Source: Spiroplasma endosymbiont of Labia minor (GTDB taxonomy: Bacteria > Bacillota_I > Bacilli_A > Mycoplasmatales > Mycoplasmataceae). Taken from it: DNA of 64,000 bases. The position numbers and the translations under genes were made by a program. Positions 1 to 64,000 of the stretch are shown piece by piece; the first letter of the stretch is position 1, and every line of letters begins with the position of its first letter. The stretch is from positions 186,001 through 250,000 of the forward strand of contig NZ_OZ026465.1 in assembly GCF_964019845.1 (NCBI RefSeq), written 5' to 3'. The notes under the pieces were generated by a model. That model did no database searches and had not been told where the DNA came from. It saw nothing but the letters and a program-made list of their open reading frames with translations.

Positions 1-1
1 A

Positions 2-397
2 ATAGATGCAGCTGGAATATCTGTTATAAAATATCGTTATATTGCTTTATTTATTTCCGGATTATTAGCAGGATTGGCAGGAGCTATATATGTAGTGACA
101 TTATCACCATTAGCTTTTTATGGTGATGTAAGAGGATTTGGTTTTCTGGCCCTGGCAATTATGATTTGTGGACAATGAAGACCAACATACATTTTCCTAG
201 TTTCAATTTTATTTGCATTGTTATTTTCTTTAGCCACTTATATAACTAACTTTACAGATAATTCATGAATTAAAAATAATTTGATATTATTTAAAATATT
301 ACCATTTATTGGTTCTTTATTAGTTATGATTATTTTTTCAAAACGAAGTAAAATGCCAAAGGCGGATGGTATTCCGTTTGATAAATCACTTAGATAA
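2..397 (+). CDS. ABC transporter permease, nucleoside-type (3' part only)
   Basis: C-terminal 131 residues of an integral membrane permease that is cut by the window edge. The visible part has hydrophobic helices, including a GLLAGLAGAIYV segment and a RGFGFLALAIMICGQW segment. That layout matches the simple-sugar/nucleoside ABC permeases of the NupQ/BmpC type, which follow a glycine-rich loop with a G.W.P motif. Two in-frame TGA codons read as Trp. It lies just upstream of a purine nucleoside phosphorylase, which fits a nucleoside uptake and salvage operon. The family is recognised from pattern only; the substrate is inferred from context. Confidence 0.75.
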
Positions 398-413
398 TCA
401 ATAAATTGTTGTT

Positions 414-444
414 AATAAACTCCATAATTGGAGTTTATTTTTTT
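414..444 (+). terminator. Rho-independent terminator after the ABC permease
   Basis: A 10-bp perfect stem (AATAAACTCC paired with GGAGTTTATT) with a 6-base loop runs into a T tract. It separates the permease from deoD. Confidence 0.85.
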
Positions 445-462
445 AATAATGTTATTATTAAA
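442..462 (+). promoter_or_regulatory. Inverted repeat in the deoD promoter region
   Basis: A 9-bp perfect inverted repeat (TTTAATAAT ... ATTATTAAA, sharing a TG/TT centre) overlaps a TATTAT-like -10 element and lies about 25 bases before the deoD start. It could be an operator, but in such AT-rich DNA it may also be chance. Confidence 0.3.
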
Positions 463-485
463 CTAGAAATAAAGAGGAATACTAC

Positions 486-1199
486 ATGACACCACACATT
501 CATGCTAAAAAAAATGATATTGCTAAATTTGTACTTATGCCTGGTGATCCATTAAGGGCAAAAAAAATTGCAGAAACATTTTTAGATAATTATAAGTTGG
601 TTAATGATATTAGAAATATGTTTATGTACACTGGATATTATAATGGAGTAAAGGTTACAATTGCTGGTTCTGGTATGGGGATGGCTTCTATTAGCATTTA
701 TTCATATGAATTATTTAAATTTTACGATGTAGACTGCATTATACGTGTAGGATCTGCTGGAAGTTATACAAATAAATTAAAAGTTTATGATATTGTTAAT
801 ACAAAGACAGCTTTTGGTGAAACAAATATCGCAAAAACTATTGCTGGTATTGATGAGCATGAAATTGATTCATCTCCACAGTTATTTGATCAATTAAATG
901 ATAGTGCAAAAGAAATGAATATAAAATTAAATAATGAAAGAGTACATTCATCAGATGTTTTTTATAGACTAACAAGTTCATTAGAATTTGCAAAAGAAAA
1001 TAATTTAGCCTGTGTAGAAATGGAAGCCTTTGCGTTATTTGCAAACGCCAAAATTAATAACAAACAAGCAGCTTGTTTATTAACTATATCTGATTCATTT
1101 GTAGACGAAGTAACGACTACACCGAATGAAAGGCAACACAATTTTTTAGATATGGTAAAAATTGCTTTAAATGTTGCAGAAAAATATAATCAAAAATAA
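486..1199 (+). CDS. deoD: Purine nucleoside phosphorylase
   Basis: Cleaves purine (deoxy)nucleosides with phosphate to free base and (deoxy)ribose-1-phosphate in the cytoplasm, for purine salvage. The 237-residue protein has the usual length of the hexameric DeoD family. Visible landmarks are the phosphate site at MPGDP with Gly20 and Arg24, Arg43, the RVGSAGS segment with Arg87 and Ser90, the VEME sugar-binding segment near 177-180, and the catalytic Asp203 in TISDS. An AAGAGG ribosome site precedes the ATG. Lies between the nucleoside-type permease and tsaD, with 18 bases to tsaD. Confidence 0.95.
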   Translation: MTPHIHAKKNDIAKFVLMPGDPLRAKKIAETFLDNYKLVNDIRNMFMYTGYYNGVKVTIAGSGMGMASISIYSYELFKFYDVDCIIRVGSAGSYTNKLKVYDIVNTKTAFGETNIAKTIAGIDEHEIDSSPQLFDQLNDSAKEMNIKLNNERVHSSDVFYRLTSSLEFAKENNLACVEMEAFALFANAKINNKQAACLLTISDSFVDEVTTTPNERQHNFLDMVKIALNVAEKYNQK

Positions 1200-1217
1200 A
1201 TATAAGGAGAAATAATA

Positions 1218-2189
1218 ATGCTAATATTAGCTGTTGAATCCAGTTGCGATGAATTTTCAGTTTCAATTTTAAAAAACGGAAAAATAATTAGTAATATAAT
1301 TTCATCTCAAATAGAAGAACATGCAAAATTTGGAGGTGTAATTCCTGAATTGGCTGCAAGATTGCATTTGGAAAATTTTCCACACGTTTTAAAAACTGTT
1401 TTTAAAAACACAAATTTGTCTTTAAATGAAATTGATTATGTAGCCTATACACATGAACCAGGATTAATGGGGTCATTATTAATTGGTAGATTGGTTGCAA
1501 AAACTATTGCAATGTACATTAATAAACCTTTGCTTCAAGTAAATCATATTCTTGGTCATATTTATGGTTCAAATATAAACAATGAATTTGTTTATCCAGT
1601 TTTAGCTCTAGTTATATCTGGTGGACATACACATTTACAATTATTAAATTCGCCATTGGAAACTAAAATTATCGGCGAAACACAAGATGATGCTATTGGA
1701 GAATGTTATGATAAGGTAGCCAGATTATTGAATTTATCTTATCCAGGTGGTCCAAAACTAGATAGATTAGCAGCGATGGGCGATCGCAATATTTACAAAT
1801 TGCCATCACCAAAATTGATAGATCATGATTTAAATTTTTCTTATAGTGGTCTCAAGACTGCCGCAAATAATTTAATTAATAATGCTAAACAAAAACAAGA
1901 AAAAATTAATATAGAAAATTTTGCTGCTAGTTTTCAATATGCGGCAATTAAACCATTATTTATGAAATTAAAAATTGCCATTAATAAATTTAATCCTAAA
2001 ACAGTTACTATTGCGGGTGGTGTTGCTGCAAATTCTGAAATCAGAAAACAATTATTTGAATTAAAAAATGATTATAATAAATTGAATATAATAATGCCGG
2101 ATTTGGAATATTGTACGGATAATGCAGCAATGATTGCTAAATATGCAGAACAATTAATTTTATTAAGAGATAAAAATATAGATATTTAA
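1218..2189 (+). CDS. tsaD: tRNA N6-adenosine threonylcarbamoyltransferase TsaD
   Basis: Transfers the threonylcarbamoyl group to A37 of ANN-decoding tRNAs (t6A modification) together with TsaB and TsaE. The 323 residues cover the full ASKHA fold. The N-terminal LAVESSCDE segment, the metal-binding HILGH pair (His110 and His114), the VISGGHTHL nucleotide loop, the FSYSGLKT segment and the C-terminal CTDNAAMIA segment are all visible. A strong AAGGAGA site precedes the ATG. The stop is 11 bases before manA, so these genes are probably co-transcribed. Confidence 0.95.
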   Translation: MLILAVESSCDEFSVSILKNGKIISNIISSQIEEHAKFGGVIPELAARLHLENFPHVLKTVFKNTNLSLNEIDYVAYTHEPGLMGSLLIGRLVAKTIAMYINKPLLQVNHILGHIYGSNINNEFVYPVLALVISGGHTHLQLLNSPLETKIIGETQDDAIGECYDKVARLLNLSYPGGPKLDRLAAMGDRNIYKLPSPKLIDHDLNFSYSGLKTAANNLINNAKQKQEKINIENFAASFQYAAIKPLFMKLKIAINKFNPKTVTIAGGVAANSEIRKQLFELKNDYNKLNIIMPDLEYCTDNAAMIAKYAEQLILLRDKNIDI

Positions 2190-2200
2190 GGAGAATTATT

Positions 2201-3124
2201 ATGAAAATTTTAAAAATTAAACCATATTTCGCTGAAAGGATTTGAGGTGGACAAAAACTTGCTGAAATGGGATTTGAAATCCCAAAAGATAAATTAATTG
2301 GTGAAGCGTGAATAATTTCCGCTCATGAAAACGGAATGGGCTACATTTCATCAAATGATGAATTTAATAATATTTCGTTAAAAGAATTATTTGAAAAACA
2401 TCGAAATTTGTTTGGAAACTATAAAGGAGAATATCCACTTCTAGTTAAGATATTAACGCCAAAAGATTATTTATCAGTTCAAGTTCATCCAAATGATGAA
2501 TATGCATTAAAACATCATAATTCACTAGGAAAGCCAGAATCATGATATGTAATAGAAGCACCAAATAATTCTAAATTAGTTTATGGTCATAATGCTAAAA
2601 CTAAAGATGAATTAATTTCTATGGTTGAAAATAATGAATGAGATAAATTATTGAAAAAAGTAGATGTTGAAAACAATGATTTTTTATATGTTCCACCAGG
2701 AAAAGTTCACGCCATTTACCCAGATGTTGTAGTTTATGAGTTGCAAAGATCATCTGATATTACTTATCGTTTTTATGATTATGATAGAGTTGATGCTAAA
2801 ACAGGTAAAGGTCGTGAATTGCACATTCAAGAATCAATAGATAATACAAAAATTCCAGATTCAGATAATTTTCATTTTCATAATGTCAATAAAAATATAT
2901 TTAGTTCAGATTATTTTAGTTTATATAAATTAAATGCTCAAGAAGAAAATATTTTTAACTGCCCAGAAAAAACAAGTTGATTGCAAATTACTGTCCTGAA
3001 TGGTGAAGGAAATATTAATGGAATTGCTTTTAAAAAAATGGAATCTGCAATTACCATTGATGTTGTTGAAACATTAAATGTTTCTGGTAATTTACAATTA
3101 TTAATATCTTGAATTAGAAATTAA
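2201..3124 (+). CDS. manA: Mannose-6-phosphate isomerase, type I
   Basis: Interconverts mannose-6-phosphate and fructose-6-phosphate, feeding PTS-imported mannose into glycolysis. The 307 residues match the short bacterial (B. subtilis ManA-like) form. Zinc-site landmarks are the VQVHPND segment and the VPPGKVHAI segment, followed by YELQRSSDITYRFYD. Six in-frame TGA codons read as Trp, one in the N-terminal RIWGG motif. AAGGAG lies before the ATG, 11 bases after tsaD. A terminator follows directly. Confidence 0.93.
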
Positions 3125-3125
3125 T

Positions 3126-3154
3126 AAAATTATCATTATATTGATAATTTTTTT
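3126..3154 (+). terminator. Terminator after manA
   Basis: A 10-bp stem AAAATTATCA/TGATAATTTT with a 6-base loop ends in a T run immediately after the manA stop. Confidence 0.8.
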
Positions 3155-3208
3155 ATAATTATAAATAATTTATTGCTATATGAAATGAAAATTAAAGGAG
3201 AAATCTAT

Positions 3209-4288
3209 ATGGGTAAAATAAGATTGACAATTATAGATAGAATAAATGGCATTTTTAAAGTTATTTATAAAACCTTAGAGAATAATTTTGCAAATAAAAA
3301 ATTGTTAAAAGGAAATTCTATTGAAGGTAATATACAAAAAATGAATAATTTAATGATTAATTTTTATAAAAATAAAAAACTTATAATAACAGATATTCAA
3401 AATATTGAAAAAGTTACTTTTTATGCATCGGATGGAAGAAAACTTTCTGGAATTTTATATGAACCTAATAAAAAATCAAATAAATGATTAATTGCTTCTC
3501 ATTGATTTGCTGGTCATAAATATTGATCTTTATACCATGCTAAAGTTTTTGCAAAATTAGGATACAACATTTTTTCTTTTGATTTTAGAAATCACGGAGA
3601 ATCAGAATCAGATTTCGAAACAATGGGTTTTTTGGAAATCAGAGATTTAATGGGTGCTATAGAATTTTTAACGCAAACCAAAAAGCCAAAAATTTTGGGT
3701 TTGATGGGAACATCAATGGGTGGTTACGCTGCTTCGTATGTAAATGTAGAATTTGGTAAGGAGTTGAGAAACAAACATAATTTAAAATTTGTAATTTCTG
3801 ATGTGCCATATTCATCTTTTGAATCATTACTTATTCATGTGAGAAATTTATACTTAAAAATAATTCGCAAATCCAATATTAAAAAATATTTAGATAGTCT
3901 TGAAAAAAATATTAAGAAAAATGTTATCGATTTTTCTATGAAAGAGATGAATATAATTTTAAAGTATAAAAACGGGAAAATTCCTGCAGCACCACAATTA
4001 TTTATGCATGGTAAAAATGACAAAACAACTCCACATGCAGATTCTTTAGAAATGGCTTTTTATCATTCTAAATTTTTTTATAAAGATGAAATTCAAATAT
4101 ATAATTACTCGCCGCATACGCAAGCAACGAGAGTTCATTTTCCTGAACATACAAGAGCTATTATTAAATTTGAAAATTCAATAATTCATGATAATGATTT
4201 TACAACTAGTGCAATAAATTTTTTTGAATTAGAGAAAATAGATTATTCAAAATTATTGAAGACAGGTGATGTAACGATTGATAATTAA
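3209..4288 (+). CDS. Alpha/beta hydrolase, likely esterase or peptidase-like
   Basis: A 359-residue serine hydrolase of the alpha/beta fold. The nucleophile elbow GTSMGG is visible, preceded by DFRNHGES (the usual strand-loop after the oxyanion region). A late MHGKNDKTTP segment carries the acid and SPHTQ or FPEH can supply the histidine. In-frame TGA codons occur in the SHWFAGHKYW region. I chose the ATG at 3209 because AAAGGAGA sits 8 bases upstream; an earlier in-frame ATG exists at 3173-3187. Mollicutes carry several such hydrolases near sugar genes and their substrates are mostly unknown. No signal peptide is seen, so it is probably cytoplasmic. Confidence 0.8.
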
Positions 4289-4302
4289 ACTATGATATGA
4301 TT

Positions 4303-4329
4303 GTTATTTTTTGTTAAAATAACAACGAT
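4303..4329 (+). terminator. Hairpin between hydrolase and HAD gene
   Basis: TTGTTATTTT and AAAATAACAA form a 10-bp stem with a 5-base loop, but no T run follows on the plus strand. It could be a weak terminator or a hairpin in the leader of the next gene. Confidence 0.35.
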
Positions 4330-4344
4330 ACAAGAGGAGAAATT

Positions 4345-5172
4345 ATGAAACAAATTACGACTATTATTACAGATTTGGATGGAACCATTTTGGAAAATGG
4401 AGATTGAGCAAATTTAAATGATAAAAAGATTCTGCTTGATGCGCAACAAAAAGGTTATAATGTCACCATTGCAACTGGACAAGGATGAATAACTGCAAAA
4501 AAAGTAGCAGAAGAAATACAAATTGATAAAAATCTAAATTGAATGATATGTAATAATGGTGGTTATATTACGACTGTCAATCCCTATAATCCTCAAGCAA
4601 TACAATTTATTGACTCATATTCAGTCACTGAAGCATTTAGTTTATCATTAAAATTGAATTTATGTTTGTTTATGTTTACACAAAGCATTGAAAGTGTACT
4701 ATGAAACGGTATAGAATGTCCGTCAAAAACAATTAAAGCTAAAGAATGATGAACTTTACATAATTTTCAAGAAATAAACGTTGATCAAATTAATGACAAC
4801 AAAATAATACAATTAATGTTTTTTGTAAATTACGAATTAGAAAGTGAGTTTAATAATAGTTTGAATTTTTTAAACAATGCTATAAAAAGTCCATCATATA
4901 TAGAAGATGTGCCTGTTTATGAATTCAATTCAAAAACCGCCACAAAGGGTTTAGGTATTGAAAATTTAGCAAAAATTTTAAATATAAATAAAAATTCAAT
5001 ATTAGTTTTTGGTGATGCAGATAATGATATAGATATGTTCAAGAAAATTTCTAATTCTGTCGCTGTAGATAACGCCGTTGAAAGTATAAAGCAAATTGCA
5101 AAATATAAAACAGATTCAAATAAAAACGGTGGCGTTGGTAATTTTATTTGTAAAAATTTATTAGGAGAATAA
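4345..5172 (+). CDS. Cof-type HAD-superfamily phosphatase
   Basis: A cytoplasmic phosphatase acting on small phosphorylated metabolites, typically sugar phosphates or flavin-type compounds in this family. The 275 residues begin with the nucleophile motif TDLDGT, have the ATGQG motif II region, and end with the metal-binding GDADNDIDMF motif IV. Several TGA codons encode Trp. AGAGGAG precedes the ATG. It ends 3 bases before asnS, so the two are translationally close. Substrate cannot be judged from sequence. Confidence 0.88.
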
Positions 5173-5175
5173 TTA

Positions 5176-6549
5176 ATGTATTTAGATGTAAAACAAATTT
5201 ATAAAGATTACGAAGAATTGAAAAATCAAAATATTTCAATTACTGGTCGTGTGAGATCTAATAGAGTAGGGAAAGCGGTATCATTTATAACATTAAATGA
5301 TGGCACTTCAATAAACGATTTGCAAATTGTTTATAAAGAAACAATTTCAAATTTTGAAAGTGCAAAATTAGCTAGAGTATCATCAATAGTTGAAATAACG
5401 GGACAAATAATAGTTACACCAGATAAACCACAACCATTTGAAATAGCTGCAAGTAATATTGTTTTATTAGATCAAGCCGTTGAAGATTATCCATTGCAAA
5501 AAAAAGAACATTCATTAGAATTTTTGAGAGAAATAGCGCAATTAAGAGCAAGAACAAAAACATTTTCAGCTATTTTCAGAATAAGATCTGCTGCTGCATT
5601 TGCAATTCATAGTTTTTTTCAAAAAAGAAATTTTGTGTATGTTAATACACCAATAATAACAAGCAATGATGCGGAAGGAGCAGGTGAAATATTTGCTGTA
5701 GTGACTGAAAATAATGAACATAAGTTAACTAGTGATTTTTTTGATAAAAAAGCAAATTTAACTGTTTCTGGCCAATTGAATGGCGAGGCATTTGCACAAG
5801 CTTTTAGAAAAATTTATACATTTGGACCCACTTTTAGAGCGGAAAATTCAAATACATCAAAACATGCAGCTGAATTTTGAATGATAGAACCAGAAGTGGC
5901 GTTTGCTGATCTTGATGAAATAATTTTATTAATAAAGGATATGCTTAAATTTATTATGTCATATTTATTAGACAATTATATTGATGAGATAAATTTCTTA
6001 ACAGAACAAAATAACAAAGAATTATTATCAAGATTAAAATCAATAGTAGATACAGATTTTGCAACAATAACTTATTCTGATGCTGTTGGTTTGTTACAAA
6101 ACGCTATTAAAAATGGTCATAATTTTGAAGACAATGATATTACATTTGGTACAGATCTGAAAACAGAACATGAAAGATATTTATGTGAAGAAATATTAAA
6201 ACAACCTGTTTTTGTAACTAATTACCCGGGAGACATTAAGGCGTTTTATATGAAACAAAATAGTGATGGTAAAACAGTTGCCGCAGTTGACATGTTAGTA
6301 CCAGGAATAGGTGAATTAATTGGTGGATCACAGCGTGAGGATGATTATCAAAAGTTGATGGAACGGTCAAAAAAATTCAATATAAATACTAACGATTTGG
6401 AATGATACTTAGAATTAAGAAAATTTGGTTATTATAAGTCTTCTGGTTTTGGTTTAGGCTTTGAAAGATTAGTGATGTATTTAACTGGAACGCAAAACAT
6501 TAGAGATGTAATACCATATCCAAGAACTCCAAAAAATTTATTATTTTAA
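5176..6549 (+). CDS. asnS: Asparaginyl-tRNA synthetase
   Basis: Charges tRNA-Asn. The 457-residue protein has the N-terminal OB-fold anticodon-binding domain (about 1-110) and a class II catalytic core. Motif 2 is visible as [15 protein letters not shown] and motif 3 as [12 protein letters not shown]. The C-terminal PYPRTP segment is typical of AsnRS rather than AspRS. Two TGA codons read as Trp, at 5878 and about 6403. Lies 3 bases after the HAD gene and uses an AGGAGA site inside that gene's end. Confidence 0.95.
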
Positions 6550-6654
6550 TTTCATTTAAATTTTGATAAAAATATAAAAAAATTCAAAAGTTTTTTCTTT
6601 TTTGATTTTTATTGGTAGTATATATATGGAATGATTGAGAAAAGGAGGTAGCAA

Positions 6655-7476
6655 ATGGATCTTTCAATCTTATCAAAATTATCATTAATAGAAGATAATT
6701 TAACTAAAAAAGAACGCCGTGTAGTTGAATATATAGTAAACAATGGCGATCAAGTAATGCATATGCGTATTGAAGAATTAGCTAGGGCTACTGATATTGG
6801 ATATTCACCAATTTATTCCCTAATTAAAAAAATTGGATTTAATGGATATAGAGAATTTATTATTTCTTTTACAGCTGAGCGAGTTCAAATAAAAAATAAT
6901 GAATCAGAACGTAATAATGATAATAATCTCTTGGAACAATATAATTCATTAATAGCAAGAAATTTAAAATTAATTAATTCAAAAGAAAATGAAGAATTAG
7001 TTCACATGATAATTGAAGCTAAAAATATTTATATTTGTGCATTTGGTGACACTTCACTAGTAGCGCAAGAATTATCAAATAGATTAAGAAAAACAGGTTT
7101 AACTGCTTTTTCTGTTAAATCAGATGCAGATGAAATGTTATCAATGGCATCATCATTAACAAAAGATGATTTATGATTAGTTTATTCGATGTCTGGAACA
7201 ACTAAAATAATTATCAATGCGACAAAAATTGCCAAAGAACGTGGAGCAAAAATATATGTTGCAACTTCAAAAGAAAATTCTGAATTATTAGAATTTGCAG
7301 ATAAATCAAGACTTGTAATCACAACTGCAACTTATGAACAATCAAGAATTTTATTATCGACAATTATTCCATTGATATTGCTAAATGATCAAATCATTGC
7401 AACTTTAATTAATCGATCAAAAAAATATGAAGAAAATGCTCAAAAAGTTTCAAATTTAGTTATTAAATATAACTAA
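6655..7476 (+). CDS. RpiR/MurR-family transcriptional regulator (HTH + SIS)
   Basis: A sugar-phosphate-sensing regulator. Residues 1-75 form the RpiR-type helix-turn-helix domain (SKLSLIEDNLTKKERRVVEYI, then the IEELARATDIGYSPIYSLIKKIGF helix pair). Residues 110-270 form a SIS domain that binds phosphosugars. One TGA encodes Trp near residue 174. AAGGAGG lies 7 bases before the ATG. It heads the glycoside island, directly upstream of the MupG-type enzyme, so it probably controls that operon. In Staphylococcus the comparable regulator is MurR; the exact ligand here is unknown. Confidence 0.9.
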
Positions 7477-7486
7477 TATATGTTTT

Positions 7487-7519
7487 AACCAATGTATTTA
7501 CATTGGTTTTTATTTTTTA
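7487..7519 (+). terminator. Terminator after the RpiR-type regulator
   Basis: A 9-bp perfect stem AACCAATGT/ACATTGGTT with a 4-base loop, followed by a T-rich tract. Confidence 0.88.
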
Positions 7520-7583
7520 ATATATTAATTAAATTGTTATAAAATAACACTGTGAATAATGTTCGCAAAGAAAAGGAAAAAAC

Positions 7584-8672
7584 ATGAGAAAAATTGGAAT
7601 TTCAATATATCCAGAACAATCTGGTATTGAAAAAAATATTGAATATTTGAATAAAACTGCAAAATTAGGGTATGACGTGTTATTTACATCATGAGTGCAT
7701 ATGGATGAACAAACATTTAAAAATTCATTACCCATCTATAAACAAGTTTTAAAAAAAGCGCATGATTTAAATTTCTACATAATTATGGATGTTAATGAAT
7801 CTGTTTTTAAATATTTGAATATAGAATATACAGATTATAAAATATTTGATGATTATAAAATTAATTGCTTAAGATTGGATTGTCCATTATTGCCAGAAAC
7901 TATTGCAATGTCTTCTTATAATTCTTTTAATATCGACATTCAATTAAACATGTCAAATAATGATTCATTAATAAATTGTGTTTTTGATTATCAACCAATA
8001 TTTGATAGAATACAGGGTGCACATAATTTTTATCCACTAAAAAATTCTGCTTTACCTTTAGATTTCTTTTTTGATTCGAGTCAACGATTTAAAGATTTTG
8101 CACTAAATACAATGGCGTTTGTAGGCTCACATGTTGGAGATGAGTCTTCTGCAAGAGGAAATCGCGAATGTGTAACATTAGAAATACAGAGAAATATGAC
8201 AATAAATACACAAGCAAAAATTCTTTTTGCAACAAATTTAATAGATTGAGTTGTCATCGGTAATGCATTTGCATCAGACGAAGAATTGACAAAATTAGCA
8301 CAAGTTAGCAAACATTTCATTTCTATAGACATACCAGAATCTACAAAAATTACTACAGAAGAAGAAAATTTATTATTAGAAATGTTGCATTTTAGAAGAG
8401 GAGATATATCTTCCGTTTTTATACGTTCAACACAAGGACGTGAAAAATTTAAAGAAGTAAAAATGCCTGCTCATAATACAAAAAAAGAATATAAAATCGG
8501 AGATGTTGCAATTCTAAATGATTTAGCTGGACATTATAAAAATGAAGTACATATATTTTTACAAGATTATATAGATGAAAAAGGTGAATATAATTTTATT
8601 TTTAATCTTGAAGAGCAAATTTATTTATTAGATTTTATTTTACCGTGAAGTAAATTTAGATTTAGAAAATAA
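7584..8672 (+). CDS. MupG-like (DUF871) 6-phospho-glycosidase
   Basis: A TIM-barrel plus C-terminal beta-domain protein of the DUF871/MupG family, 362 residues, which is the usual length. Visible signatures are the N-terminal GISIYPEQS, the GAHNFYP segment and the phosphosugar-region FVGSHVGDESSARGNRE. In Staphylococcus aureus MupG cleaves MurNAc-6-phosphate-GlcNAc imported by a PTS. Mollicutes have no murein of their own, so here it may act on other phosphorylated disaccharides or on scavenged wall fragments (inference). Genes follow in the order regulator, this enzyme, ROK kinase. AAAAGGAA lies before the ATG. Confidence 0.85.
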
Positions 8673-8685
8673 AAGAGGAAATTAG

Positions 8686-9636
8686 ATGGAAATTATAGGT
8701 ATAGATCTTGGCGGAACAAGCGCAAAGATTGGTTTAGTAAACGAATTTGGTGAAACCTTAATGAATTTTCAAATTGAAAATTCAAAAACCAATTTATGAG
8801 AAAATATAAAAGATAAAATAATTGCTCATGTTAGTAAGCAAAGGTATGAACAAGTTGTGGCAATAGGATTTGCATCGGCTGGTTTCATTGATCATAAAAA
8901 TGGTATTATAAAAGCTGCATATAATTTAAATTTGAAAAATGTTAATTTAAGTAGTCTCTCAAAAACTTTATTTGAAAAACCCACTTTTGTTATAAATGAT
9001 GCAAATGCAGCTGTGTTAGGCGAATGATGAATAGGCGCAGGAAAACAATATGAATCGGTTGTTTTTTATACAATTGGAACAGGTATTGGTGGAGGATTAG
9101 TTTTAAACAATAAGTTAGTCATTGGCCATCATGGTTTTGCGGGAGAATTTGGACACGGAGGTTACTTTCAAGATATAAAAAAATGTAATTGTGGTCTATC
9201 AAACTGTGTGGAAATAATTTCATCATCTATCAACATAGAATCACATCTAAAGCATTTATTTGAAATTCATCCTGAATGAGAATGATGAAATTTATTTGAA
9301 AATCAACCAATTAAATTTGCAGATATTGTTGCTATTGGAGATGTAAAAACTAAAATTCCAGAACTTGATTTAATTTTAAAAGAATGTTTTAAACCTTTAG
9401 CGAAACAAATGTCGTCGTTAATCTATTCTATTGATCCTGATCAAATAATTTTGGGTGGAGGTGGCTCAAATCTTGGAAATTATTTGATAGATATGTTAAA
9501 AAACTTGTGTAAGTCTTATGTTAATGAAGAACTATATTATACACATGATTGATTATCGATTTCTAAATTAAAAAATAATGCAGGCTATATTGGAGCAGCA
9601 TATTGAGCTTTAACTCAATTTCAAAGTGAACAGTAA
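8686..9636 (+). CDS. ROK-family sugar kinase
   Basis: An ATP-dependent hexose or amino-sugar kinase of the ROK family, 316 residues. The N-terminal phosphate loop IGIDLGGTSAK, the GTGIGGG segment, the AGEFGHGG motif and a CNCGLSNCVE zinc motif are present; the usual CGCG..GC form has Asn in place of one Gly. The DPDQIILGGG segment follows. It is 13 bases after the MupG-like gene with AAAGAGGA as ribosome site, so they are one operon. Glucokinase or N-acylhexosamine kinase are both possible. It would phosphorylate the free sugar released by the phosphoglycosidases. Confidence 0.88.
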
Positions 9637-9639
9637 AAA

Positions 9640-9834
9640 TTAAATTGAAAAAACAAGAGTAATTACAAGAAGAACTATTCCTAAAATAAAACCAACAATA
9701 AAACTACCTATTATTAGTGGTTTATGTCAGAAAACAAATTGTTGTCTTGTTTTATCTAAAAACCTTAGTATTCCTCAAATTACGAATGGAGCTACAAAAA
9801 AAATTGCAGCAATAATTTCTAATGCTATTGTCAT
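9640..9834 (-). CDS. Small two-helix membrane protein, family unknown
   Basis: A 64-residue protein on the minus strand, visible only when TGA is read as Trp. It starts MTIALEIIAAIFF, has a charged middle (RFLDKTRQQ) and ends in a second hydrophobic helix (IIGSFIVGFILGIVLLV). AGGTG lies upstream of its ATG. It is convergent with the ROK kinase and almost abuts the divergent glycosidase gene. Its layout and C-terminal helix resemble the minus-strand protein at 13439-13636 (FILGIVLLVITLVFSI against FILVILIVILSFFVKF). No known family is recognised. Confidence 0.6.
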
Positions 9835-9869
9835 AGCAACACCTCATTTTATTTACAAGGAGATTATAT

Positions 9870-11366
9870 ATGAAAAATAAATTTATTTGGTCAACATCAA
9901 CTAATAGTTTTCAAATTGAAGGAGGGCGCAATTTACTTGGGCGCTGTGATTCAATTTGAGATGAATTTACAAAAAGAAATTTTGAAATACCTCCAATAGG
10001 AGTGGCAAAACGAGAAATTAATTCAATAGAAATTGCAGCGGATTTTTATCACAAATATAAAGTAGATGCAAATATCATGGCGAAAGCAGGTATGAATGGT
10101 TTTGTTTATAATCTGGATTGAGCCAGACTATTTCCAAAAAATTCTACAGATGTTTCTGCTGCTGGTTTGCAATGGTTGGATGATGTTTTCAAAACTTTTA
10201 AAGAAAAAAATATTATATTTATACCTATTTTGTTTCATTGAGATCATCCGATGTGAGCTCAAATTCAAGGCGGATGAGAGAATCGTGAAATTATTAATTG
10301 ATTTCGGAATTATGTTTCTGTAATTTTTAAATATTTTGGAAAGTATACAGATTATTGATTTGTAAATGATGAAAATTCAACTTTTACTTTGGATGGATAC
10401 TTAAAAGATTATTTACCTCCACAAAGAAACAATAAAGAAGCATGAGTTAAAGCAGTTCATCATCTAAATTTATCTGCGGCTGTTGTAAAAGAAGAATTTA
10501 TAAAAGCAAAACAAATGAATTATATTAATGAGGGGGCAATTTTAGGAATAGATCATGATTGATCACCACCTATTCCATATAGAAAAAATAATAAAGATGA
10601 TTTAGCAGCCTGCGAAGAATATAACAAATGATTTAAAGAGTTATGACTTAACCCAAATATGAAAGGCACGTATCCGGAAGTTTTTTATTTATTTATAAAA
10701 GAAAATAATATCGATTTTAAAATAAAAGATGAAGATTTAGCGTATTTAAAAAAATATACTTTAGATTTTATTGGTTGAAATTATTATCGACCATGTTACA
10801 TTGCGTCTGATAATTTAAATGAACCAGAAAGTAATTTTCAAATAAAACAATCAATGTTTCCATTTAAATCTTTTATGCAAGTTTATCCAAAAGAAAATGT
10901 TAGTTACACAAAATGAAATTGAATTATTGATAGTTCAAAATTAATTTCAGGTGCGAAAGAATTAGCAAAAGATTATGGCGAAAAAATTCCATTAATGATA
11001 ATTGAAAATGGTATGGGTGCATTTGATGATAAAGCAAGTGAATTAATTATTGATGATTATAGAATCAATTATTTGAAAGAACATATAGAAAAAATAATGT
11101 TGGCAAGAAAAGAAGGAATAAATTTCATTGGATATTCTTTGTGAACATATTGTGATATCTATTCTCCATCTGGAGGCTATAGAAAAGACTACGGATTAAT
11201 ATCAGTTGATTTCAATTCTCCAATCAGGGAACGAAAACCAAAATTATCATATGAATGATATAAACAAGTTATTGCAAGTGATGGCGAAGATTTATCAATT
11301 GATTTGGAAAAATTAAAAAAATCATTGAAAAATGATTTGAATAATTGAGATTGAACTCTAAAATAA
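9870..11366 (+). CDS. 6-phospho-beta-glycosidase, GH1, divergent acid/base motif
   Basis: A 498-residue family-1 glycoside hydrolase that should split PTS-imported phospho-disaccharides. The GH1 N-terminal signature is NSFQIEGG. The nucleophile is Glu379 in IIENGMG. At the acid/base position the motif is VNDEN with Glu168, in place of the usual TFNEP found in the next gene, so the flanking Asn and Pro are changed. The C-terminal S-P-S-G-G-Y-R-K-D-Y stretch matches the phosphate-binding Ser/Lys/Tyr set of phosphoglucosidases. Many TGA codons encode Trp. AAGGAGA precedes the ATG. Followed after 12 bases by a second GH1 gene. Confidence 0.88.
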
Positions 11367-11378
11367 AAGGAGCAAATT

Positions 11379-12803
11379 ATGAAAATAAATTTTGATAAAT
11401 CTTTTTGATTTGGTACATCAACATCAGGACCACAATCTGAGGGTTGAAAAAATAAAAAAAATGATAATATCATGGATACGTGATTTAAAGAAAGACCAGA
11501 AGATTTTTTTGATAAAATTGGTCCAAATATTGCTTCTAATGTTTACTCGCAATATGATGAAGATATACAAATGATGGCAAAAATTAAATTAAATTCATTT
11601 AGAACTTCTATTCAATGATCTAGATTAATTAATAATTTTGATACTCAAGAAATTAATATCGATGCAGTTAAATTTTATAGAGATTATTTTGAACAATTGA
11701 GAAATAAAAATATAACATTGATGGTTAATTTATATCATTTTGATATGCCACAAATTTTGCAAGATAGAGGTGGATGAGAAAATAAAGAAGTAGTAGATTT
11801 ATTTGTAAAGTATGCCACTAAATGTTTTGAATTATTTGGTGATTTAGTTGATTATTGAGCAACTTTTAATGAGCCTGTAGTACCTGCAGAAGCAGGATAT
11901 TTGTATAAATGACATTATCCATTTATATCTGATTTAAAAAAAGCCGTTCAAGTGGGCTATAATACTATTCTTGCACATTCAAAAACCGTTAAGGTATTTC
12001 ATGAATTATTTAAAAATGATTTAAATAAAAAAATAAGTATTATTTTAAATTTAACTCCTTGTTATCCAAAAACAAATAAAGAAGAAGATGTAAAAGCATC
12101 ACACATTGTTGATTTATTTTTTAACAAATCATTTTTAGATCCAGTTATTAAAGGAAAATTTCCTATAGATTTTGTTAAATTATTGAAAAGCGAAAATTTA
12201 TTGCCAGAATGTAACAGAGATGAATTAAAAATTATAAGGGAAAATATTATTGATATTTTAGCAGTTAATTACTATCAACCAAGAAGAGCTAAGGCAAGAG
12301 ATACACAATTTTCAGGACCATTAATGCCAGAAAAATGATTTGAAACATATAATTGACCTGAAGCCAGAATCAATCCTTACAGAGGATGAGAAATATATCC
12401 AAGAACAATATATGATATAGCAAAAGATATTAAAGATAATTATAATAATTTTCCTTGGTTTATATCAGAAAATGGTATGGGTGTTCAAGGGGAAGAAAAA
12501 TTTGTTAAGAATGGAATAATCAATGATCAGTATAGAATAGATTTTATAAAAGAACATTTGTATTGATTAAATAAGGCAATTGCTGATAATTCAAATTGTT
12601 TAGGTTATCAAATATGAACATTCGTGGATTGCTGATCTTGAAACAATGCTTATAAAAATAGATATGGACTAGTCTATTTAGATTTAGAAACTCAAAAAAG
12701 AATAATTAAAGAATCTGGATACTGAATGAAAAAAATGATTGAAAATAATAATATGTTTGAATTAACAAATGAAGAGGTAGAAAAATATGAAAGCATTAAA
12801 TAA
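11379..12803 (+). CDS. 6-phospho-beta-glucosidase, GH1
   Basis: A 474-residue family-1 enzyme with intact catalytic residues: Glu165 in TFNEP and Glu364 in ISENGMG. The N-terminus carries FGTSTSGPQSEG, a variant seen in Firmicute phospho-beta-glucosidases. The C-terminal SWNNAYKNRYG stretch supplies the Ser/Lys/Tyr phosphate site. Only distantly similar to the neighbouring GH1, so the two probably split different phospho-disaccharides. AAGGAG lies 8 bases before the ATG. The cellobiose-type PTS nearby is the likely source of substrate. Confidence 0.92.
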
Positions 12804-12824
12804 TAAAAATATTAATTAGTTCTA

Positions 12825-13442
12825 ATGAAAACACAATTTGACCCACATATAGCAGATCCTCTGAAAGTTAAGAAGTTAGAAAAGGAATTTGAAAATACAA
12901 TATCAGAATTAAATAAGCAAAAATATATATCGATTATGGAGGAAAGAAAAAGACTAAATAAAATTTTGATGTCATATAAAATTGCAAAACCCATAGAAAT
13001 TGTATGACCAAAATTATTATCAATTTTATTGAAAGATTTACATCCATCATTGAAGATTGAAAATGTTAATAAAGGTGATTTTTACATTACATCAAATTCA
13101 AAAGATAAGTTACCGTTTAGAATTAAAAATTATGATGATCAAAAAACTATTACAATTGAATGAATTTCAAAAAAACAATGATTCACAAGAACTATAAATG
13201 TTAAACAAATAAAAAATAATTCAACAAAAATTTTTTATATGGATATTTCAAAAGGAGAAGTATCAGTTGCTGGTTATTTTGAAAGAAGAGTAATTTTTGT
13301 TTACAATAAACGTCAAGTAATAGCTTTTACAATTCAAATGTTAAATTTAAAAATAGATTTGGAATTAGTACCGTCAAATAAAATAGAAAAAATCAAAAAT
13401 AAAATAGAAAAAATGTTGAAATACTCACAAAAACTTTATTAA
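12825..13442 (+). CDS. Uncharacterised protein, possibly DUF3284-like
   Basis: 205 residues. Residues 1-60 are charged and helical; residues 55-200 look like a START-type alpha/beta domain (IEIVWPKLLSILLKDLH start, several beta strands, then a long C-terminal helix). DUF3284 proteins have this layout and are commonly found with lactose/cellobiose-family PTS genes, as here, but the match is by eye and weak. No convincing ribosome site precedes the ATG at 12825, so the true start may be further downstream. It is convergent with the small minus-strand membrane gene, overlapping its end by 4 bases. Confidence 0.55.
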
Positions 13443-13636
13443 AATTTTACAAAAAAACTTAAAATAACTATTAAAATTACAAGAATAAAACAAACTACTC
13501 CTGTAATTATATATTTTTTAATTTTATTGATTATAAATTTATGAAGCGTTTTTTCTATTGTTTCCACTGTAATGAAAAAAATTAAAAAAACAGCAATGGG
13601 AATTAAAGCAAAATAAATTAAATTAGAAACTATCAT
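13439..13636 (-). CDS. Small two-helix membrane protein, paralogue-like
   Basis: 65 residues on the minus strand, with an N-terminal hydrophobic helix (LIYFALIPIAVFLIFFI), a basic loop (KTLHKFIINKIKKY) and a C-terminal hydrophobic helix. It shares size, topology and C-terminal pattern with the minus-strand protein at 9640-9834. AGAGGG lies about 13 bases upstream of its ATG. It is divergent from the PTS IIB gene, with an intergenic region holding two identical 12-mers. Function unknown. Confidence 0.6.
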   Translation of the reverse strand: MIVSNLIYFALIPIAVFLIFFITVETIEKTLHKFIINKIKKYIITGVVCFILVILIVILSFFVKF

Positions 13637-13654
13637 AGCATTTTTCGCGCCCTC

Positions 13655-13701
13655 TCATAATTATGTGATTTATTAATAACTAAATGTTATCATAATTATG
13701 T
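13655..13701. promoter_or_regulatory. Repeated palindromic 12-mer between divergent genes
   Basis: TCATAATTATGT occurs at 13655-13666 and again at 13690-13701, exactly 35 bases apart. Its core CATAATTATG is a perfect palindrome. It lies between the divergent small membrane gene and the PTS IIB gene. A related ATAATTATGT occurs before the IIC gene near 14438. This looks like an operator pair for one regulator, possibly the RpiR-type protein, but that is inference. Confidence 0.45.
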
Positions 13702-13720
13702 AAGGGAGAAAATTTGTTAT

Positions 13721-14026
13721 ATGAAAAAAATATTATTATGTTGTTCTGCTGGTATGTCTACATCTTCATTAGTTAAAAAAATGAAGGAAGCTGCTCGCAC
13801 TATTAATATGGAATGTGAAATTGAAGCAAAGGGTATTGCAGAAGCAAAACAAGAACTTGATAAATGAGACATTGTAATGATTGGACCACAAGTTTCTTAC
13901 ACATTGAATGAATTAAAATCAATGACTTCAATTCCTGTAGAAGTTATTCCCGCAAATATTTATGCATTAGCTAAAGGCAAAGAAGCTTTAGATATGGCAA
14001 GACGTATGTTAGGAATTAACAATTAA
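13721..14026 (+). CDS. celA: PTS lactose/cellobiose-family IIB component
   Basis: Phosphocarrier IIB of a lactose/cellobiose-class PTS, 101 residues. The active cysteine is Cys8 in LLCCSAGMSTSSLV. The rest follows the usual IIB fold (IGPQVSY segment, C-terminal helix). It receives phosphate from the IIA protein encoded next and passes it to sugar carried by IIC. AGGGAGA lies upstream. Its stop overlaps the ATG of the IIA gene as TAATG, so the two are translationally coupled. Confidence 0.93.
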
Positions 14027-14349
14027 TGTCAACAAAATTTAATTTTGAAGAAATTTCTTTTCAAATTATTGCATATGCAGGAGAAGCTAAAGGTCTTGCT
14101 ATTTCTGCAATTGGTGAAGCTAAAAAAAATAATTTTGAAGAAGCACAAAATTTATTAAAAAAAGCTGATGAATCAATGATTATCGCTGAAAAAACACATA
14201 TGGATATAATTTCTGCAGAAGCTGCTGGTGAAACAATTGATTTTAAAGTTTTGTTTATGCATGCAGAAGATCAATTATTGACAACCCAAAGTATTATGTT
14301 GCTTGCGAAAGAATTTATTGATTTATATAAATTAGTGTTAAAAAAATAA
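14026..14349 (+). CDS. celC: PTS lactose/cellobiose-family IIA component
   Basis: 107-residue helical IIA protein. The phosphorylated histidine is His79 in FMHAEDQLLT, matching the HAQDHLM motif of LacF/CelC. It accepts phosphate from HPr. The start overlaps the IIB stop by one base. A strong terminator follows, so the IIC gene downstream needs read-through or its own promoter. Confidence 0.93.
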   Translation: MSTKFNFEEISFQIIAYAGEAKGLAISAIGEAKKNNFEEAQNLLKKADESMIIAEKTHMDIISAEAAGETIDFKVLFMHAEDQLLTTQSIMLLAKEFIDLYKLVLKK

Positions 14350-14373
14350 GCCGTTTTTAGGCTTATTTTTTTT
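14344..14373 (+). terminator. Terminator between PTS IIA and IIC genes
   Basis: A 9-bp stem AAATAAGCC/GGCTTATTT with a 7-base loop, followed by a T run; its 5' edge overlaps the IIA stop codon. Confidence 0.88.
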
Positions 14374-14495
14374 GAATTTAAAATAAAAAATATTTTTTTA
14401 TTAAAGCATTTATTAAATATTTTCTTTATTATATAATAATTATGTATGAAAATTTCTAAAAAATTTAATTATACATTTGTAGAAAGGAAAACAAA

Positions 14496-16634
14496 ATGGA
14501 TAATAATAAAGATAAATTTGATGTTAAAAATGTTAGAGAAAAAAATAAATCTAATTTTAAAGATTGATTCTCGAATAAATTTTTACCAACAATGACAAAA
14601 ATTGGAAATCAAAGATACTTAGCTGCCATACGTGATTCTTTTGGAACAATGATTCCATTAATTATTGCAGGTTCAATAGGTGTTTTAATTAATGCTATTA
14701 TTTTTGGCGGTGCTGGTTCTGGTTATGTTTCATTACTTGGTTTAATTGTAAAATTAGCAAATCCAAATATGGCATGACAAGATATTTCCAAATTATTAGG
14801 TGATCCAACAAATTCATGAGGGCAAGTATCATTAATTTGTGGACAAGCATTTGGAACAATGTCAAGTGCAACAATTGGCTTGATGTCAATATATTTCTCA
14901 TTTTTATTTGGTTACTATATAGCTTTATCTAGAGGATTTAAATCACCAGTTATTGCTGGTTTAATTTCTGTAGCTTCGTTTGTACTAGTTTGTTTAGGGC
15001 AAGTAACTTTCTTTATGGATGCAAAAGGTTTAATTGCAGCGATTATTTTTGGAATTATTTCAACTGAATTATTTATTTGATTTGGTAATATGCATTCGTT
15101 GAATATTAAGTTGCCTGATGGTGTACCACCAGCTGTTGGAAAATCATTTCAGGTTTTCTTACCAGCTGTGTTTACATTAGCAATTATTGGAGCTTCAAAT
15201 ATTATATTTTTAGCACCAGCAATAATTACTACTCATTGGGCGGTTACTCAATCAACTTTTAGCGTTTATGAAGATGATTGATCTATGATGATTGATAAAG
15301 CCGTAGCTTTAGTTAAAGCTGGTAGTTTTGGTAATTGAATTACTTATAAAGATGCGTTAGTTCGATTTTTCAATGAATACAACAGTAGTTTCACGGCAGA
15401 TCAAATGAATGATTTTTTCAATACATTTAGTGCAAGTGAAAAATCAGCAATAACTACTTTTATAGTAGGCGGAGGTGAATCTTCTCTTTTCCATTCAATT
15501 GATTCTGGTGCAAAATTAGTATTTACGTTTGATGATGTAAATAATAAATGAATAGTTTCTGCATCTTGGATAATAAACGCATTAAATTCTACAGTGTTTG
15601 GTTTTGGCGCAGCAATTTATCAATTTATTACTTCTTGATTCATGAATTTTGCAACAGGTAGTGGAGGATTAGGTTTAGCGGTAGTCTTTGTTTTCTTCGT
15701 TTCATTCTTTTGATTCTTTGGAATTCATGGTTCTAATTTAATGGCTGGTATTTTTGAACCTATTTGATGAATGATTTTAGGTGTAAATACAGCTTTAGTA
15801 AATGGTATGGGGTATGCAAATGCCGCCGCAACAGGAGATATGGGAGTATTTACTAAACCATTTTTTGACTCATATATGTACATTGGTGGTTCTGGAGCAA
15901 CTCTAGGATTATTAATAGGTACATTTGCATTTTCAAAAAGAAGAGATTTAAAAGAAATTGCAAAATATGCAACACCAGCAGGAGTATTTCAAATTAATGA
16001 ACCCGCAATATTTGGTGTTCCATTAATTTTAAACCCAATTTATGTTGTGCCATTTATTGTTGCACCATTATTGAATTTAGTTGTTGGATGATTATTTTCT
16101 CCGGCTGCTTTAGATATTGTTAAATATTCATATGTAACAACACCTTGAACAGCACCTTGATTTGTTGGTGCAGTTATTACGTCTCTTGATGGTAAAGCTT
16201 TGATTCCTGCGTTTATTGCGTTTGGTGTCGATTTTGCTTTATATATGCCATTTATTTGAATTGATAATCTTGTGTACTTTAAAAAATTACGCAAAAATGA
16301 TCCAGAAAAATATAAATTGGAAATGAGATATTATCATGATTCAGAATTTAGATTTACAGAAAATACAAATACTAAATATAATAATTTGGTAGAAACTGCT
16401 GAATATGCAATTGTTTCTGCCCAAAATAGAAATGATTTTCTAGCATCATTAAGATTTAAACCAGAAAAACTTAAAATGATGCAAGATAAAAATCTTGCTA
16501 ATGCTGAAATTAAAAGAACAATTAAATTAAAAAAAGCAGAAGATTTTAAAGCAAAAAGAATCGAAATTGCAGAAACTCGTAAACCAAAATGAGATAAACA
16601 ATTAGATAAAAAAAATAGTAAAAAAACACCATAG
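14496..16634 (+). CDS. celB: PTS lactose/cellobiose-family IIC permease, enlarged
   Basis: Membrane channel that imports and phosphorylates a beta-disaccharide. At 712 residues it is far longer than the roughly 430-450 usual for this class. Multiple helices fit CelB, including PLIIAGSIGVLINAI and the later FFWFFGIHGSN and INEPAIFGVPLILNP segments. Extra length comes from an insertion around residues 265-375 and a charged C-terminal tail from about 592 that ends in lysine-rich sequence. AGAAAGGAA precedes the ATG. Many TGA codons encode Trp. It lies in its own transcription unit, between two terminators. Confidence 0.92.
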
Positions 16635-16649
16635 AAATGGTGTTTTTTG
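16621..16649 (+). terminator. Terminator overlapping the celB stop
   Basis: A 12-bp stem AAAAAACACCAT/ATGGTGTTTTTT with a 4-base loop; the stop codon lies in the hairpin. Confidence 0.9.
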
Positions 16650-16730
16650 TAAATTGCTAGTATAATTTTCCAAATAACCTAAATTTCATATTTTTTTTAA
16701 TGTAAAATAAGAAGGAGTGAGGTGCAATAT

Positions 16731-17687
16731 ATGCCGAATATTACATTTATAATTTCGTCACGCGGTAAATATGCAAAGTTATTCAAAACTCTAGCGAGTA
16801 TGACAGCACAAACAAATAAAAATTTTAATGTCGTAGTTGTAATTGATCCAATTAACGACGTTGTGGAAGGTAGAGAAAAACTCTTTCAATATTTTAAACA
16901 AAATAAAAATTTCAGTATTATTTTTAATACAAAAATACAAGGTGCAGCAGTGGATTGAAACACTGCAATCTCATTAACTCAAACAAATTATTTTGCCATA
17001 ATTAAAGAAGGCGATGAATTGGTTGATAGTTATGTTGAAACTTTTGAAAAAGTTATTCAAAAAGAAGGCCCATTAGATGTTATTGAATACACAATCGATG
17101 TTACTAAACTGGCCGAAAATACTACAACTACATTTTTGATTAAAAATAAAAAATATGATTTAAAAAATGAATTTGAACCATTTGCGTATTTAAATTCCTG
17201 AATTTATAATAAAATTTTTAATTTAAAATTAATTAAAGATGCTCAATTTCAATTTAGATTATTTGTTCGTTTTGATGCTTTGTTTGCTTACAGAGCTTTA
17301 GCTAGTGCTGATAGTTATTATTATATTGATAAAGTTATGGCAACACATGTTTTGTCGATAATAAAATACTCAGCTTTTGATCTTGTTAATCAATGACCGC
17401 ATATTTTAAATCATTATCGTCGAATTTCTATGTATAAAAAAATTCAAAATGAATTGCAATATGCATATTATAAAGATTTGATTCACAATTTTATGTGATT
17501 AATATCTAAGTTTGATAATAAAGTACTTGTCAAAAAAGCCGCGTCTTTTGTTCAAAGAAAAGTTGAACCACATATAGAAGAATTTAAAAAAAATCCAATA
17601 TTTATAAAATCAAAAGACACGAGATTTAAAGAAATTATAAATAATCTAAATGACTATTTAAAAAAAATGATTAAAGATGTAAAATAA
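16731..17687 (+). CDS. Glycosyltransferase family 2-like protein
   Basis: 318 residues. The N-terminal 100 residues resemble GT-A fold family 2 enzymes: ITFIISSRGKYAKLFKTLASM, then NFNVVVVIDP, a GAAVDWNTAI segment, and FAIIKEGDEL at the place of the DxD metal motif (here EGDE). The rest (residues 110-318) is less typical and basic near the end. It may add sugars to glycolipids or surface glycans. Start chosen at ATG 16731 after GAAGGAGTGAGG; a GTG at 16722 is an alternative. Confidence 0.7.
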
Positions 17688-17709
17688 CTTTCGTTAAGGA
17701 GGTTATTTT
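17681..17709 (+). terminator. Hairpin containing the next gene's ribosome site
   Basis: AAAATAAC and GTTATTTT form an 8-bp stem followed by further T residues, like a terminator. The 13-base loop contains AAGGAG, the ribosome site for the gene starting at 17713. Confidence 0.5.
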
Positions 17710-17712
17710 TTT

Positions 17713-18471
17713 ATGCATAAACAAAAAACAAATGAAAATACTAATGCTTATAAAACTTATACAAAAACTTCATTGAAAATAATATTTTTTGCTAGAATGA
17801 TAGATATTATTTTAGTTTCAATCATACCAGCAATTTTAGTTAGTTTAATTAAAATTGATAGTAATCAGTGAATAAAATTTATGATTTTAATGATTGCTAG
17901 TTTTAGTTGCTTATTTTTATATTTTGTTTTTATTCCATGATTATGCAAAGGAAATACTCTCGGTAAATTAATTTGAAACATAAGATTAAGATCAAAAGAA
18001 AATTATGCTAAATTTTGACAATTATTTTTACGAGAATTATGATTTATTTTTATACCTTGAATGATTATAACTGTTGGACAAATCATTGCCATTTTAATTA
18101 TGTTAAATGGAAATCACAGCGATGATCCAACTAAAAATGGATTGATTCCTTCGCAATTAATTGTAAACTTAATGTATACAATTTTTTTATTGTGATTTTT
18201 AATTAATGGTATTTCTATTGGTGTACAAGAAGATCATCAAGCAGGAATAGATATGAAATTAAATTTATTTGTTATTAATAAAATCGCAATAGAAGATAGA
18301 AAACATTTTGATCCCATGAAAAATATAAATGATGAAGCAAAAAATAAATATCATGTTCATCTAAAAGAATTGCATCCTGGGCAACTTTCTGAAGAAAATT
18401 TACAAAAAATTAGTGAATTAGATGATAATTATCATAGAAAAAATAATGAGGTTGAAATAAATGACAATTAA
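17713..18471 (+). CDS. RDD-family membrane protein
   Basis: 252 residues with about four hydrophobic helices and the RDD motif ARMIDIILV near residue 28. A GNTLGKLIW segment follows the second helix, as in many RDD proteins. The C-terminal 70 residues are charged and cytoplasmic. RDD proteins are of mixed function, some implicated in ion transport. AAGGAGG lies 10 bases before the ATG. The end overlaps the helicase start by 11 bases, so translation is coupled. Confidence 0.8.
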
Positions 18472-20638
18472 TGATTGATTAGAAAAATTAAACGAAAAAC
18501 AATTAGAAGCTGTTAAATATGTTGATTCACCACTTAGAATTGTTGCTGGTGCAGGGGCGGGTAAAACACGTGTTATAACTACAAAGATAGCTTATTTAAT
18601 AACGTCTTTAGGCATTCAACCAAAACGCATACTTGCGGTTACTTTTACAAATAAAGCAACTAAGGAAATGCGTGAACGTTTAGAGACTATGCTTGCAGAT
18701 TCATATACTTCAAAACCCTTTGTATCCACTTTTCATGCTATGTGTGTTCGTATTTTAAGAGAAGATGGCTTGTTTGTTGATTTAGATTCGGGTTTTTCAA
18801 TTATTGATACTGATGATCAAGAAAAAATTGTAAAAAATATAATTCTTGAAATGAATTCAAGAAATAATTCTAATTCTGAAAATATAATTCAAGCCAAAGA
18901 TATTAAAAAATATACTAAAAAAATCTCACATTGAAAATCAGATTTTTTAGAACCAGAAGAATTATTAGAATCTATGTATGGAAATGACAAAAAAGCAGCT
19001 GGTATTTATAAAAGATATGAATATGAATTAAAAAGAATTAATGCGACTGATTTTGATGGACTTTTAATCAAAACACATACTTTATTTAATAATTTTAAAG
19101 ATGTACGAGATAAGTGAAAGAATCGTTTTGATTATGTAGTTGTTGATGAATTCCAAGATACAAATCAAGTTCAATTTGATTTAATTAAATGATTATGTGG
19201 CGAAAAAAATAATTTGACTGTTGTTGGAGACCCTGACCAAACAATTTATTCTTGAAGAGGGGCTAAATTGCAAATTATAATGAATTTTAACAAAAATTTT
19301 CCAACTGCAAAGACAATTATTTTAGATGAAAATTATCGTTCAACTAAAAGAATTCTTGGCTTGGCAAATGAATTTATAAAACATAATAAAGAAAGAGAGC
19401 CAAAAGACATTTATACAAATAATTTAACTGGTGAAAAACCAGTTTTGGCAAAAGCGTTTGATTCTCATTCAGAAGCCAAATGAGTTGTAACAAATATCAA
19501 AAAATTGATTCAAAAAGATTATAAATATAGAGATATTTTTATTTTGTATAGAGTAAATTCATGATCACGAGTTATTGAACACGAATTGAAACAAGCAAAT
19601 ATTCCATATAATGTTCGTGGTGGAATGCAATTTAGAAATAGACGAGTAATCAAGGATATAACATCATTATTGAGAATGATAGTTTTTAAAGATGAACTTT
19701 CAATGATAAGAGTTTTAGAATTTACACCAAAAATAGGTGATGTAATTATTAATAAACTTAGATCAGCTGCTGAAATTGCCAATTTATCATTAGTTGATTT
19801 TATTATGCAACCAGAAGCCTTGACAATATCTAAATATATAAAAGAATTGCAATATGCTTTAAATTTATCTTTAACCGATTATAAAAATAAAATGGATCTA
19901 ATATCACTAACAAAAAATATAATAAAATATTTTAATTATGTAGATGTCGTTTTAAAAAACAGGTCGACAGATTTAGAAGCAGATTTATTAAATATTGGTG
20001 CATATTATGATCAAATGGGTGAATATATAAATTCATTAGATCCAACTTATACAGAAAACCCTATAATTAATTTTTTACAAACAGAAGTTTTAGGGACAAC
20101 AGATAATATAGAAGTTAATAACGCAGTCACATTGTTAACTATTCATTCAGCAAAAGGATTAGAAAATAAAATAGTTTTTGTCATGGGAGTAAACAGAGGA
20201 ATTTTTCCATCAAGAATGTCATATAATTCAGCAACACAATTAGAAGAAGAAAGACGTGCACTATATGTTGCAATGACTAGAGCTGAACATAAACTTTACA
20301 TTTCATTTGTAGATGGAGAATTTTCTGCACAAATTAATGAATATTTGACTGCATCAAAATTTATAGCTGAATTAGATAGCGAGCAATTAGAAGTTTCAGA
20401 AGACATTACTATAAAAATAGATAAACCACTCTATAGCAATTTAAATCCAAAAAATAATTCAAATAAATTTTCACAAGAAAAAAACGATTTTATTTTACAA
20501 GAACGTGTAAATCACATTATGTTTGGAAATGGAATTGTCATAAAAATTGATAACGCAGTTACAACTGTTGCATTTGATAATCCTGTATATGGTGTAAAAA
20601 CTTTTATTGGTTCAACACCTGCATTATCAAAAATTTAA
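18461..20638 (+). CDS. pcrA: ATP-dependent DNA helicase, UvrD/PcrA type
   Basis: SF1A 3'-5' DNA helicase of repair and replication-fork maintenance, 725 residues. The Q-motif region LNEKQLEAV, Walker A GAGAGKT (residues 30-36), VTFTNKAT, Walker B VVDEFQDTN, GDPDQTIYSWRGA, the motif V TIHSAKGLE and the VI segment YVAMTRAE are all present. The C-terminal 60 residues form the small Tudor-like domain usual in PcrA (VNHIMFGNGIVIKI). Eleven TGA or so encode Trp. Starts inside the end of the RDD gene. Confidence 0.95.
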
Positions 20639-20692
20639 AAAGAGAATTTGCTTAATCATGTGAGCAATTATTTAAATATTTTTTTTAAATTA

Positions 20693-20722
20693 TTGAAATA
20701 TTGAGCAAAAACATTATATAAT
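20693..20722 (+). promoter_or_regulatory. Sigma-70-type promoter of ptsH
   Basis: TTGAAA at 20693-20698 and TATAAT at 20717-20722 with an 18-base spacer, 30 bases before the ptsH start. Confidence 0.7.
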
Positions 20723-20751
20723 TCAAGTGTTAGTTAACGGAGGAAATAAAA

Positions 20752-21015
20752 GTGGCACAATTTACTGCAAAAATAATAGATCAAGTCGGACTACACGCGC
20801 GTCCTGCATCTGTTTTAGCAAAAGAAGCTTCAAAATTTACATCTGATATTAAAATTTCTTCAGAAGGAAAAGAAGGTAATTTAAAATCAATTATGAATGT
20901 TATGGCATTAGCAATTAAATCAGGTAGTGATGTTACAATTACTGCAACAGGTTCAGATGAAACAGATGCAATTGCTGCAATTCAAAATATTATGAAAGAA
21001 AACGGAATTATTTAG
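20752..21015 (+). CDS. ptsH: Phosphocarrier protein HPr
   Basis: 87-residue general PTS phosphocarrier that passes phosphate from Enzyme I to the IIA domains. Active His15 in GLHARPAS and regulatory Ser46 in LKSIMNVMALA are both present. Starts with GTG 8 bases after GGAGG. It forms its own unit between a good promoter and a strong terminator. Ser46 suggests an HPr kinase elsewhere in the genome. Confidence 0.97.
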   Translation: MAQFTAKIIDQVGLHARPASVLAKEASKFTSDIKISSEGKEGNLKSIMNVMALAIKSGSDVTITATGSDETDAIAAIQNIMKENGII

Positions 21016-21040
21016 TTAAAATTACGTATTCTTATAAGTT

Positions 21041-21090
21041 AATGTAGTTTAATTAATGTGAAAAAACATTAATATTGACTGCATTTTTTT
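21041..21090 (+). terminator. Strong terminator after ptsH
   Basis: Arms 21041-21059 and 21066-21085 form a 19-20 bp stem with a few mismatches, a 6-base loop and seven T residues. Confidence 0.85.
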
Positions 21091-21173
21091 GCAATTATTA
21101 CAATAATAATTTCTAATTTGCAATGTAATATTAGAAATTAATTGCTGTGGCTATTGATTTTAAGCCACTTTTT
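21091..21173 (+). promoter_or_regulatory. Putative attenuator leader of fruA
   Basis: Two hairpins precede fruA. The first has inner arms TAATTTCTAAT (21107) and ATTAGAAATTA (21130), enclosed by GCAATT (21091) and AATTGC (21140). The second, GTGGCT (21147)/AGCCAC (21163), runs into a T tract like a terminator. It lies only 28 bases before the fruA start. The layout suggests controlled read-through into fruA. No BglG-type antiterminator gene is in the window. Confidence 0.45.
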
Positions 21174-21201
21174 AAATAAAATAATAAGTGGAGGAAAAAA
21201 T

Positions 21202-23739
21202 ATGAATTTATTAAGTCAAAATTTTGTATTTTTAGATGAGGATTTAAAAACACAAGATAATGTCTTCAAATTTATAGCCGATAAAGCTATGGATGCTAAA
21301 ATTATTTCTGATTCTAGTGCCCTAATTAATGGTTTTAAAAAACGCGAAAGCGAAGGCTCAACAGGATTTGAAGATGGATTTGCAATTCCACACGCAAGAA
21401 TTAAAGAAGCTAATTCAGCTGCAATAATTATTGTACGTACCAAAACTGGAATTGAATGAAAATCCATAGATGGTAAACCAACACGTGTGGCTATAGCATT
21501 GATAGTTCCTGATGGACAAGGCAATCAACATATGGAAATGTTAAGTGATGTTGCTGTTAAATTAATGAATGAAGACTTTAAAAAAGCAATTTTAAATGCT
21601 AAAACTGCTCAAGATGTAATTAAAGCTTTTGATATTAAAAAAGAAAATAAAATTGTAAGCAATGAATCACAAAATGGTGGACCAAAAGTACTTGCAATTA
21701 CTGCTTGCATTACTGGTGTTGCACACACTTATCTTGCAGAAGAAAAACTTTTACAAGCGGGTGAAAAACTTGGTTATAATGTTCGTGTTGAAACACACGG
21801 TTCAAAAGGTGTTGGAACACCATTTACTGCAAAAGAAATAAATGAAGCAGATGCTATTATTTTTGCAGTTGATACAGGTGTAGATAAAAGTAGATTTTCA
21901 GGTTTAAAATCAATAGAAGTTAAAGTTGCAAAAGCTATTCATGATCCAGAAGGATTAATTAATGAAGTTTTGAAAAACGGTAAAATATTAGCGCAATCAA
22001 ATTCTTCACAACCAGAAATTAAATCAAGAGATAATGTTATGAAACATATTCTTGCTGGGGTTTCTTATATGATTCCAGTTATCGTTCTTGGGGGGATTTG
22101 TTTAGCATTTTCTTTAGGAATTGCAAAAGCAATCTGAGGACCTGGTGCATCGCCAGATAACGGTGGAAAATCACCATGAGGTATTTTAAATGTATTAAAT
22201 ATTATTGGTGGTGCTGCATTTACATTAATGATTCCAATTTTGGGTGGATTTATTGCTAACTCAATTGGTGGTAGGGCTGCTATTGCACCTGCGATGGTTG
22301 CCTCATTTATTGGTAATAATTCAGCATTATTAATGTCATGAATTCCTGGTTTAGATCAAGTAGCAACACCAATGGGATTTTTAGGTGCTATTGCTGCTGG
22401 TTTAATGGCAGGTTATTTAGTTAAATGAATAAATACTTGAAGAGTACCAAGATCATTGCAAGCTGCAATGCCAATTTTCTTTATACCATTAGGAGTTGGA
22501 TTAATTTTATCACTATTATTTATTTATCTAATTGGTGCACCAATTGGATGAATTATGAATGAAATTCAAGTTGGTATTGGTTCAGCATATGGAGTTACAT
22601 TTGAAAATGGTCAAGCAACGGGTGGATCATCTAATGTTGGAATAGTAACCGGATTATTAATCGGATTGCTTTTAGGAGCAATGGGTGGTTTTGATATGGG
22701 TGGCCCTGTCAATAAAATTGCCTTTTTAACTTGTTCTGCATTAGTGACAGCTTCTGCTGGTCAACCAGAAGAAGTTATGAATGTTTTACAAAGACCGATG
22801 GGTGCTTTAGCTGCGGCTATTCCAGTTGCACCAATCGGAATGGGATTAACTACATTAATATTTTCTAAATATTTTGATGACGATTCTCGTAATATGGGAG
22901 TTGGAGCAATTGTTATGGGATGTATTGGAATTTCGGAAGGTGCAATTCCTTTTGCTATCCGTGATCCAAAACGTGCGGTAGTATGTAATGTTTTAGGTTC
23001 TGCCGTTGCTGGTGCAATTGCTGGTGCAGCTGGTGTTCAAGATGCTGCTGCTCATGGAGGGCCTATTGTTGCTATTTTAGGAGCTGTACCATATGGTTCG
23101 CAAACTGCACTATTCTTTATTGCAGCCGCTGCTGGTGTGGCAGTAACCACATTAATTTATGGTTTCTGATTAATAGCAGATGCAGGAAAACCTGGTTCTG
23201 TTAAAGAAAGACATGTTAATTATTTAGCAACTATTGCAACAGAATATAAAGATAATGAAATAGATTTAAAAGATAAAATTGTTGCAATTAAAAACACAAG
23301 AAGAACTGAAATTATTACTGCAAAAGAAAATTCGCAAGATATAGAACCAATTAAAACAAAATTTGTAGAACAAATACAAGCAGTAAAAGAAGAAATTGTA
23401 CTTGCAAAAAATGCATATAAAGAAAAAATTCTTGCTGCAAAAAATGCATATAAAGAGTATGCAATTTTAGAAAAGGCTGCAATAAAAGAACAAAGAGTAG
23501 AAATTAAAAATTCAACTTCTGTTTTCAAAGATGTTTATATTGAAAAAATGCAATTCATAGCAGAGAAAAATAATAATAGACCAAATTTTGATAATTCATT
23601 AAAAAAACGTGAATTCAACCAAGAAATCAAACAATCAAAATTTGTTGCAAAAACAAATTATAAGGATTCAGTGATTTCAGATTCAATAAAAAGAAGATCA
23701 AAATTCGTCTCTGGTTATGAATCTAAATTAATTAGATAA
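21202..23739 (+). CDS. fruA: PTS fructose-type IIABC permease
   Basis: 845-residue fusion in the order IIA (about 1-150), IIB (160-260), IIC (280-665). IIA active His64 lies in FAIPHAR; IIB active Cys169 lies in ITACITGVAHTYLAEEKL. IIC carries the typical GGFIANSIGGR, GFLGAIAAGLMAGY, MGGFDMGGPVNK and GISEGAIPFA segments. It imports fructose as fructose-1-phosphate, or a close relative. A charged C-terminal tail of about 175 residues, coiled-coil-like with tandem LAKNAYKEKI/LAAKNAYKEY units, is unusual for the family. Start chosen at ATG after GTGGAGGAA. No fruK is adjacent. Confidence 0.95.
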
Positions 23740-23747
23740 TTTATCTT

Positions 23748-23780
23748 AAAAAATACCATTTAAGGTATTTTTTTATTTTT
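23748..23780 (+). terminator. Terminator after fruA
   Basis: A 10-bp stem AAAAAATACC/GGTATTTTTT with a 6-base loop and a long T-rich tail. Confidence 0.88.
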
Positions 23781-23881
23781 TTAAATAAATGCAATAAATT
23801 TACTATATAAAGAAATAATAAAAATGCGTTATAATAATAAACGATGAATTAGTTTATAAACAAAGAGAGGAATTTTAAACT

Positions 23882-25600
23882 ATGAGTAATAAGATAAAAG
23901 GTATTGGTGCATCAGATGGCATTGCATTAGCAAAAGCATATGTCTTGAAAGAAGAGCCAATTGTAATTTCAAATCATCAAACAAAAGATCCAGAACAGGA
24001 AATAGAATTGATGAAAAAAGCTCTAGAACGTGCTAAAACAGATTTAAAAAATTTACAACAATTAGCTTTAGAAAAATTGGGTGGCGAAAAAGCAGCAGTT
24101 TTTGAAGCCCACGCCCAAATTTTAGATGATCCAATGATGAGTGATGAAATTATCACTTTGATTCGTGAAAAAAAATATAATGCAGCAAGAGCAATAAAAG
24201 AAGAATCAGATAAATTTGCAGCAACATTTGATTCAATGGATGATGAATATTTTCGTGAACGTGCAGCAGATATAAGAGATGTAACAGATCGTTGATTACG
24301 TTATGTTCTTGATTTATTAGTAATTGATTTGGCAACAATCAAAGAAGAAGTAATTATAGTTGCAAATGATTTAACGCCATCACAAACTGCACAACTAAAT
24401 CCAACTTTTGTTAAAGGATTTGCATGTAATGTGGGTGGTAGAACTTCACATGCAGCAATTATGGCAAGATCTTTAGAAATACCAGCAGTGCTTGGTTTAA
24501 AAACAATTACAGAATCAGTGAAACAAGGAGCAATGATTGCATTAGATGGTAATTCTGGAGATGTAGAAATTGAACCCGCAGACGCATCATTATGAGATAA
24601 AAAAGCTAAAAATTATCTACAAATGAAAAAAGAATTAAATACTTATAAAGATAAAACTACTGTTTCAAAAGATGGTAATGACAAAATGCTTCTAGAAGGA
24701 AACATTGGTACTCCAAAAGATGTTGAAGGTGTAATAGCTAATGGTGGTGAAGGAATAGGTTTATTTAGATCTGAATTCTTATATATGGACAATGACCATT
24801 TTCCAACAGAAGATGAACAATTTGAAGAATACAAAAAAGTATTAGAAAACATGGGAGATAAAATGGTAGTTATTCGTACATTAGATATTGGTGGCGATAA
24901 AAAATTATCTTATTTTCAATTTCCAGCAGAAATGAATCCATTTTTAGGATATAGAGCAATTAGATTCTCTTTAGATAGAAAAGATGTCTTTAAAAATCAA
25001 ATTCGCGCTTTATTGAGAGCATCAGCATATGGAAAATTGGGTATTATGTTTCCCATGATTGCAACTATAGATGAATTTAAAGCTGCAAAAGATTTCACTT
25101 TAGAGCAAAAAAAACTTCTAGAAAAAGAAGGAATTAAAGTTGGCGATAATATAGAAATAGGAATGATGGTTGAAATACCAGCAGCAGCAATGAATGCGAC
25201 TAATTTCGCTAAATATGCCGATTTCTTCTCGGTAGGAACAAATGATTTAATACAATATTCAATGGCTGCTGACAGAATGTCAGAAAAAGTTTCTTATTTA
25301 TATCAACCATTAAATCCATCTATTTTAAATTTATTAAAATTAACAATTGATGGTGCACATAAACATGGAAAATGAGCAGGAATGTGTGGTGAAATGGCTG
25401 GAGATGCAAAAGCGATTCCTTTATTAATGGGATTAGGTTTAGATGCTTTTTCAATGTCTGCTTCATCAATTCCTTTAGCAAGATCGATAATAGCAAAACT
25501 AACAATTAAAGAAACTCAAGAATTAACAAAAAAAGCATTAGAATTGGAAACTGCAGAGCAAGTTGAAGCTTTAGTTGATAATTTATTGGCATCAAAATAA
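23882..25600 (+). CDS. ptsI: PTS Enzyme I (phosphoenolpyruvate-protein phosphotransferase)
   Basis: Takes phosphate from phosphoenolpyruvate and hands it to HPr. 572 residues, the normal length. The phosphorylated His190 is in [17 protein letters not shown]. The PEP-binding barrel shows [28 protein letters not shown] and the C-terminal CGEMAGD active-site cysteine. AGAGAGGAA lies upstream. It lies apart from ptsH by the fructose permease gene, an arrangement that differs from the usual ptsHI operon. Confidence 0.97.
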
Positions 25601-25620
25601 AACTATTTAATGCCTGAATT

Positions 25621-25657
25621 TTATTTGTATAATTTTTACAAATAATATTTTTTTGGG
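25621..25657 (+). terminator. Terminator after ptsI
   Basis: A 9-bp stem TTATTTGTA/TACAAATAA with a 7-base loop followed by a T tract. Confidence 0.85.
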
Positions 25658-25909
25658 TATTTTTTTATTGTCCTTGCAAATTAATAGTTAATAAAAATAA
25701 AATTTATTATTTAGCCATATTTAAAAGAATTTTATATTATTATGCTATTATATTGGTGTACGAAATTATATTTTCGGCCATTATTATTTTCTAGAAATTA
25801 TTATTTTTTATAATGTAATTACAACCATTTTTGTTATGTAAAGTTATTGGAATAGTTTTTTATTAAATATTAATGATTAATTATATTTTGAAGAAAGGAA
25901 CTAAACATT
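25658..25909 (+). promoter_or_regulatory. Promoter and long AT-rich leader of ptsG
   Basis: The gap before ptsG holds no gene on either strand. An extended -10 TGCTATTAT ends at 25751, which predicts a leader of about 150 bases. The leader contains CGAAA/TTTCG arms near 25762 and the palindrome TTTCTAGAAA at 25788-25797. Similar TTTCTA/TAGAAA pairs lie before celB and fruA. No known riboswitch was recognised. Confidence 0.4.
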
Positions 25910-27751
25910 TTGTCAGAGCAATTAAAACAAGAAAATAATCAACATCTGAAAAAGGAAACTTTAGTTAAAGCTGAAAAAATAAAAGAACCTAAAACTAAAA
26001 ATGGTCGCAGTTTTGGTGCAAAATTACTTGAATTAATGCAAGGTCTGGGTAAAGCTTTGCAATTTCCAATTGCAGTTTTACCATTTGCAGCGATATTAAA
26101 TCGTTTTGGTACATTAGGAATTTCTTATACAACAGAAACTGTTGATGGAACAATGCATATAACAAATCAAGTTGGTTATTATATTTCGTTTATTATTCAA
26201 AAACCTGGCGCAATAGCTTTTGATAATTTGCCATTATTTTTTGCCATAGGTTGTGCATTTGGATTGGCAAATGAAAATAGAGGAGAAGTAACGTTAGCAT
26301 CAGTTGCATTGTATTTTGCAATCAATGGACTTACAACAACTCCAAATAGTATTCCAGAAATGTTTTATAAAAATGTACTAACTTTTTCAACACAAGATGG
26401 TACTACATATTCATCACTTCTGTATGTGCCACTTTATGATACGGCAGATGGAGTTACAAAAGTCGGCGGTCTATATGTTTTTAATTTAGGAGTATTTGGG
26501 GGAATATTTTCAGGGTGTATGGCTGCCTATTTTTACAACCATTTCCGTGATATAAAATTACCTCAAGCATTAGGATTTTTTGCAGGTAGGCGTTTTGTCC
26601 CAATGATCTGTATTGCAGCTTCTATACCATTAGCTTTATTATTTGCGGCAGTTTGACCATGAATTCAATGAGCACTAATGAAATTTGGGGAATGATTATC
26701 AACTGGAGGAGATGCAGTCAGAATTACTGGAGCTGGAATTTGAGGATTTTTAAATCGTGTAATTTTACCGTTTGGTTTACATCAAATTTTAAATACATTC
26801 TTTTATTTCCAAATGCCAGTTAAAGGAGATATTATTGCACCTATTACAGGTGATGTATTAAATACTGGAGTTGTTGACTTGGGTGATATTAATGCCTTTG
26901 TTAGTGGGAACTTCGGTTCAGGATTAACAACTTCTGGATGATTCCCAGTTATGATGGGTGGCTTACCTGGTGCTGCGATAGCTATGATTTTTGCAGCTAA
27001 AAAAGAAAATAGAAAACAAGTTGGGGCATTTTTAATAGGTGCAGCAGCAGTATCATTTACAACAGGAATTACAGAACCAATAGAATTTACCTTTGTATTT
27101 TTATCACCATTATTATGAATAGGACATGCAGTTTTATCTGCTATATTTATGGCAATTACTACAGCTATGCATATTCAATCATCATACGGATTTTCAGCAG
27201 GAATTATTGATTGAGCAATTTCAATACCACAATCTTGAGGATTTTCAGTACATCAAGGTGTAGTTAATGGAGCAGCTTATCAAGTATTAGGTAACACATT
27301 ATGAATTCTTCCGTTATCAATGATAGCCGCTGCGTGTTATTATTTCTGATTTATTTTTGCAATTAAAAAATTCAATATTCCTACACCAGGGCGTGAAGAT
27401 GATTATCAAGCAGCTACAATTGCTAAAGATGCAAATTATACAAAAGATACAAAAAATAAAAAAGATATCACAAATAAAAATACTGGTTCAAATAAATATG
27501 AAAAAATGGCTGATGAAATAATTGCAGCTACAGGAGAAGACAACATAGTGTTTTTGGATAACTGTACTACAAGATTACGCTTTACTTTAAAAGATAATTC
27601 AATTGTAGATCAAGACAGAATTAAAAAATCTGGAGTTTACGGTGTTAAAGTTATCGGAAAAGATTTAATGCAAGTAACTGTAGGTTTAGATGTAGAGTTT
27701 GTTGCAGATATTATTCGTGAAAAAACCAAAAAAGCTCGTAAAGCAGCTTAA
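25910..27751 (+). CDS. ptsG: PTS glucose-type IICB permease
   Basis: 613-residue IIC-IIB fusion for glucose or N-acetylglucosamine. IIC shows GKALQFPIAVLPFAAIL, the FDNLPLFFAIGCAFG helix, PFGLHQILN, GGLPGAAIAMIFAAKKENR and the sugar-site GITEPIEFTF. IIB follows a charged linker and carries active Cys552 in FLDNCTTRLRF. It has no fused IIA, so it must use the separate IIA encoded at 37008. Starts with TTG after GAAAGGA. Glucose is the likelier sugar by analogy with Spiroplasma; GlcNAc is not excluded. Confidence 0.92.
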
Positions 27752-27761
27752 TTATATTTTT

Positions 27762-27793
27762 AAAATCACAACATGATTTTGTTGTGATTTTTA
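27762..27793 (+). terminator. Terminator after ptsG
   Basis: A 12-bp stem AAAATCACAACA/TGTTGTGATTTT with a 6-base loop and T tail. Confidence 0.9.
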
Positions 27794-27824
27794 ATTTATA
27801 ATTTAAATGACAGGAGTGAAAATT

Positions 27825-28040
27825 TTGTTTTTAGAAAATAACGAATGAGAAGGAATGTACATTTGGTGCATTAAATGTTGAAATTATAGAAAACATAATT
27901 TTGTTAAACCAATAAACATTTATGAAATAAACAAAGCAGAATTAATATGTGAAAAATGCAATCATCATCAGCAATTAGATGAAAAAAATTTTGAACAAAT
28001 AAAGCTTTATTATCGTAATTTAAATAAGGAAAATCATTAA
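27825..28040 (+). CDS. Small zinc-ribbon-like protein
   Basis: A 71-residue protein recognisable only with TGA as Trp, starting with TTG after AGGAGTG. Two CxxC pairs (WCIKCWNYR near residue 16 and LICEKCNHHQ near 42) are spaced like a zinc ribbon. The remainder is charged. It ends one base before the start of the membrane-anchored cysteine protein at 28042, so the two are an operon pair. Family not recognised; a metal-binding or nucleic-acid-binding role is possible. Confidence 0.65.
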
Positions 28041-28041
28041 A

Positions 28042-28776
28042 ATGCGTAATTTTATTATGTTAGATAATAACCTATTGAATGTAGGTGTCCCTTGATGAGG
28101 GTGATTAATAATAGTAATATGTTTATTTGCCATTTGTATAATTTTCCCGTGAAAAAAAATCAAAAATTCAATTAATAATCATAGGACAAGCAAAAAAGCA
28201 GTTTTAAAAAAACATTTAGAAGAAATAAATACAGAAAATGGTGTTTTAAATATAAATATAGAAATAATTAAATCAAAAAATCGAGAATTGCAAAAAAAGC
28301 AGGATGATTCAATTTTTAATTCATTTGGCAAAAAAACTTCTTTACGACTGAAATCAATTGTTTATGTTGAGCAAAAAAAAGATTCTTGTCCTTTATGTAG
28401 ACCATTTGAAAATAGAATTTTATCATTGGAAAATGATGATGCTATTATGACAATGGCTGATGCTATTTCTAAAGGTTATCATCATGTTGGATGTACACAC
28501 ATAGATATTGATTTTTATCCAAATGATACAATAATTCCAGAAAATGAATTTAATCTACAACAGCAAGATAAAAATTATGAATTAAAAAAAAGATTATTTA
28601 AATATGAAAATAAAATAAGAGATTTAAAATATAGAATTTCTTCAACGGATGAATCTTTAATTACCGAATTGAAACAAGCAGAAGAACAATTGATTGAATT
28701 TGTGAATAAATTTAAATTAACTAGAAATGTATCCAGAGAGGATTATTTGTCATCTTTTATTGAAAAATGATCGTAA
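28042..28776 (+). CDS. Membrane-anchored protein with Cys/His site, unknown
   Basis: 244 residues. One N-terminal helix (residues 16-37, GWLIIVICLFAICIIFPW) is followed by a basic stretch and a coiled coil (60-90). A central domain has SCPLCRPFENRILSL, then about 25 residues later KGYHHVGCTHIDIDFYP. The set CxxC ... HH..C.H resembles the C-terminal metal site of phage minor head (MuF-like) proteins and some toxin-associated domains. A second coiled coil follows (residues 185-225). No phage genes are nearby. A zinc site is inferred from spacing only. Confidence 0.65.
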
Positions 28777-28814
28777 ATTAACAAGTAATAGAGTTGAAAA
28801 TAGTTGTTTTATTG

Positions 28815-28841
28815 TTGCAAATTATTTTTTCAGCGTATAAT
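28815..28841 (+). promoter_or_regulatory. Promoter of nox
   Basis: TTGCAA and TATAAT separated by 15 bases. The leader contains ATTTCC/GGAAAT arms (28854-28884) before the ribosome site AAAAGGAGA. Confidence 0.55.
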
Positions 28842-28908
28842 ATAAAATAATAACATTTCCATTGACTTTTATTTTTTGGAAATATTATTTAAAAAGGAGA
28901 TTATTTTA

Positions 28909-30264
28909 ATGAAAGTTATTGTATTAGGTTTAAACCACGCTGGAACAGTAGCGACTAGAACATTGAAGCGTTTAGATAAAAATGTTCAAGTTACAGCATA
29001 TGAAAGAAATGATGTCATTTCTTTTTTGGGTTGTGGAATTGCGCTATGAGTAAAAAATGAGGTTAAAGACCCAAAAGGATTATTTTATGCATCACCAGAA
29101 TTGTTGAAAAGTGAAGGTATAGATGTAAAAGATAATCACGAATGAGTGGGTATCGATAAAGAAAATAAAACAGTAAGTGTAAAAAATTTAAAAACAGGAG
29201 AGATATTTGAAGATAAATATGACAAATTGATAGTTGCCTCAGGTTCTTGACCAATTTGTCCACCAATTCCTGGAATAAATTTGGATAATATACAAATTTG
29301 CAAAAACTATTATCAAGCACAAGAAATAAAAGCAGCAAACGAGAATAAACAATTAAATAATATTGTTATTATTGGTGCAGGTTATATTGGTGTTGAATTG
29401 GTTGATGCTTTTGTAAGCGCTGGTAAAAATGTAGTATTAATAGATGTTGCAGATCGTATTATGCCTGCATATTATGATAAAGACACAACAGATGTTGTAG
29501 AAGATTTGATGAGAAAAAATGGCGTAACAATTGCCTTAAATCAAAAAGTTATTGAATTTAAAGGAAACGAAAAAGTTCAATTTGTAGTAACAGATAAAGG
29601 TCAATATGAAGTTGATTATGTTGTTTTTTCAATGGGAATTAAAGCTGAAACTGCTTTGTTAAAAAATGTTATTGATACAACAGATAAAGGCGTAATTAAA
29701 ACAAATAAATATATGCAAACATCAGATCAAGATATATATGCAATTGGTGATTGTGCTGAAGTTGAAAGTGCTATTTTAAAAGAAAATATGCAAATCGCAC
29801 TTGCAACAACAGCAGTGCGCTCTGGTATTATAGCTGCAATTAACATAATAAAAAATAACTCTTTACCTCAAATGGGATTTACAGGTGCAAATGCAATTTG
29901 CGTATTTGACTATAATATGGCATCTGTAGGATTTTCTGTAGAAATGTGTAAAAAATTAAATTTAGAATATGAAACTATTTTATTTACAGATAATGATCGT
30001 CCAGAATTCATGAGTACTTGTACTCCAGTAAATATTAGATTAATTTGAAATAAAAAAACCAGAAAAATAATCGGATCACAAATTTATTCAAAAGCTAATC
30101 ATACAGAAATGATTCATATGTTATCTCTTGCAATTCAAAAAGAATTGACCATTGATGAATTACCTCTTGTTGATATGTTTTTCTTACCACATTATAATAA
30201 ACCATATAATTTCGTTACATTAGCAGCCCTTGAAGCATTAGGATTAAATTATTTTAAAAACTAA
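28909..30264 (+). CDS. nox: NADH oxidase, flavoprotein
   Basis: Re-oxidises NADH with oxygen, usually to water in Mollicutes and lactic acid bacteria. 451 residues with an N-terminal FAD fold (VIVLGLNHAGT), the redox-active Cys42 in FLGCGIAL, a second Rossmann fold for NADH (IVIIGAGYIGVELVDAF) and the YAIGDCAEV FAD segment. It stands one base before lplA and upstream of the pyruvate dehydrogenase genes, whose NADH it would recycle. Coenzyme A disulfide reductase is a close relative, but the context favours Nox. Confidence 0.92.
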
Positions 30265-30265
30265 T

Positions 30266-31258
30266 ATGATAGAAGTATTTATATCTAATAGTAATAGTCC
30301 TTATTATAATTTAGCATTTGAAGAATATTTAGTTTACAGTTATAAAACTAAAAATCAGATTTTGTTTTTATGACAAAATGATGAAACAATAGTTATTGGA
30401 CGTAATCAAAATATACACGAGCAAATTAATTTTGAAAGTGTGCGAAAGAATGAAATAAATATCGTGAGAAGAAATACAGGTGGTGGAACTGTTTTTCAAG
30501 ATATGGGTAATATCTGTTTTTCATTAATTGATAATATAAAAGAAGATGACAAAATATTAATAAACAAAACGTTAGAACCAGTAATTAATTTTTTAAAAAA
30601 GGAAAATTTAAATGCTTATTTTGATGGTAAAAATGACATAAAAATAGATGGTTATAAAATATCTGGTAGTGCAGAACTTAAAACAAAAGATAAAATTTTA
30701 GTCCATGGTACGTTAATGTATGATGTAGATTTGTCAAAAATACGAGAATATTTATTATTAAATTCTACAAAAATGGAATCAAAAAAAATTAAATCTAATG
30801 TATCTGTGATTAAAAATATTTCAGATTTTATAAGTGTTAAAAAAAATTCACTTGATTTTTTAAATGATATGATTAATTTTTTTAAAACCCAATCAGAAAT
30901 TAAAATTATGTCAAATGATATTTTAAAAATAGATCAAATTCTTGAACAATCAAAAAATAAATATCAAAGTTGAGATTGAAATTACGGTAAATCATCAACT
31001 TTCAAAATTATTAAAGAAAAATATTTTCCTGAAATTGGACTAATACAAGTTAATTTAAATATAAAGAATGGTAAAATAGAAGACATTAAATTTTTTGGTG
31101 ATTTTTTAGGTTATGAAGGCACTGAAAAATTAGAAAATAGTTTAAAAAATTCTAAATATGTTAAAGAAATAATTTCTAAACAATTGGGGAAATTTGATTT
31201 AGAAAAAATATTTGCAAAAAAAATAACGAAAGATAACTTACTTGATTTAATTTTTTAA
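30266..31258 (+). CDS. lplA: Lipoate-protein ligase A
   Basis: Activates free lipoate with ATP and attaches it to the lipoyl lysine of the pyruvate dehydrogenase complex. 330 residues cover both the catalytic domain (RRNTGGGTVFQDMGN and KISGSAELKTKDKILVHGTL) and the C-terminal accessory domain. Starts one base after the nox stop and ends 12 bases before pdhA, so it belongs to the same transcription unit. Its likely target is the small lipoyl protein at 34179. Confidence 0.94.
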
Positions 31259-31270
31259 AGGAGTTATTTT

Positions 31271-32374
31271 ATGAAATATATTAATCAATTTGATTCATCA
31301 AAAAATATTAAATTACAAATAATGAATAAAAACGGTGCAGTCATTAATAATGATTTACTACCAAATATTGAAGATAAAACAATTTTAGAAGCTTATAAAA
31401 TTATGAATTTGTCACGCATTCAAGATGATTTTCAAACAAAAATGCAAAGGCAAGGAAGGCTGTTATCATTTTTAACTTCAACAGGGCAAGAAGCTACAGA
31501 GGTTGGTTATTCAATGTGTTTGAGAAAAGATAAAGATTGATTTTTATCTGGTTATAGAAATAATGCTGCATGATTAACTATGGGTGTGCCAATGCGAAAT
31601 ATTATGCTATTTTGAGTTGGGAATGAAAATGGTGGTAGGTCACCAAATGATATTAATGTTTTGCCACCAAATATAGTAATAGGAACACAATATTCTCAAG
31701 CGGCTGGCATCGCATTTGCAAATCAATATAAAAATATTGATAGTGTAGTTTTAACAACAACTGGTGATGGCGGTACATCTGAAGGTGAAACATATGAAGC
31801 CATGAATTTTGCTATGTTACATAAAGTTCCTTGTATATTTATTTGTGAAAATAATAAATGAGCAATTTCAACACCTATAATAGAACAAACAGCGTCATTA
31901 AATTTTGCAATAAAAGCAAAAGCGACAGGAATGCCATCAATTAAAGTTGATGGTAATGATTTTTTAGCTGTTTATGGTGTTATTAAAGAAGCACATCAAT
32001 TTGTTAAAGAAAATGGGCCAATATTTATAGAATTTGACACATATCGTTTAGGACCACACTCTTCAAGTGATTCACCCGATGTCTATCGCGAAAAAGAGCA
32101 ATTTGACGAGGCACAATTATCAGACCCTCTAATTCGTTTAAAAAAATATTTAATGAACAAAAATTTGTGAGATGAAAACCAACAAAATGATTTAAATATT
32201 CAACAATTAAAATTCATAGAAAATGAATTTGATTGAGTTGAAAAAAATAAAAATTATCCATTAAAAGATATATTTAATTATCAATACGCAGAAATGGATT
32301 TATTTTTAAAAGAACAATATCATTTTGCTGAGTATTTTTTCAACAACTATCCACTAAATAAAGAGGGCGAATAG
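31271..32374 (+). CDS. pdhA: Pyruvate dehydrogenase E1 alpha subunit
   Basis: Thiamine-diphosphate-dependent E1 alpha, 367 residues. The TPP motif is TGDGGTSEGETYEAMNFA ... ENNKWAIST, and the YRNNAAW and GTQYSQAAG segments are typical. Six or so TGA codons encode Trp. AAGGAG lies before the ATG. Ends one base before pdhB. Confidence 0.94.
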
Positions 32375-32375
32375 T

Positions 32376-33377
32376 ATGGCAATATTTAATAATGTAAAGG
32401 CAATCACAAATGCACTTGATATTGCAATGAATAAATATGATAATGTTATTTGTTTTGGTGAGGATGTTGGATTTGAAGGTGGTGTTTTTAGAGCCACTCA
32501 AGGATTGCAAAAAAAATATGGTGTAAAACGATGCTTTAATTCTCCAATTTCAGAAGCAATGCTTGCTGGAGTTGGTTTAGGCATGGCTATTAGTGGATTG
32601 AAACCTGTTGTTGAATTACAATTTTTAGGTCTAGGTTTAACTTCATTGCAAAATATAATTACACAAATAGCAAGAATTAGAAATCGATCAAGAGGTAAAT
32701 ATACAGCATCTATGGTGATTAGAACACCATTTGGTGGTGGTATTAGAGCACTGGAACATCATTCGGAAGCTTTGGAAGCAATATTTTGTCATATACCAGG
32801 AATAAAGGTGATTTGTCCATCAACTCCATATGATATGAAGGGATTGTTACTTTCTGCAATTGAAAGTCCAGATCCAATTATATTTTTTGAACCCACAAAA
32901 TTATACAGAGCGTTTAAGCAAGATATTCCAGAAAATTATTATACAATTCCAATTGGAGAAGCATATAAAGTTCAAGAAGGTAAAGAAATAACTATAGTAA
33001 CATATGGAACACAAGTTGTTGATTCACAAAAAGCAATAAAGATGTTACAAGAAAAATATCCCAACGTATCAGTTGATTTAATAGATTTGAGAACAATTAA
33101 ACCATGAGACAAAAAAATGGTAATTGAATCTGTTAAAAAAACAGGTAAATTATTGGTTGTTCATGAAGCTTGTAAATCATTTTCTGTATCTGCTGAAATA
33201 ATTGCATCAATAAATGAAGAATGTTTTTCGTTTTTAAAAGCTCCAATGCAACGATGTACTGGATTCGATGTAATTGTTCCATATGATAGAGGTGAAATTT
33301 ATCATCAAGTTACACCAGAAAAAATTTATGATAAGTTAATTTTATTAACTAATTATAAAATGGAGGATGAAAAGTAA
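32376..33377 (+). CDS. pdhB: Pyruvate dehydrogenase E1 beta subunit
   Basis: E1 beta, 333 residues, partner of E1 alpha. Typical segments: FGEDVGFEGGVFRATQGL, FNSPISEAMLAGVG, RTPFGGGIRALEHHSEALEA and the C-terminal VTGFD-like RCTGFDVIVPYDR. The ribosome site AGAGGGCG overlaps the end of pdhA. The stop overlaps the E2 core start as TAATG. Confidence 0.94.
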
Positions 33378-34162
33378 TGTCTACATATTTTACAGAAGAA
33401 CAAATTAATAGTATTTTACAAAATATTGATATTAAATTTGAAGAAAAAGAAATAGCATTAGAATTTACAGAAGAACCAATTACAAATATTAGAAAAACAA
33501 TTGCTAGTGTAATGACATCAAGTTTACAGACTAATGCGCCATTTACTGGAATGCGAGATTTAGATGTGAGTGCGATTGTTGAATTAAGAGAAAAATTGCG
33601 AGGTTTCACATCAGCAAAAAATATTAAATTAACTTATCTTGCATTTATTGTCAAAGCTGCGGCATTGACAATTCAAAAAATGTCACAGATAAATATTAGA
33701 TCTAATTTTGAAGAAAACAAACTGATTCTTCTAAAAAATATTAATATTGGAATAGCAGTAGATACTGCTCGGGGATTAATTGTTCCTGTCATTAAAAATG
33801 TTGATAAAATGAGTGTTTATCAAATTGCAAGCAAAATTGAAGAATTAGCAAATAAGGCACGCGATGGGAAATTAACTTTAAGAGAAGTGAAAGATTCAAC
33901 TTTTACTATTACAAACTATGGATCTGTCAAACTAGAATATGCAACACCAATAATTAATCCCCCTAATTCAGCAATATTAGGTGTTGGAGGTATAAAAAAA
34001 ATTCCAGTATTTAATGATAAAAACGAAATTATAAGTACATATGTTATACCTTTTTCTATGACAGCAGATCATCGAGTAATAGATGGCGCTGAAATAGGTA
34101 GATTTTTAATAGAATTTGATAATTATATGAAAAATCCATTATTATTATTTGAAAAATTTTAA
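33377..34162 (+). CDS. PDH E2 acyltransferase core without lipoyl domain
   Basis: 261 residues comprising only the dihydrolipoyl acetyltransferase catalytic domain. Family E2 proteins are usually 400-550 residues with one or more lipoyl domains and a subunit-binding domain ahead of the core; here only about 35 residues precede it. The core is intact: TNIRKTIASVMTSS start, the NIGIAVDTARGLIVPV strand, TFTITNYG and the catalytic TADHRVIDGAEIG with His232 and Asp236. The lipoyl domain is encoded by the next gene as a separate protein. No peripheral subunit-binding domain is seen, so E1/E3 docking must work differently. Confidence 0.88.
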   Translation: MSTYFTEEQINSILQNIDIKFEEKEIALEFTEEPITNIRKTIASVMTSSLQTNAPFTGMRDLDVSAIVELREKLRGFTSAKNIKLTYLAFIVKAAALTIQKMSQINIRSNFEENKLILLKNINIGIAVDTARGLIVPVIKNVDKMSVYQIASKIEELANKARDGKLTLREVKDSTFTITNYGSVKLEYATPIINPPNSAILGVGGIKKIPVFNDKNEIISTYVIPFSMTADHRVIDGAEIGRFLIEFDNYMKNPLLLFEKF

Positions 34163-34178
34163 GTTAGGAGAAAATATT

Positions 34179-34502
34179 ATGTATAATGTAAAATTTACAG
34201 ATCTAGGAGAAGGTCTAATAGAAGGAAAAGTCACAAAAATTTATGTTAAACCAAATCAAACAATTAAAAATGGGCAAGAATTATTTGAAGTAGAAACAGA
34301 TAAAGTAACTTCAGATATTTATTCACCTGTGGCTGGTGTTATTTCTAAAATTTTAATTAAAGATGATCAAGATGTTAAAGTTGGTGACTTGATGATTGTT
34401 ATTGATGATAATTTAGAAAATAATAATATTGATGATGATGAAAATGCATCTGTTGTTGGTTCAACGCCAGTGTCAGATGAACTTTTACCACCAAGAAATT
34501 AA
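34179..34502 (+). CDS. Stand-alone lipoyl-domain protein of PDH
   Basis: 107 residues. Residues 1-78 form one lipoyl domain with the modified lysine Lys42 in ETDKVTSDI. The remaining 29 residues are an acidic tail ending VVGSTPVSDELLPPRN, which looks like the linker that normally follows a lipoyl domain in E2. So the two E2 parts seem to have been separated and their order swapped. TAGGAG lies 9 bases before the ATG at 34179. It sits between the E2 core and lpd genes and is the likely substrate of LplA. Confidence 0.88.
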   Translation: MYNVKFTDLGEGLIEGKVTKIYVKPNQTIKNGQELFEVETDKVTSDIYSPVAGVISKILIKDDQDVKVGDLMIVIDDNLENNNIDDDENASVVGSTPVSDELLPPRN

Positions 34503-34513
34503 AGGGGTACATT

Positions 34514-35926
34514 ATGATATCAGAAACAGTCAATAAATATGATGTAATTATTGTTGGGGCTGGATTTGGCGGTTACACTTGTGCGTTAAAATGTGCAAAA
34601 AGTGGTCTAAAAGTTGCTCTGATAGAAAAATTAAAAATTGGTGGTGTTTGTTTAAATGTTGGTTGTATTCCAACAAAAACATTTCTAAAATCTGCATTGG
34701 TTTATCGTGATTTTATTGACCGTTCAGCAAGCTTTGGATTAGATGTCAGTGGTGCACGTCCCAAAATTAATTGATTAAGAATGTTGGAAAGAAAGCAACA
34801 GGTTATAGATAAATTAGTTTCTGGCATGCAATTTATGGTTAAAAAAAATAATATTGATTATATAAACGGAGATGCAAAAACTATTACATCAAAAATAATT
34901 GAAGTTAATGAACAACAATATGAATGCGATAATTTAGTAATTGCTACTGGTTCATTACCAATAAAATTGAATTTACCAGGATTTGAAGATGCTCGTAAAG
35001 CAAATTTCTTAATTAATTCAACACAAATTTTGAATTTAACAGAATTACCTAAAACTTTAGTCATTATTGGTGGTGGAGTCATTGGTATTGAATTTGCAAA
35101 TTTATTTTCAGATTTAGATTGTGAAGTTTTTGTTATAGAAGGAGCTCCAAATATATTGCCAAATATAGATAATGAAGTTAGAAAGGAAATGATAAAAATC
35201 CTTAGCACACGTGGTAATTTACACTTAATTAATAATGCAAAAGTGTTAGCAATTAAAGATAACACAGTAATTTATCAAACAAATGATGGTAAAGAAGTAT
35301 CTCTGCACTCAGATTTATGTCTTGAAGCAATAGGTAGACACCCTGTAATTAACGGTTTTGAAAATATTGGCTTAAAATTTAATGATCATAAAGCCATTAT
35401 TGTTAATGAAAATTGTGAAACTAATTTAGAACATGTTTATGCAGTAGGTGATGTATTTGGTAAGGCAATGTTGGCACATGTAGCTCAACACGCTGGAATT
35501 GTTGTTGCCAATAAAATCGCGCAAAATAAAAATATTAGTACATTTAAAAATTTAGATTCAGAAAAAGTTGTAATTCCGGCTTGCATATATACATATCCAG
35601 AAATATCGATGATAGGCATGACAGAAGAGCAATTACAAAATGAACATATAGAATACAATTCCGCAAAATTTTTATTTACAGCATCTGGTAAAGCATTAGC
35701 AGATGATGCAAGTAAGGGTTTTATAAAAATATTATCTGATAAAAAAACCAAACTTATTTTAGGCGCACATATGATAGGCCATCGAGTAACAGAATTGATT
35801 TCAGAAATAGGTTTGGCTATGGATAATAATTTAACAATTGAAGATATTGCAAACACAATACATCCTCACCCAACTATATCTGAATCAATTGGGGAAGTTG
35901 CAGAAATGTTAGTAAGTAGAAATTAA
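34514..35926 (+). CDS. pdhD: Dihydrolipoamide dehydrogenase (E3)
   Basis: Re-oxidises dihydrolipoyl groups with NAD+. 470 residues. The redox disulfide is Cys46/Cys51 in GGVCLNVGCIPTK, after the FAD fold VIIVGAGFGGY. The NAD fold is VIIGGGVIGIEFANLF, and the C-terminal IHPHPTISESIGE holds the His-Glu pair. Unlike in some Mycoplasma species it has no lipoyl domain fused at the N-terminus. AAGGGG lies before the ATG. Confidence 0.95.
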
Positions 35927-35930
35927 AGTT

Positions 35931-36899
35931 ATGATTGAATTAAAAGAAATAGAACAATTTTTAATAAAAAACAGTATTAAAAAAAGAATAATTCTACCAG
36001 AAGGCGACAGTGAAAAAATTATAGATACTGCTAATTATTTACAAAAAAATAATATTGCAAAGCCAATTGTTATTTTTAAAAGTGAAACAGAAGTATCATC
36101 TAAATTAATGGCGAATTGTGAAATTATTTGTATAGATAAATATGATTTAAATTATTTAGCAAATGAATTATATTCTTTAAGAAAAGGAAAATTATCTTTG
36201 GAAGAAGCACAAGAATTGGTTAAACAACCCAATTACTTTGCAACAATGTTATTAAAGTTAAACTTCGCAGACTGCATGTTATGCGGAATAACTTATACTA
36301 CAGCAGACGTAATCAGACCTGCATTACAAATAATTAAAACAAATGCTAAAACTAAAATAGCTGCATCTACTATGATTATGAAAAAAAACGACGGAACTTA
36401 TTTATTTTCAGATTGCAGTCTAAATCTAGATCCAAATTCAGAAGAATTAGTGGATATTGCAAAATTAAATATTGAATTTGCAAAAAAAATGAAAATGGAT
36501 AAACCAGAATTGGCATTTTTAAGTTATTCAACAAATTCTTCTGGAGCAGGACCAGATGTTGACAAAATTAAAATGACTATGAAAATTATGGATAGTGAAA
36601 ACTTGCCATTTGTTTATGATGGCGAAACTCAATTTGATGCAGCATTTCTTAAAGACATAAGAAATAAAAAATATAGAAATAGTAAATTAACAAAAGAACA
36701 TCCAGATATTTATATTTTTCCTAACCTTAATGCTGGCAATATATCTTATAAAATAGCTGAATATATGGGCGGTTATGATGCAATTGGGCCTTTTATTATG
36801 GGCTTAAATAAACCCGTCAATGATTTATCAAGAGGTGCAAATTTAAAAGATATAATTTCAACCTCGTTAATAACAATTTTTCAAGCGTTTGAAATATAA
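35931..36899 (+). CDS. pta: Phosphate acetyltransferase
   Basis: Converts acetyl-CoA to acetyl phosphate for ATP formation by acetate kinase. 322 residues, normal length. Typical segments are RIILPEGDSEKI, CGITYTTADVIRPALQIIKT, SYSTNSSGAGPDVDKI and DGETQFDAAF. It starts 4 bases after the pdhD stop, with no strong ribosome site between, so coupling is likely. No ackA follows; that gene must lie elsewhere. Confidence 0.94.
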   Translation: MIELKEIEQFLIKNSIKKRIILPEGDSEKIIDTANYLQKNNIAKPIVIFKSETEVSSKLMANCEIICIDKYDLNYLANELYSLRKGKLSLEEAQELVKQPNYFATMLLKLNFADCMLCGITYTTADVIRPALQIIKTNAKTKIAASTMIMKKNDGTYLFSDCSLNLDPNSEELVDIAKLNIEFAKKMKMDKPELAFLSYSTNSSGAGPDVDKIKMTMKIMDSENLPFVYDGETQFDAAFLKDIRNKKYRNSKLTKEHPDIYIFPNLNAGNISYKIAEYMGGYDAIGPFIMGLNKPVNDLSRGANLKDIISTSLITIFQAFEI

Positions 36900-37007
36900 A
36901 GTTAATTTTTAAAATAATTCTTTTTAAAAAATGTAATTTAATAAAGACTTTTGCGTTTTAAAGTATTTTTATTATGTTATTATTGTGTTTAGGAGGAGTT
37001 AGAAAAA

Positions 37008-37484
37008 ATGGGATTATTTGGAAAACCAAAAGAAGTAGAAATTTTTGCACCATGTGATGGTCAAGTGATAGATTTGGAACAAGTAGAAGATGAAGTTTTT
37101 TCAGAAAAAATGTTAGGGGATGGATTTGCATTTGATCCAGATAATGGCAACTTTGTCTCACCAATGGATGGAAAATTAATTACTGTATTTCCATCAGGCC
37201 ATGCATATGGAATTAAACATAAATCAGGAGTTGAATGTTTATTGCATATTGGATTAGATACTGTTTCTTTAAATGGTGAAGGATTCGATATTAAAGTTTC
37301 ACAAAATGAAATTGTAAAACATGGAGATAAATTAGTGAATATTGATTTTAAAACTGTAAAATCAAAAGTGCCGTCAATGAAAACGCCATTGATTTTTACA
37401 GAAGATGCTCTAGGTGGTAAAAAAATTAATATTGTGAAAAAAGGACCTGTAAAACAAGGAGAACTTGTGGCAATAATAAAATAA
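37008..37484 (+). CDS. crr: PTS glucose-type IIA protein
   Basis: Soluble IIA-Glc, 158 residues. Active His80 in VECLLHIGLDTVSL with partner His65 in FPSGHAYGIK. It receives phosphate from HPr and serves IICB proteins without their own IIA, such as ptsG at 25910 and perhaps the permease at 58379. AGGAGGAG lies upstream. It is a single-gene unit. Confidence 0.94.
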   Translation: MGLFGKPKEVEIFAPCDGQVIDLEQVEDEVFSEKMLGDGFAFDPDNGNFVSPMDGKLITVFPSGHAYGIKHKSGVECLLHIGLDTVSLNGEGFDIKVSQNEIVKHGDKLVNIDFKTVKSKVPSMKTPLIFTEDALGGKKINIVKKGPVKQGELVAIIK

Positions 37485-37510
37485 GAAAGTTATTCTTTCT
37501 TATTTTATTT
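37479..37510 (+). terminator. Terminator after crr
   Basis: An 11-bp stem AAATAAGAAAG/CTTTCTTATTT with a 5-base loop; it overlaps the stop codon. Confidence 0.88.
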
Positions 37511-37584
37511 GTAAATTTTGTAAAAAAAAGAATTAGACTTATAAATGCATTTGGAATATAATAATTCTATAGGAGAAAGATATT

Positions 37585-37896
37585 ATGAATGCACAAGAAG
37601 TAATTGAAAAATTAATCGATTGCAATGAAGCCCTATCAAATATGGAAATGGATAAAATGGACATTTTGATGTCTATGCCAGATGCAAAAGAAGATCAAGA
37701 ACAACAATTACAAAAAGATTTAGAACAAATTGAAATTAGCATAGAAGAATGCCAAGAACAAAAAGTAATTATTATGAAAGAAGCAGCGAGAGCATTATCC
37801 GCAGAAGAAAAACAAAAATTGGCAAAAGAAATTGGTAATTTAGAATTTGTTTCTGATGAGGAATATAAAGAATTTACACAAATATTAGGTTTATAG
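37585..37896 (+). CDS. Hypothetical acidic coiled-coil protein
   Basis: 103 residues, acidic and almost wholly helical, with heptad-like spacing in the middle (EQQLQKDLEQIEISIEECQEQ). ATAGGAGA precedes the ATG. Single-gene unit between terminators. No family recognised. Confidence 0.75.
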   Translation: MNAQEVIEKLIDCNEALSNMEMDKMDILMSMPDAKEDQEQQLQKDLEQIEISIEECQEQKVIIMKEAARALSAEEKQKLAKEIGNLEFVSDEEYKEFTQILGL

Positions 37897-37908
37897 ATTC
37901 AAGTGAGA

Positions 37909-37943
37909 AAAATAACCGTGTTAGAAATGAGCGGTTATTTTTT
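37909..37943 (+). terminator. Terminator before the tRNA cluster
   Basis: A 10-bp stem AAAATAACCG/CGGTTATTTT with a 13-base loop and T tail. Confidence 0.85.
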
Positions 37944-37972
37944 ATGCAAATTAAATAAGTTTTTAAAAATAC

Positions 37973-38002
37973 TTGAAACAATAAATATAATTATGCTATT
38001 AT
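37973..38002 (+). promoter_or_regulatory. Promoter of the four-tRNA cluster
   Basis: TTGAAA and TATTAT with an 18-base spacer and a TG extension before the -10, ending 16 bases before tRNA-Asn. Confidence 0.7.
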
Positions 38003-38018
38003 ATCTAAGGTTGTAAAT

Positions 38019-38094
38019 GGCTTTTTAGCTCAGTTGGTAGAGCAACCGGCTGTTAACCGGTTTGTCGCAGGTTCAAGTCCTGCAAAAGCCGCCA
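38019..38094 (+). tRNA. tRNA-Asn (GTT)
   Basis: 76 bases with CCA encoded. Acceptor GGCTTTT/AAAAGCC, anticodon loop CTGTTAA with GTT, T-arm GCAGGTTCAAGTCCTGC. Confidence 0.96.
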
Positions 38095-38105
38095 TTTATT
38101 ATCAT

Positions 38106-38181
38106 GGCCCGTTGGTGAAGCGGTTAACACACACGGTTTTCATCCGTGGACACACGAGTTCGAACCTCGTACGGGCTACCA
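38106..38181 (+). tRNA. tRNA-Glu (TTC)
   Basis: 76 bases with CCA encoded. Acceptor GGCCCGT/ACGGGCT with one G-T pair; anticodon loop TTTTCAT with TTC; T-arm CGAGTTCGAACCTCG. Confidence 0.96.
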
Positions 38182-38190
38182 TTTTTTTGT

Positions 38191-38266
38191 GGAGTGTTAG
38201 CTCAGTTGGGAGAGCATCTGCCTTACAAGCAGACGGTCGGGGGTTCAAGTCCCTCACACTCCACCA
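38191..38266 (+). tRNA. tRNA-Val (TAC)
   Basis: 76 bases with CCA encoded. Acceptor GGAGTGT/ACACTCC; anticodon loop CTTACAA with TAC. Confidence 0.96.
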
Positions 38267-38280
38267 TTTTTTATTTATAC

Positions 38281-38356
38281 GCTGATGTGGCTCAATTGGC
38301 AGAGCAACTGACTTGTAATCAGTAGGTTGTAGGTTCAAGTCCTATCATCAGCACCA
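38281..38356 (+). tRNA. tRNA-Thr (TGT)
   Basis: 76 bases with CCA encoded. Acceptor GCTGATG/CATCAGC; anticodon loop CTTGTAA with TGT. Confidence 0.96.
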
Positions 38357-38380
38357 TATGTACAAATATACTTTAACCTT

Positions 38381-38414
38381 AAAACCCTGTTTATTATCAT
38401 AAACAGGGTTTTTT
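38381..38414 (+). terminator. Terminator of the tRNA cluster
   Basis: A 13-bp perfect stem AAAACCCTGTTTA/TAAACAGGGTTTT with a 6-base loop. Confidence 0.92.
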
Positions 38415-38482
38415 GTTATAATAAATCATGAGAAAATAAATTTTATAATATATAAAATTATAGTTTGAGGCATTTTTAAATT

Positions 38483-40285
38483 ATGGATAAATCAAAAATC
38501 AGAAATTTTAGCATTATTGCCCATATTGATCACGGTAAATCTACGTTAGCTGATAGAATTTTGGAATTAACTAGTACAGTTTCAAAAAGAAATATGCAAG
38601 ACCAATTATTAGATACTATGGATATTGAAAGAGAGCGCGGTATAACAATTAAACTTAATTCTGTTCAAATACCTTACGTTGCAGATAATGGTGAAAAATA
38701 TATTTTTCATTTAATTGATACACCGGGACATGTAGATTTTACATATGAAGTTTCAAGATCACTTGCTGCATGTGAGGGAGCGTTATTAGTTGTTGATGCT
38801 ACTCAAGGAATTCAAGCTCAAACATTAGCTAATGTTTATCTAGCATTGGATAATGATTTATTTATAGTTCCTGTAATTAATAAAATAGATCTACCATCTG
38901 CTGATGTTGAAAAAGTTAAGCAAGACATTGAAAATATTATAGGTTTAGATTGTAAAAATGCGCCATTAATTTCTGCTAAAACCGGTTTAAATATCCATGA
39001 TGTATTAGAAGCTATTGTTCACGAAATTCCATATCCAGTTGATGCAGATGATAATGCTCCTTTAAAGGCATTAATTTTTGATTCATATTATGATAAATAT
39101 AGAGGTGTTATTTTATCTATCAGAATTAGACAAGGAACAATTTCAATTGGAGATAAAATTCTTTTAATGCAATCAAAAGCTGAGTACGAAATAGTAGAGC
39201 TTGGTATTAAAAATCCAAATGAAGTTAAAAAGGAACGATTAGAGGCGGGAGAAGTTGGTTGATTGACAGCTTTAATTAAAAATATTAAAGATGTTCATGT
39301 TGGAGATACAGTTACACATGTTTTAAATCCTGCAATAGAACCATTACCTGGTTATAAAAAAATGAATCCGATGGTTTATTGTGGTATTTATCCAGTAGAT
39401 ACAGTTAAATATAAAGATTTACGTGATGCTTTAGAGAAAATTAATTTGTCAGATTCTTCACTAGTATATGAACCAGAAACAAGTGAAGCATTAGGTTTTG
39501 GTTTTAGATGCGGGTTTTTAGGCTTATTACATATGGATGTGATAAAAGAACGTTTAGAGAGAGAATACAATTTAGAATTAATAGCAACAGCGCCATCTGT
39601 AGTTTATAATGTTTATTTGACAAATAAAAAAGTTATTTCAATAGATAATCCATCTAAATTACCAGAACCTCAACAAATAAATTATATAGAAGAACCTTAT
39701 GTGAAAATAACTATTATGACACCTGAACAATATTTAGGTGATCTAATGGATTTATGTCAACAAAGAAGAGGTAATTATAAAGACCTCATTGTGATAGATA
39801 ATAATAGACGAGAATTAGTATATGAAATGCCATTAAATGAAATTATTTTTGATTTTTTTAATAAATTGAAATCAATTTCAAAAGGCTATGCTTCTTTTGA
39901 CTATGAACTTGTAGATTATAAAGAATCCAAACTTGTCAAAATGGATGTGCTACTAAATGGTATTTCAGTTGATGCTCTATCTTTGATTGTTCATAGAGAT
40001 TTCTCATATAGTCGTGGTAGAGCTATATGTGAAAAATTAAAAGAAATTATTCCACGACAAAATTTTGAAGTACCAATTCAAGCAGCTATCGGTTCAAAAA
40101 TTATTGCAAGGGAAACCATTAAGGCTATGAGAAAAAATGTTCTTGCTAAATGCTATGGTGGAGACATTTCACGTAAGAAAAAATTGTTAGAAAAACAAAA
40201 AGAGGGTAAGAAAAAAATGAAATCAATTGGTTCAGTTTCTGTTCCACAAGAAGCCTTTGTGGCGGTATTGAAACTTGATGATTAA
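38483..40285 (+). CDS. lepA: Elongation factor 4 (LepA)
   Basis: Ribosome-associated GTPase thought to back-translocate or remodel stalled ribosomes. 600 residues. G1 AHIDHGKST, the ERERGITIK switch, DTPGHVDF and NKID are present. The LepA-specific C-terminal domain ends in [27 protein letters not shown]. One TGA codon (39260) encodes Trp. The ATG at 38483 follows a weak GAGG. Confidence 0.96.
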
Positions 40286-40304
40286 TCTTTTAAATTTAAT
40301 AATA

Positions 40305-40313
40305 TGCTATAAT
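40305..40313 (+). promoter_or_regulatory. Extended -10 element (TGCTATAAT)
   Basis: A perfect -10 with TG extension directly after lepA and 15 bases before the next gene, implying a very short leader. Confidence 0.5.
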
Positions 40314-40327
40314 AAATCTATAAAAAG

Positions 40328-41113
40328 GTGTTGATTGTTATTAAATTATTGAGACTTATAAGTACATTTTTAATTATTGTTTCTGGTTTAATTTGTTCAT
40401 TTGTTTGTGCATCTTTTTTTATCTTTTCAGAACCATTGAGAATAGAATTTATTTTAATAAATAGTAATTCATCTATTTTAATTATCTTATTGTTTGCATT
40501 TGGTCTTGCATTATGTGTCACAGGTTTTATATCTATATTTATAAGAACAAAAAATAAATTATTTTTGGCATTCATAATTATAAGTATAATGTTATTGTTG
40601 GCAGCAACTGCGGTATCTTTTATCTTGTCACTTTCTACAGGTCTAACTCAGATATTACAAACAATTTTATTAGTTGCAATTGGTGGTCCAACTTTTATAT
40701 TTTCAATTTTATCGGTAACTAATTTGAAAACAGATGCTGTTGCAGTGAATATTGGAGATTCAGTTAATAACCATAAAAATTTATATAATGAAAGTATTTC
40801 AAGTAATACTCCTGATTTAAGACGAAAAATTCGTGAATTGCAAAATAATTTAATTAAACCATCAGGAGAAATTATTGAAGAAATAGAACAAACTGGCCAA
40901 TTTTCGGATATTGATTTTTCTGAATTATTAGAAGAAACAAAAAAAGAATCATCTGATAATAATTCAAAAATACCTGATTCTTTTTATAATGTTGAACAAA
41001 AAAACACAAATGATATTAAAGATTCATCAAAAAATGCTGTAAATAAAAATGATGATTTAGATGATTTCACTTATATTAAAACTAGGAATCATACAGAGGA
41101 TCAAATTCATTAA
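40328..41113 (+). CDS. Four-helix membrane protein, unknown
   Basis: About 261 residues. Four hydrophobic helices fill residues 5-135 and an acidic, low-complexity cytoplasmic tail of about 125 residues follows (LEETKKESSDNNSK and similar). The start is uncertain: GTG 40328 and TTG 40331 lie right against AAAAAGG, and a TTG at 40349 is also in frame. No family recognised. It is followed by another membrane protein gene with a similar charged tail. Confidence 0.65.
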   Translation: MLIVIKLLRLISTFLIIVSGLICSFVCASFFIFSEPLRIEFILINSNSSILIILLFAFGLALCVTGFISIFIRTKNKLFLAFIIISIMLLLAATAVSFILSLSTGLTQILQTILLVAIGGPTFIFSILSVTNLKTDAVAVNIGDSVNNHKNLYNESISSNTPDLRRKIRELQNNLIKPSGEIIEEIEQTGQFSDIDFSELLEETKKESSDNNSKIPDSFYNVEQKNTNDIKDSSKNAVNKNDDLDDFTYIKTRNHTEDQIH

Positions 41114-41152
41114 AAATAAAGAATCTTATTATTGATAAGATTTTTTATTTTT
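41112..41152 (+). terminator. Long terminator hairpin
   Basis: Arms of 18 bases (AAAAATAAAGAATCTTAT and ATAAGATTTTTTATTTTT) pair with a single G-T, around a 5-base loop. It works on both strands by sequence. Confidence 0.88.
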
Positions 41153-41195
41153 AATTGACATGATATTATAATAATGAAAAGGGTGCTCGCTTGTA

Positions 41196-42026
41196 ATGTC
41201 TAAAAAAACTTTAAACCTTAAAAATTTTAAGTCAATAAACAACAATATAATAAGATTAGTGTTTGCAAATAGAATCTTAACTATAATTATGCTTTTTGGA
41301 CTACCGATTATGATTGCAATATGATTGTGTTTTGACAATGGAATACAAGATTTTATAGGTTATTTATTATATTTTATTAATAGCAAAAATAGTTCATTTT
41401 CAATTGATGAATGAAATGAAAAACTTGGTGGAATTGCAGAAACGTTTAGAGTATTTTTACCATTAATTGGATGAGCATTGTCATTTATTATTATTCTTTT
41501 TTTTGCCTTTATTGGTTTATTTGTTTTTTCGACATCAAAAAATAGAATAGCTCAAAGTATATGTTTTATTATTATTATTTTTCTATGGATTACCGCCTTA
41601 ATTACAATTCAATTTACAAAACAATATTTTTATAATAATTATACAAATATTACAGGTGAAATAAGTTATATGGATGCATTTTGATATTCAATGCAAAGTA
41701 GTTACAATGTTGTTTCTAAATATTTTATCGGTATGTGATTTTTTGTTCTTTTTTCTTTTTGTGTTTTCATAATTGAATTAATAGAAGGAATATTAATTAA
41801 AAAAAATAAATTATCATTTACAGCTTTATTTGTTAATGATTATAATGTTAATTCAATGGCCAATAAAATTTTTTCATCCGAAATTGAATTTGGTGAAAAT
41901 TATAAAAAACCTATTAAATCAAAGCATCAAAAAGATGATATCAAAAATAAAAAAAATTCAGATAAAAATGATAAAGTTAAAAAACCAATTATTAATGAAA
42001 ATGATTTTAATGATGATAGTTTTTAG
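41196..42026 (+). CDS. Membrane protein, unknown
   Basis: 276 residues with about four hydrophobic helices (25-45, 95-115, 122-142, 175-200) and a basic, lysine-rich C-terminal tail. Several TGA codons encode Trp. Ribosome site is weak (GGGTG). Ends 15 bases before the metallopeptidase gene, so probably the same transcript. Family not recognised. Confidence 0.65.
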
Positions 42027-42041
42027 AAAGGCATCTATTTT

Positions 42042-42743
42042 ATGGCAATAAAGGCAGAATATATTGTAAAAAAAATAAGTTATCAAGGAAGCGAATATTT
42101 TTATTACTTTAAAATAAATCAAAAAAGAAAATTAATTGGACTTAGAGTTAAAAATGGTGAAATGTATGTATCTGCACCAGAATATGCACAACAATGAGAT
42201 GTTGAAAGATTAATTTATCGCAATATGCCCAAAATTATTGAAATGAGATCGTCATATTCAGAATCAATAAAATTTAACTTTGATGGATTAAATTCTTGAG
42301 TTAAAATTTTTGATAAACCATATAAATTAAAAGTTGTTAATGAAAATATTCATGCAATTATGAAGGATGATGGTTTTTATATGAAATTTTATCCTACAAA
42401 GTTGGAGCAAACAAAAAAAATGTATACATTTCTGGCCAAACAATATTACAATTGATTTAAAAAAGAAACAGATATGTTTGCAGCTAGACTAGGAGTAACA
42501 TATAAAAATTTAACTATTAAATCAATGGATACAAGATGAGGGGTTTGCTACCCGATGCTTGGGAAAATTATTTTAAATCCATCGCTAATTCATTTCTCTG
42601 TTGATGTGATAGATTATGTAATAATTCATGAATTGACACATTTATTATTTCCAAATCATTCAGCAAATTTTAAACACTTCATTGCAAAACATTTACCAAA
42701 TTATCGACAAATGGAACAAACATTAAAAAAACGTGGTTTATAA
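42042..42743 (+). CDS. YgjP-like (DUF45) zinc metallopeptidase
   Basis: 233 residues. The zinc-binding HELTH (HExxH) followed by LLFPNHSANFKHF gives the third ligand, as in the YgjP/WLM family. A conserved TRWGVC segment lies about 35 residues earlier, also typical of this family (RWGSC). AGAAAGG precedes the ATG. Substrate unknown in bacteria. Confidence 0.85.
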
Positions 42744-42854
42744 TTTATTAAATTTAAATATAATTTAGAATTAAAGGTTGAATTATTTATTAAAAATGTT
42801 AAAATTAACTATAGAAATGTATATGTCATTTCTTTTAATAAAGTTTGCCACTCA

Positions 42855-42882
42855 TTGACAAATTTTATATATTGTATATAAT
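42855..42882 (+). promoter_or_regulatory. Perfect consensus sigma-70 promoter
   Basis: TTGACA at 42855-42860 and TATAAT at 42877-42882 with a 16-base spacer. It is the best promoter in the window and precedes the 43-47 kb cluster, with a leader of about 110 bases that holds no recognisable RNA gene. Confidence 0.7.
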
Positions 42883-43001
42883 TAATTTTTTTAATATAAA
42901 TTTTTTGATTTACGTCTATTTTATAAAGAAGCATTTGTATGTTTCAATTTTTTGTATTATTAAAATTATTTATTCTATTCATAGTGGAAGGCTTTCAATA
43001 T

Positions 43002-43301
43002 ATGGAAAAATTATTGGATATATTAGGAACAATTAGTTCACCAATAAAAAGAAAAGATTGTAATGCATGAGTAAATAAAATAATTTTGAATTCAACATTA
43101 TTGGTAAATTCACCATCATTAAATTTTAAAAATAATATTTTCGAAGAAATTAAAATTAAGAAATTATTATTTGGTCAAACTAAAAATATTTGGCAATTAG
43201 AAGAAAATGAAGTATCAATTGATTGATTTGATACTCCAATGGAATTCTCAGATACAGAAGAAATGCACGAGGTACTTTATTCAAATCACAATATTTTTTA
43301 A
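43002..43301 (+). CDS. Hypothetical protein, 99 residues
   Basis: A short protein seen only with TGA as Trp at two positions. It starts MEKLLDILGTISSPIKRK and has an acidic C-terminal half. GGAAGG lies 9 bases before the ATG. No family recognised. First gene of a run of uncharacterised proteins behind a consensus promoter; a terminator follows. Confidence 0.6.
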
Positions 43302-43350
43302 ATTATTGATTAACTGTACTAAAATAAGCATTTATGATCTGTAAATCTTT

Positions 43351-43382
43351 ATAGAGTAGAGTTTCTACTCTATTTTTATTTT
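43351..43382 (+). terminator. Terminator
   Basis: A 10-bp stem ATAGAGTAGA/TCTACTCTAT with a 3-base loop and T-rich tail. Confidence 0.85.
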
Positions 43383-43421
43383 CATCATTTTTTTATATAA
43401 TAATTAAAAGGACGTATATTT

Positions 43422-44432
43422 ATGGGTTGAAAGAAAGAGTATAAAAAGCTATTAAAAGAAGAAACTAAAAAACGACTCTATTCGTATGATGCAACAAATA
43501 AAATTAATTATTTAATTGACTGACAAATTGAACCCGGAACTTACGGACAATATAATAGCGTTGAATTGCAAAAACGGATAAGATGATTCATTAATGAACT
43601 TCAAAAAAGCAAAAGTGTGCAAATCATTCCAAGTGATTTGAAAAATGATTTTTCATGATATTTTACTAAAGTTAAAATTAAAGAAGATTTCACAAATTTT
43701 CCCGCAGTTTCAATATTTCAGAATGTTTTTAATATATTGGAACAAAAAATTTCAGATATTGCAGCTTTATTAATTTGTTTTGCTTGTATGAAATTTATGT
43801 ATTTAACAACAATTAAATTTAATGAAATAATTAATCAATTATTTAAAGAAGAAGAAATAAATAATTCATCATTAGTTAAGCGCGTTTTTGAAACCATGAG
43901 TAGAACTTCTTTGGAAGCATATGAAGATATTATTTATGAAGGTGAACTTATTTCAAAATCAAGGCAGCTGAACCCAAATAAAAACCATTTAACAGTATCA
44001 GAAATAGCTGAAATGGGACAAGATTTTTCTTATCATTGATCTAGAATGTTAGAACAAGTTTGTGAATTAACAGTCGAATCACTTAATTATCAAAAAAATT
44101 ATCAACATACTCATACAGATGAATTTACAGAAACAATATCAAAAGATTTTAACAATTTTAAAAATGATTATTTTGGTTTTAATTCTGAAGAAAATAATTT
44201 TGAAGATTTTTTCGAACAAACAAAAACTATGGTTCTTTCATCCGAGTTAGACAGTGCACTAAAATTTTTCAATTTGAAAAGAACGGATTCTTATGTTATA
44301 TTCAAAAAAGCTTATAGATTAATGGCAAAAACTTATCACCCCGATGTAAATTCTGATGCTGATGCAAATCAAATCATGCGAAAAGCAAATATTTATAAAT
44401 ATGTACTAGAAGACCATTTTAAAAATGTATAA
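43422..44432 (+). CDS. Uncharacterised protein with C-terminal J-domain
   Basis: 336 residues. The C-terminal 65 residues resemble a DnaJ J-domain: a helix (SALKFFNLKRTDSYVIFKKAYRLMAKTYHPD) holding the HPD tripeptide near residue 304, then ANQIMRKANIYKYVL. The first 260 residues are helical and of unknown family, with one hydrophobic stretch (IAALLICFACMKFMYL). The domain order is the reverse of classical DnaJ and there are no Gly/Phe or zinc domains. It could recruit DnaK to a specific client, maybe the neighbouring proteins (inference). AAAGG lies upstream. Confidence 0.7.
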
Positions 44433-44482
44433 TTAAATGTGTATGAAATTGCTATTTATTAATTGGTTTAGGAGTAATTAAG

Positions 44483-44764
44483 ATGAAAGTTAAATTAAAT
44501 AAACTACAATCTGCGGATGCCAAAATACTTTGAGATTACAATTCAATTAACAATGATTCAACTTACGAAAAAACTATTTTTAAACCATGTGCAATTTGCG
44601 GGCGAGAAATGAAAAGATTTGATTTCAGAACGGAAAACAAAGAAACTGGTTGAGATATTTGAGCAGATAATTTAAAAGAATTGACAGTAACTGAAAGTCA
44701 TGCTGATTATTATGAATTAAGGCATACTTATCATATGAATTATCCTTCAAATAAACAAACTTAA
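44483..44764 (+). CDS. Hypothetical small protein with CxxC
   Basis: 93 residues, readable with TGA as Trp. A KPCAICGREM motif sits in the middle. The C-terminal part is rich in Tyr and His (HADYYELRHTYHMNYP). TTAGGAG precedes the ATG. No second CxxC is present, so metal binding would need the histidines. Family unknown. Confidence 0.6.
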
Positions 44765-44843
44765 ATAAAATATATAATATTTGCGGCAGATTATATTTTG
44801 ATAATTTGCTTAATTGCATAGAAATATGTAAAAGGAGTAACTT

Positions 44844-45599
44844 ATGGAAAATAAAAGTTTTGAGCTAATAAATGAATTAGCCAAGTTAGGTAGAGAAATC
44901 ATTCGCTCTTATGATGTTAATTTTTTAGAGCGTCAAAATACAGGTGTTGCAAAACATAATTTTATGGTTGAACTGCAAAAATTTATATCTATCTATCATA
45001 ATGATCCAGAGTCACTGCTAATAGAAATGAAAGAACATTTTCATGAAATGTATACAGATATTGCAAAATTAATTCAAAATGTGGAAGCTTTTGTTGCATT
45101 GTCTGGAAAAGAACTTGCAAAAGAAGATATTCCAACTATTTTTGCAATAAGCAAAAAAAATAGTTCTATATTGGATTGTTTGTCAAGAGATTTTTGAATA
45201 GAGACTGGCAGCCATTTATTAAATAGACCAGAAAATGAACGTAAAGAAATTAAAACTTATTTAAAAAATAGAGCTGAAAATACTTATTTTGGAATAGATG
45301 AAAAAACCTTGAATGAGTTCAAAAAAAATGGTTTAAATTTTAATTTAATTGAAGACTTATTCATTGAAAATATTATGAATGTTAATTTATATAAACAAAT
45401 GATTAAATTTGATTTTAAATTTGAATCAGAAGATCAACTAGATATTAATTCACCAAAAGAAGTTTATGGTTTTATGGATAACATTTTATTGGGTTTGTCA
45501 GTTGGTTTCGCGTATATAGTTTATTTGGACGGTCTACTTTCAAAATATACAGGTAATTATGTAACAAATTATATAGAGGTAAATTTAGATGGTAAGTAA
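44844..45599 (+). CDS. Hypothetical helical protein
   Basis: 251 residues, mostly helical, with a hydrophobic segment near the C-terminus (NILLGLSVGFAYIVYLDGLL). Two TGA codons or fewer encode Trp. AAAAGGAG precedes the ATG. The end overlaps the next gene start by 11 bases, so translation is coupled. No family recognised. Confidence 0.65.
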
Positions 45600-46485
45600 T
45601 ATTTTAAAGAGAACTATTGAAGAATATAGTAAAAATTGTCTATTGGCAATTGAAGATGAAATTTATTTGGTAAGATGAAATTCAAATTTAAAAAATAATT
45701 GAATCGCAAAAGAAATTACTAGAGTAAATTCAAATAAATTTGATGTTTATGATTGAGCACACTATTTATATAATTATTTAGATAATAAAAGACATGAGTG
45801 AAATAACAAAATTTTGGAAACCTTTTCAGATGAACCTGAAATTTTAGAAGAATATGAAGAATCAGATATTGTCTATATGCGATTTATGTCACTTGTCAGC
45901 ACTAGTCATGAATTTTTATCAATGTTAGTATTATTAAAAACAAATGAAAATGAAAGAAATAAGAAAAATTTATCTTTAAATAATTTATTATTAACAGATA
46001 CCGAGATTTGAGAGGCTTCAAAAATTCTACAAAAAACAATTATTAAAACTCACGCCGATATGACAGCTGATTTTAATTCATTAAATATTCCAGAAGAGTA
46101 CGCTCATTTTGCGATTAATATTCAAAAAAAATTTTTGAAAGATAAAGATTCAACCTTAGCACCTCAAGAATTTTATAAAAAAGTAAGTGATTTTATGGAA
46201 GTGGTTCAAGACACGCTTGAAGATGCATTTGATCCCGAACAAGAAAGTAGTTCAAATTCTGTAGATGAACAAATTGGTGATTTCTTCCAATTTTTAATGA
46301 CAATGGATACTTTCAATTTCTATTCACTTTTATTGTATGAAATTTATTTTAAGACATATTTTTCAAATAGAGAAGATATGATGGTTCCGCAAACAATTTC
46401 AGAAATAAGAGATGAACAATTAAATGAAGCACATTTAATTTCGCTTGGTGGAGTTGACAAAAATTATTCACATTTAAAAAATTAA
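45589..46485 (+). CDS. Hypothetical helical protein, paralogue of the next
   Basis: 298 residues, mostly helical and acidic; several TGA codons encode Trp. It starts MVSNILKRTIEEYSKN, overlapping the end of the preceding gene. Residues 150-290 resemble the broken gene that follows: LAPQEFYKKVSDFMEVV here against LNPVEFHKKSTNFSKLV there, and a similar FNFYSLLLYEIYFKTYF segment. Family unknown. Confidence 0.65.
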
Positions 46486-46562
46486 ACTGCTATTTTTATC
46501 TTACTCATTTGAAGTGTGTTAGTATTAAAAAGGTACGAGTGCATTATTAAATAGGAATATAT

Positions 46563-47419
46563 ATGGATGTACAAAACTTTTTAAATAAACTCTCATTTCA
46601 AACATATTTTGATTGGCATAAAAAATTGCTAACAGAAAATGTAACCTCATTTGTTAAAAATGATAATTTAAATTTGTCTAATGAGTTAGAAGAATATAGA
46701 CTATTAGACAGTTTTAAAGTTAATATAAATAAATTAGAAGAACTTTTGAAAAATAGTTTTCTTTATGATGTTTCAAAATTTTTAAAGAGAACTCATACAA
46801 AAAGTACAGGAACTATAGCTTTTAAAAAATACTGTAAATTTGAAGAATTCGGTTTACATATTTCAGAACCAATTTATATATTTTCTAGTTTTAGAAAATA
46901 TTTGTCACCTTTTTTTACTGAAATTAAAAAAGATGACAATTCGATAGTTTTTGAGCAAAACACGCAAAATTTCGACTTACAAAAAATAACAACATATGCG
47001 CAAGCAACTGTAATTAAGAAAATAAAAGAAATAAATTGCAGTATTTCATATATCTATGCTTCAAAAAAAAATTAAAGAATTATTCAACAACATTATTGAT
47101 AATTCTTTAACAGATAGTGATAATAAATTAAATCCTGTTGAATTTCATAAGAAATCAACAAATTTTAGTAAATTAGTGAGTCTTACAACTGAAATTGTTA
47201 AACATGCAGCCTCTAAAAAATTCTCACGTAAATTATGTATTAAATAAATTGTATAAAGCAGATATACAGCTTCATTATTTGTTTTTGAATTATGAGCAAT
47301 TCATTTCTTCTTTTTATGGTAGCGATTTTGTTCAAACACAATTTCAAAATACCTTTATGAATTATCATAAAAAGAGAATAGAAGTTACAAAATATAATTA
47401 TAAAAAATTTGAAAATTAG
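46563..47419 (+). pseudogene. Frameshifted paralogue of the 45589 gene
   Basis: Three overlapping reading frames (46563-47075, 47056-47247, 47195-47419) together resemble one protein of about 285 residues like the 298-residue protein upstream. The switches fall at A-runs: nine A at 47063-47071 and six A at 47215-47220. Each switch is one extra base relative to a single frame. Either the gene is decayed, or the tracts allow slippage by polymerase or ribosome, or the assembly has errors. The first part alone is 170 residues, starting at an ATG after a weak AGGAA. Confidence 0.6.
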
Positions 47420-47430
47420 ATATATTTGTT

Positions 47431-47470
47431 TTAAAGCCTCAACATTATTTGAGGCTTTAAAATTTTTAGT
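47431..47470 (+). terminator. Terminator closing the hypothetical cluster
   Basis: A 10-bp stem AAAGCCTCAA/TTGAGGCTTT with a 6-base loop and A/T tail. Confidence 0.85.
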
Positions 47471-47536
47471 TTATATATAACTTGTATTATTATGGCAAAT
47501 TTTGATATTATCTAAAAAGCGAAAAGGAAAATAAAC

Positions 47537-49363
47537 ATGACAGACCAAAAAATTATTAATATAGCCGTTATAGCGCACGTTGATGCTGGTAAATCAACAT
47601 TAGTTGATGCTTTTTTATCACAATCAGGAGTATTTAGAACAAATGAAGTTGTAAAAGAACAAGTAATGGATTCAAATGACCAAGAACGTGAAAGAGGCAT
47701 AACAATTTATTCAAAAAATTGTTCAATTCAATATAAAGATTACAAAATTAATATTGTTGATACTCCAGGCCATGCAGATTTTTCTTCAGAAGTTGAACGT
47801 ATTATGAAAACAGTAGATACAGTGATTTTATTGGTTGATTCTTCAGAGGGCCCAATGCCTCAAACTAGATTTGTTCTATCAAAAGCATTAGAACTTGGAT
47901 TAAAACCAATTTTATTAATCAATAAAATAGATAAAAAAGATCAACGCGCTTTGGAAGTTGTTGATGAAGTTTTAGAATTATTTATGGAATTGGATGCAAA
48001 CGAAGAACAGTTAGAATTTCCAACACTTTTTGGAATTGCAAAAAAAGGAATTGTTCAATATGATATGGAAACTCCATCAATTGATTTATCACCATTGTTT
48101 GAAACTATTGTAAAACAAACAGGTAGTTACCCAATTGATTTATCATCAAAAAATACTCAATTGCAAATCTCATCACTTGCATATGATGCTTTTATTGGTA
48201 GATTAGGGATAGGTAGATTATTTGAAGGCACTATAAAAGAAGGGCAACAAATTATAATTGCAAAAAATAATAACGGTGGAAATGTAAAAGGCAAAATTGT
48301 AAATTTATTTGTTTATCAAGGTTTAAAAAGAGTACAAGTGAAAGAAGCATATGCTGGAGATATTGTAGTAATTTCAGGTTTAGCTGAAATTTCAATCGGA
48401 GATACTATTTGTGATGTAAATGACATAAGACCAATGCCACCAATTCATATTGAAGAACCAACAATGTCAATGAATTTTTTAGTAAATACATCTCCTTTTG
48501 CTGGTAAAGTTGGTAAGTTTGTTACAACAAGAAATATTAAAGAGCGCTTAGAAAAAGAACTTGAAGTTAATGTTGGAATGAAAGTAGAATCGTTATCTGA
48601 TTCATCTGCAGATGGATTCAAAGTTTTAGGGCGTGGAGAATTACATTTATCTGTTTTAATTGAAACAATGAGAAGAGAAGGTTTTGAACTTGGAATTTCA
48701 AAACCAGAAGTTATATTTCACATTGAAAATGGCGTGAAAATGGAACCAGTTGAAAATGTCATCATTAGTGTACCTACAGAATATTCAGGAACAGTCATTA
48801 ATAAATTAAACCTAAGAAAAGGTATGATGACTAATATGGATTCTGATGGTATTCGCGATCGTATTGAATATCGTGTACCAATGCGTGGATTAATTGGATT
48901 TAGAACTGAATTTACAAATGATACACATGGTGAAGGAATTTTAGTTCGTTCAGTTGATGGTTTTGAAGAATATAAAGGAGTTATTCAAGGACGTCAAAAT
49001 GGAGTTTTAGTTTCAATGACAAACGGAATAACTTTACCATATGCTTTAAATAATTTGGAAGAACGTGGAAAATTATTTGTAGGACCTCAGGTAGAAGTTT
49101 ATGAGGGAATGATTGTAGGATTGCACTCAAGAGATAATGATTTAGATGTTAATCCAACAACAGGTAAAAAACTAACAAATACAAGAGCATCAGGATCAGA
49201 TGATGCTGTTAAATTAACACCACCAGTGAAATTTTCTTTGGAAGAAGCATTAGAATTTATTGAATGAGATGAATTGGTTGAAGTGGTACCGAACGATATA
49301 AGATTAAGAAAACGTTGATTAACACAAAATGAACGTAAACAACACAGAAGTGATCCTCACTAG
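47537..49363 (+). CDS. typA: GTP-binding protein TypA/BipA
   Basis: Ribosome-associated translational GTPase linked to stress and 50S assembly. 608 residues. G1 AHVDAGKST, the [12 protein letters not shown] switch, DTPGHADFSSEVER and NKIDKKDQR are present. The C-terminal region is specific to TypA (TNDTHGEGILVRSVDGFEEY). TGA codons at 49265 and 49318 encode Trp. AAAAGGAAA precedes the ATG. Confidence 0.96.
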
Positions 49364-49729
49364 TTATCAAAATTAGATAATTTTTTGATAATGCACAAAA
49401 ATTTTTAAGAAATATTATAGCTGCAAATAAAATAATAATATTGTTTGTGAATTGATTAATTTATAAATCAACAAATGATTTATAGTTTATTCATAATTTT
49501 TAATCAAAAATTTTTTTGAAAATGAATTATTATCAATTATGAGATTTGCTATTTATCTTAATTATTATTGAATTTGATATGATTGATTTCTGTTAAAAAA
49601 TAAAAATTAATTTTATAGATTAAAATAAATTAAATGATAAATAATTTATATAATCAAGTGTAGAAAATACACACTTTTTAGTGTATAATAATATGCGGTA
49701 AAACTTTTTTAAGAAATGAGTTGATCGTG
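49364..49729 (+). other. Gene-free AT-rich gap with a promoter at its end
   Basis: About 366 bases with no credible gene on either strand. A TTATCAAAA ... TTTTTTGATAA hairpin lies right after typA and may end its transcript. An extended -10 TGTATAAT at 49682-49689 sits about 40 bases before the next gene, inside an ACACT/AGTGT inverted repeat. No ribozyme or tmRNA signature was seen. Confidence 0.5.
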
Positions 49730-50002
49730 ATGTTAGACTATGCACACATAGTAGAAAAACAAGCAAAATTGTGAAAACGCACAGTCGCTTTAAAAACTCG
49801 TAAAATGCAAATTGAATATCAAATCGAAAAAGAACCTTTAAATAAAAAATTTCAACAAGAGTGGATAAATTTAAATTTAGAAATTGCTATAATAGAAAAA
49901 ACAATTAGAGAAATGGATGACAATTTTTGAAAACCAAAAGAAATTCATCAAGAAGAAATTGTGGAAGTTGAATCAGAGCAAAGTCTTTATAAAAAAAATT
50001 AG
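49730..50002 (+). CDS. Hypothetical coiled-coil protein
   Basis: 90 residues, charged, helical throughout, seen with TGA as Trp at two sites. Heptad-like pattern from residue 18 to 62. Start could also be the GTG one codon earlier; the ribosome site is weak. Ends 33 bases before the next gene and shares its transcript. No family recognised. Confidence 0.6.
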
Positions 50003-50035
50003 AAATTTATTAATATTATTTAATGGAGGAATTAT

Positions 50036-50686
50036 ATGAAAGTATTAGTTTTGGGCGCAACAGGCAAATTGGGTAAAATGATTGTTGCAAATTTATTAGA
50101 CGCAAAAGATGATGTCTATGTTTTAGTTAGAAATGTTGATGAGGCTAAAAATACATTGCAAAATAATAATATTAAATATATTAGTGGTGATGCAAAAAAT
50201 TTAAATGACATTGTCAACGCATTATCAGGAATTGATGTTTTTGTATCTACATTTGGCACATCAAGTGAAACCAAGTTAATAAATGTTACTAAAAATATAA
50301 TTGATGCTTTACTTAAAACTAATGTTAGAGGTGTAATTGTTTCTGGTGCAGCATCTCTATATCTTGATGAAACAAAAACTTCTAGATTAGTTGATAATTT
50401 ATCACAAGTTCCAGAAGAATTTGTGGGAGTTATGAAAGGCCACGCAAAAGCATTGGAAATGTATAATAATGTTGATGGTATTAAAGTATCAATTTTTTCA
50501 CCAGCATTAGATTTCGAATACCCAGGTTTATTAACAAAAAAATACGGCATCGGAAAAGATGTAGTAATTTATAATACAAATAATCAATCAATTGTTTCAT
50601 ATTTAGATGGGGCATGAGAATTAACAAACGAAATACATAATCCAAAACATATTGGTGAAAGATGAACAATTGGCTATACAAAATAG
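50036..50686 (+). CDS. NAD(P)-binding Rossmann-fold protein, NmrA-like
   Basis: 216 residues of the atypical short-chain dehydrogenase group. The nucleotide loop is VLGATGKLGKMIV at residues 5-17. The VSGAASLY and KGHAKALEMYNN segments give the Ser and Lys seen in SDR-a proteins. Function could be NAD(P)H-dependent reduction or redox sensing. GGAGGAA lies upstream. The stop lies within the terminator stem. Confidence 0.8.
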
Positions 50687-50695
50687 CCATTTTTT
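50669..50695 (+). terminator. Terminator overlapping the SDR stop
   Basis: A 7-bp stem TGGCTAT/ATAGCCA with a 5-base loop and six T residues. Confidence 0.85.
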
Positions 50696-50717
50696 CATTT
50701 AAATTATAATAAATTGC

Positions 50718-50747
50718 TTGTTTTAATAGTTTAAAAAAGAATATAAT
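50718..50747 (+). promoter_or_regulatory. Promoter of eno
   Basis: TTGTTT and TATAAT with an 18-base spacer, 26 bases before the eno start. Confidence 0.65.
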
Positions 50748-50773
50748 GGAAAAGTATGGAGGAATATAAATAA

Positions 50774-52153
<1,380 letters not shown>

Positions 52154-52154
52154 T

Positions 52155-52239
52155 ATTAAAATTAAAAAATACAATGATTTAAGGTGAACCCCACTTTTGG
52201 GGTTCACCTTAATTTTTCATTGTATTTTTTAATTTTAAT
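52155..52239 (+). terminator. 85-base near-perfect hairpin after eno
   Basis: Left arm 52155-52193 and right arm 52198-52239 pair over about 39 bases, broken only by a 3-4 base internal bulge, around the loop CTTT. The apex is GTGAACCCCA/TGGGGTTCAC. It begins two bases after the eno stop. It surely can terminate transcription but is far longer than needed. Confidence 0.85.
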
Positions 52240-52301
52240 GAATTAATTTATTTTTATGTTTTAAAATAAAGATATAATTGTTTTATTTTGAGGTATTTAT
52301 T

Positions 52302-53240
52302 ATGGAAGATAAAATATTAGATAAGAAAAATCAAAAAATTTCAAAAATAGAAGAAATCGCTTGGTGAAGTTATGCAAAATGGGTATTAATATCATGAGTA
52401 GCATTTGCGTATTTTGTTTGGTTTATATTATTTTGCATCGGTTCTGTTTATGATTTATCAATCTCAATTTTGCTTATAAAATTAAATAAGGATTTTTTAC
52501 ATTATTTTTCAATTTTGATGGCTGCTCTTGCAACGCCAATAATGATAGTTGTTGGTTCAGTTATTTTTATAGCTATAGTTGAAAAGATGTATTATACAGT
52601 TTTTTTTGAATTGAAAGCAAAAAATATTCTTGTTTGAATTATTTATTTTATTGTTTTAATTTCACTTATTGTTGCTTCATATTTTTTAATAACTAAAATT
52701 TTAAATGATGATGCTACAAATAATGTTATAGTTATATTTGCTCAAGTAATTGTCATTTTTATTTATACTTATTTATTTATCTATTTCAGATCAAATTATA
52801 AAGCACAAGAGCAAATAGTTGAAAATTTTGATAGATATATTCGTGCATTGGTATTTGTTGCTTTGTTTTCCTTAACGGTATTAATTTTTAAATATTTTTT
52901 TGGAAGAATTAGATTTCAAGATTTAAATGCAGACTATTCAAATTTTAGCCCATGATATAAACCTAATTTTTCCTCAACAAGAGGAACTTCCTTTCCATCT
53001 GGCCATGTCCAATCCGCTTGTTGTCTATTTACATTTATTTTAATTTGGAATACTAACAAGAGATGAATATCATTTAAAAAAGTTATTGTATCAATTTTAT
53101 TCACGGTGTTTATAATATTGATGATGTTTTCCAGAATTATTCTTTCAAAACATTATTTTACAGATACATTAATGTCTATTTTTTTAGCAAGCATCTATTT
53201 TTTATTTATAAATCCAGCAATATTTTTATTAATTGATAAA
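52302..53240 (+). CDS. PAP2-family membrane phosphatase
   Basis: 312 residues with six or more hydrophobic helices. The PAP2 active-site motifs are present in order: KYFFGRIRF (a weak motif 1), SFPSGHVQSA (motif 2) and SRIILSKHYFTDTL (motif 3). It would dephosphorylate a membrane lipid phosphate such as phosphatidic acid or polyprenyl diphosphate. TGA codons encode Trp. GAGG lies before the ATG, with a TATAAT at 52273. Confidence 0.85.
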
Positions 53241-53280
53241 ATTAGATGCAAAATTAACAAGAAAAATATAAAATAAAGGT

Positions 53281-53736
53281 ATGGTAAATGAAAATATAAT
53301 AATATGAGGACTAGATTTAGGAACTAAAACTTTGGGGATAGCACACAATATAGGACAGTTTGCTTTTCCGTTTAAAACAATTAAGTTTATAGAATATGAT
53401 TTTGAAGACTGCGTTAAAAAGTTAGAAATTTTAATGTTAACAATTGAAATTCCAAATATTGTTGTAATCGGTTATCCAATAAATATGAATGCAACAGTAG
53501 GTAAAAGAGCTGAAATGGTAATAATGTTTATTGAAACTTATTTAACAAAGTTACAAAATAAATTCACTTTTGGGATTACTAAAATAGATGAAAGACTAAC
53601 AACAAAGATGGCTCTTTCAATAATGCACCAATCAAATACCAAATTCAAAACAAAAAATAAGGAATGAAAACAAAAGAAAGATGAAGTAGCAGCACAACTT
53701 ATACTAGAATCATTTTTGCGACAACAAAAACCTTAA
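53281..53736 (+). CDS. ruvX: Putative pre-16S rRNA nuclease / YqgF-RuvX
   Basis: 151 residues with an RNase H fold. The catalytic Asp is in WGLDLGTKTLGIA and the second acidic motif is KIDERLTT. The family processes the 5' end of 16S rRNA and was earlier called a Holliday junction resolvase. TGA codons at the start and near residue 129 encode Trp. The ribosome site is weak. Confidence 0.88.
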
Positions 53737-53796
53737 TATTTTGATAAAATAAATTAATCATCATCAACATGATGTAAAAGAGGAGACTATATTAAT

Positions 53797-54399
53797 ATGA
53801 AATTACACCCATTAATTAAAAATGTTTTGTATAATTTTGATCAAATAGAGGAAAGAACAAAAGAATTAGCAAAAGAAATATCTAAATATTATGATGAACA
53901 AGAAGATATTCAAGATAATAATGTACTTTTAGTTGGAATATTAAAAGGTTGTGTTCCATTTATGGGAGTATTTTTAAAATATTTTGATTACAATTGTGAA
54001 ACACATTATATGGTGGTTTCATCCTATTTAGGTTCTACAAAGTCATCTGGCGAACCAAAAATTTTATTAGATTTAAATGTTTCAATAAAAGACAAAGACA
54101 TTTTAATTGTTGAAGACATTATTGATTCAGGAATTACGTTAAAATACGTGAAAGAATACTTATTTTTCAAAGGAGCAAAAACAGTAAAAATTATTTCATT
54201 TTTAGATAAAAAAGAAGGAAGAAAAGTTGAATTAAAACCTGATTGATATTGTTTTGATGTAAAAAATGAATTTGTTATTGGATTTGGATTTGATATAAAT
54301 GAAAAATTACGTAACCTACCATATGTAGGAGTTTGTGATATAGAGAAATTGGAAACATGAGACTGAACTCTAAAAAAAGAAGATTGAGATTACAGTTAA
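53797..54399 (+). CDS. hpt: Hypoxanthine phosphoribosyltransferase
   Basis: Converts hypoxanthine or guanine with PRPP to IMP or GMP. 200 residues. The PRPP-binding loop is LIVEDIIDSGITL; the ILKGCVPFMG loop and the C-terminal IGFGFDINEKLRNLPYVG base-binding segment are typical. The last residues are Trp-rich (EDWDYS), coded by TGA. AGAGGAG precedes the ATG. Pairs functionally with deoD in purine salvage. Confidence 0.94.
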
Positions 54400-54429
54400 T
54401 TACTTTAGTAGAAAGATGAAAATATAATT

Positions 54430-55266
54430 GTGAAAAGAAAACATCATAATGAAAAAGAAATAGACATTGAAATAGATGAACATGTTTTAGAAGCTCAAGA
54501 AGTGTTTGCTGATGCAGTGCATAATGATGATAATGAGGAAATGAAGAAAAAATCTCATTATCACGGTAAACATCATTTTGATAAAAGCGGCAAACATGAT
54601 GACATAACTTTATATGAATTTACTTGAAAAAGGCATTTTAAATATTCAAGAAAATCAATTAATTTTAGAATAGCATCAACTGCTATAATATTAGCTTTAG
54701 CTTTAGCTGTTTCTGTTATTGATAGTTTATTTGAAAAGTTTTCATTAAATATTAGTGGTGTTGTGATTGAGATGAGAGTTTTAGATCAAATAGTTATGAT
54801 GACTGCTATACCTATTTTATCGTTGCCCTTTGCATTATTTGTTTGTATAGTGGAGCCTTGATTACACGTTTTAATAGATTCAGAGCATACACCTATACAA
54901 ATAGCATTTGATTCAATTGCAAATGGGCTTGTTGTATTAATTTTTTATTTAATAGTATATATGCTATTTAAGATATCTCCTTATCATGAAGATCCAAATA
55001 AAAAAATTAAATGAATTAAACGTATTTGCCCCGGTTTATTAATTATTCCTATTTGTTCTTTAATTTATACTGCTGCATGATTTAGCGCATTGCTAATTGT
55101 TGGTGATATAAATGTTATTGATGTAGATAAAAACTCACCAAATAAAGTTATATTAGTTTTAATTTCAGTAACTTTTGGATTGCAAATGATTCGTTATCTT
55201 GTTGTTTACATCTTATTTGTTTTAGTTGATTTTGCAGTTAAACCAATAAATCACAGATTAAGATAA
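54430..55266 (+). CDS. Membrane protein, possibly ECF-type transporter S component
   Basis: 278 residues. A charged, His-rich N-terminus (residues 1-60) precedes five or six hydrophobic helices. The membrane part (FRIASTAIILALALAVSVID, then a loop and PILSLPFALFVCIVEPWLHVLID) has the general look of the substrate-binding proteins of ECF transporters in Mollicutes, but no specific motif fixes this. Starts with GTG. It follows hpt by 30 bases and is probably co-transcribed. Confidence 0.6.
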
Positions 55267-55362
55267 TGAAATAAAACTTGCTAAATTATTTTATTTATAC
55301 ATAAAAAGTAGTTTATTTATGCTAAACTATTATTAGTCAATTTACCGATTTTTATTATTAAT

Positions 55363-55438
<76 letters not shown>

Positions 55439-55444
55439 TTTTTT

Positions 55445-55529
55445 CCGGGATTGGCGGAATTGGCAGACGCACCAGACTTAGGATCTGGCGTAGCAATACG
55501 TGGGGGTTCAAGTCCCTTATCCCGGACCA
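55445..55529 (+). tRNA. tRNA-Leu (TAG)
   Basis: 85 bases with a long variable arm and CCA encoded. Acceptor CCGGGAT/ATCCCGG; anticodon loop CTTAGGA with TAG. Confidence 0.95.
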
Positions 55530-55540
55530 AATTAAATTAT

Positions 55541-55570
55541 AAACGTTAGTTGTTGCTAACGTTTTTTATT
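55541..55570 (+). terminator. Terminator after tRNA-Lys/Leu
   Basis: A 9-bp stem AAACGTTAG/CTAACGTTT with a 6-base loop and T tail. Confidence 0.9.
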
Positions 55571-55636
55571 TGAAGTATTTTATTAGATAAACTATTTTTT
55601 AATGTTATAATCAAGTTAAGATTATGGGTGAGATAT

Positions 55637-56461
55637 ATGAAAAAAGTCTTGATTTTTTCTGATCTTGACGGAACTGCTTTGAATGAAAAACATGAATTTT
55701 CTCAAAAATTAATAGAAACTGTAGATAAAATATATAGTTTGAATTCCTATTTTGTTCCAATTACAGCGAGGTCTACAAAAGATGCATTGATTCAAGCAAA
55801 AAAATTGAAACTAGATAAATTAGGCGGCTTAATTGCAGCAAATAATGGCGCACAAATTTTTGATTTTAAACAGAATAGATTTATTGTAGATAAAAGATTA
55901 TCAAGTGATTTTATTAGAAATATTTTTAATTTTACGTATGGAAATTTTAAGTATAAGGTTCATTATTTCGCAGATGATACAACCTATGTTTATGGTAAGG
56001 GAGATAATTCATCTTTTTGATCAAAAATTATGGATGTTGAATATAAAATAGTTCAATCATTAAATGAAATTGTAAAACCAATATCTCATTTGACAATAAT
56101 TTTAGAAAAACAAGCAACAGATGAACAAGCAGATAAATTTTATAATGGATTTAAGAAGTATTATCCAGATGTGGAAATCATTAAATATACAACAAGAGTT
56201 TTTGAAGTTGCTCCTAAAGGTATTAATAAAGGTTTTGCTGTAACTGAAATTATTAATTATTTGCAAGTAAAAAATTATGTTTCATATGCTTTTGGTGACT
56301 CACATAATGATTTTGATTTATTTGCAAAAGTAGATATTTCTATAGCAATGGAAAATGCGATGCCACAATTAATTGAAATATCTGCAGAAACAACAGACAG
56401 AAATGACCAAGATGGTGTTGCAAAATTTATAAACAAGAAAATATTAATTGATTATATTTAA
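55637..56461 (+). CDS. Cof-type HAD-superfamily phosphatase
   Basis: 274 residues with the nucleophile motif FSDLDGTAL, the TARS motif II, and the metal-binding AFGDSHNDFDLF motif IV. A C2-type cap lies between (residues 85-190). Start chosen at ATG 55637 after GGGTGAG rather than the GTG at 55628. It ends 12 bases before thioredoxin. One of three Cof-type genes in the window; substrate unknown. Confidence 0.86.
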
Positions 56462-56473
56462 GGAGTGAATGTT

Positions 56474-56782
56474 ATGAGTATAAAAAAAATAAAAACAGTA
56501 GAGGAATATGATTTAGTTTTAAATAGTGGAAAACATATTTTTGTAGATTTTTCTGCTGTATGGTGTGGACCATGTAAAATGCTAGAGCCATTTTTAGAAG
56601 AACTTTCAGAAGAAGAAACTGATGTAACTTTTTTAAATGTTGATGTAGATGAATTACCAAAATTAATGGAGAGATATGAAATTATGTCAATTCCAACGTT
56701 AATTATTTTTAAAGATGGAGTACAAGTAAATAAACATATTGGTTTTGCTCCAAAAATTAAATTAAAAGAATTAGTTGCTTAG
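56474..56782 (+). CDS. trxA: Thioredoxin
   Basis: 102-residue thiol-disulfide carrier with the active site WCGPC near residue 32 and the cis-proline segment SIPTLIIF. AAGGAGTG lies 8 bases before the chosen ATG. It lies between two HAD phosphatase genes and probably shares their transcript. No thioredoxin reductase gene is close. Confidence 0.95.
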   Translation: MSIKKIKTVEEYDLVLNSGKHIFVDFSAVWCGPCKMLEPFLEELSEEETDVTFLNVDVDELPKLMERYEIMSIPTLIIFKDGVQVNKHIGFAPKIKLKELVA

Positions 56783-56820
56783 ATTTGTATTTACAAATTT
56801 ATTAGTTAGAGGATATTTAA

Positions 56821-57645
56821 ATGATTAAAATGATTGCGCTAGATATAGATGGAACTTTAGTTCATAAGGGTAGATTGCCAAAAAAAAATTTATTAGCAAT
56901 TCAAAAAGCGAAAGAACAAGGATTATGAATTTGTTTAGCTTCTGGGCGAAGTCCTTCTGGTATATTTAATTTGGCCAGAAAATTAGGTTTATGAGATAAC
57001 AAATCATTAATGGTTGGTTATAATGGGGGAACTGTTTTTAAATTTAAAGAAAATGGAAAAGTAGAAATAATTTGACAAAAAATGATTAACCATAATTCAG
57101 CATGAACAATTTATAAAGAAGCGTTGGACAAAAATCTACATGTTTTTGGTTATTCAGAACATAAAAAAGAAGGAATTGTTGCAAAAAAAATTGGTAAATT
57201 TGAAATATTTATGAAATTAAGAACTAAAAGAAAACTTAAAAAAATAAAATTTGAAAGCAAAATGCCAGCAGTTAATAAATTTATTATTTTCGGTAACAAG
57301 GAACGTGTTTTGGAATTAAGAGCTGATTTAGTTAAGAAAGGATTTTCTGTTTTTTCTTGGTCTTACATTAGTAAAGATAACTCAAATATAGAAGTTAATC
57401 CTGCAGATATAAATAAAGCAAATGGATTAAAACATTTAATTGAATTTTATGGTTTGAAATCAGATAATGTAGCTTTTTTTGGAGATGGTGAAAATGATGC
57501 TCAGGCATTAGAATGATCTGGATATGCAGTAGCAATGGGAAATGCAAAGAAAGAAATTCAGGAAATAGCGCACACTGTAGTTGAGCACGCTTCAAAAGCT
57601 GGTGTTGGTAAAGAAATTGAAAGAATTTTAGATAGACAAAAATAA
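56821..57645 (+). CDS. Cof-type HAD-superfamily phosphatase
   Basis: 274 residues. Nucleophile motif LDIDGTLV, ASGRS motif II and AFFGDGENDAQAL motif IV. The cap region is very basic (residues 115-150, LRTKRKLKKIKFESK). TGA codons encode Trp. TAGAGGA lies before the ATG. Different from the 55637 paralogue by sequence, so probably a different substrate. Confidence 0.87.
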
Positions 57646-57676
57646 AATTAATATAGCGATGAAAATTAAAATGCAG

Positions 57677-57703
57677 TTCTTACAAATTTGTAAGAATTTT
57701 TTT
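57677..57703 (+). terminator. Terminator after the HAD gene
   Basis: Palindromic stem TTCTTACA/TGTAAGAA around AATT, followed by seven T residues. Confidence 0.82.
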
Positions 57704-57903
57704 GTTTTACATATAATTAAATACAAATTATTGTCTTTATTATTAACGCTATATAAAACCAAAAAGTGATTTTTTATGTGCAAGCAATCAAAATTATTTA
57801 CATTTTTGGTTGATTTTGGCAAAAATAAAAAAATGTGAATTTTTAAAAACTTATTTACAAAAATTTTTTTTTGTTTATTATATATGTGAGGAGGAAAATA
57901 TAA

Positions 57904-58395
57904 GTGAAAAAAATTTTAACAATTATATCTGGTTTATCAGTGATTCCAATTTCAATTGGTTCTGTTATTTCTTGTGCTAATATTGCTAACTTTGGCTATT
58001 ACAGTCAGCAAGTAGCAGCAAATATGAGTCAAACAGAGGAATTATCCAGTTTTTACAAAAATTCTCAGTGAGAATGAAAAAGTAGTGATAATAAAGATTT
58101 AACTTATGAAATCTTAATTAATGGAATAAATATGGCTGTTGTCAACATTGTGAATTCAGTACGTGAGACAGATTTTAAGATTTCTATTTATCAGTGAATA
58201 GATAGTGAAAATGAAACAGATAAACTATTGGACGAAGCCAAGTTTAATACTTTATTGAATACAAAAATTAATGTATCTATTCATTTAGATGGAATAGCTA
58301 ATTCTAAAAAATGGCAAGGTAATGGCCATTTTGGAATAAACATAAATACTCCATCAAATAGTAGGAGGGCAATTGAAAATGGTATCAACAGATAA
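57904..58395 (+). CDS. Putative lipoprotein overlapping a PTS permease gene
   Basis: 163 residues starting with GTG after GAGGAGGA. The signal peptide KKILTIISGLSVIPISIGSV is followed by ISC, a mollicute-style lipobox with the lipid-bearing Cys near residue 25. The mature part is polar and of unknown family. Its last 17 bases overlap the start of the PTS gene in another frame, and GTAGGAGGG near its end is that gene's ribosome site. This coupling suggests a shared role at the membrane, perhaps sugar capture (inference). Confidence 0.75.
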
Positions 58396-60700
58396 TGATG
58401 TAAAAAAACAGGCTAAACATCAAGAAAAGCAGCAAAGAGCAATTGAACGTGCACAACATCGTGCAGAAAAACTCGAAGCTTTTAATAATACTAAATTTGG
58501 TAAAGGCTGAAATAGATTTTCAAATTCTGTTTTTGGAAAATTACAAAATTTAGCTAGAGTAATTGTTTTTCCAATTGCCATTTTACCGATTGCTGGTATT
58601 TTTTTAGGAATTGGTGGGGGACTATCTGCCGCTGCTGAATCGAATAATTGAGGCGAAGGTGTTGTTCAATTCTTCAATATTCTAAAAACAATTGGTAATA
58701 TTATTTTTGCGTGTTTAGGTGTTTTATTTGCAACATCAGTTGCATTTGGATTTGCAAAAAAGCAAGGAGGAGTTGCAGCAGTTTCGGCCCTTGTATGTTA
58801 TGTGGTTATGACTGCAACAATTTCTGCATTATTTATTCCTTCTGTTAATTCAGCAGGAGATCAAGTATTATTATTTGATCCTTGAAAATTAGCTGGAAAA
58901 TATGGAATTATGAGTGTTGGAGAAAATAAAGGAATGATTAAAACTGTTCTGGGTATTGCTCCAACATTAGATTTATCAGTTATTGGGGGAATTTTTGTTG
59001 GATATTTAGTTTCACTTGTTCACAACAAAACTTACAATATTAAAGTTCCTCGAATTTTATCATTTTTTGGGGGAATTAAATTTGTTCCTATAGCTTCATT
59101 TTTATTGGGAATAGGTATTGGAGTAGTATTGTTCTTTATTTGGCCAGCATTTTTACTACTTTTATATTACATTGGTGTTGGTTTAGGAACATGAATGAAT
59201 GTAGGTGGAATTGAAAATTATGGTAGAGCATCAGGAGTTATAGCTGCATTTCTATTTGGAATGTTTGAGCGTTTGTTAATTCCAGCTGGATTACACCATG
59301 TTCTTTATACACCATTCTGATATTCATCGGCTGGTGGACAATGATTAACTCCAGAAATTCAAGGTGGCACTTCAGTTATCACAGGTTGAACAGTAACTTC
59401 TGGTTCATATACAATTTTCTTTGAACAAATGAATTGAGTTGGTCAAGGCAAATTTACTTTGTCAGCTGATGCATATAATTATTTATTGAATACATCAGAT
59501 GGACAAAAATGGTTATCAATTTGAACTAATTCAGGTCAACTGGTTCAAGATGTAAATGGTAAATGAACGATTGCATTCAATAGATATACAATGGAGGTAG
59601 GAACTGTTTTCTCATCAGGACGCTTCTCATTTATGCAATATGGTTATCCATTTGCAGCTATAGCTATTTTACAAATGGCAAGAAAAGAAAACAGATCTGC
59701 AGCTGCAGGTATTATAGTTTCAGCAGCAGCAACATCATTTTTAACTGGAATTACAGAACCAATGTTATTTTCGTTCTTATTTGTAGCGCCATTACTATGA
59801 GTATTTCATGCATTTATGGCTGGAATTTCATTTGCACTAGCATATTTATTAAATGTAACAGTCGGACAAGGATTTGCGGCTGGATTTATTGACTATATAT
59901 TCTTTGGATTGATTCCAGGATATTCATCTGGCATAGGAATTGCCCAAGGTAATTCAATTTGAGATATGTTCTCTGGTCGTAATGGTTGTTTATGAATTCC
60001 AATTTATGGATTATTAATAATGGCTCCTGCATATTACTTTGGATTTTTAGCTATTATTAAATGAAAAAATTATCAAACTCCAGGAAGAGCAGCAGCAGGT
60101 GAAGACAAAGCATTAGAAGCTGTTAAGTCATCTCTTGCAAAGGGCACTAAAAAACAATCAAGTGGCATTCTGACTTTAATAACTGCGTTAGGTGGAAATG
60201 CAAATATTAGTGATTTTGATGTAAATGACAAAAAAGAATTGGTTGTTAATTTACTGAATATTAATAGTGTTCAAGAAGCATCAATTAAAACAGCGGGTTA
60301 CAATAATTACTCTATAAATAAAAGTTCAGTTGTAATAAGAGATAAAGATACAAAAAAAATGTGAGACTTAATTAATAAGGAAATGATTTCTATATCAATT
60401 AAGCCAAAAAATAAGCTAAAAACAGAATCAAAAATGGGTACAGTTGATGGATATGAAATTTCATATTTACAAAAAATTATAGATGGTCTTGGTGGTCTTG
60501 AAAACATCAAGGTTTTAGATAATTGTGCAACTAGATTACGTGTTACTGTAGATGATGGAGCAAAAATAGATCAATTGTTATTAAAAGAAACAAAAGCTGT
60601 TGGTGTAGTTGTCAAAGGCGAAGGTGTTCAAGTTATCTACGGTCCAGATGTTGTAAATATCAAATTAGCTTTAGAAGAATACACAGGTATTGATAGGTAA
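58379..60700 (+). CDS. PTS IIC-IIB permease with an extra degenerate IIB domain
   Basis: 773 residues of the glucose/maltose superfamily. A charged N-terminus leads into IIC (about 55-570; [31 protein letters not shown], the [12 protein letters not shown] sugar-site region). Two IIB-like domains follow. The first (about 596-668; [19 protein letters not shown]) lacks the phosphorylated cysteine. The second (about 680-770) has Cys716 in [10 protein letters not shown]. There is no fused IIA, so a separate IIA such as crr is needed. Sugar specificity is unclear; trehalose, maltose or glucose are all possible. Confidence 0.87.
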
Positions 60701-60794
60701 TGAAAAATTTGAATGCAATTTATATTTTAATGAATTACATAGAATTGTAAATAAAAAACATATCTAGTTAGTGTGAACCCCAAAAGTGGGACAC

Positions 60795-60850
60795 ATAAAA
60801 AATTAAAAAAATCATATCTTAGAATAGATATAATTTTTTTAATTTTTATT
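60795..60850 (+). terminator. Long bidirectional terminator after the 58379 PTS gene
   Basis: Left arm 60796-60819 and right arm 60825-60847 pair over about 22 bases with one mismatch and one bulge, around AGATAT/ATATCT; outer ACACA/TGTGTG extend it. Long A and T runs allow termination on both strands. Confidence 0.8.
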
Positions 60851-60875
60851 TTTGTGTGTTTAATAATTATTTTTT

Positions 60876-61064
60876 TTAAATTCTATTAAATTTTTTAAAT
60901 TGTAATTTACCACCATATCCTGTTGATTGTAGAACAATATTATAATTACTTACTTGTTTATTCTTTGGATCAATATATTTAATTTTAAAATCAATATACA
61001 TAACATTATCTGTAATATTGAATAATTCATCATAGATTTTAAAATTACCATTTTTATTTAACAC
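60876..61064 (-). pseudogene. Short minus-strand reading frame, probable remnant
   Basis: 62 codons from a GTG with no ribosome site. The product (ends VLQSTGYGGKLQFKKFNRI) looks like a piece of a beta-rich secreted domain, but no family is recognised. It is open for 13 more codons upstream, to a TAG. Probably a gene fragment. Confidence 0.25.
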
Positions 61065-61486
61065 TTGACAATATATAAATTTATGATAAATGAATGCAAA
61101 TTGCTACAAGTGTGAGTAATTGAAAAATTATTAGAAATATTATGTAAGATAAATTGCAATAGCAAATATTTTTCTCAGTATTTTTTAATTAAAATTCTAT
61201 TGACCAATGAATATTTTAAAATGAATTTTTTTACAATTATTAATTTGTAATTTATTATATTAATTATTTATATTTTTAATATGTAAAAACATTTTAGAAA
61301 TTAATGTGTAATGATTGTTTATTTATAATAAATTAATTTTTTAGCATATATGTTTGTTCTGAAATTCTATTATTGCATATTTGTGATTTTTTTATAAATT
61401 TTGATAAATCAATATTTTTATGTAATTTGTATTTTATTAATATTTGTAATAATATATTTCAGTAAAGTTAAGGAGAATGTTAGAAA

Positions 61487-63052
61487 ATGAAAAAATTATT
61501 AAGCATGTTATCTGTTTTAGGACTTACAATAACTGGCGCAACATCAGTTGTTGCGTGTGGAACTACAGATCAAGTTGATAAAGCAGTAGACTTAAGTAAA
61601 ATTGCTTTTCAAGAGTATACAAATTTAGTAAATGACAACAAAAATATTGACAATCAAGATGTACCAATCGCAATTGAAAATGTGCAAACAGAAATTTTAA
61701 ATCAATTGCATAAAAATACTGAAACAAAAAATGTTACCGAAATGGATTTTACAACAAATGCAGCAGATGTAATAATAGAAGGTGATTTATGAGATGGGGT
61801 TACAGTAGAAATTACTGCAACACCAACTTCGCAATATTTAACAGGTAAAGCAAATATTGAAATAATCTTTGGTTCGTTTTTGGAGTTGGACACTTTAGAA
61901 AATAATAGTATTGAGTATCAAACTTCTGGTATTGCAATTACAGAAGTAGAAGCAAAATATAAATGATTCAATAACAATTTTGAAACTTTAAATGCAGCAA
62001 ATAAAAATGTAAATATAGATTGATTTGAAACATCAAATTTTGAGCCAGGTGATAAAGACCACCCAGGAAATATAGATGTTTCACCAAAATCAGAGCAAAA
62101 TAAAGAATTTTTGAATATATCAAAAAATTCAATTAAAACAACCATAAAACAATCAGGAACTATTGACACCTCTGTTGGTGGTGGAACTGGAATTATAGAG
62201 AATAAATCTTTTGATGCAAATATCACTTCAATCACTCAACTTGCCAACGGAACAATTTTAGCTAGCACTACATCTTCAATTTACAAATTAACAGCTGAAG
62301 GCACAATTGATAAAAAAATTGAAACTATTGATAGTATTTTTCAAATATTTCAACTTGCCAACGGAACAATTTTAGCTGGAATTGGTAATTCGATTTATGA
62401 ATTAACAGATGAAGGAAAAATAGACACGTCTGTAGGTAATGGAACTGGTATATTAGAAAATAAAACTTTTGATAGCACAATAGTTTCAATCACTCAACTT
62501 GCCAACGGAACCATTTTAGTTGGAACTAACCTTAATTCAATTTACAAACTGACAGATGAAGGCAAAATTGATCATTCTGTTGGTACTAATGGAAATGGTA
62601 AATTAGAAGACAAAACTTTAGATGGAGTAGTTTATTCAATCACTCAACTTGCCAACGGAACCATTTTAGTTGGCACTAGTACTGGTTCAATTTACAAACT
62701 GACAGATGAAGGCAAAATTGATCATTCTGTTGGTACTAATGGAAATGGTAAATTAGAAGACAAAACTTTAGATGGAGTAGTTTATTCAATCACTCAACTT
62801 GCCAACGGAACCATTTTGGCTGGAACAACTTTTGGTCAACAAAATTCTGATAATTTTGGTTCAATTTACAAGTTAACAGATGAAGGCAAAATTGATACAA
62901 CTGTTGGTAGTGGGAGCAATGGTAAAATTGAAAATGGAACAATTGATTTAGGTGCACGCGCAATCACTCAACTTGCCAATGGAACCATTTTGGCTGGAAC
63001 TAGTTCTATTTGAACCAATAAAATTGGTTCAATTTATAAATTAGTTAATTAA
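61487..63052 (+). CDS. Repeat-rich surface lipoprotein, beta-propeller-like
   Basis: 521 residues. Signal peptide MKKLLSMLSVLGLTITGATS with lipobox VVAC (Cys24), as in Spiroplasma and Mesoplasma lipoproteins. Residues 25-205 form a non-repeated head. From about 208 to the end there are six repeats of about 50 residues with the core ITQLANGTILAGT, then SIYKLTDEGKID.SVG. The pattern resembles delta-60-type or other blade-like repeats, suggesting a beta-propeller exposed outside the cell. Two central repeats are identical over 132 bases. AAGGAGA lies upstream. Confidence 0.82.
62536..62817 (+). repeat. Tandem 150-base repeat with identical copies
   Basis: Bases 62536-62667 and 62686-62817 are identical over 132 positions, with an 18-base variable spacer. 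The 150-base period keeps the frame (50 codons). Flanking copies are more diverged. Confidence 0.9.
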
Positions 63053-63099
63053 TTTTTTATGAATTGAAAGATAAATTTTAATGTTATAAATGATTTTAT

Positions 63100-63127
63100 A
63101 AAAAATATCTATTTGTAGATATTTTTT
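63100..63127 (+). terminator. Terminator after the lipoprotein
   Basis: A 12-bp stem AAAAAATATCTA/TAGATATTTTTT with a 4-base loop. Confidence 0.88.
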
Positions 63128-63281
63128 ATATTTAATGGACAATATTTAAAATTAGCATAATTTTTATTTTCAATAATTTTAGACAATACTGGTTGAATGG
63201 TTGAATAAAATTATTGAATTTTACTTTAATTAGAATTATAATATAACAGTTATGTAACATATTTAATGTAGGGGTAATATT

Positions 63282-63713
63282 ATGAAATATAGAATGAATT
63301 GACCTTCGGGAATTAAATTATATGTTATGTCTCAAAGAGCAATAGAATTTGTGGAAAGAAGAATTGCACAATTCAAATTAAAACGTAATGCATTTTGTTT
63401 TGTAATAGGGGCTGTTGTTACTCCTGGTTTATCACAAGAATTAACATCAAAATTTTTTGGTGTTGATAAATCAACAGCAGCAAGAAGAATAGATACGTTA
63501 GAAAAAAAAGGATTCATTAAACGTGTTCACAATCAAGAAAATAAAAGAGAAAATAAAATTTTTGCAACTGAATTGGGTGAACAATTATATAATGAAGCGC
63601 TTGTGGCATTGAATGATTGAGAAGAATTATATATTGCAGAGAATCCTGGCCAAAATTTTGCATTTATTTTTGAAGCGCTTAAAGAAGTTATTATTCCATT
63701 ACGTAAACGTTAA
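63282..63713 (+). CDS. MarR-type winged-helix transcriptional regulator
   Basis: 143 residues. The wHTH is clear: LSQELTSKFFGVDKSTAARRIDTLEKKGFIKRVHNQENKRENKIFATELGEQLY, which has the recognition helix and the D/N-R wing of MarR proteins. TGA codons encode Trp. AGGGGT lies upstream, with a TATAAT near 63237. It precedes a YhgE/Pip-like gene by 62 bases, which it may control. Confidence 0.85.
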
Positions 63714-63775
63714 TATCTTTTATAATAATTATTTTGCTATTTATTATACAAATGTGCAGAAAGAAGAAATAGAAA

Positions 63776-64000
63776 ATGAAAAATTGATGGTTATCTTTTA
63801 AAACAGATTTTGAATTTAGAGTTTTATCTTCATGAAAAAGACTAATTAAATTTTTTGGAATTTGTATTGTACCAATTATTTATGCCATTATATGTATTGT
63901 AGCTTTTTGAAACCCAATTCCAAATATTGGTAAAGCATCAATGGCATTTTTGGATGAAGATGCAAAAAAAACATTAATTATAAAAGAAAAAGATTTAACA
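63776..64000 (+). CDS. YhgE/Pip-like membrane protein (5' part only)
   Basis: First 75 residues of a gene that runs past the window end. A basic start rich in Trp is followed by one helix (FFGICIVPIIYAIICIVAFW) and then NPIPNIGKASMAFLDED. This order matches the N-terminus of YhgE/Pip proteins (helix, then ..NLPVAVVNED). These are large membrane proteins related to ABC-2-type exporters. AAAGAAG lies before the ATG. Assigned from the N-terminus only. Confidence 0.6.

Follow-up and report, generated by a model that had tools for sequence, protein, structure and literature searches.

The window, the whole 64,000-nucleotide stretch of DNA from the Spiroplasma endosymbiont of Labia minor analyzed here, contains an intact pdh operon whose open reading frames, read under genetic code 4, encode in order NADH oxidase, lipoate-protein ligase (lplA, just upstream of the E1a gene), E1a, E1b, a bare E2 core, a free lipoyl protein, E3, and phosphate acetyltransferase (Table 1). 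The genome is 984 kb and consists of one contig. The E1b and E2 core genes overlap by one base, which ends the E1b stop codon and begins the E2 reading frame, and this junction leaves no space for the missing ∼170 residues of E2. Gaps of 16, 11, and 4 bases separate the E2 core from the lipoyl gene, the lipoyl gene from E3, and E3 from pta, respectively, and the lipoyl gene does not share a reading frame with E3. The lipoyl gene is taken to start at the ATG at 34179, giving 107 residues; the listed 128-residue open reading frame begins upstream at a TTG. Shine-Dalgarno-like sequences (GGAGG/AGGAG/AAGGGG) stand ahead of the ATG in each of the E2 core, lipoyl, and E3 genes, and because a ribosome-binding-type motif precedes all three and every reading frame is open, a frameshift error is unlikely. 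A promoter scan did no better than shuffled sequences.

Table 1. Genes of the pdh operon (window positions) and the E2-like proteins encoded elsewhere in the genome.
Feature	Position	Strand	Evidence
NADH oxidase (H2O-forming type), first in cluster	28876..30264	+	Best NCBIfam match NOXase_Strep NF046103, 486 bits, below the 600-bit cut-off
Lipoate-protein ligase LplA	30266..31258	+	TIGR00545 above cut-off
PDH E1 alpha (E1a), 367 aa	31271..32374	+	PF00676 E 1.2e-80; TIGR03181 404.6 bits, slightly below the 411 cut-off
PDH E1 beta (E1b), 333 aa, C-terminus NYKMEDEK vs NYKF-type in relatives	32376..33377	+	PF02779/PF02780; C-terminal comparison
Bare E2 catalytic core, 261 aa, His232/Asp236	33377..34162	+	PF00198 residues 29-258, E 2e-78
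Free lipoyl carrier protein, 107 aa, Lys42, E3-type linker as tail	34179..34502	+	PF00364 residues 4-75, E 1.3e-18; linker comparison
E3 dihydrolipoyl dehydrogenase, 470 aa, without lipoyl domain	34514..35926	+	TIGR01350 above cut-off; no PF00364
Phosphate acetyltransferase (pta)	35931..36899	+	PF01515, TIGR00651 above cut-off
E2-like proteins, 938 and 588 aa	L006:7064-9880 and L007:7322-9088, outside window	-	PF00198

The sole Pfam domain found by hmmscan in the E2 core protein is the acyltransferase core of PDH E2 (PF00198), with neither a lipoyl domain (PF00364) nor a subunit-binding domain (PSBD, PF02817) on the same chain, as an earlier note on this DNA had claimed. The catalytic residues lie in DHRVIDG, and residues 1–28, the first part of which is new sequence, stand in place of the lipoyl domain and PSBD. 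The match to PRK11857 (dihydrolipoamide acetyltransferase, 308 positions) reaches 194 bits, far under the cut-off of 378, and a single-sequence AlphaFold model, made with no alignment, has a pLDDT of 39.5, too low for the fold of the core to be judged, and was given no weight. The adjacent free protein carries a PDH-type lipoyl domain with Lys42 in an ETDK turn (VETDKVTS), and it and one divergent E2-like protein are the only PF00364 matches across the genome. No E3-binding match was obtained in either protein when both were searched with the three profiles, a check that the earlier note had proposed. E3 begins MISETVNKYDVIIVGAG and is likewise free of a lipoyl domain by hmmscan, again in agreement with the note; the domain fused to E3 in mycoplasma-type PDH is here a separate upstream gene. 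It is rather probable, as far as gene content and domain architecture can tell, that this is a working PDH whose parts became separate proteins, with neither lipoyl domain nor PSBD left on E2 and with the lipoyl domain of E3 turned into a gene of its own.

The domain architecture was read at 45 pdh-type loci of relatives. Within the family, lipoyl-PSBD-core followed by lipoyl-E3, which is the usual order in close relatives, occurs 12 times, and lipoyl-PSBD-core followed by E3 occurs 11 times; PSBD-core followed by lipoyl-E3, with the lipoyl domain on E3 only, is found in G001, G002, and G009 of the family and in G054 of another family. The succession core, lipoyl protein, E3 in one operon was seen in this genome (G000) alone among the loci read, and the expectation that the split would be conserved in relatives was thus not borne out within the family, although the same composition recurs in dispersed form in G048 and G059, which belong to another family of the order. 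These two genomes encode a core of 233 residues, a lipoyl protein of 78 residues, and a lipoyl-less E3 of 473 residues and have no PSBD, as here; they differ in that E1, E3, and core-lipoyl lie at three places, the free protein has no tail, and an additional linker-like open reading frame precedes the core. Since G048 and G059 are closely related (about 93–97% DNA identity at the pdh loci) they are counted as one event, and, judged from sequence, their end state is one reached independently of this genome. The additional open reading frame of 80–81 residues (L076:3753-3995 (+), L077:3750-3995 (+)) resembles a lipoyl linker (VVGTLKVSNDLLDF) with a charged end, and may be either a remnant or a substitute peptide for docking. 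In a separate observation, G018 (genus g11; L055) has pdh proteins that cluster with members of genus g5 on very short branches, unlike those of its genus-mates, and horizontal transfer of that pdh operon is likely.

The earlier statement that no subunit-binding domain is present holds for the proteins and for the genome: PF02817 has zero matches in the whole 984 kb, the same search being positive in 51 of 60 family genomes and, order-wide, in 42 of 60 relatives, and a profile built from the relatives' own PSBDs finds no match in this genome either. This absence is one of sequence similarity, and a docking role for residues 1–28 of the E2 core or for the carrier's acidic tail is conceivable. 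In Gram-positive-type PDH the E1 heterotetramer has a single PSBD at its two-fold axis (PMC2663715). Among family relatives that bear a PSBD, E1b ends in Phe in 21 of 26 cases (Tyr in 3, Ile in 1, Thr in 1). The C-terminal Phe324 of E1-beta reportedly participates in the PSBD contact in the Geobacillus structure. Here E1b reads NYK-MEDEK, the stop codon having shifted downstream to overlap the E2 start, with the addition of four residues (EDEK) and loss of the conserved C-terminal Phe; in G047 and G048, which have no PSBD, E1b ends QLLK and ELYKK, respectively. Two exceptions with a good PSBD yet other endings, G044 (YLA) and G053 (YPV), indicate that the residue is not a strict marker, and its loss therefore supports but does not prove the loss of PSBD docking. 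The terminal branch of this genome takes up 9.1% of tree length in the E2 core tree and 9.9% in the E3 tree, the longest in each, and ranks second in the trees of E1a and E1b (6.1–6.4%), as would be expected if the E2/E3 contacts had relaxed with catalysis retained. Alterations here of columns invariant among relatives are raised in E1a, E1b, and E3 alike, so that no single lost interface is picked out.

Docking via new surfaces is the main rival to a diffusible carrier: the complex would still be assembled through residues 1–28 of the core, through the acidic tail of the carrier, or through an E2-like paralogue serving as an adaptor of the E3BP type. Besides the E2 core, PF00198 identifies two E2-like proteins in the genome, A (938 residues) and B (588 residues), which have a lipoyl-like N-terminus with Phe, by sequence reading, at the position of the lipoyl lysine. 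A long low-complexity segment follows, and at the E2-like C-terminus the DHRxxDG motif is changed to DQRILDA in A and to NEDLINL in B, with loss of the catalytic His. A degenerate lipoyl domain joined to a dead core is the general layout of eukaryotic E3BP (protein X), and this likeness, together with the new sequence at the start of the core, speaks for continued assembly. The paralogues differ from E3BP, however, in having no PSBD by Pfam, no lipoyl lysine, and a long low-complexity linker, and in being retained without PDH: they are equally present in relatives beside an ordinary E2 and are kept in the PDH-losing genomes G006, G032, G062, G063, and G066, which have neither pdhC nor an intact E3. 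Assembly by new contacts is thus possible but doubtful.

A full-length E2 elsewhere in the genome, which the earlier note had named as contrary evidence, exists in form only, as these same two PF00198 proteins without lipoyl lysine or catalytic His; as backup E2 they were ruled out because those residues are gone and their retention is independent of PDH. Every one of the 42 family genomes with four or more MreB-family matches encodes at least one such E2-like protein and none of the 18 with three or fewer does, although the absences may represent one clade, and the paralogues are possibly, from this distribution, a structural protein of helical spiroplasmas. The list of internal-structure proteins of S. 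eriocheiris includes no such E2-like protein (PMC5289999), and no studies of the Spiroplasma paralogues were found in the openly available literature searched. In G032 the PDH remnant (L102, G032:C1:268000-286000) is an E3 piece with two TAA stops, beside which both dead E2-like proteins are kept.

Decay of the PDH system toward pseudogenes would account for the faster evolution of the E2 core and E3 and would have parallels in related genomes that have lost PDH, among them G032 with its broken E3 only. It is nonetheless quite unlikely, as all genes are open, catalytic residues, ribosome-binding sites, and lplA are present, identity to the nearest relatives is 66–70% for E1a/E1b and 52% for E2/E3, and the same composition has been maintained between G048 and G059.

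The earlier note had described an E2 split into halves in swapped order, a description that the comparison with relatives does not support. The free lipoyl gene occupies, directly after the E2 core, the position that the N-terminal lipoyl domain of E3 has in close relatives, and the free protein ends VVGSTPVSDELLPPRN, nearest to the E3 linker of G002 (VVGSTPVSNDLLPPR), with LLPPR in its tail comparable to NDLLPPR in that E3. Among family members, 9 of 15 E3 linkers but none of 15 E2 linkers have a Pro following VVGxTPVSNxxx (Fisher P 0.0007). The tail is thus an interdomain linker, as had been proposed, though of the E3 type rather than the linker of E2, and a lipoyl gene in the E3-domain position with an E3-type linker explains the reversed order without any swap. 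A lipoyl-domain tree was dropped as a means of deciding between E2 and E3 origin because the two copies within a genome evolve in concert, and the linker was used instead; the lipoyl domains of E2 and E3 are 84–100% identical in one genome while diverging between genomes, so that position and linker, not the domain itself, are the grounds for an origin from E3. The near-identity of the copies at L045, L047, L049, L053-L055, L057, L065, L067, L069-L071, and L048 apparently reflects gene conversion that continues between two genes of the same operon. The E3 proteins of G029 and G033 begin MKNKINIVEDE... and MTNKNDNEENA..., which apparently are leftover linkers without a lipoyl domain, and detachment or loss of the lipoyl domain of E3 seems to be a recurrent event. 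The alternative that the E2 gene was cut and its own lipoyl part re-inserted behind the core is compatible with the linker-like tail and with the occurrence of the VVGxTPVS motif in the E2 linkers of relatives as well, but it is very unlikely, since it calls for a transposition, the E3 of relatives already bears a lipoyl domain at the exact position, the linker end is of the E3 type, and E2 in G001, G002, G009, and G054 lost its lipoyl domain without any move, a precedent for simple loss here. A sequencing or assembly error is hardly credible, for although collapsed repeats are known to arise from near-identical copies such as the E2 and E3 lipoyl domains of a single genome, collapse between them would have removed the E2 core, which is kept, frameshifts are at odds with clean junctions bearing ribosome-binding sites and with lipoyl and E3 genes in different frames, and no PSBD occurs anywhere in the one-contig genome. 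The PDH locus is, on this comparison, a real variant of an arrangement already fluid in mycoplasmas.

Separation of the parts of a working PDH would have started from an ancestor that most likely had lipoyl-PSBD-core as E2 and lipoyl-E3 as E3. In this lineage the lipoyl domain and PSBD of E2 would have been lost in a change separate from the origin of the carrier, which would have arisen when the N-terminal lipoyl domain of E3, together with a portion of the linker, was detached as a gene of its own. LplA would lipoylate Lys42 of the carrier, which would be reductively acetylated by E1, diffuse to the E2 core for transfer of the acetyl group to CoA, and be re-oxidized by E3, as the H-protein is in glycine cleavage. 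E1 and E3 would be undocked from the E2 core or weakly held via surfaces other than a PSBD. By analogy with the H-protein, PDH here most likely works via a diffusing carrier; the earlier proposal of a diffusible arm is upheld in the broader form of a diffusible or otherwise docked arm, given a bare core, no PSBD, and a lipoyl-less E3.

Parts of this arrangement have been described before. In Mycoplasma hyopneumoniae the lipoyl domain is on PdhD (E3) and off E2 (Matic et al. 2003, Gene 319:99), and lipoylation of PdhD was later demonstrated, the lipoate being attached by lipoate-protein ligase (PMC7873978). Both systems have a lipoate-protein ligase and no lipoyl domain on E2, but the domain is covalently part of E3 there and a separate protein here, where E2 also has no PSBD, the M. 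hyopneumoniae E2 being compared by lipoyl position only. The E2 of G001, G002, G009, and G054 has a homologous core and no lipoyl domain, but keeps the PSBD, with the lipoyl domain attached to E3. G047, whose M. pneumoniae/genitalium type is deduced from the PdhC start printed as a primer in PMC4433191, has no recognizable PSBD and an E1b without the C-terminal Phe, but its lipoyl domain is still fused to the E2 core (384 residues). The glycine cleavage H-protein and LbpA of sulfur oxidation (PMC6067878) are stand-alone lipoyl carriers for separate enzymes, but they belong to other families and reactions, whereas the carrier here is a PDH-type lipoyl domain. Searches of the openly available literature brought up neither a stand-alone PDH lipoyl protein nor a PDH in which core, carrier, and E3 are all separate. 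A lipoyl domain on E3 and an E2 without recognizable PSBD are therefore already known, and the division of all three parts into individual proteins is, within that literature, apparently new.

PDH is the textbook case of substrate channelling by a swinging arm. On balance we lean toward the view that a PDH without a multienzyme complex, with no PSBD or tethered arm and a free carrier serving three separate enzymes, has arisen two or more times in Mollicutes. Such a natural PDH, in which the arm, the core, E1, and E3 are individual chains that have no docking domain, would be a ready test of the need for tethering in cells, and the intermediates in sister genera would mark a stepwise route for taking the PDH complex apart.

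Follow-up and report, generated by a model that had tools for sequence, protein, structure and literature searches.

An earlier note, made from the sequence of a 64,000-nucleotide stretch of Spiroplasma DNA (the window), singled out six consecutive genes as a candidate undescribed system, acting jointly and recruiting DnaK through a J-domain. The locus raises the question of which of these genes form a conserved unit, and what the J-domain protein may do within it.

Gene content and transcription signals

The locus and its flanks comprise the following features:

42042-42743, + strand: gene for a YgjP-like metallopeptidase (Pfam PF01863, E=3.1e-44)
42855-42882, + strand: sigma-70-type promoter-like site, TTGACA-16-TATAAT, 12/12 consensus positions
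43002-43301, + strand: c1, 99-aa orphan, with an ATG start within a 120-aa listed ORF
43351-43373, + strand: intrinsic-terminator-like hairpin between c1 and J2, 10 pairs, then TTTTTATTTT
43396-43401, + strand: TATAAT 5' of J2, candidate -10 of a J2 promoter, with no good -35 seen
43422-44432, + strand: J2, 336 aa, helical, with a conserved N-terminal domain (about residues 1-245) and a C-terminal J-domain (about residues 284-331; HPD at 306-308)
44483-44764, + strand: c3, 93-aa orphan with a lone CxxC
44844-45599, + strand: c4, 251 aa
45589-46485, + strand: c5, 298 aa, acidic, ending in -LKN
46563-47419, + strand: c6, broken frame in three pieces (46563-47075, 47056-47247 and 47195-47419)
47428-47463, + strand: intrinsic-terminator-like hairpin between c6 and typA, 15 pairs

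An ORF check under table 4 recovers five of the six genes (99, 336, 93, 251 and 298 aa), with the CxxC in the 93-aa protein and an 11-nt overlap of c4 and c5, as the earlier note had described. Its sixth gene (about 285 residues) proves to be split over three frames, so c6 is a pseudogene or the product of assembly errors. The note had also taken the last two genes for paralogues, a claim that is weakly supported. When the pieces of c6 are aligned to c5, the score of the middle piece is matched by 1/1000 shuffles and those of the outer two by 135 and 87/1000. Read through with X at join points picked after this piece-by-piece result, c6 gives a global score against c5 that is matched by 1/1000 shuffles (z about 3.7, against 1.4 or less in four controls), but c6 is not recovered by any c5 profile. 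Its first piece has weak matches in four g7 genomes (E 0.0015-0.006). It is possible that c6 is a decayed tandem copy of c5.

The consensus promoter is indeed exact and the sole such match in 64 kb, where 0.23 are expected and 21/100 shuffles of the window contain at least one. It cannot be assigned to all six genes, however, because the hairpin at 43351-43373, among three intrinsic-terminator-like sites found against 0.7 expected, parts c1 from J2. The site most likely serves c1, which is probably a separate transcription unit, and the TATAAT at 43396-43401 is possibly the -10 element of a J2 promoter.

A conserved unit of J2, c4 and c5

Orthologues of J2 were found in 28/320 genomes of the order, all within a family of 60 genomes. 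In 28/28, J2 lies directly 3' of a YgjP-type metallopeptidase gene; the gap between match ends is 19-78 nt in 27 genomes and widens to 681 nt in the window, where c1 stands in between. A recognised c5 lies downstream of J2 in 25/28 genomes; of the other three, two carry a 335- or 270-aa ORF at that place, unrecognised by c5 profiles, and in one the contig ends. An intact c4 is present in 16/60 family genomes, at the J2 locus alone and directly 3' of J2 (one other match, E 0.004, was taken as chance). In 12/28 J2 genomes c4 is either broken, reduced to a remnant or missing. A search of genome contigs with J2 matched at least 47 loci via the J-domain or the residues preceding it, and no locus among these was accepted as an orthologue; the corresponding search returned no relative of c4. 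The scattered homologues that would have spoken against the earlier note were thus not seen for J2, c4 or c5.

The remaining genes behave differently. Among the 60 genomes, c3 occurs in the window genome alone, and c1 there and as one weak match in genome G040 (E 4.3e-4), whose surroundings contain nothing that accounts for it. The best library match of c3, NF009148, reaches E 0.0019 and 18 bits, where the cut-off is 243, and c1 has no usable match in Pfam, NCBIfam or PADLOC. The conserved core is therefore J2, c4 and c5; c1, c3 and the broken c6 lie outside this module, as local additions.

Profiles built without the window proteins recover c4 at E 5.9e-8 and c5 at E 5.5e-6 (Z=500). All three core genes are under purifying selection, with w of 0.065-0.145 for J2 (4 pairs), 0.123-0.244 for c4 (3 pairs) and 0.018-0.175 for c5 (4 pairs), compared with 0.012-0.054 for typA (2 pairs). 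Neither c4 nor c5 has a usable match in Pfam or NCBIfam, and searches of solved structures with their profiles gave best E-values of 0.028 and 0.55, respectively, both taken as chance. Common homology of J2, c4, c5 and a 150-aa family was considered and rejected (profile-profile probabilities of at most about 1%). Such a relation is not expected of partners, and its lack removes an argument from common origin. Single-sequence structure predictions of the window J2 and c5 were unusable (pLDDT 39).

J2 as a class C J-domain protein

The C-terminal J-domain reported by the earlier note is borne out by the Pfam DnaJ model, which matches J2 there at E=4.9e-5 and 23.8 bits (Pfam cut-off 27.8) and is its only Pfam match below E 0.03, and by a profile of the 28 J2 orthologues, which matches solved DnaJ J-domains at E=2.4e-9. 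Long DnaJ models cover only residues ~282-334, and neither they nor Pfam detect in J2 the zinc finger or the beta-sandwich domains of DnaJ/CbpA. With zinc finger and C-terminal domains missing, and a separate 389-aa DnaJ encoded in the genome, J2 is not a class A DnaJ. Judged by its sequence, it is a class C J-domain protein and thus of a known kind.

Like the class C proteins DjlA, DjlB, DjlC and HscB, J2 shares with DnaJ just the J-domain with an intact HPD, a motif required for Hsp70 stimulation according to PMC8215388. The HPD is intact in 28/28 J2 orthologues. Unlike these class C members, J2 has an N-terminal domain without a library match, is fixed beside YgjP and mostly c5, and occurs in genomes that mostly (26/28) show a single Hsp70 match.

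In the window genome DnaK, at 611 aa, and DnaJ, at 389 aa, are both encoded at full length; truncation of either was ruled out on reading the locus. In two genomes, G039 and G035, J2 paralogues with a C-terminal J-domain end 2-3 nt before the gene for a 494-aa Hsp70, an arrangement that recalls the DjlB and DjlC genes, described as close to HscC in PMC8215388. This second Hsp70 is present in just 2/60 genomes and adjoins the paralogues rather than J2, and was rejected as a general J2 partner. The recruitment of DnaK through the J-domain, as the earlier note had suggested, fits the invariant HPD and the placement of these paralogues, and we infer it for J2 in the window organism.

The best NCBIfam match of J2 is TopJ, a terminal organelle assembly protein known from Mycoplasma pneumoniae (E 5.1e-6), in the J-domain region only. 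Going by the NCBIfam model names, TopJ is likewise a mollicute J-domain protein, one with a dedicated task, and PMC4923136 places it at the bowl complex and describes reduced gliding in mutants of an orthologue. Its J-domain, however, stands near the start of the model and that of J2 at the end, and J2 was rejected as a TopJ since models TIGR03835 and NF037946 give 25.2 versus 512.25 and 24.2 versus 300 bits. The cyanobacterial DnaK1-DnaJ3 chaperone system, which interacts with active type IV pilus motors (PMC9239167), offers a further analogy, in which a single cellular machine has an Hsp70 and a J-protein devoted to it. The passages of PMC5893858 consulted hold no description of a J2-c4-c5 cluster, and our search of the literature on Spiroplasma J-domain proteins with DnaK, like that on YgjP metallopeptidases, found nothing related, which we do not take as absence from print.

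Proposed role and alternatives

We propose, with a probability of roughly 0.5, that J2 is a specialised class C co-chaperone acting on c5 and c4 via DnaK. The N-terminal domain of J2 would hold a particular partner, most likely c5, plus c4 where present; the J-domain would bring the cell's DnaK to it, and DnaK would then remodel or assemble the partner held by J2. The part handed over may be the tail of c5, mostly F/Y-x-x-L-K-N: in alignment A3, 25/25 c5 C-termini end in -KN (24 -LKN, 1 -KKN). In alignment A5 the end stretch has 22-23 residues in 9/9 J2-bearing and 12-20 in 12/12 J2-lacking members, a difference that depends on a single tree branch and on an alignment of divergent sequences. 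An aromatic residue within the last nine is also found in 4/12 J2-lacking A5 members, and in the J2-bearing genome G050 the unrecognised ORF at the place of c5 ends in -THLLNN, with no aromatic.

Joint function of all six genes, as suggested originally, does not hold, c1 being probably separate, c6 broken and c5 able to occur without J2; what stands is the shared locus of J2, c4 and c5. Gene order can itself persist without joint function, and the most serious competing explanation, possible although less probable, is that the lepA-YgjP-typA region is simply rarely rearranged, J2 serving DnaK on unrelated clients and c5 having its own job, perhaps tied to LepA and TypA, which are translation GTPases. 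Indeed, lepA and YgjP are present in 60/60 family genomes, and c5 in 43/60, including all those sampled outside g7 except three. Thirteen sampled genomes of one clade have c5 next to lepA or lepA-YgjP and no J2 orthologue, and therefore c5 needs no J2; in g2 a c5 without J2 follows lepA-YgjP, and in the sampled genomes of g3, g6, g11 and g12 it follows lepA directly. Furthermore, c5 is undetected in 14/14 g7 genomes, in 11/14 of which no typA match reaches E 1e-150. Extra genes, however, separate c5 from typA in 7/27 relative loci, by tens of kilobases in two genomes, and YgjP, J2, c5 and any c4 remain close there, which argues against this alternative.

By analogy with TopJ, which serves the terminal organelle of Mycoplasma pneumoniae, the module might instead be a chaperone concerned with how the cell is built, be it helical shape, motility or the organisation of the membrane, a reading that we consider unlikely. 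J2 is missing from one clade that, we assume, includes the non-helical Entomoplasma, Mesoplasma and Williamsoniiplasma; hydrophobic, membrane-anchor-like N-termini occur in several J2 paralogues, including a 318-aa g7 protein (genome G017) matched by the J2 profile at positions 5-211 and in its J-domain (E 2.5e-34); and one or both of the membrane proteins m1 and m2 are recognised upstream in 24/27 relative loci. Yet g7, to which the helical S. chrysopicola presumably belongs, has no J2 at the YgjP place, and the TopJ models match J2 through its J-domain only. A more elaborate variant, speculative and quite improbable, would make J2-c4-c5 a dedicated Spiroplasma Hsp70 machine that assembles c5, as an acidic structural protein, via its -LKN tail, with J2 lost and the tail shortened on one branch as the entomoplasma lineage gave up the spiroplasma habit of helical cells and swimming.

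A mobile, phage or defence island, which the orphans c1, c3 and c6 and the gene-filled c5-typA gap of relatives might suggest, is very improbable given the single J2 locus in 28 genomes, a cluster GC of 0.22-0.28 close in value to the 0.21-0.26 of m1, m2 and YgjP, and PADLOC 2.0.0, whose search at an E limit of 1 matched 0 families with 6/6 proteins (c6 as its first piece) and led us to reject an anti-phage defence system; it is disfavoured for J2, c4 and c5 and could apply to c1 and c3. Apart from the J-domain of J2, nothing in these proteins has a usable family match in Pfam, NCBIfam or PADLOC, in line with the earlier note, which recognised no family among them.

Within the family, c5 makes a worthwhile target among the uncharacterised core genes of small genomes, because it occurs in so many of these genomes and has no usable library match. 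If J2 serves c5, the locus would provide a small test case of a J-protein, a probable client and DnaK, for which the relatives that carry c5 without J2 would be a natural control.

Gene order and transcription signals at the J2 locus

Translation of the window (bases 186001-250000 of a 984-kb genome) with table 4 gives the order lepA, m1, m2, a YgjP-like metallopeptidase gene, c1, J2, c3, c4, c5, a broken c6 and typA, continuing to enolase. J2, a 336-aa protein (43422-44432), carries its J-domain at the C-terminal end, with the HPD motif present. The earlier note recognised no family for the cluster genes, and this holds for c1 (43002-43301), c3 (44483-44764), c4 (44844-45599), c5 (45589-46485) and c6 (46563-47419), for which searches of Pfam, NCBIfam and PADLOC gave nothing usable. 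Across the family of relatives, none of 25 c5 members matches Pfam at E 0.01, and the 14 c4 members reach four Pfam models, each matched by one member (E 0.0045-0.01). The window c5 protein is acidic (pI 4.7) and contains no strongly hydrophobic stretch. The cluster proteins may be helical, a description that goes back to the first impression from sequence and to single-sequence models too poor to count. Two membrane protein genes, m1 and m2 (window 40328-42026), sit between lepA and YgjP; m2 has no match in Pfam, and 24 of the 27 relative loci have a recognisable m1, m2 or both.

The following signals were read from the sequence around c1:

42855-42882, exact promoter upstream of c1
43351-43373, terminator-like hairpin between c1 and J2

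In addition, the J2 start is preceded by a ribosome-binding-like stretch and by a TATAAT beginning 26 bases 5' of the ATG. Given a promoter 5' of c1, a hairpin before J2 and upstream signals of J2's own, the promoter pointed out in the earlier note probably serves c1 alone. J2, separated from YgjP by c1 in the window, lies 19-78 nt 3' of YgjP in 27 relative genomes, and this spacing suggests that the two form one operon there.

Distribution of J2, c4, c5 and their neighbours

A single-sequence J2 query matched 55 of the 60 family genomes at E 1e-3, with many of the weaker matches barely exceeding the J-domain. A profile of the J2 N-terminal domain, built from 10 sequences and run on 320 genomes of the order, matched 28, all within the family (genera g1, g4, g5, g8, g9 and g10), once in each and at this locus; it undercounts the domain, as paralogues matched too, over parts of the N-terminal domain, when fetched loci were searched with the full J2 profile. 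Of the 60 genomes, 16 have an intact c4, one has it split and another keeps a remnant, directly 3' of J2 every time (one extra match, E 0.004, was taken as chance). c5 is present in 43 of the 60 at E 5.2e-29 or better, five matches outside the family (E 7.5e-4 to 7e-3) being taken as chance, and was not found in the other 17: 14 genomes of g7, G004 and G050, where an unrecognised ORF occupies its place, and G005, where the contig stops after c4. The window J2, c4 and c5 are also recovered when the window row is left out of the profiles, and all three are under purifying selection in the close pairs examined. No convincing relatives of c1, c3 or c6 were found among the 60 genomes.

In seven relative loci (L034, L035, L036, L041, L042, L044 and L048), c5 and typA are separated by other genes, so that the contents of this gap vary among relatives, in line with what c6 suggests for the window; in G034 and G042 the gap spans tens of kilobases. 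The window lacks a family of 150-aa proteins (alignment A4; e.g. L031:7719-8174) that have an invariant PFCC motif and are encoded 3' of c5 at 10 of the 27 relative loci. One genome, G057 (L179, L180, L144, L141), holds six c5-family matches, four on a single contig; asparagine is the last residue in all seven family members examined for it. lepA is present in 60/60 genomes, g7 included; typA matches at E 1e-150 in 49/60, with no match at that level in 11 of the 14 g7 genomes. Two stretches of G042 near 116-120 kb contain a second copy of lepA, interrupted by three in-frame TAA stops, and, close by, a YgjP fragment, which together are a decayed duplicate of the region described here.

J2-lacking genomes and the c5 tail

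We inferred a tree from lepA and typA (39 sequences each), placing the root ourselves on three g7 genomes. Deep nodes of the resulting tree are weak (support down to 0.083). The 13 genomes sampled from g2, g3, g6, g11 and g12, none of which has a J2 orthologue, fall into a single clade (support 1.000) that adjoins the J2-bearing g9 (support 0.964). We take g6, g11 and g12 to include Mesoplasma, Entomoplasma and Williamsoniiplasma, g7 to include S. chrysopicola, and g8 to include Apis-clade spiroplasmas. In the J2-lacking clade, c5 follows directly after lepA or after lepA-YgjP. On the simplest reading, J2 would have been present at the locus before this clade arose and then lost once, with c5 retained.

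The 25 aligned c5 proteins of J2-bearing genomes have a mean column identity of 48%, and all end in -KN (24 in -LKN, one in -KKN), unlike J2 and c4, whose C-terminal ends are variable. A wider c5 alignment, A5, took in 12 of 14 fetched proteins of J2-lacking loci, leaving out L139 (close to L138) and L145. Residues past its last anchor number 22-23 in 9/9 J2-bearing members versus 12-20 in 12/12 J2-lacking members, and an aromatic is found among the last nine residues in 9/9 versus 4/12, a tail difference that counts as one event because the J2-lacking members form one clade. The unrecognised ORFs of G004 (ending -SYCSFLSN) and G050 (ending -THLLNN) point in contrary directions on this pattern. 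The tail difference is a lead, but no proof, that the c5 tail serves J2 or DnaK.

J2 paralogues and the putative role of the locus

Other C-terminal J-domain proteins occur across the family, some with hydrophobic N-termini resembling membrane anchors. Among these paralogues the full J2 profile matches a G017 (g7) protein of 318 aa best (E 2.5e-34; positions 5-211 plus the J-domain); it also matches a G039 protein of 286 aa (E 1.3e-21). A 494-aa Hsp70 lies directly 3' of such paralogous proteins, two in G039 (L116:4002-7208) and one in G035 (L117:4951-7971), and a second Hsp70 match is found in these 2 of the 60 genomes. Its match to the DnaK model TIGR02350 ends at position 507 or 513 of 596, so that the protein stops short of the lid. 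This arrangement supports the view that J-proteins of this type work with Hsp70, but has no direct bearing on J2.

HPD is required for J-domain stimulation of Hsp70, and class C J-proteins have only the J-domain in common with DnaJ and may possess protein-interaction domains (PMC8215388). J2 would bring DnaK to c5 and c4, a reading to which we give a probability of about 0.5. Mere neighbourhood as the reason for finding J2, c4 and c5 together is the less probable explanation, but one with an appreciable chance of being right. The six genes of the earlier note do not stand as one cluster as first described; what stands, as judged from sequence, is a conserved, specialised putative co-chaperone locus, of a co-chaperone kind already known, with c5 and c4 as putative partner families.
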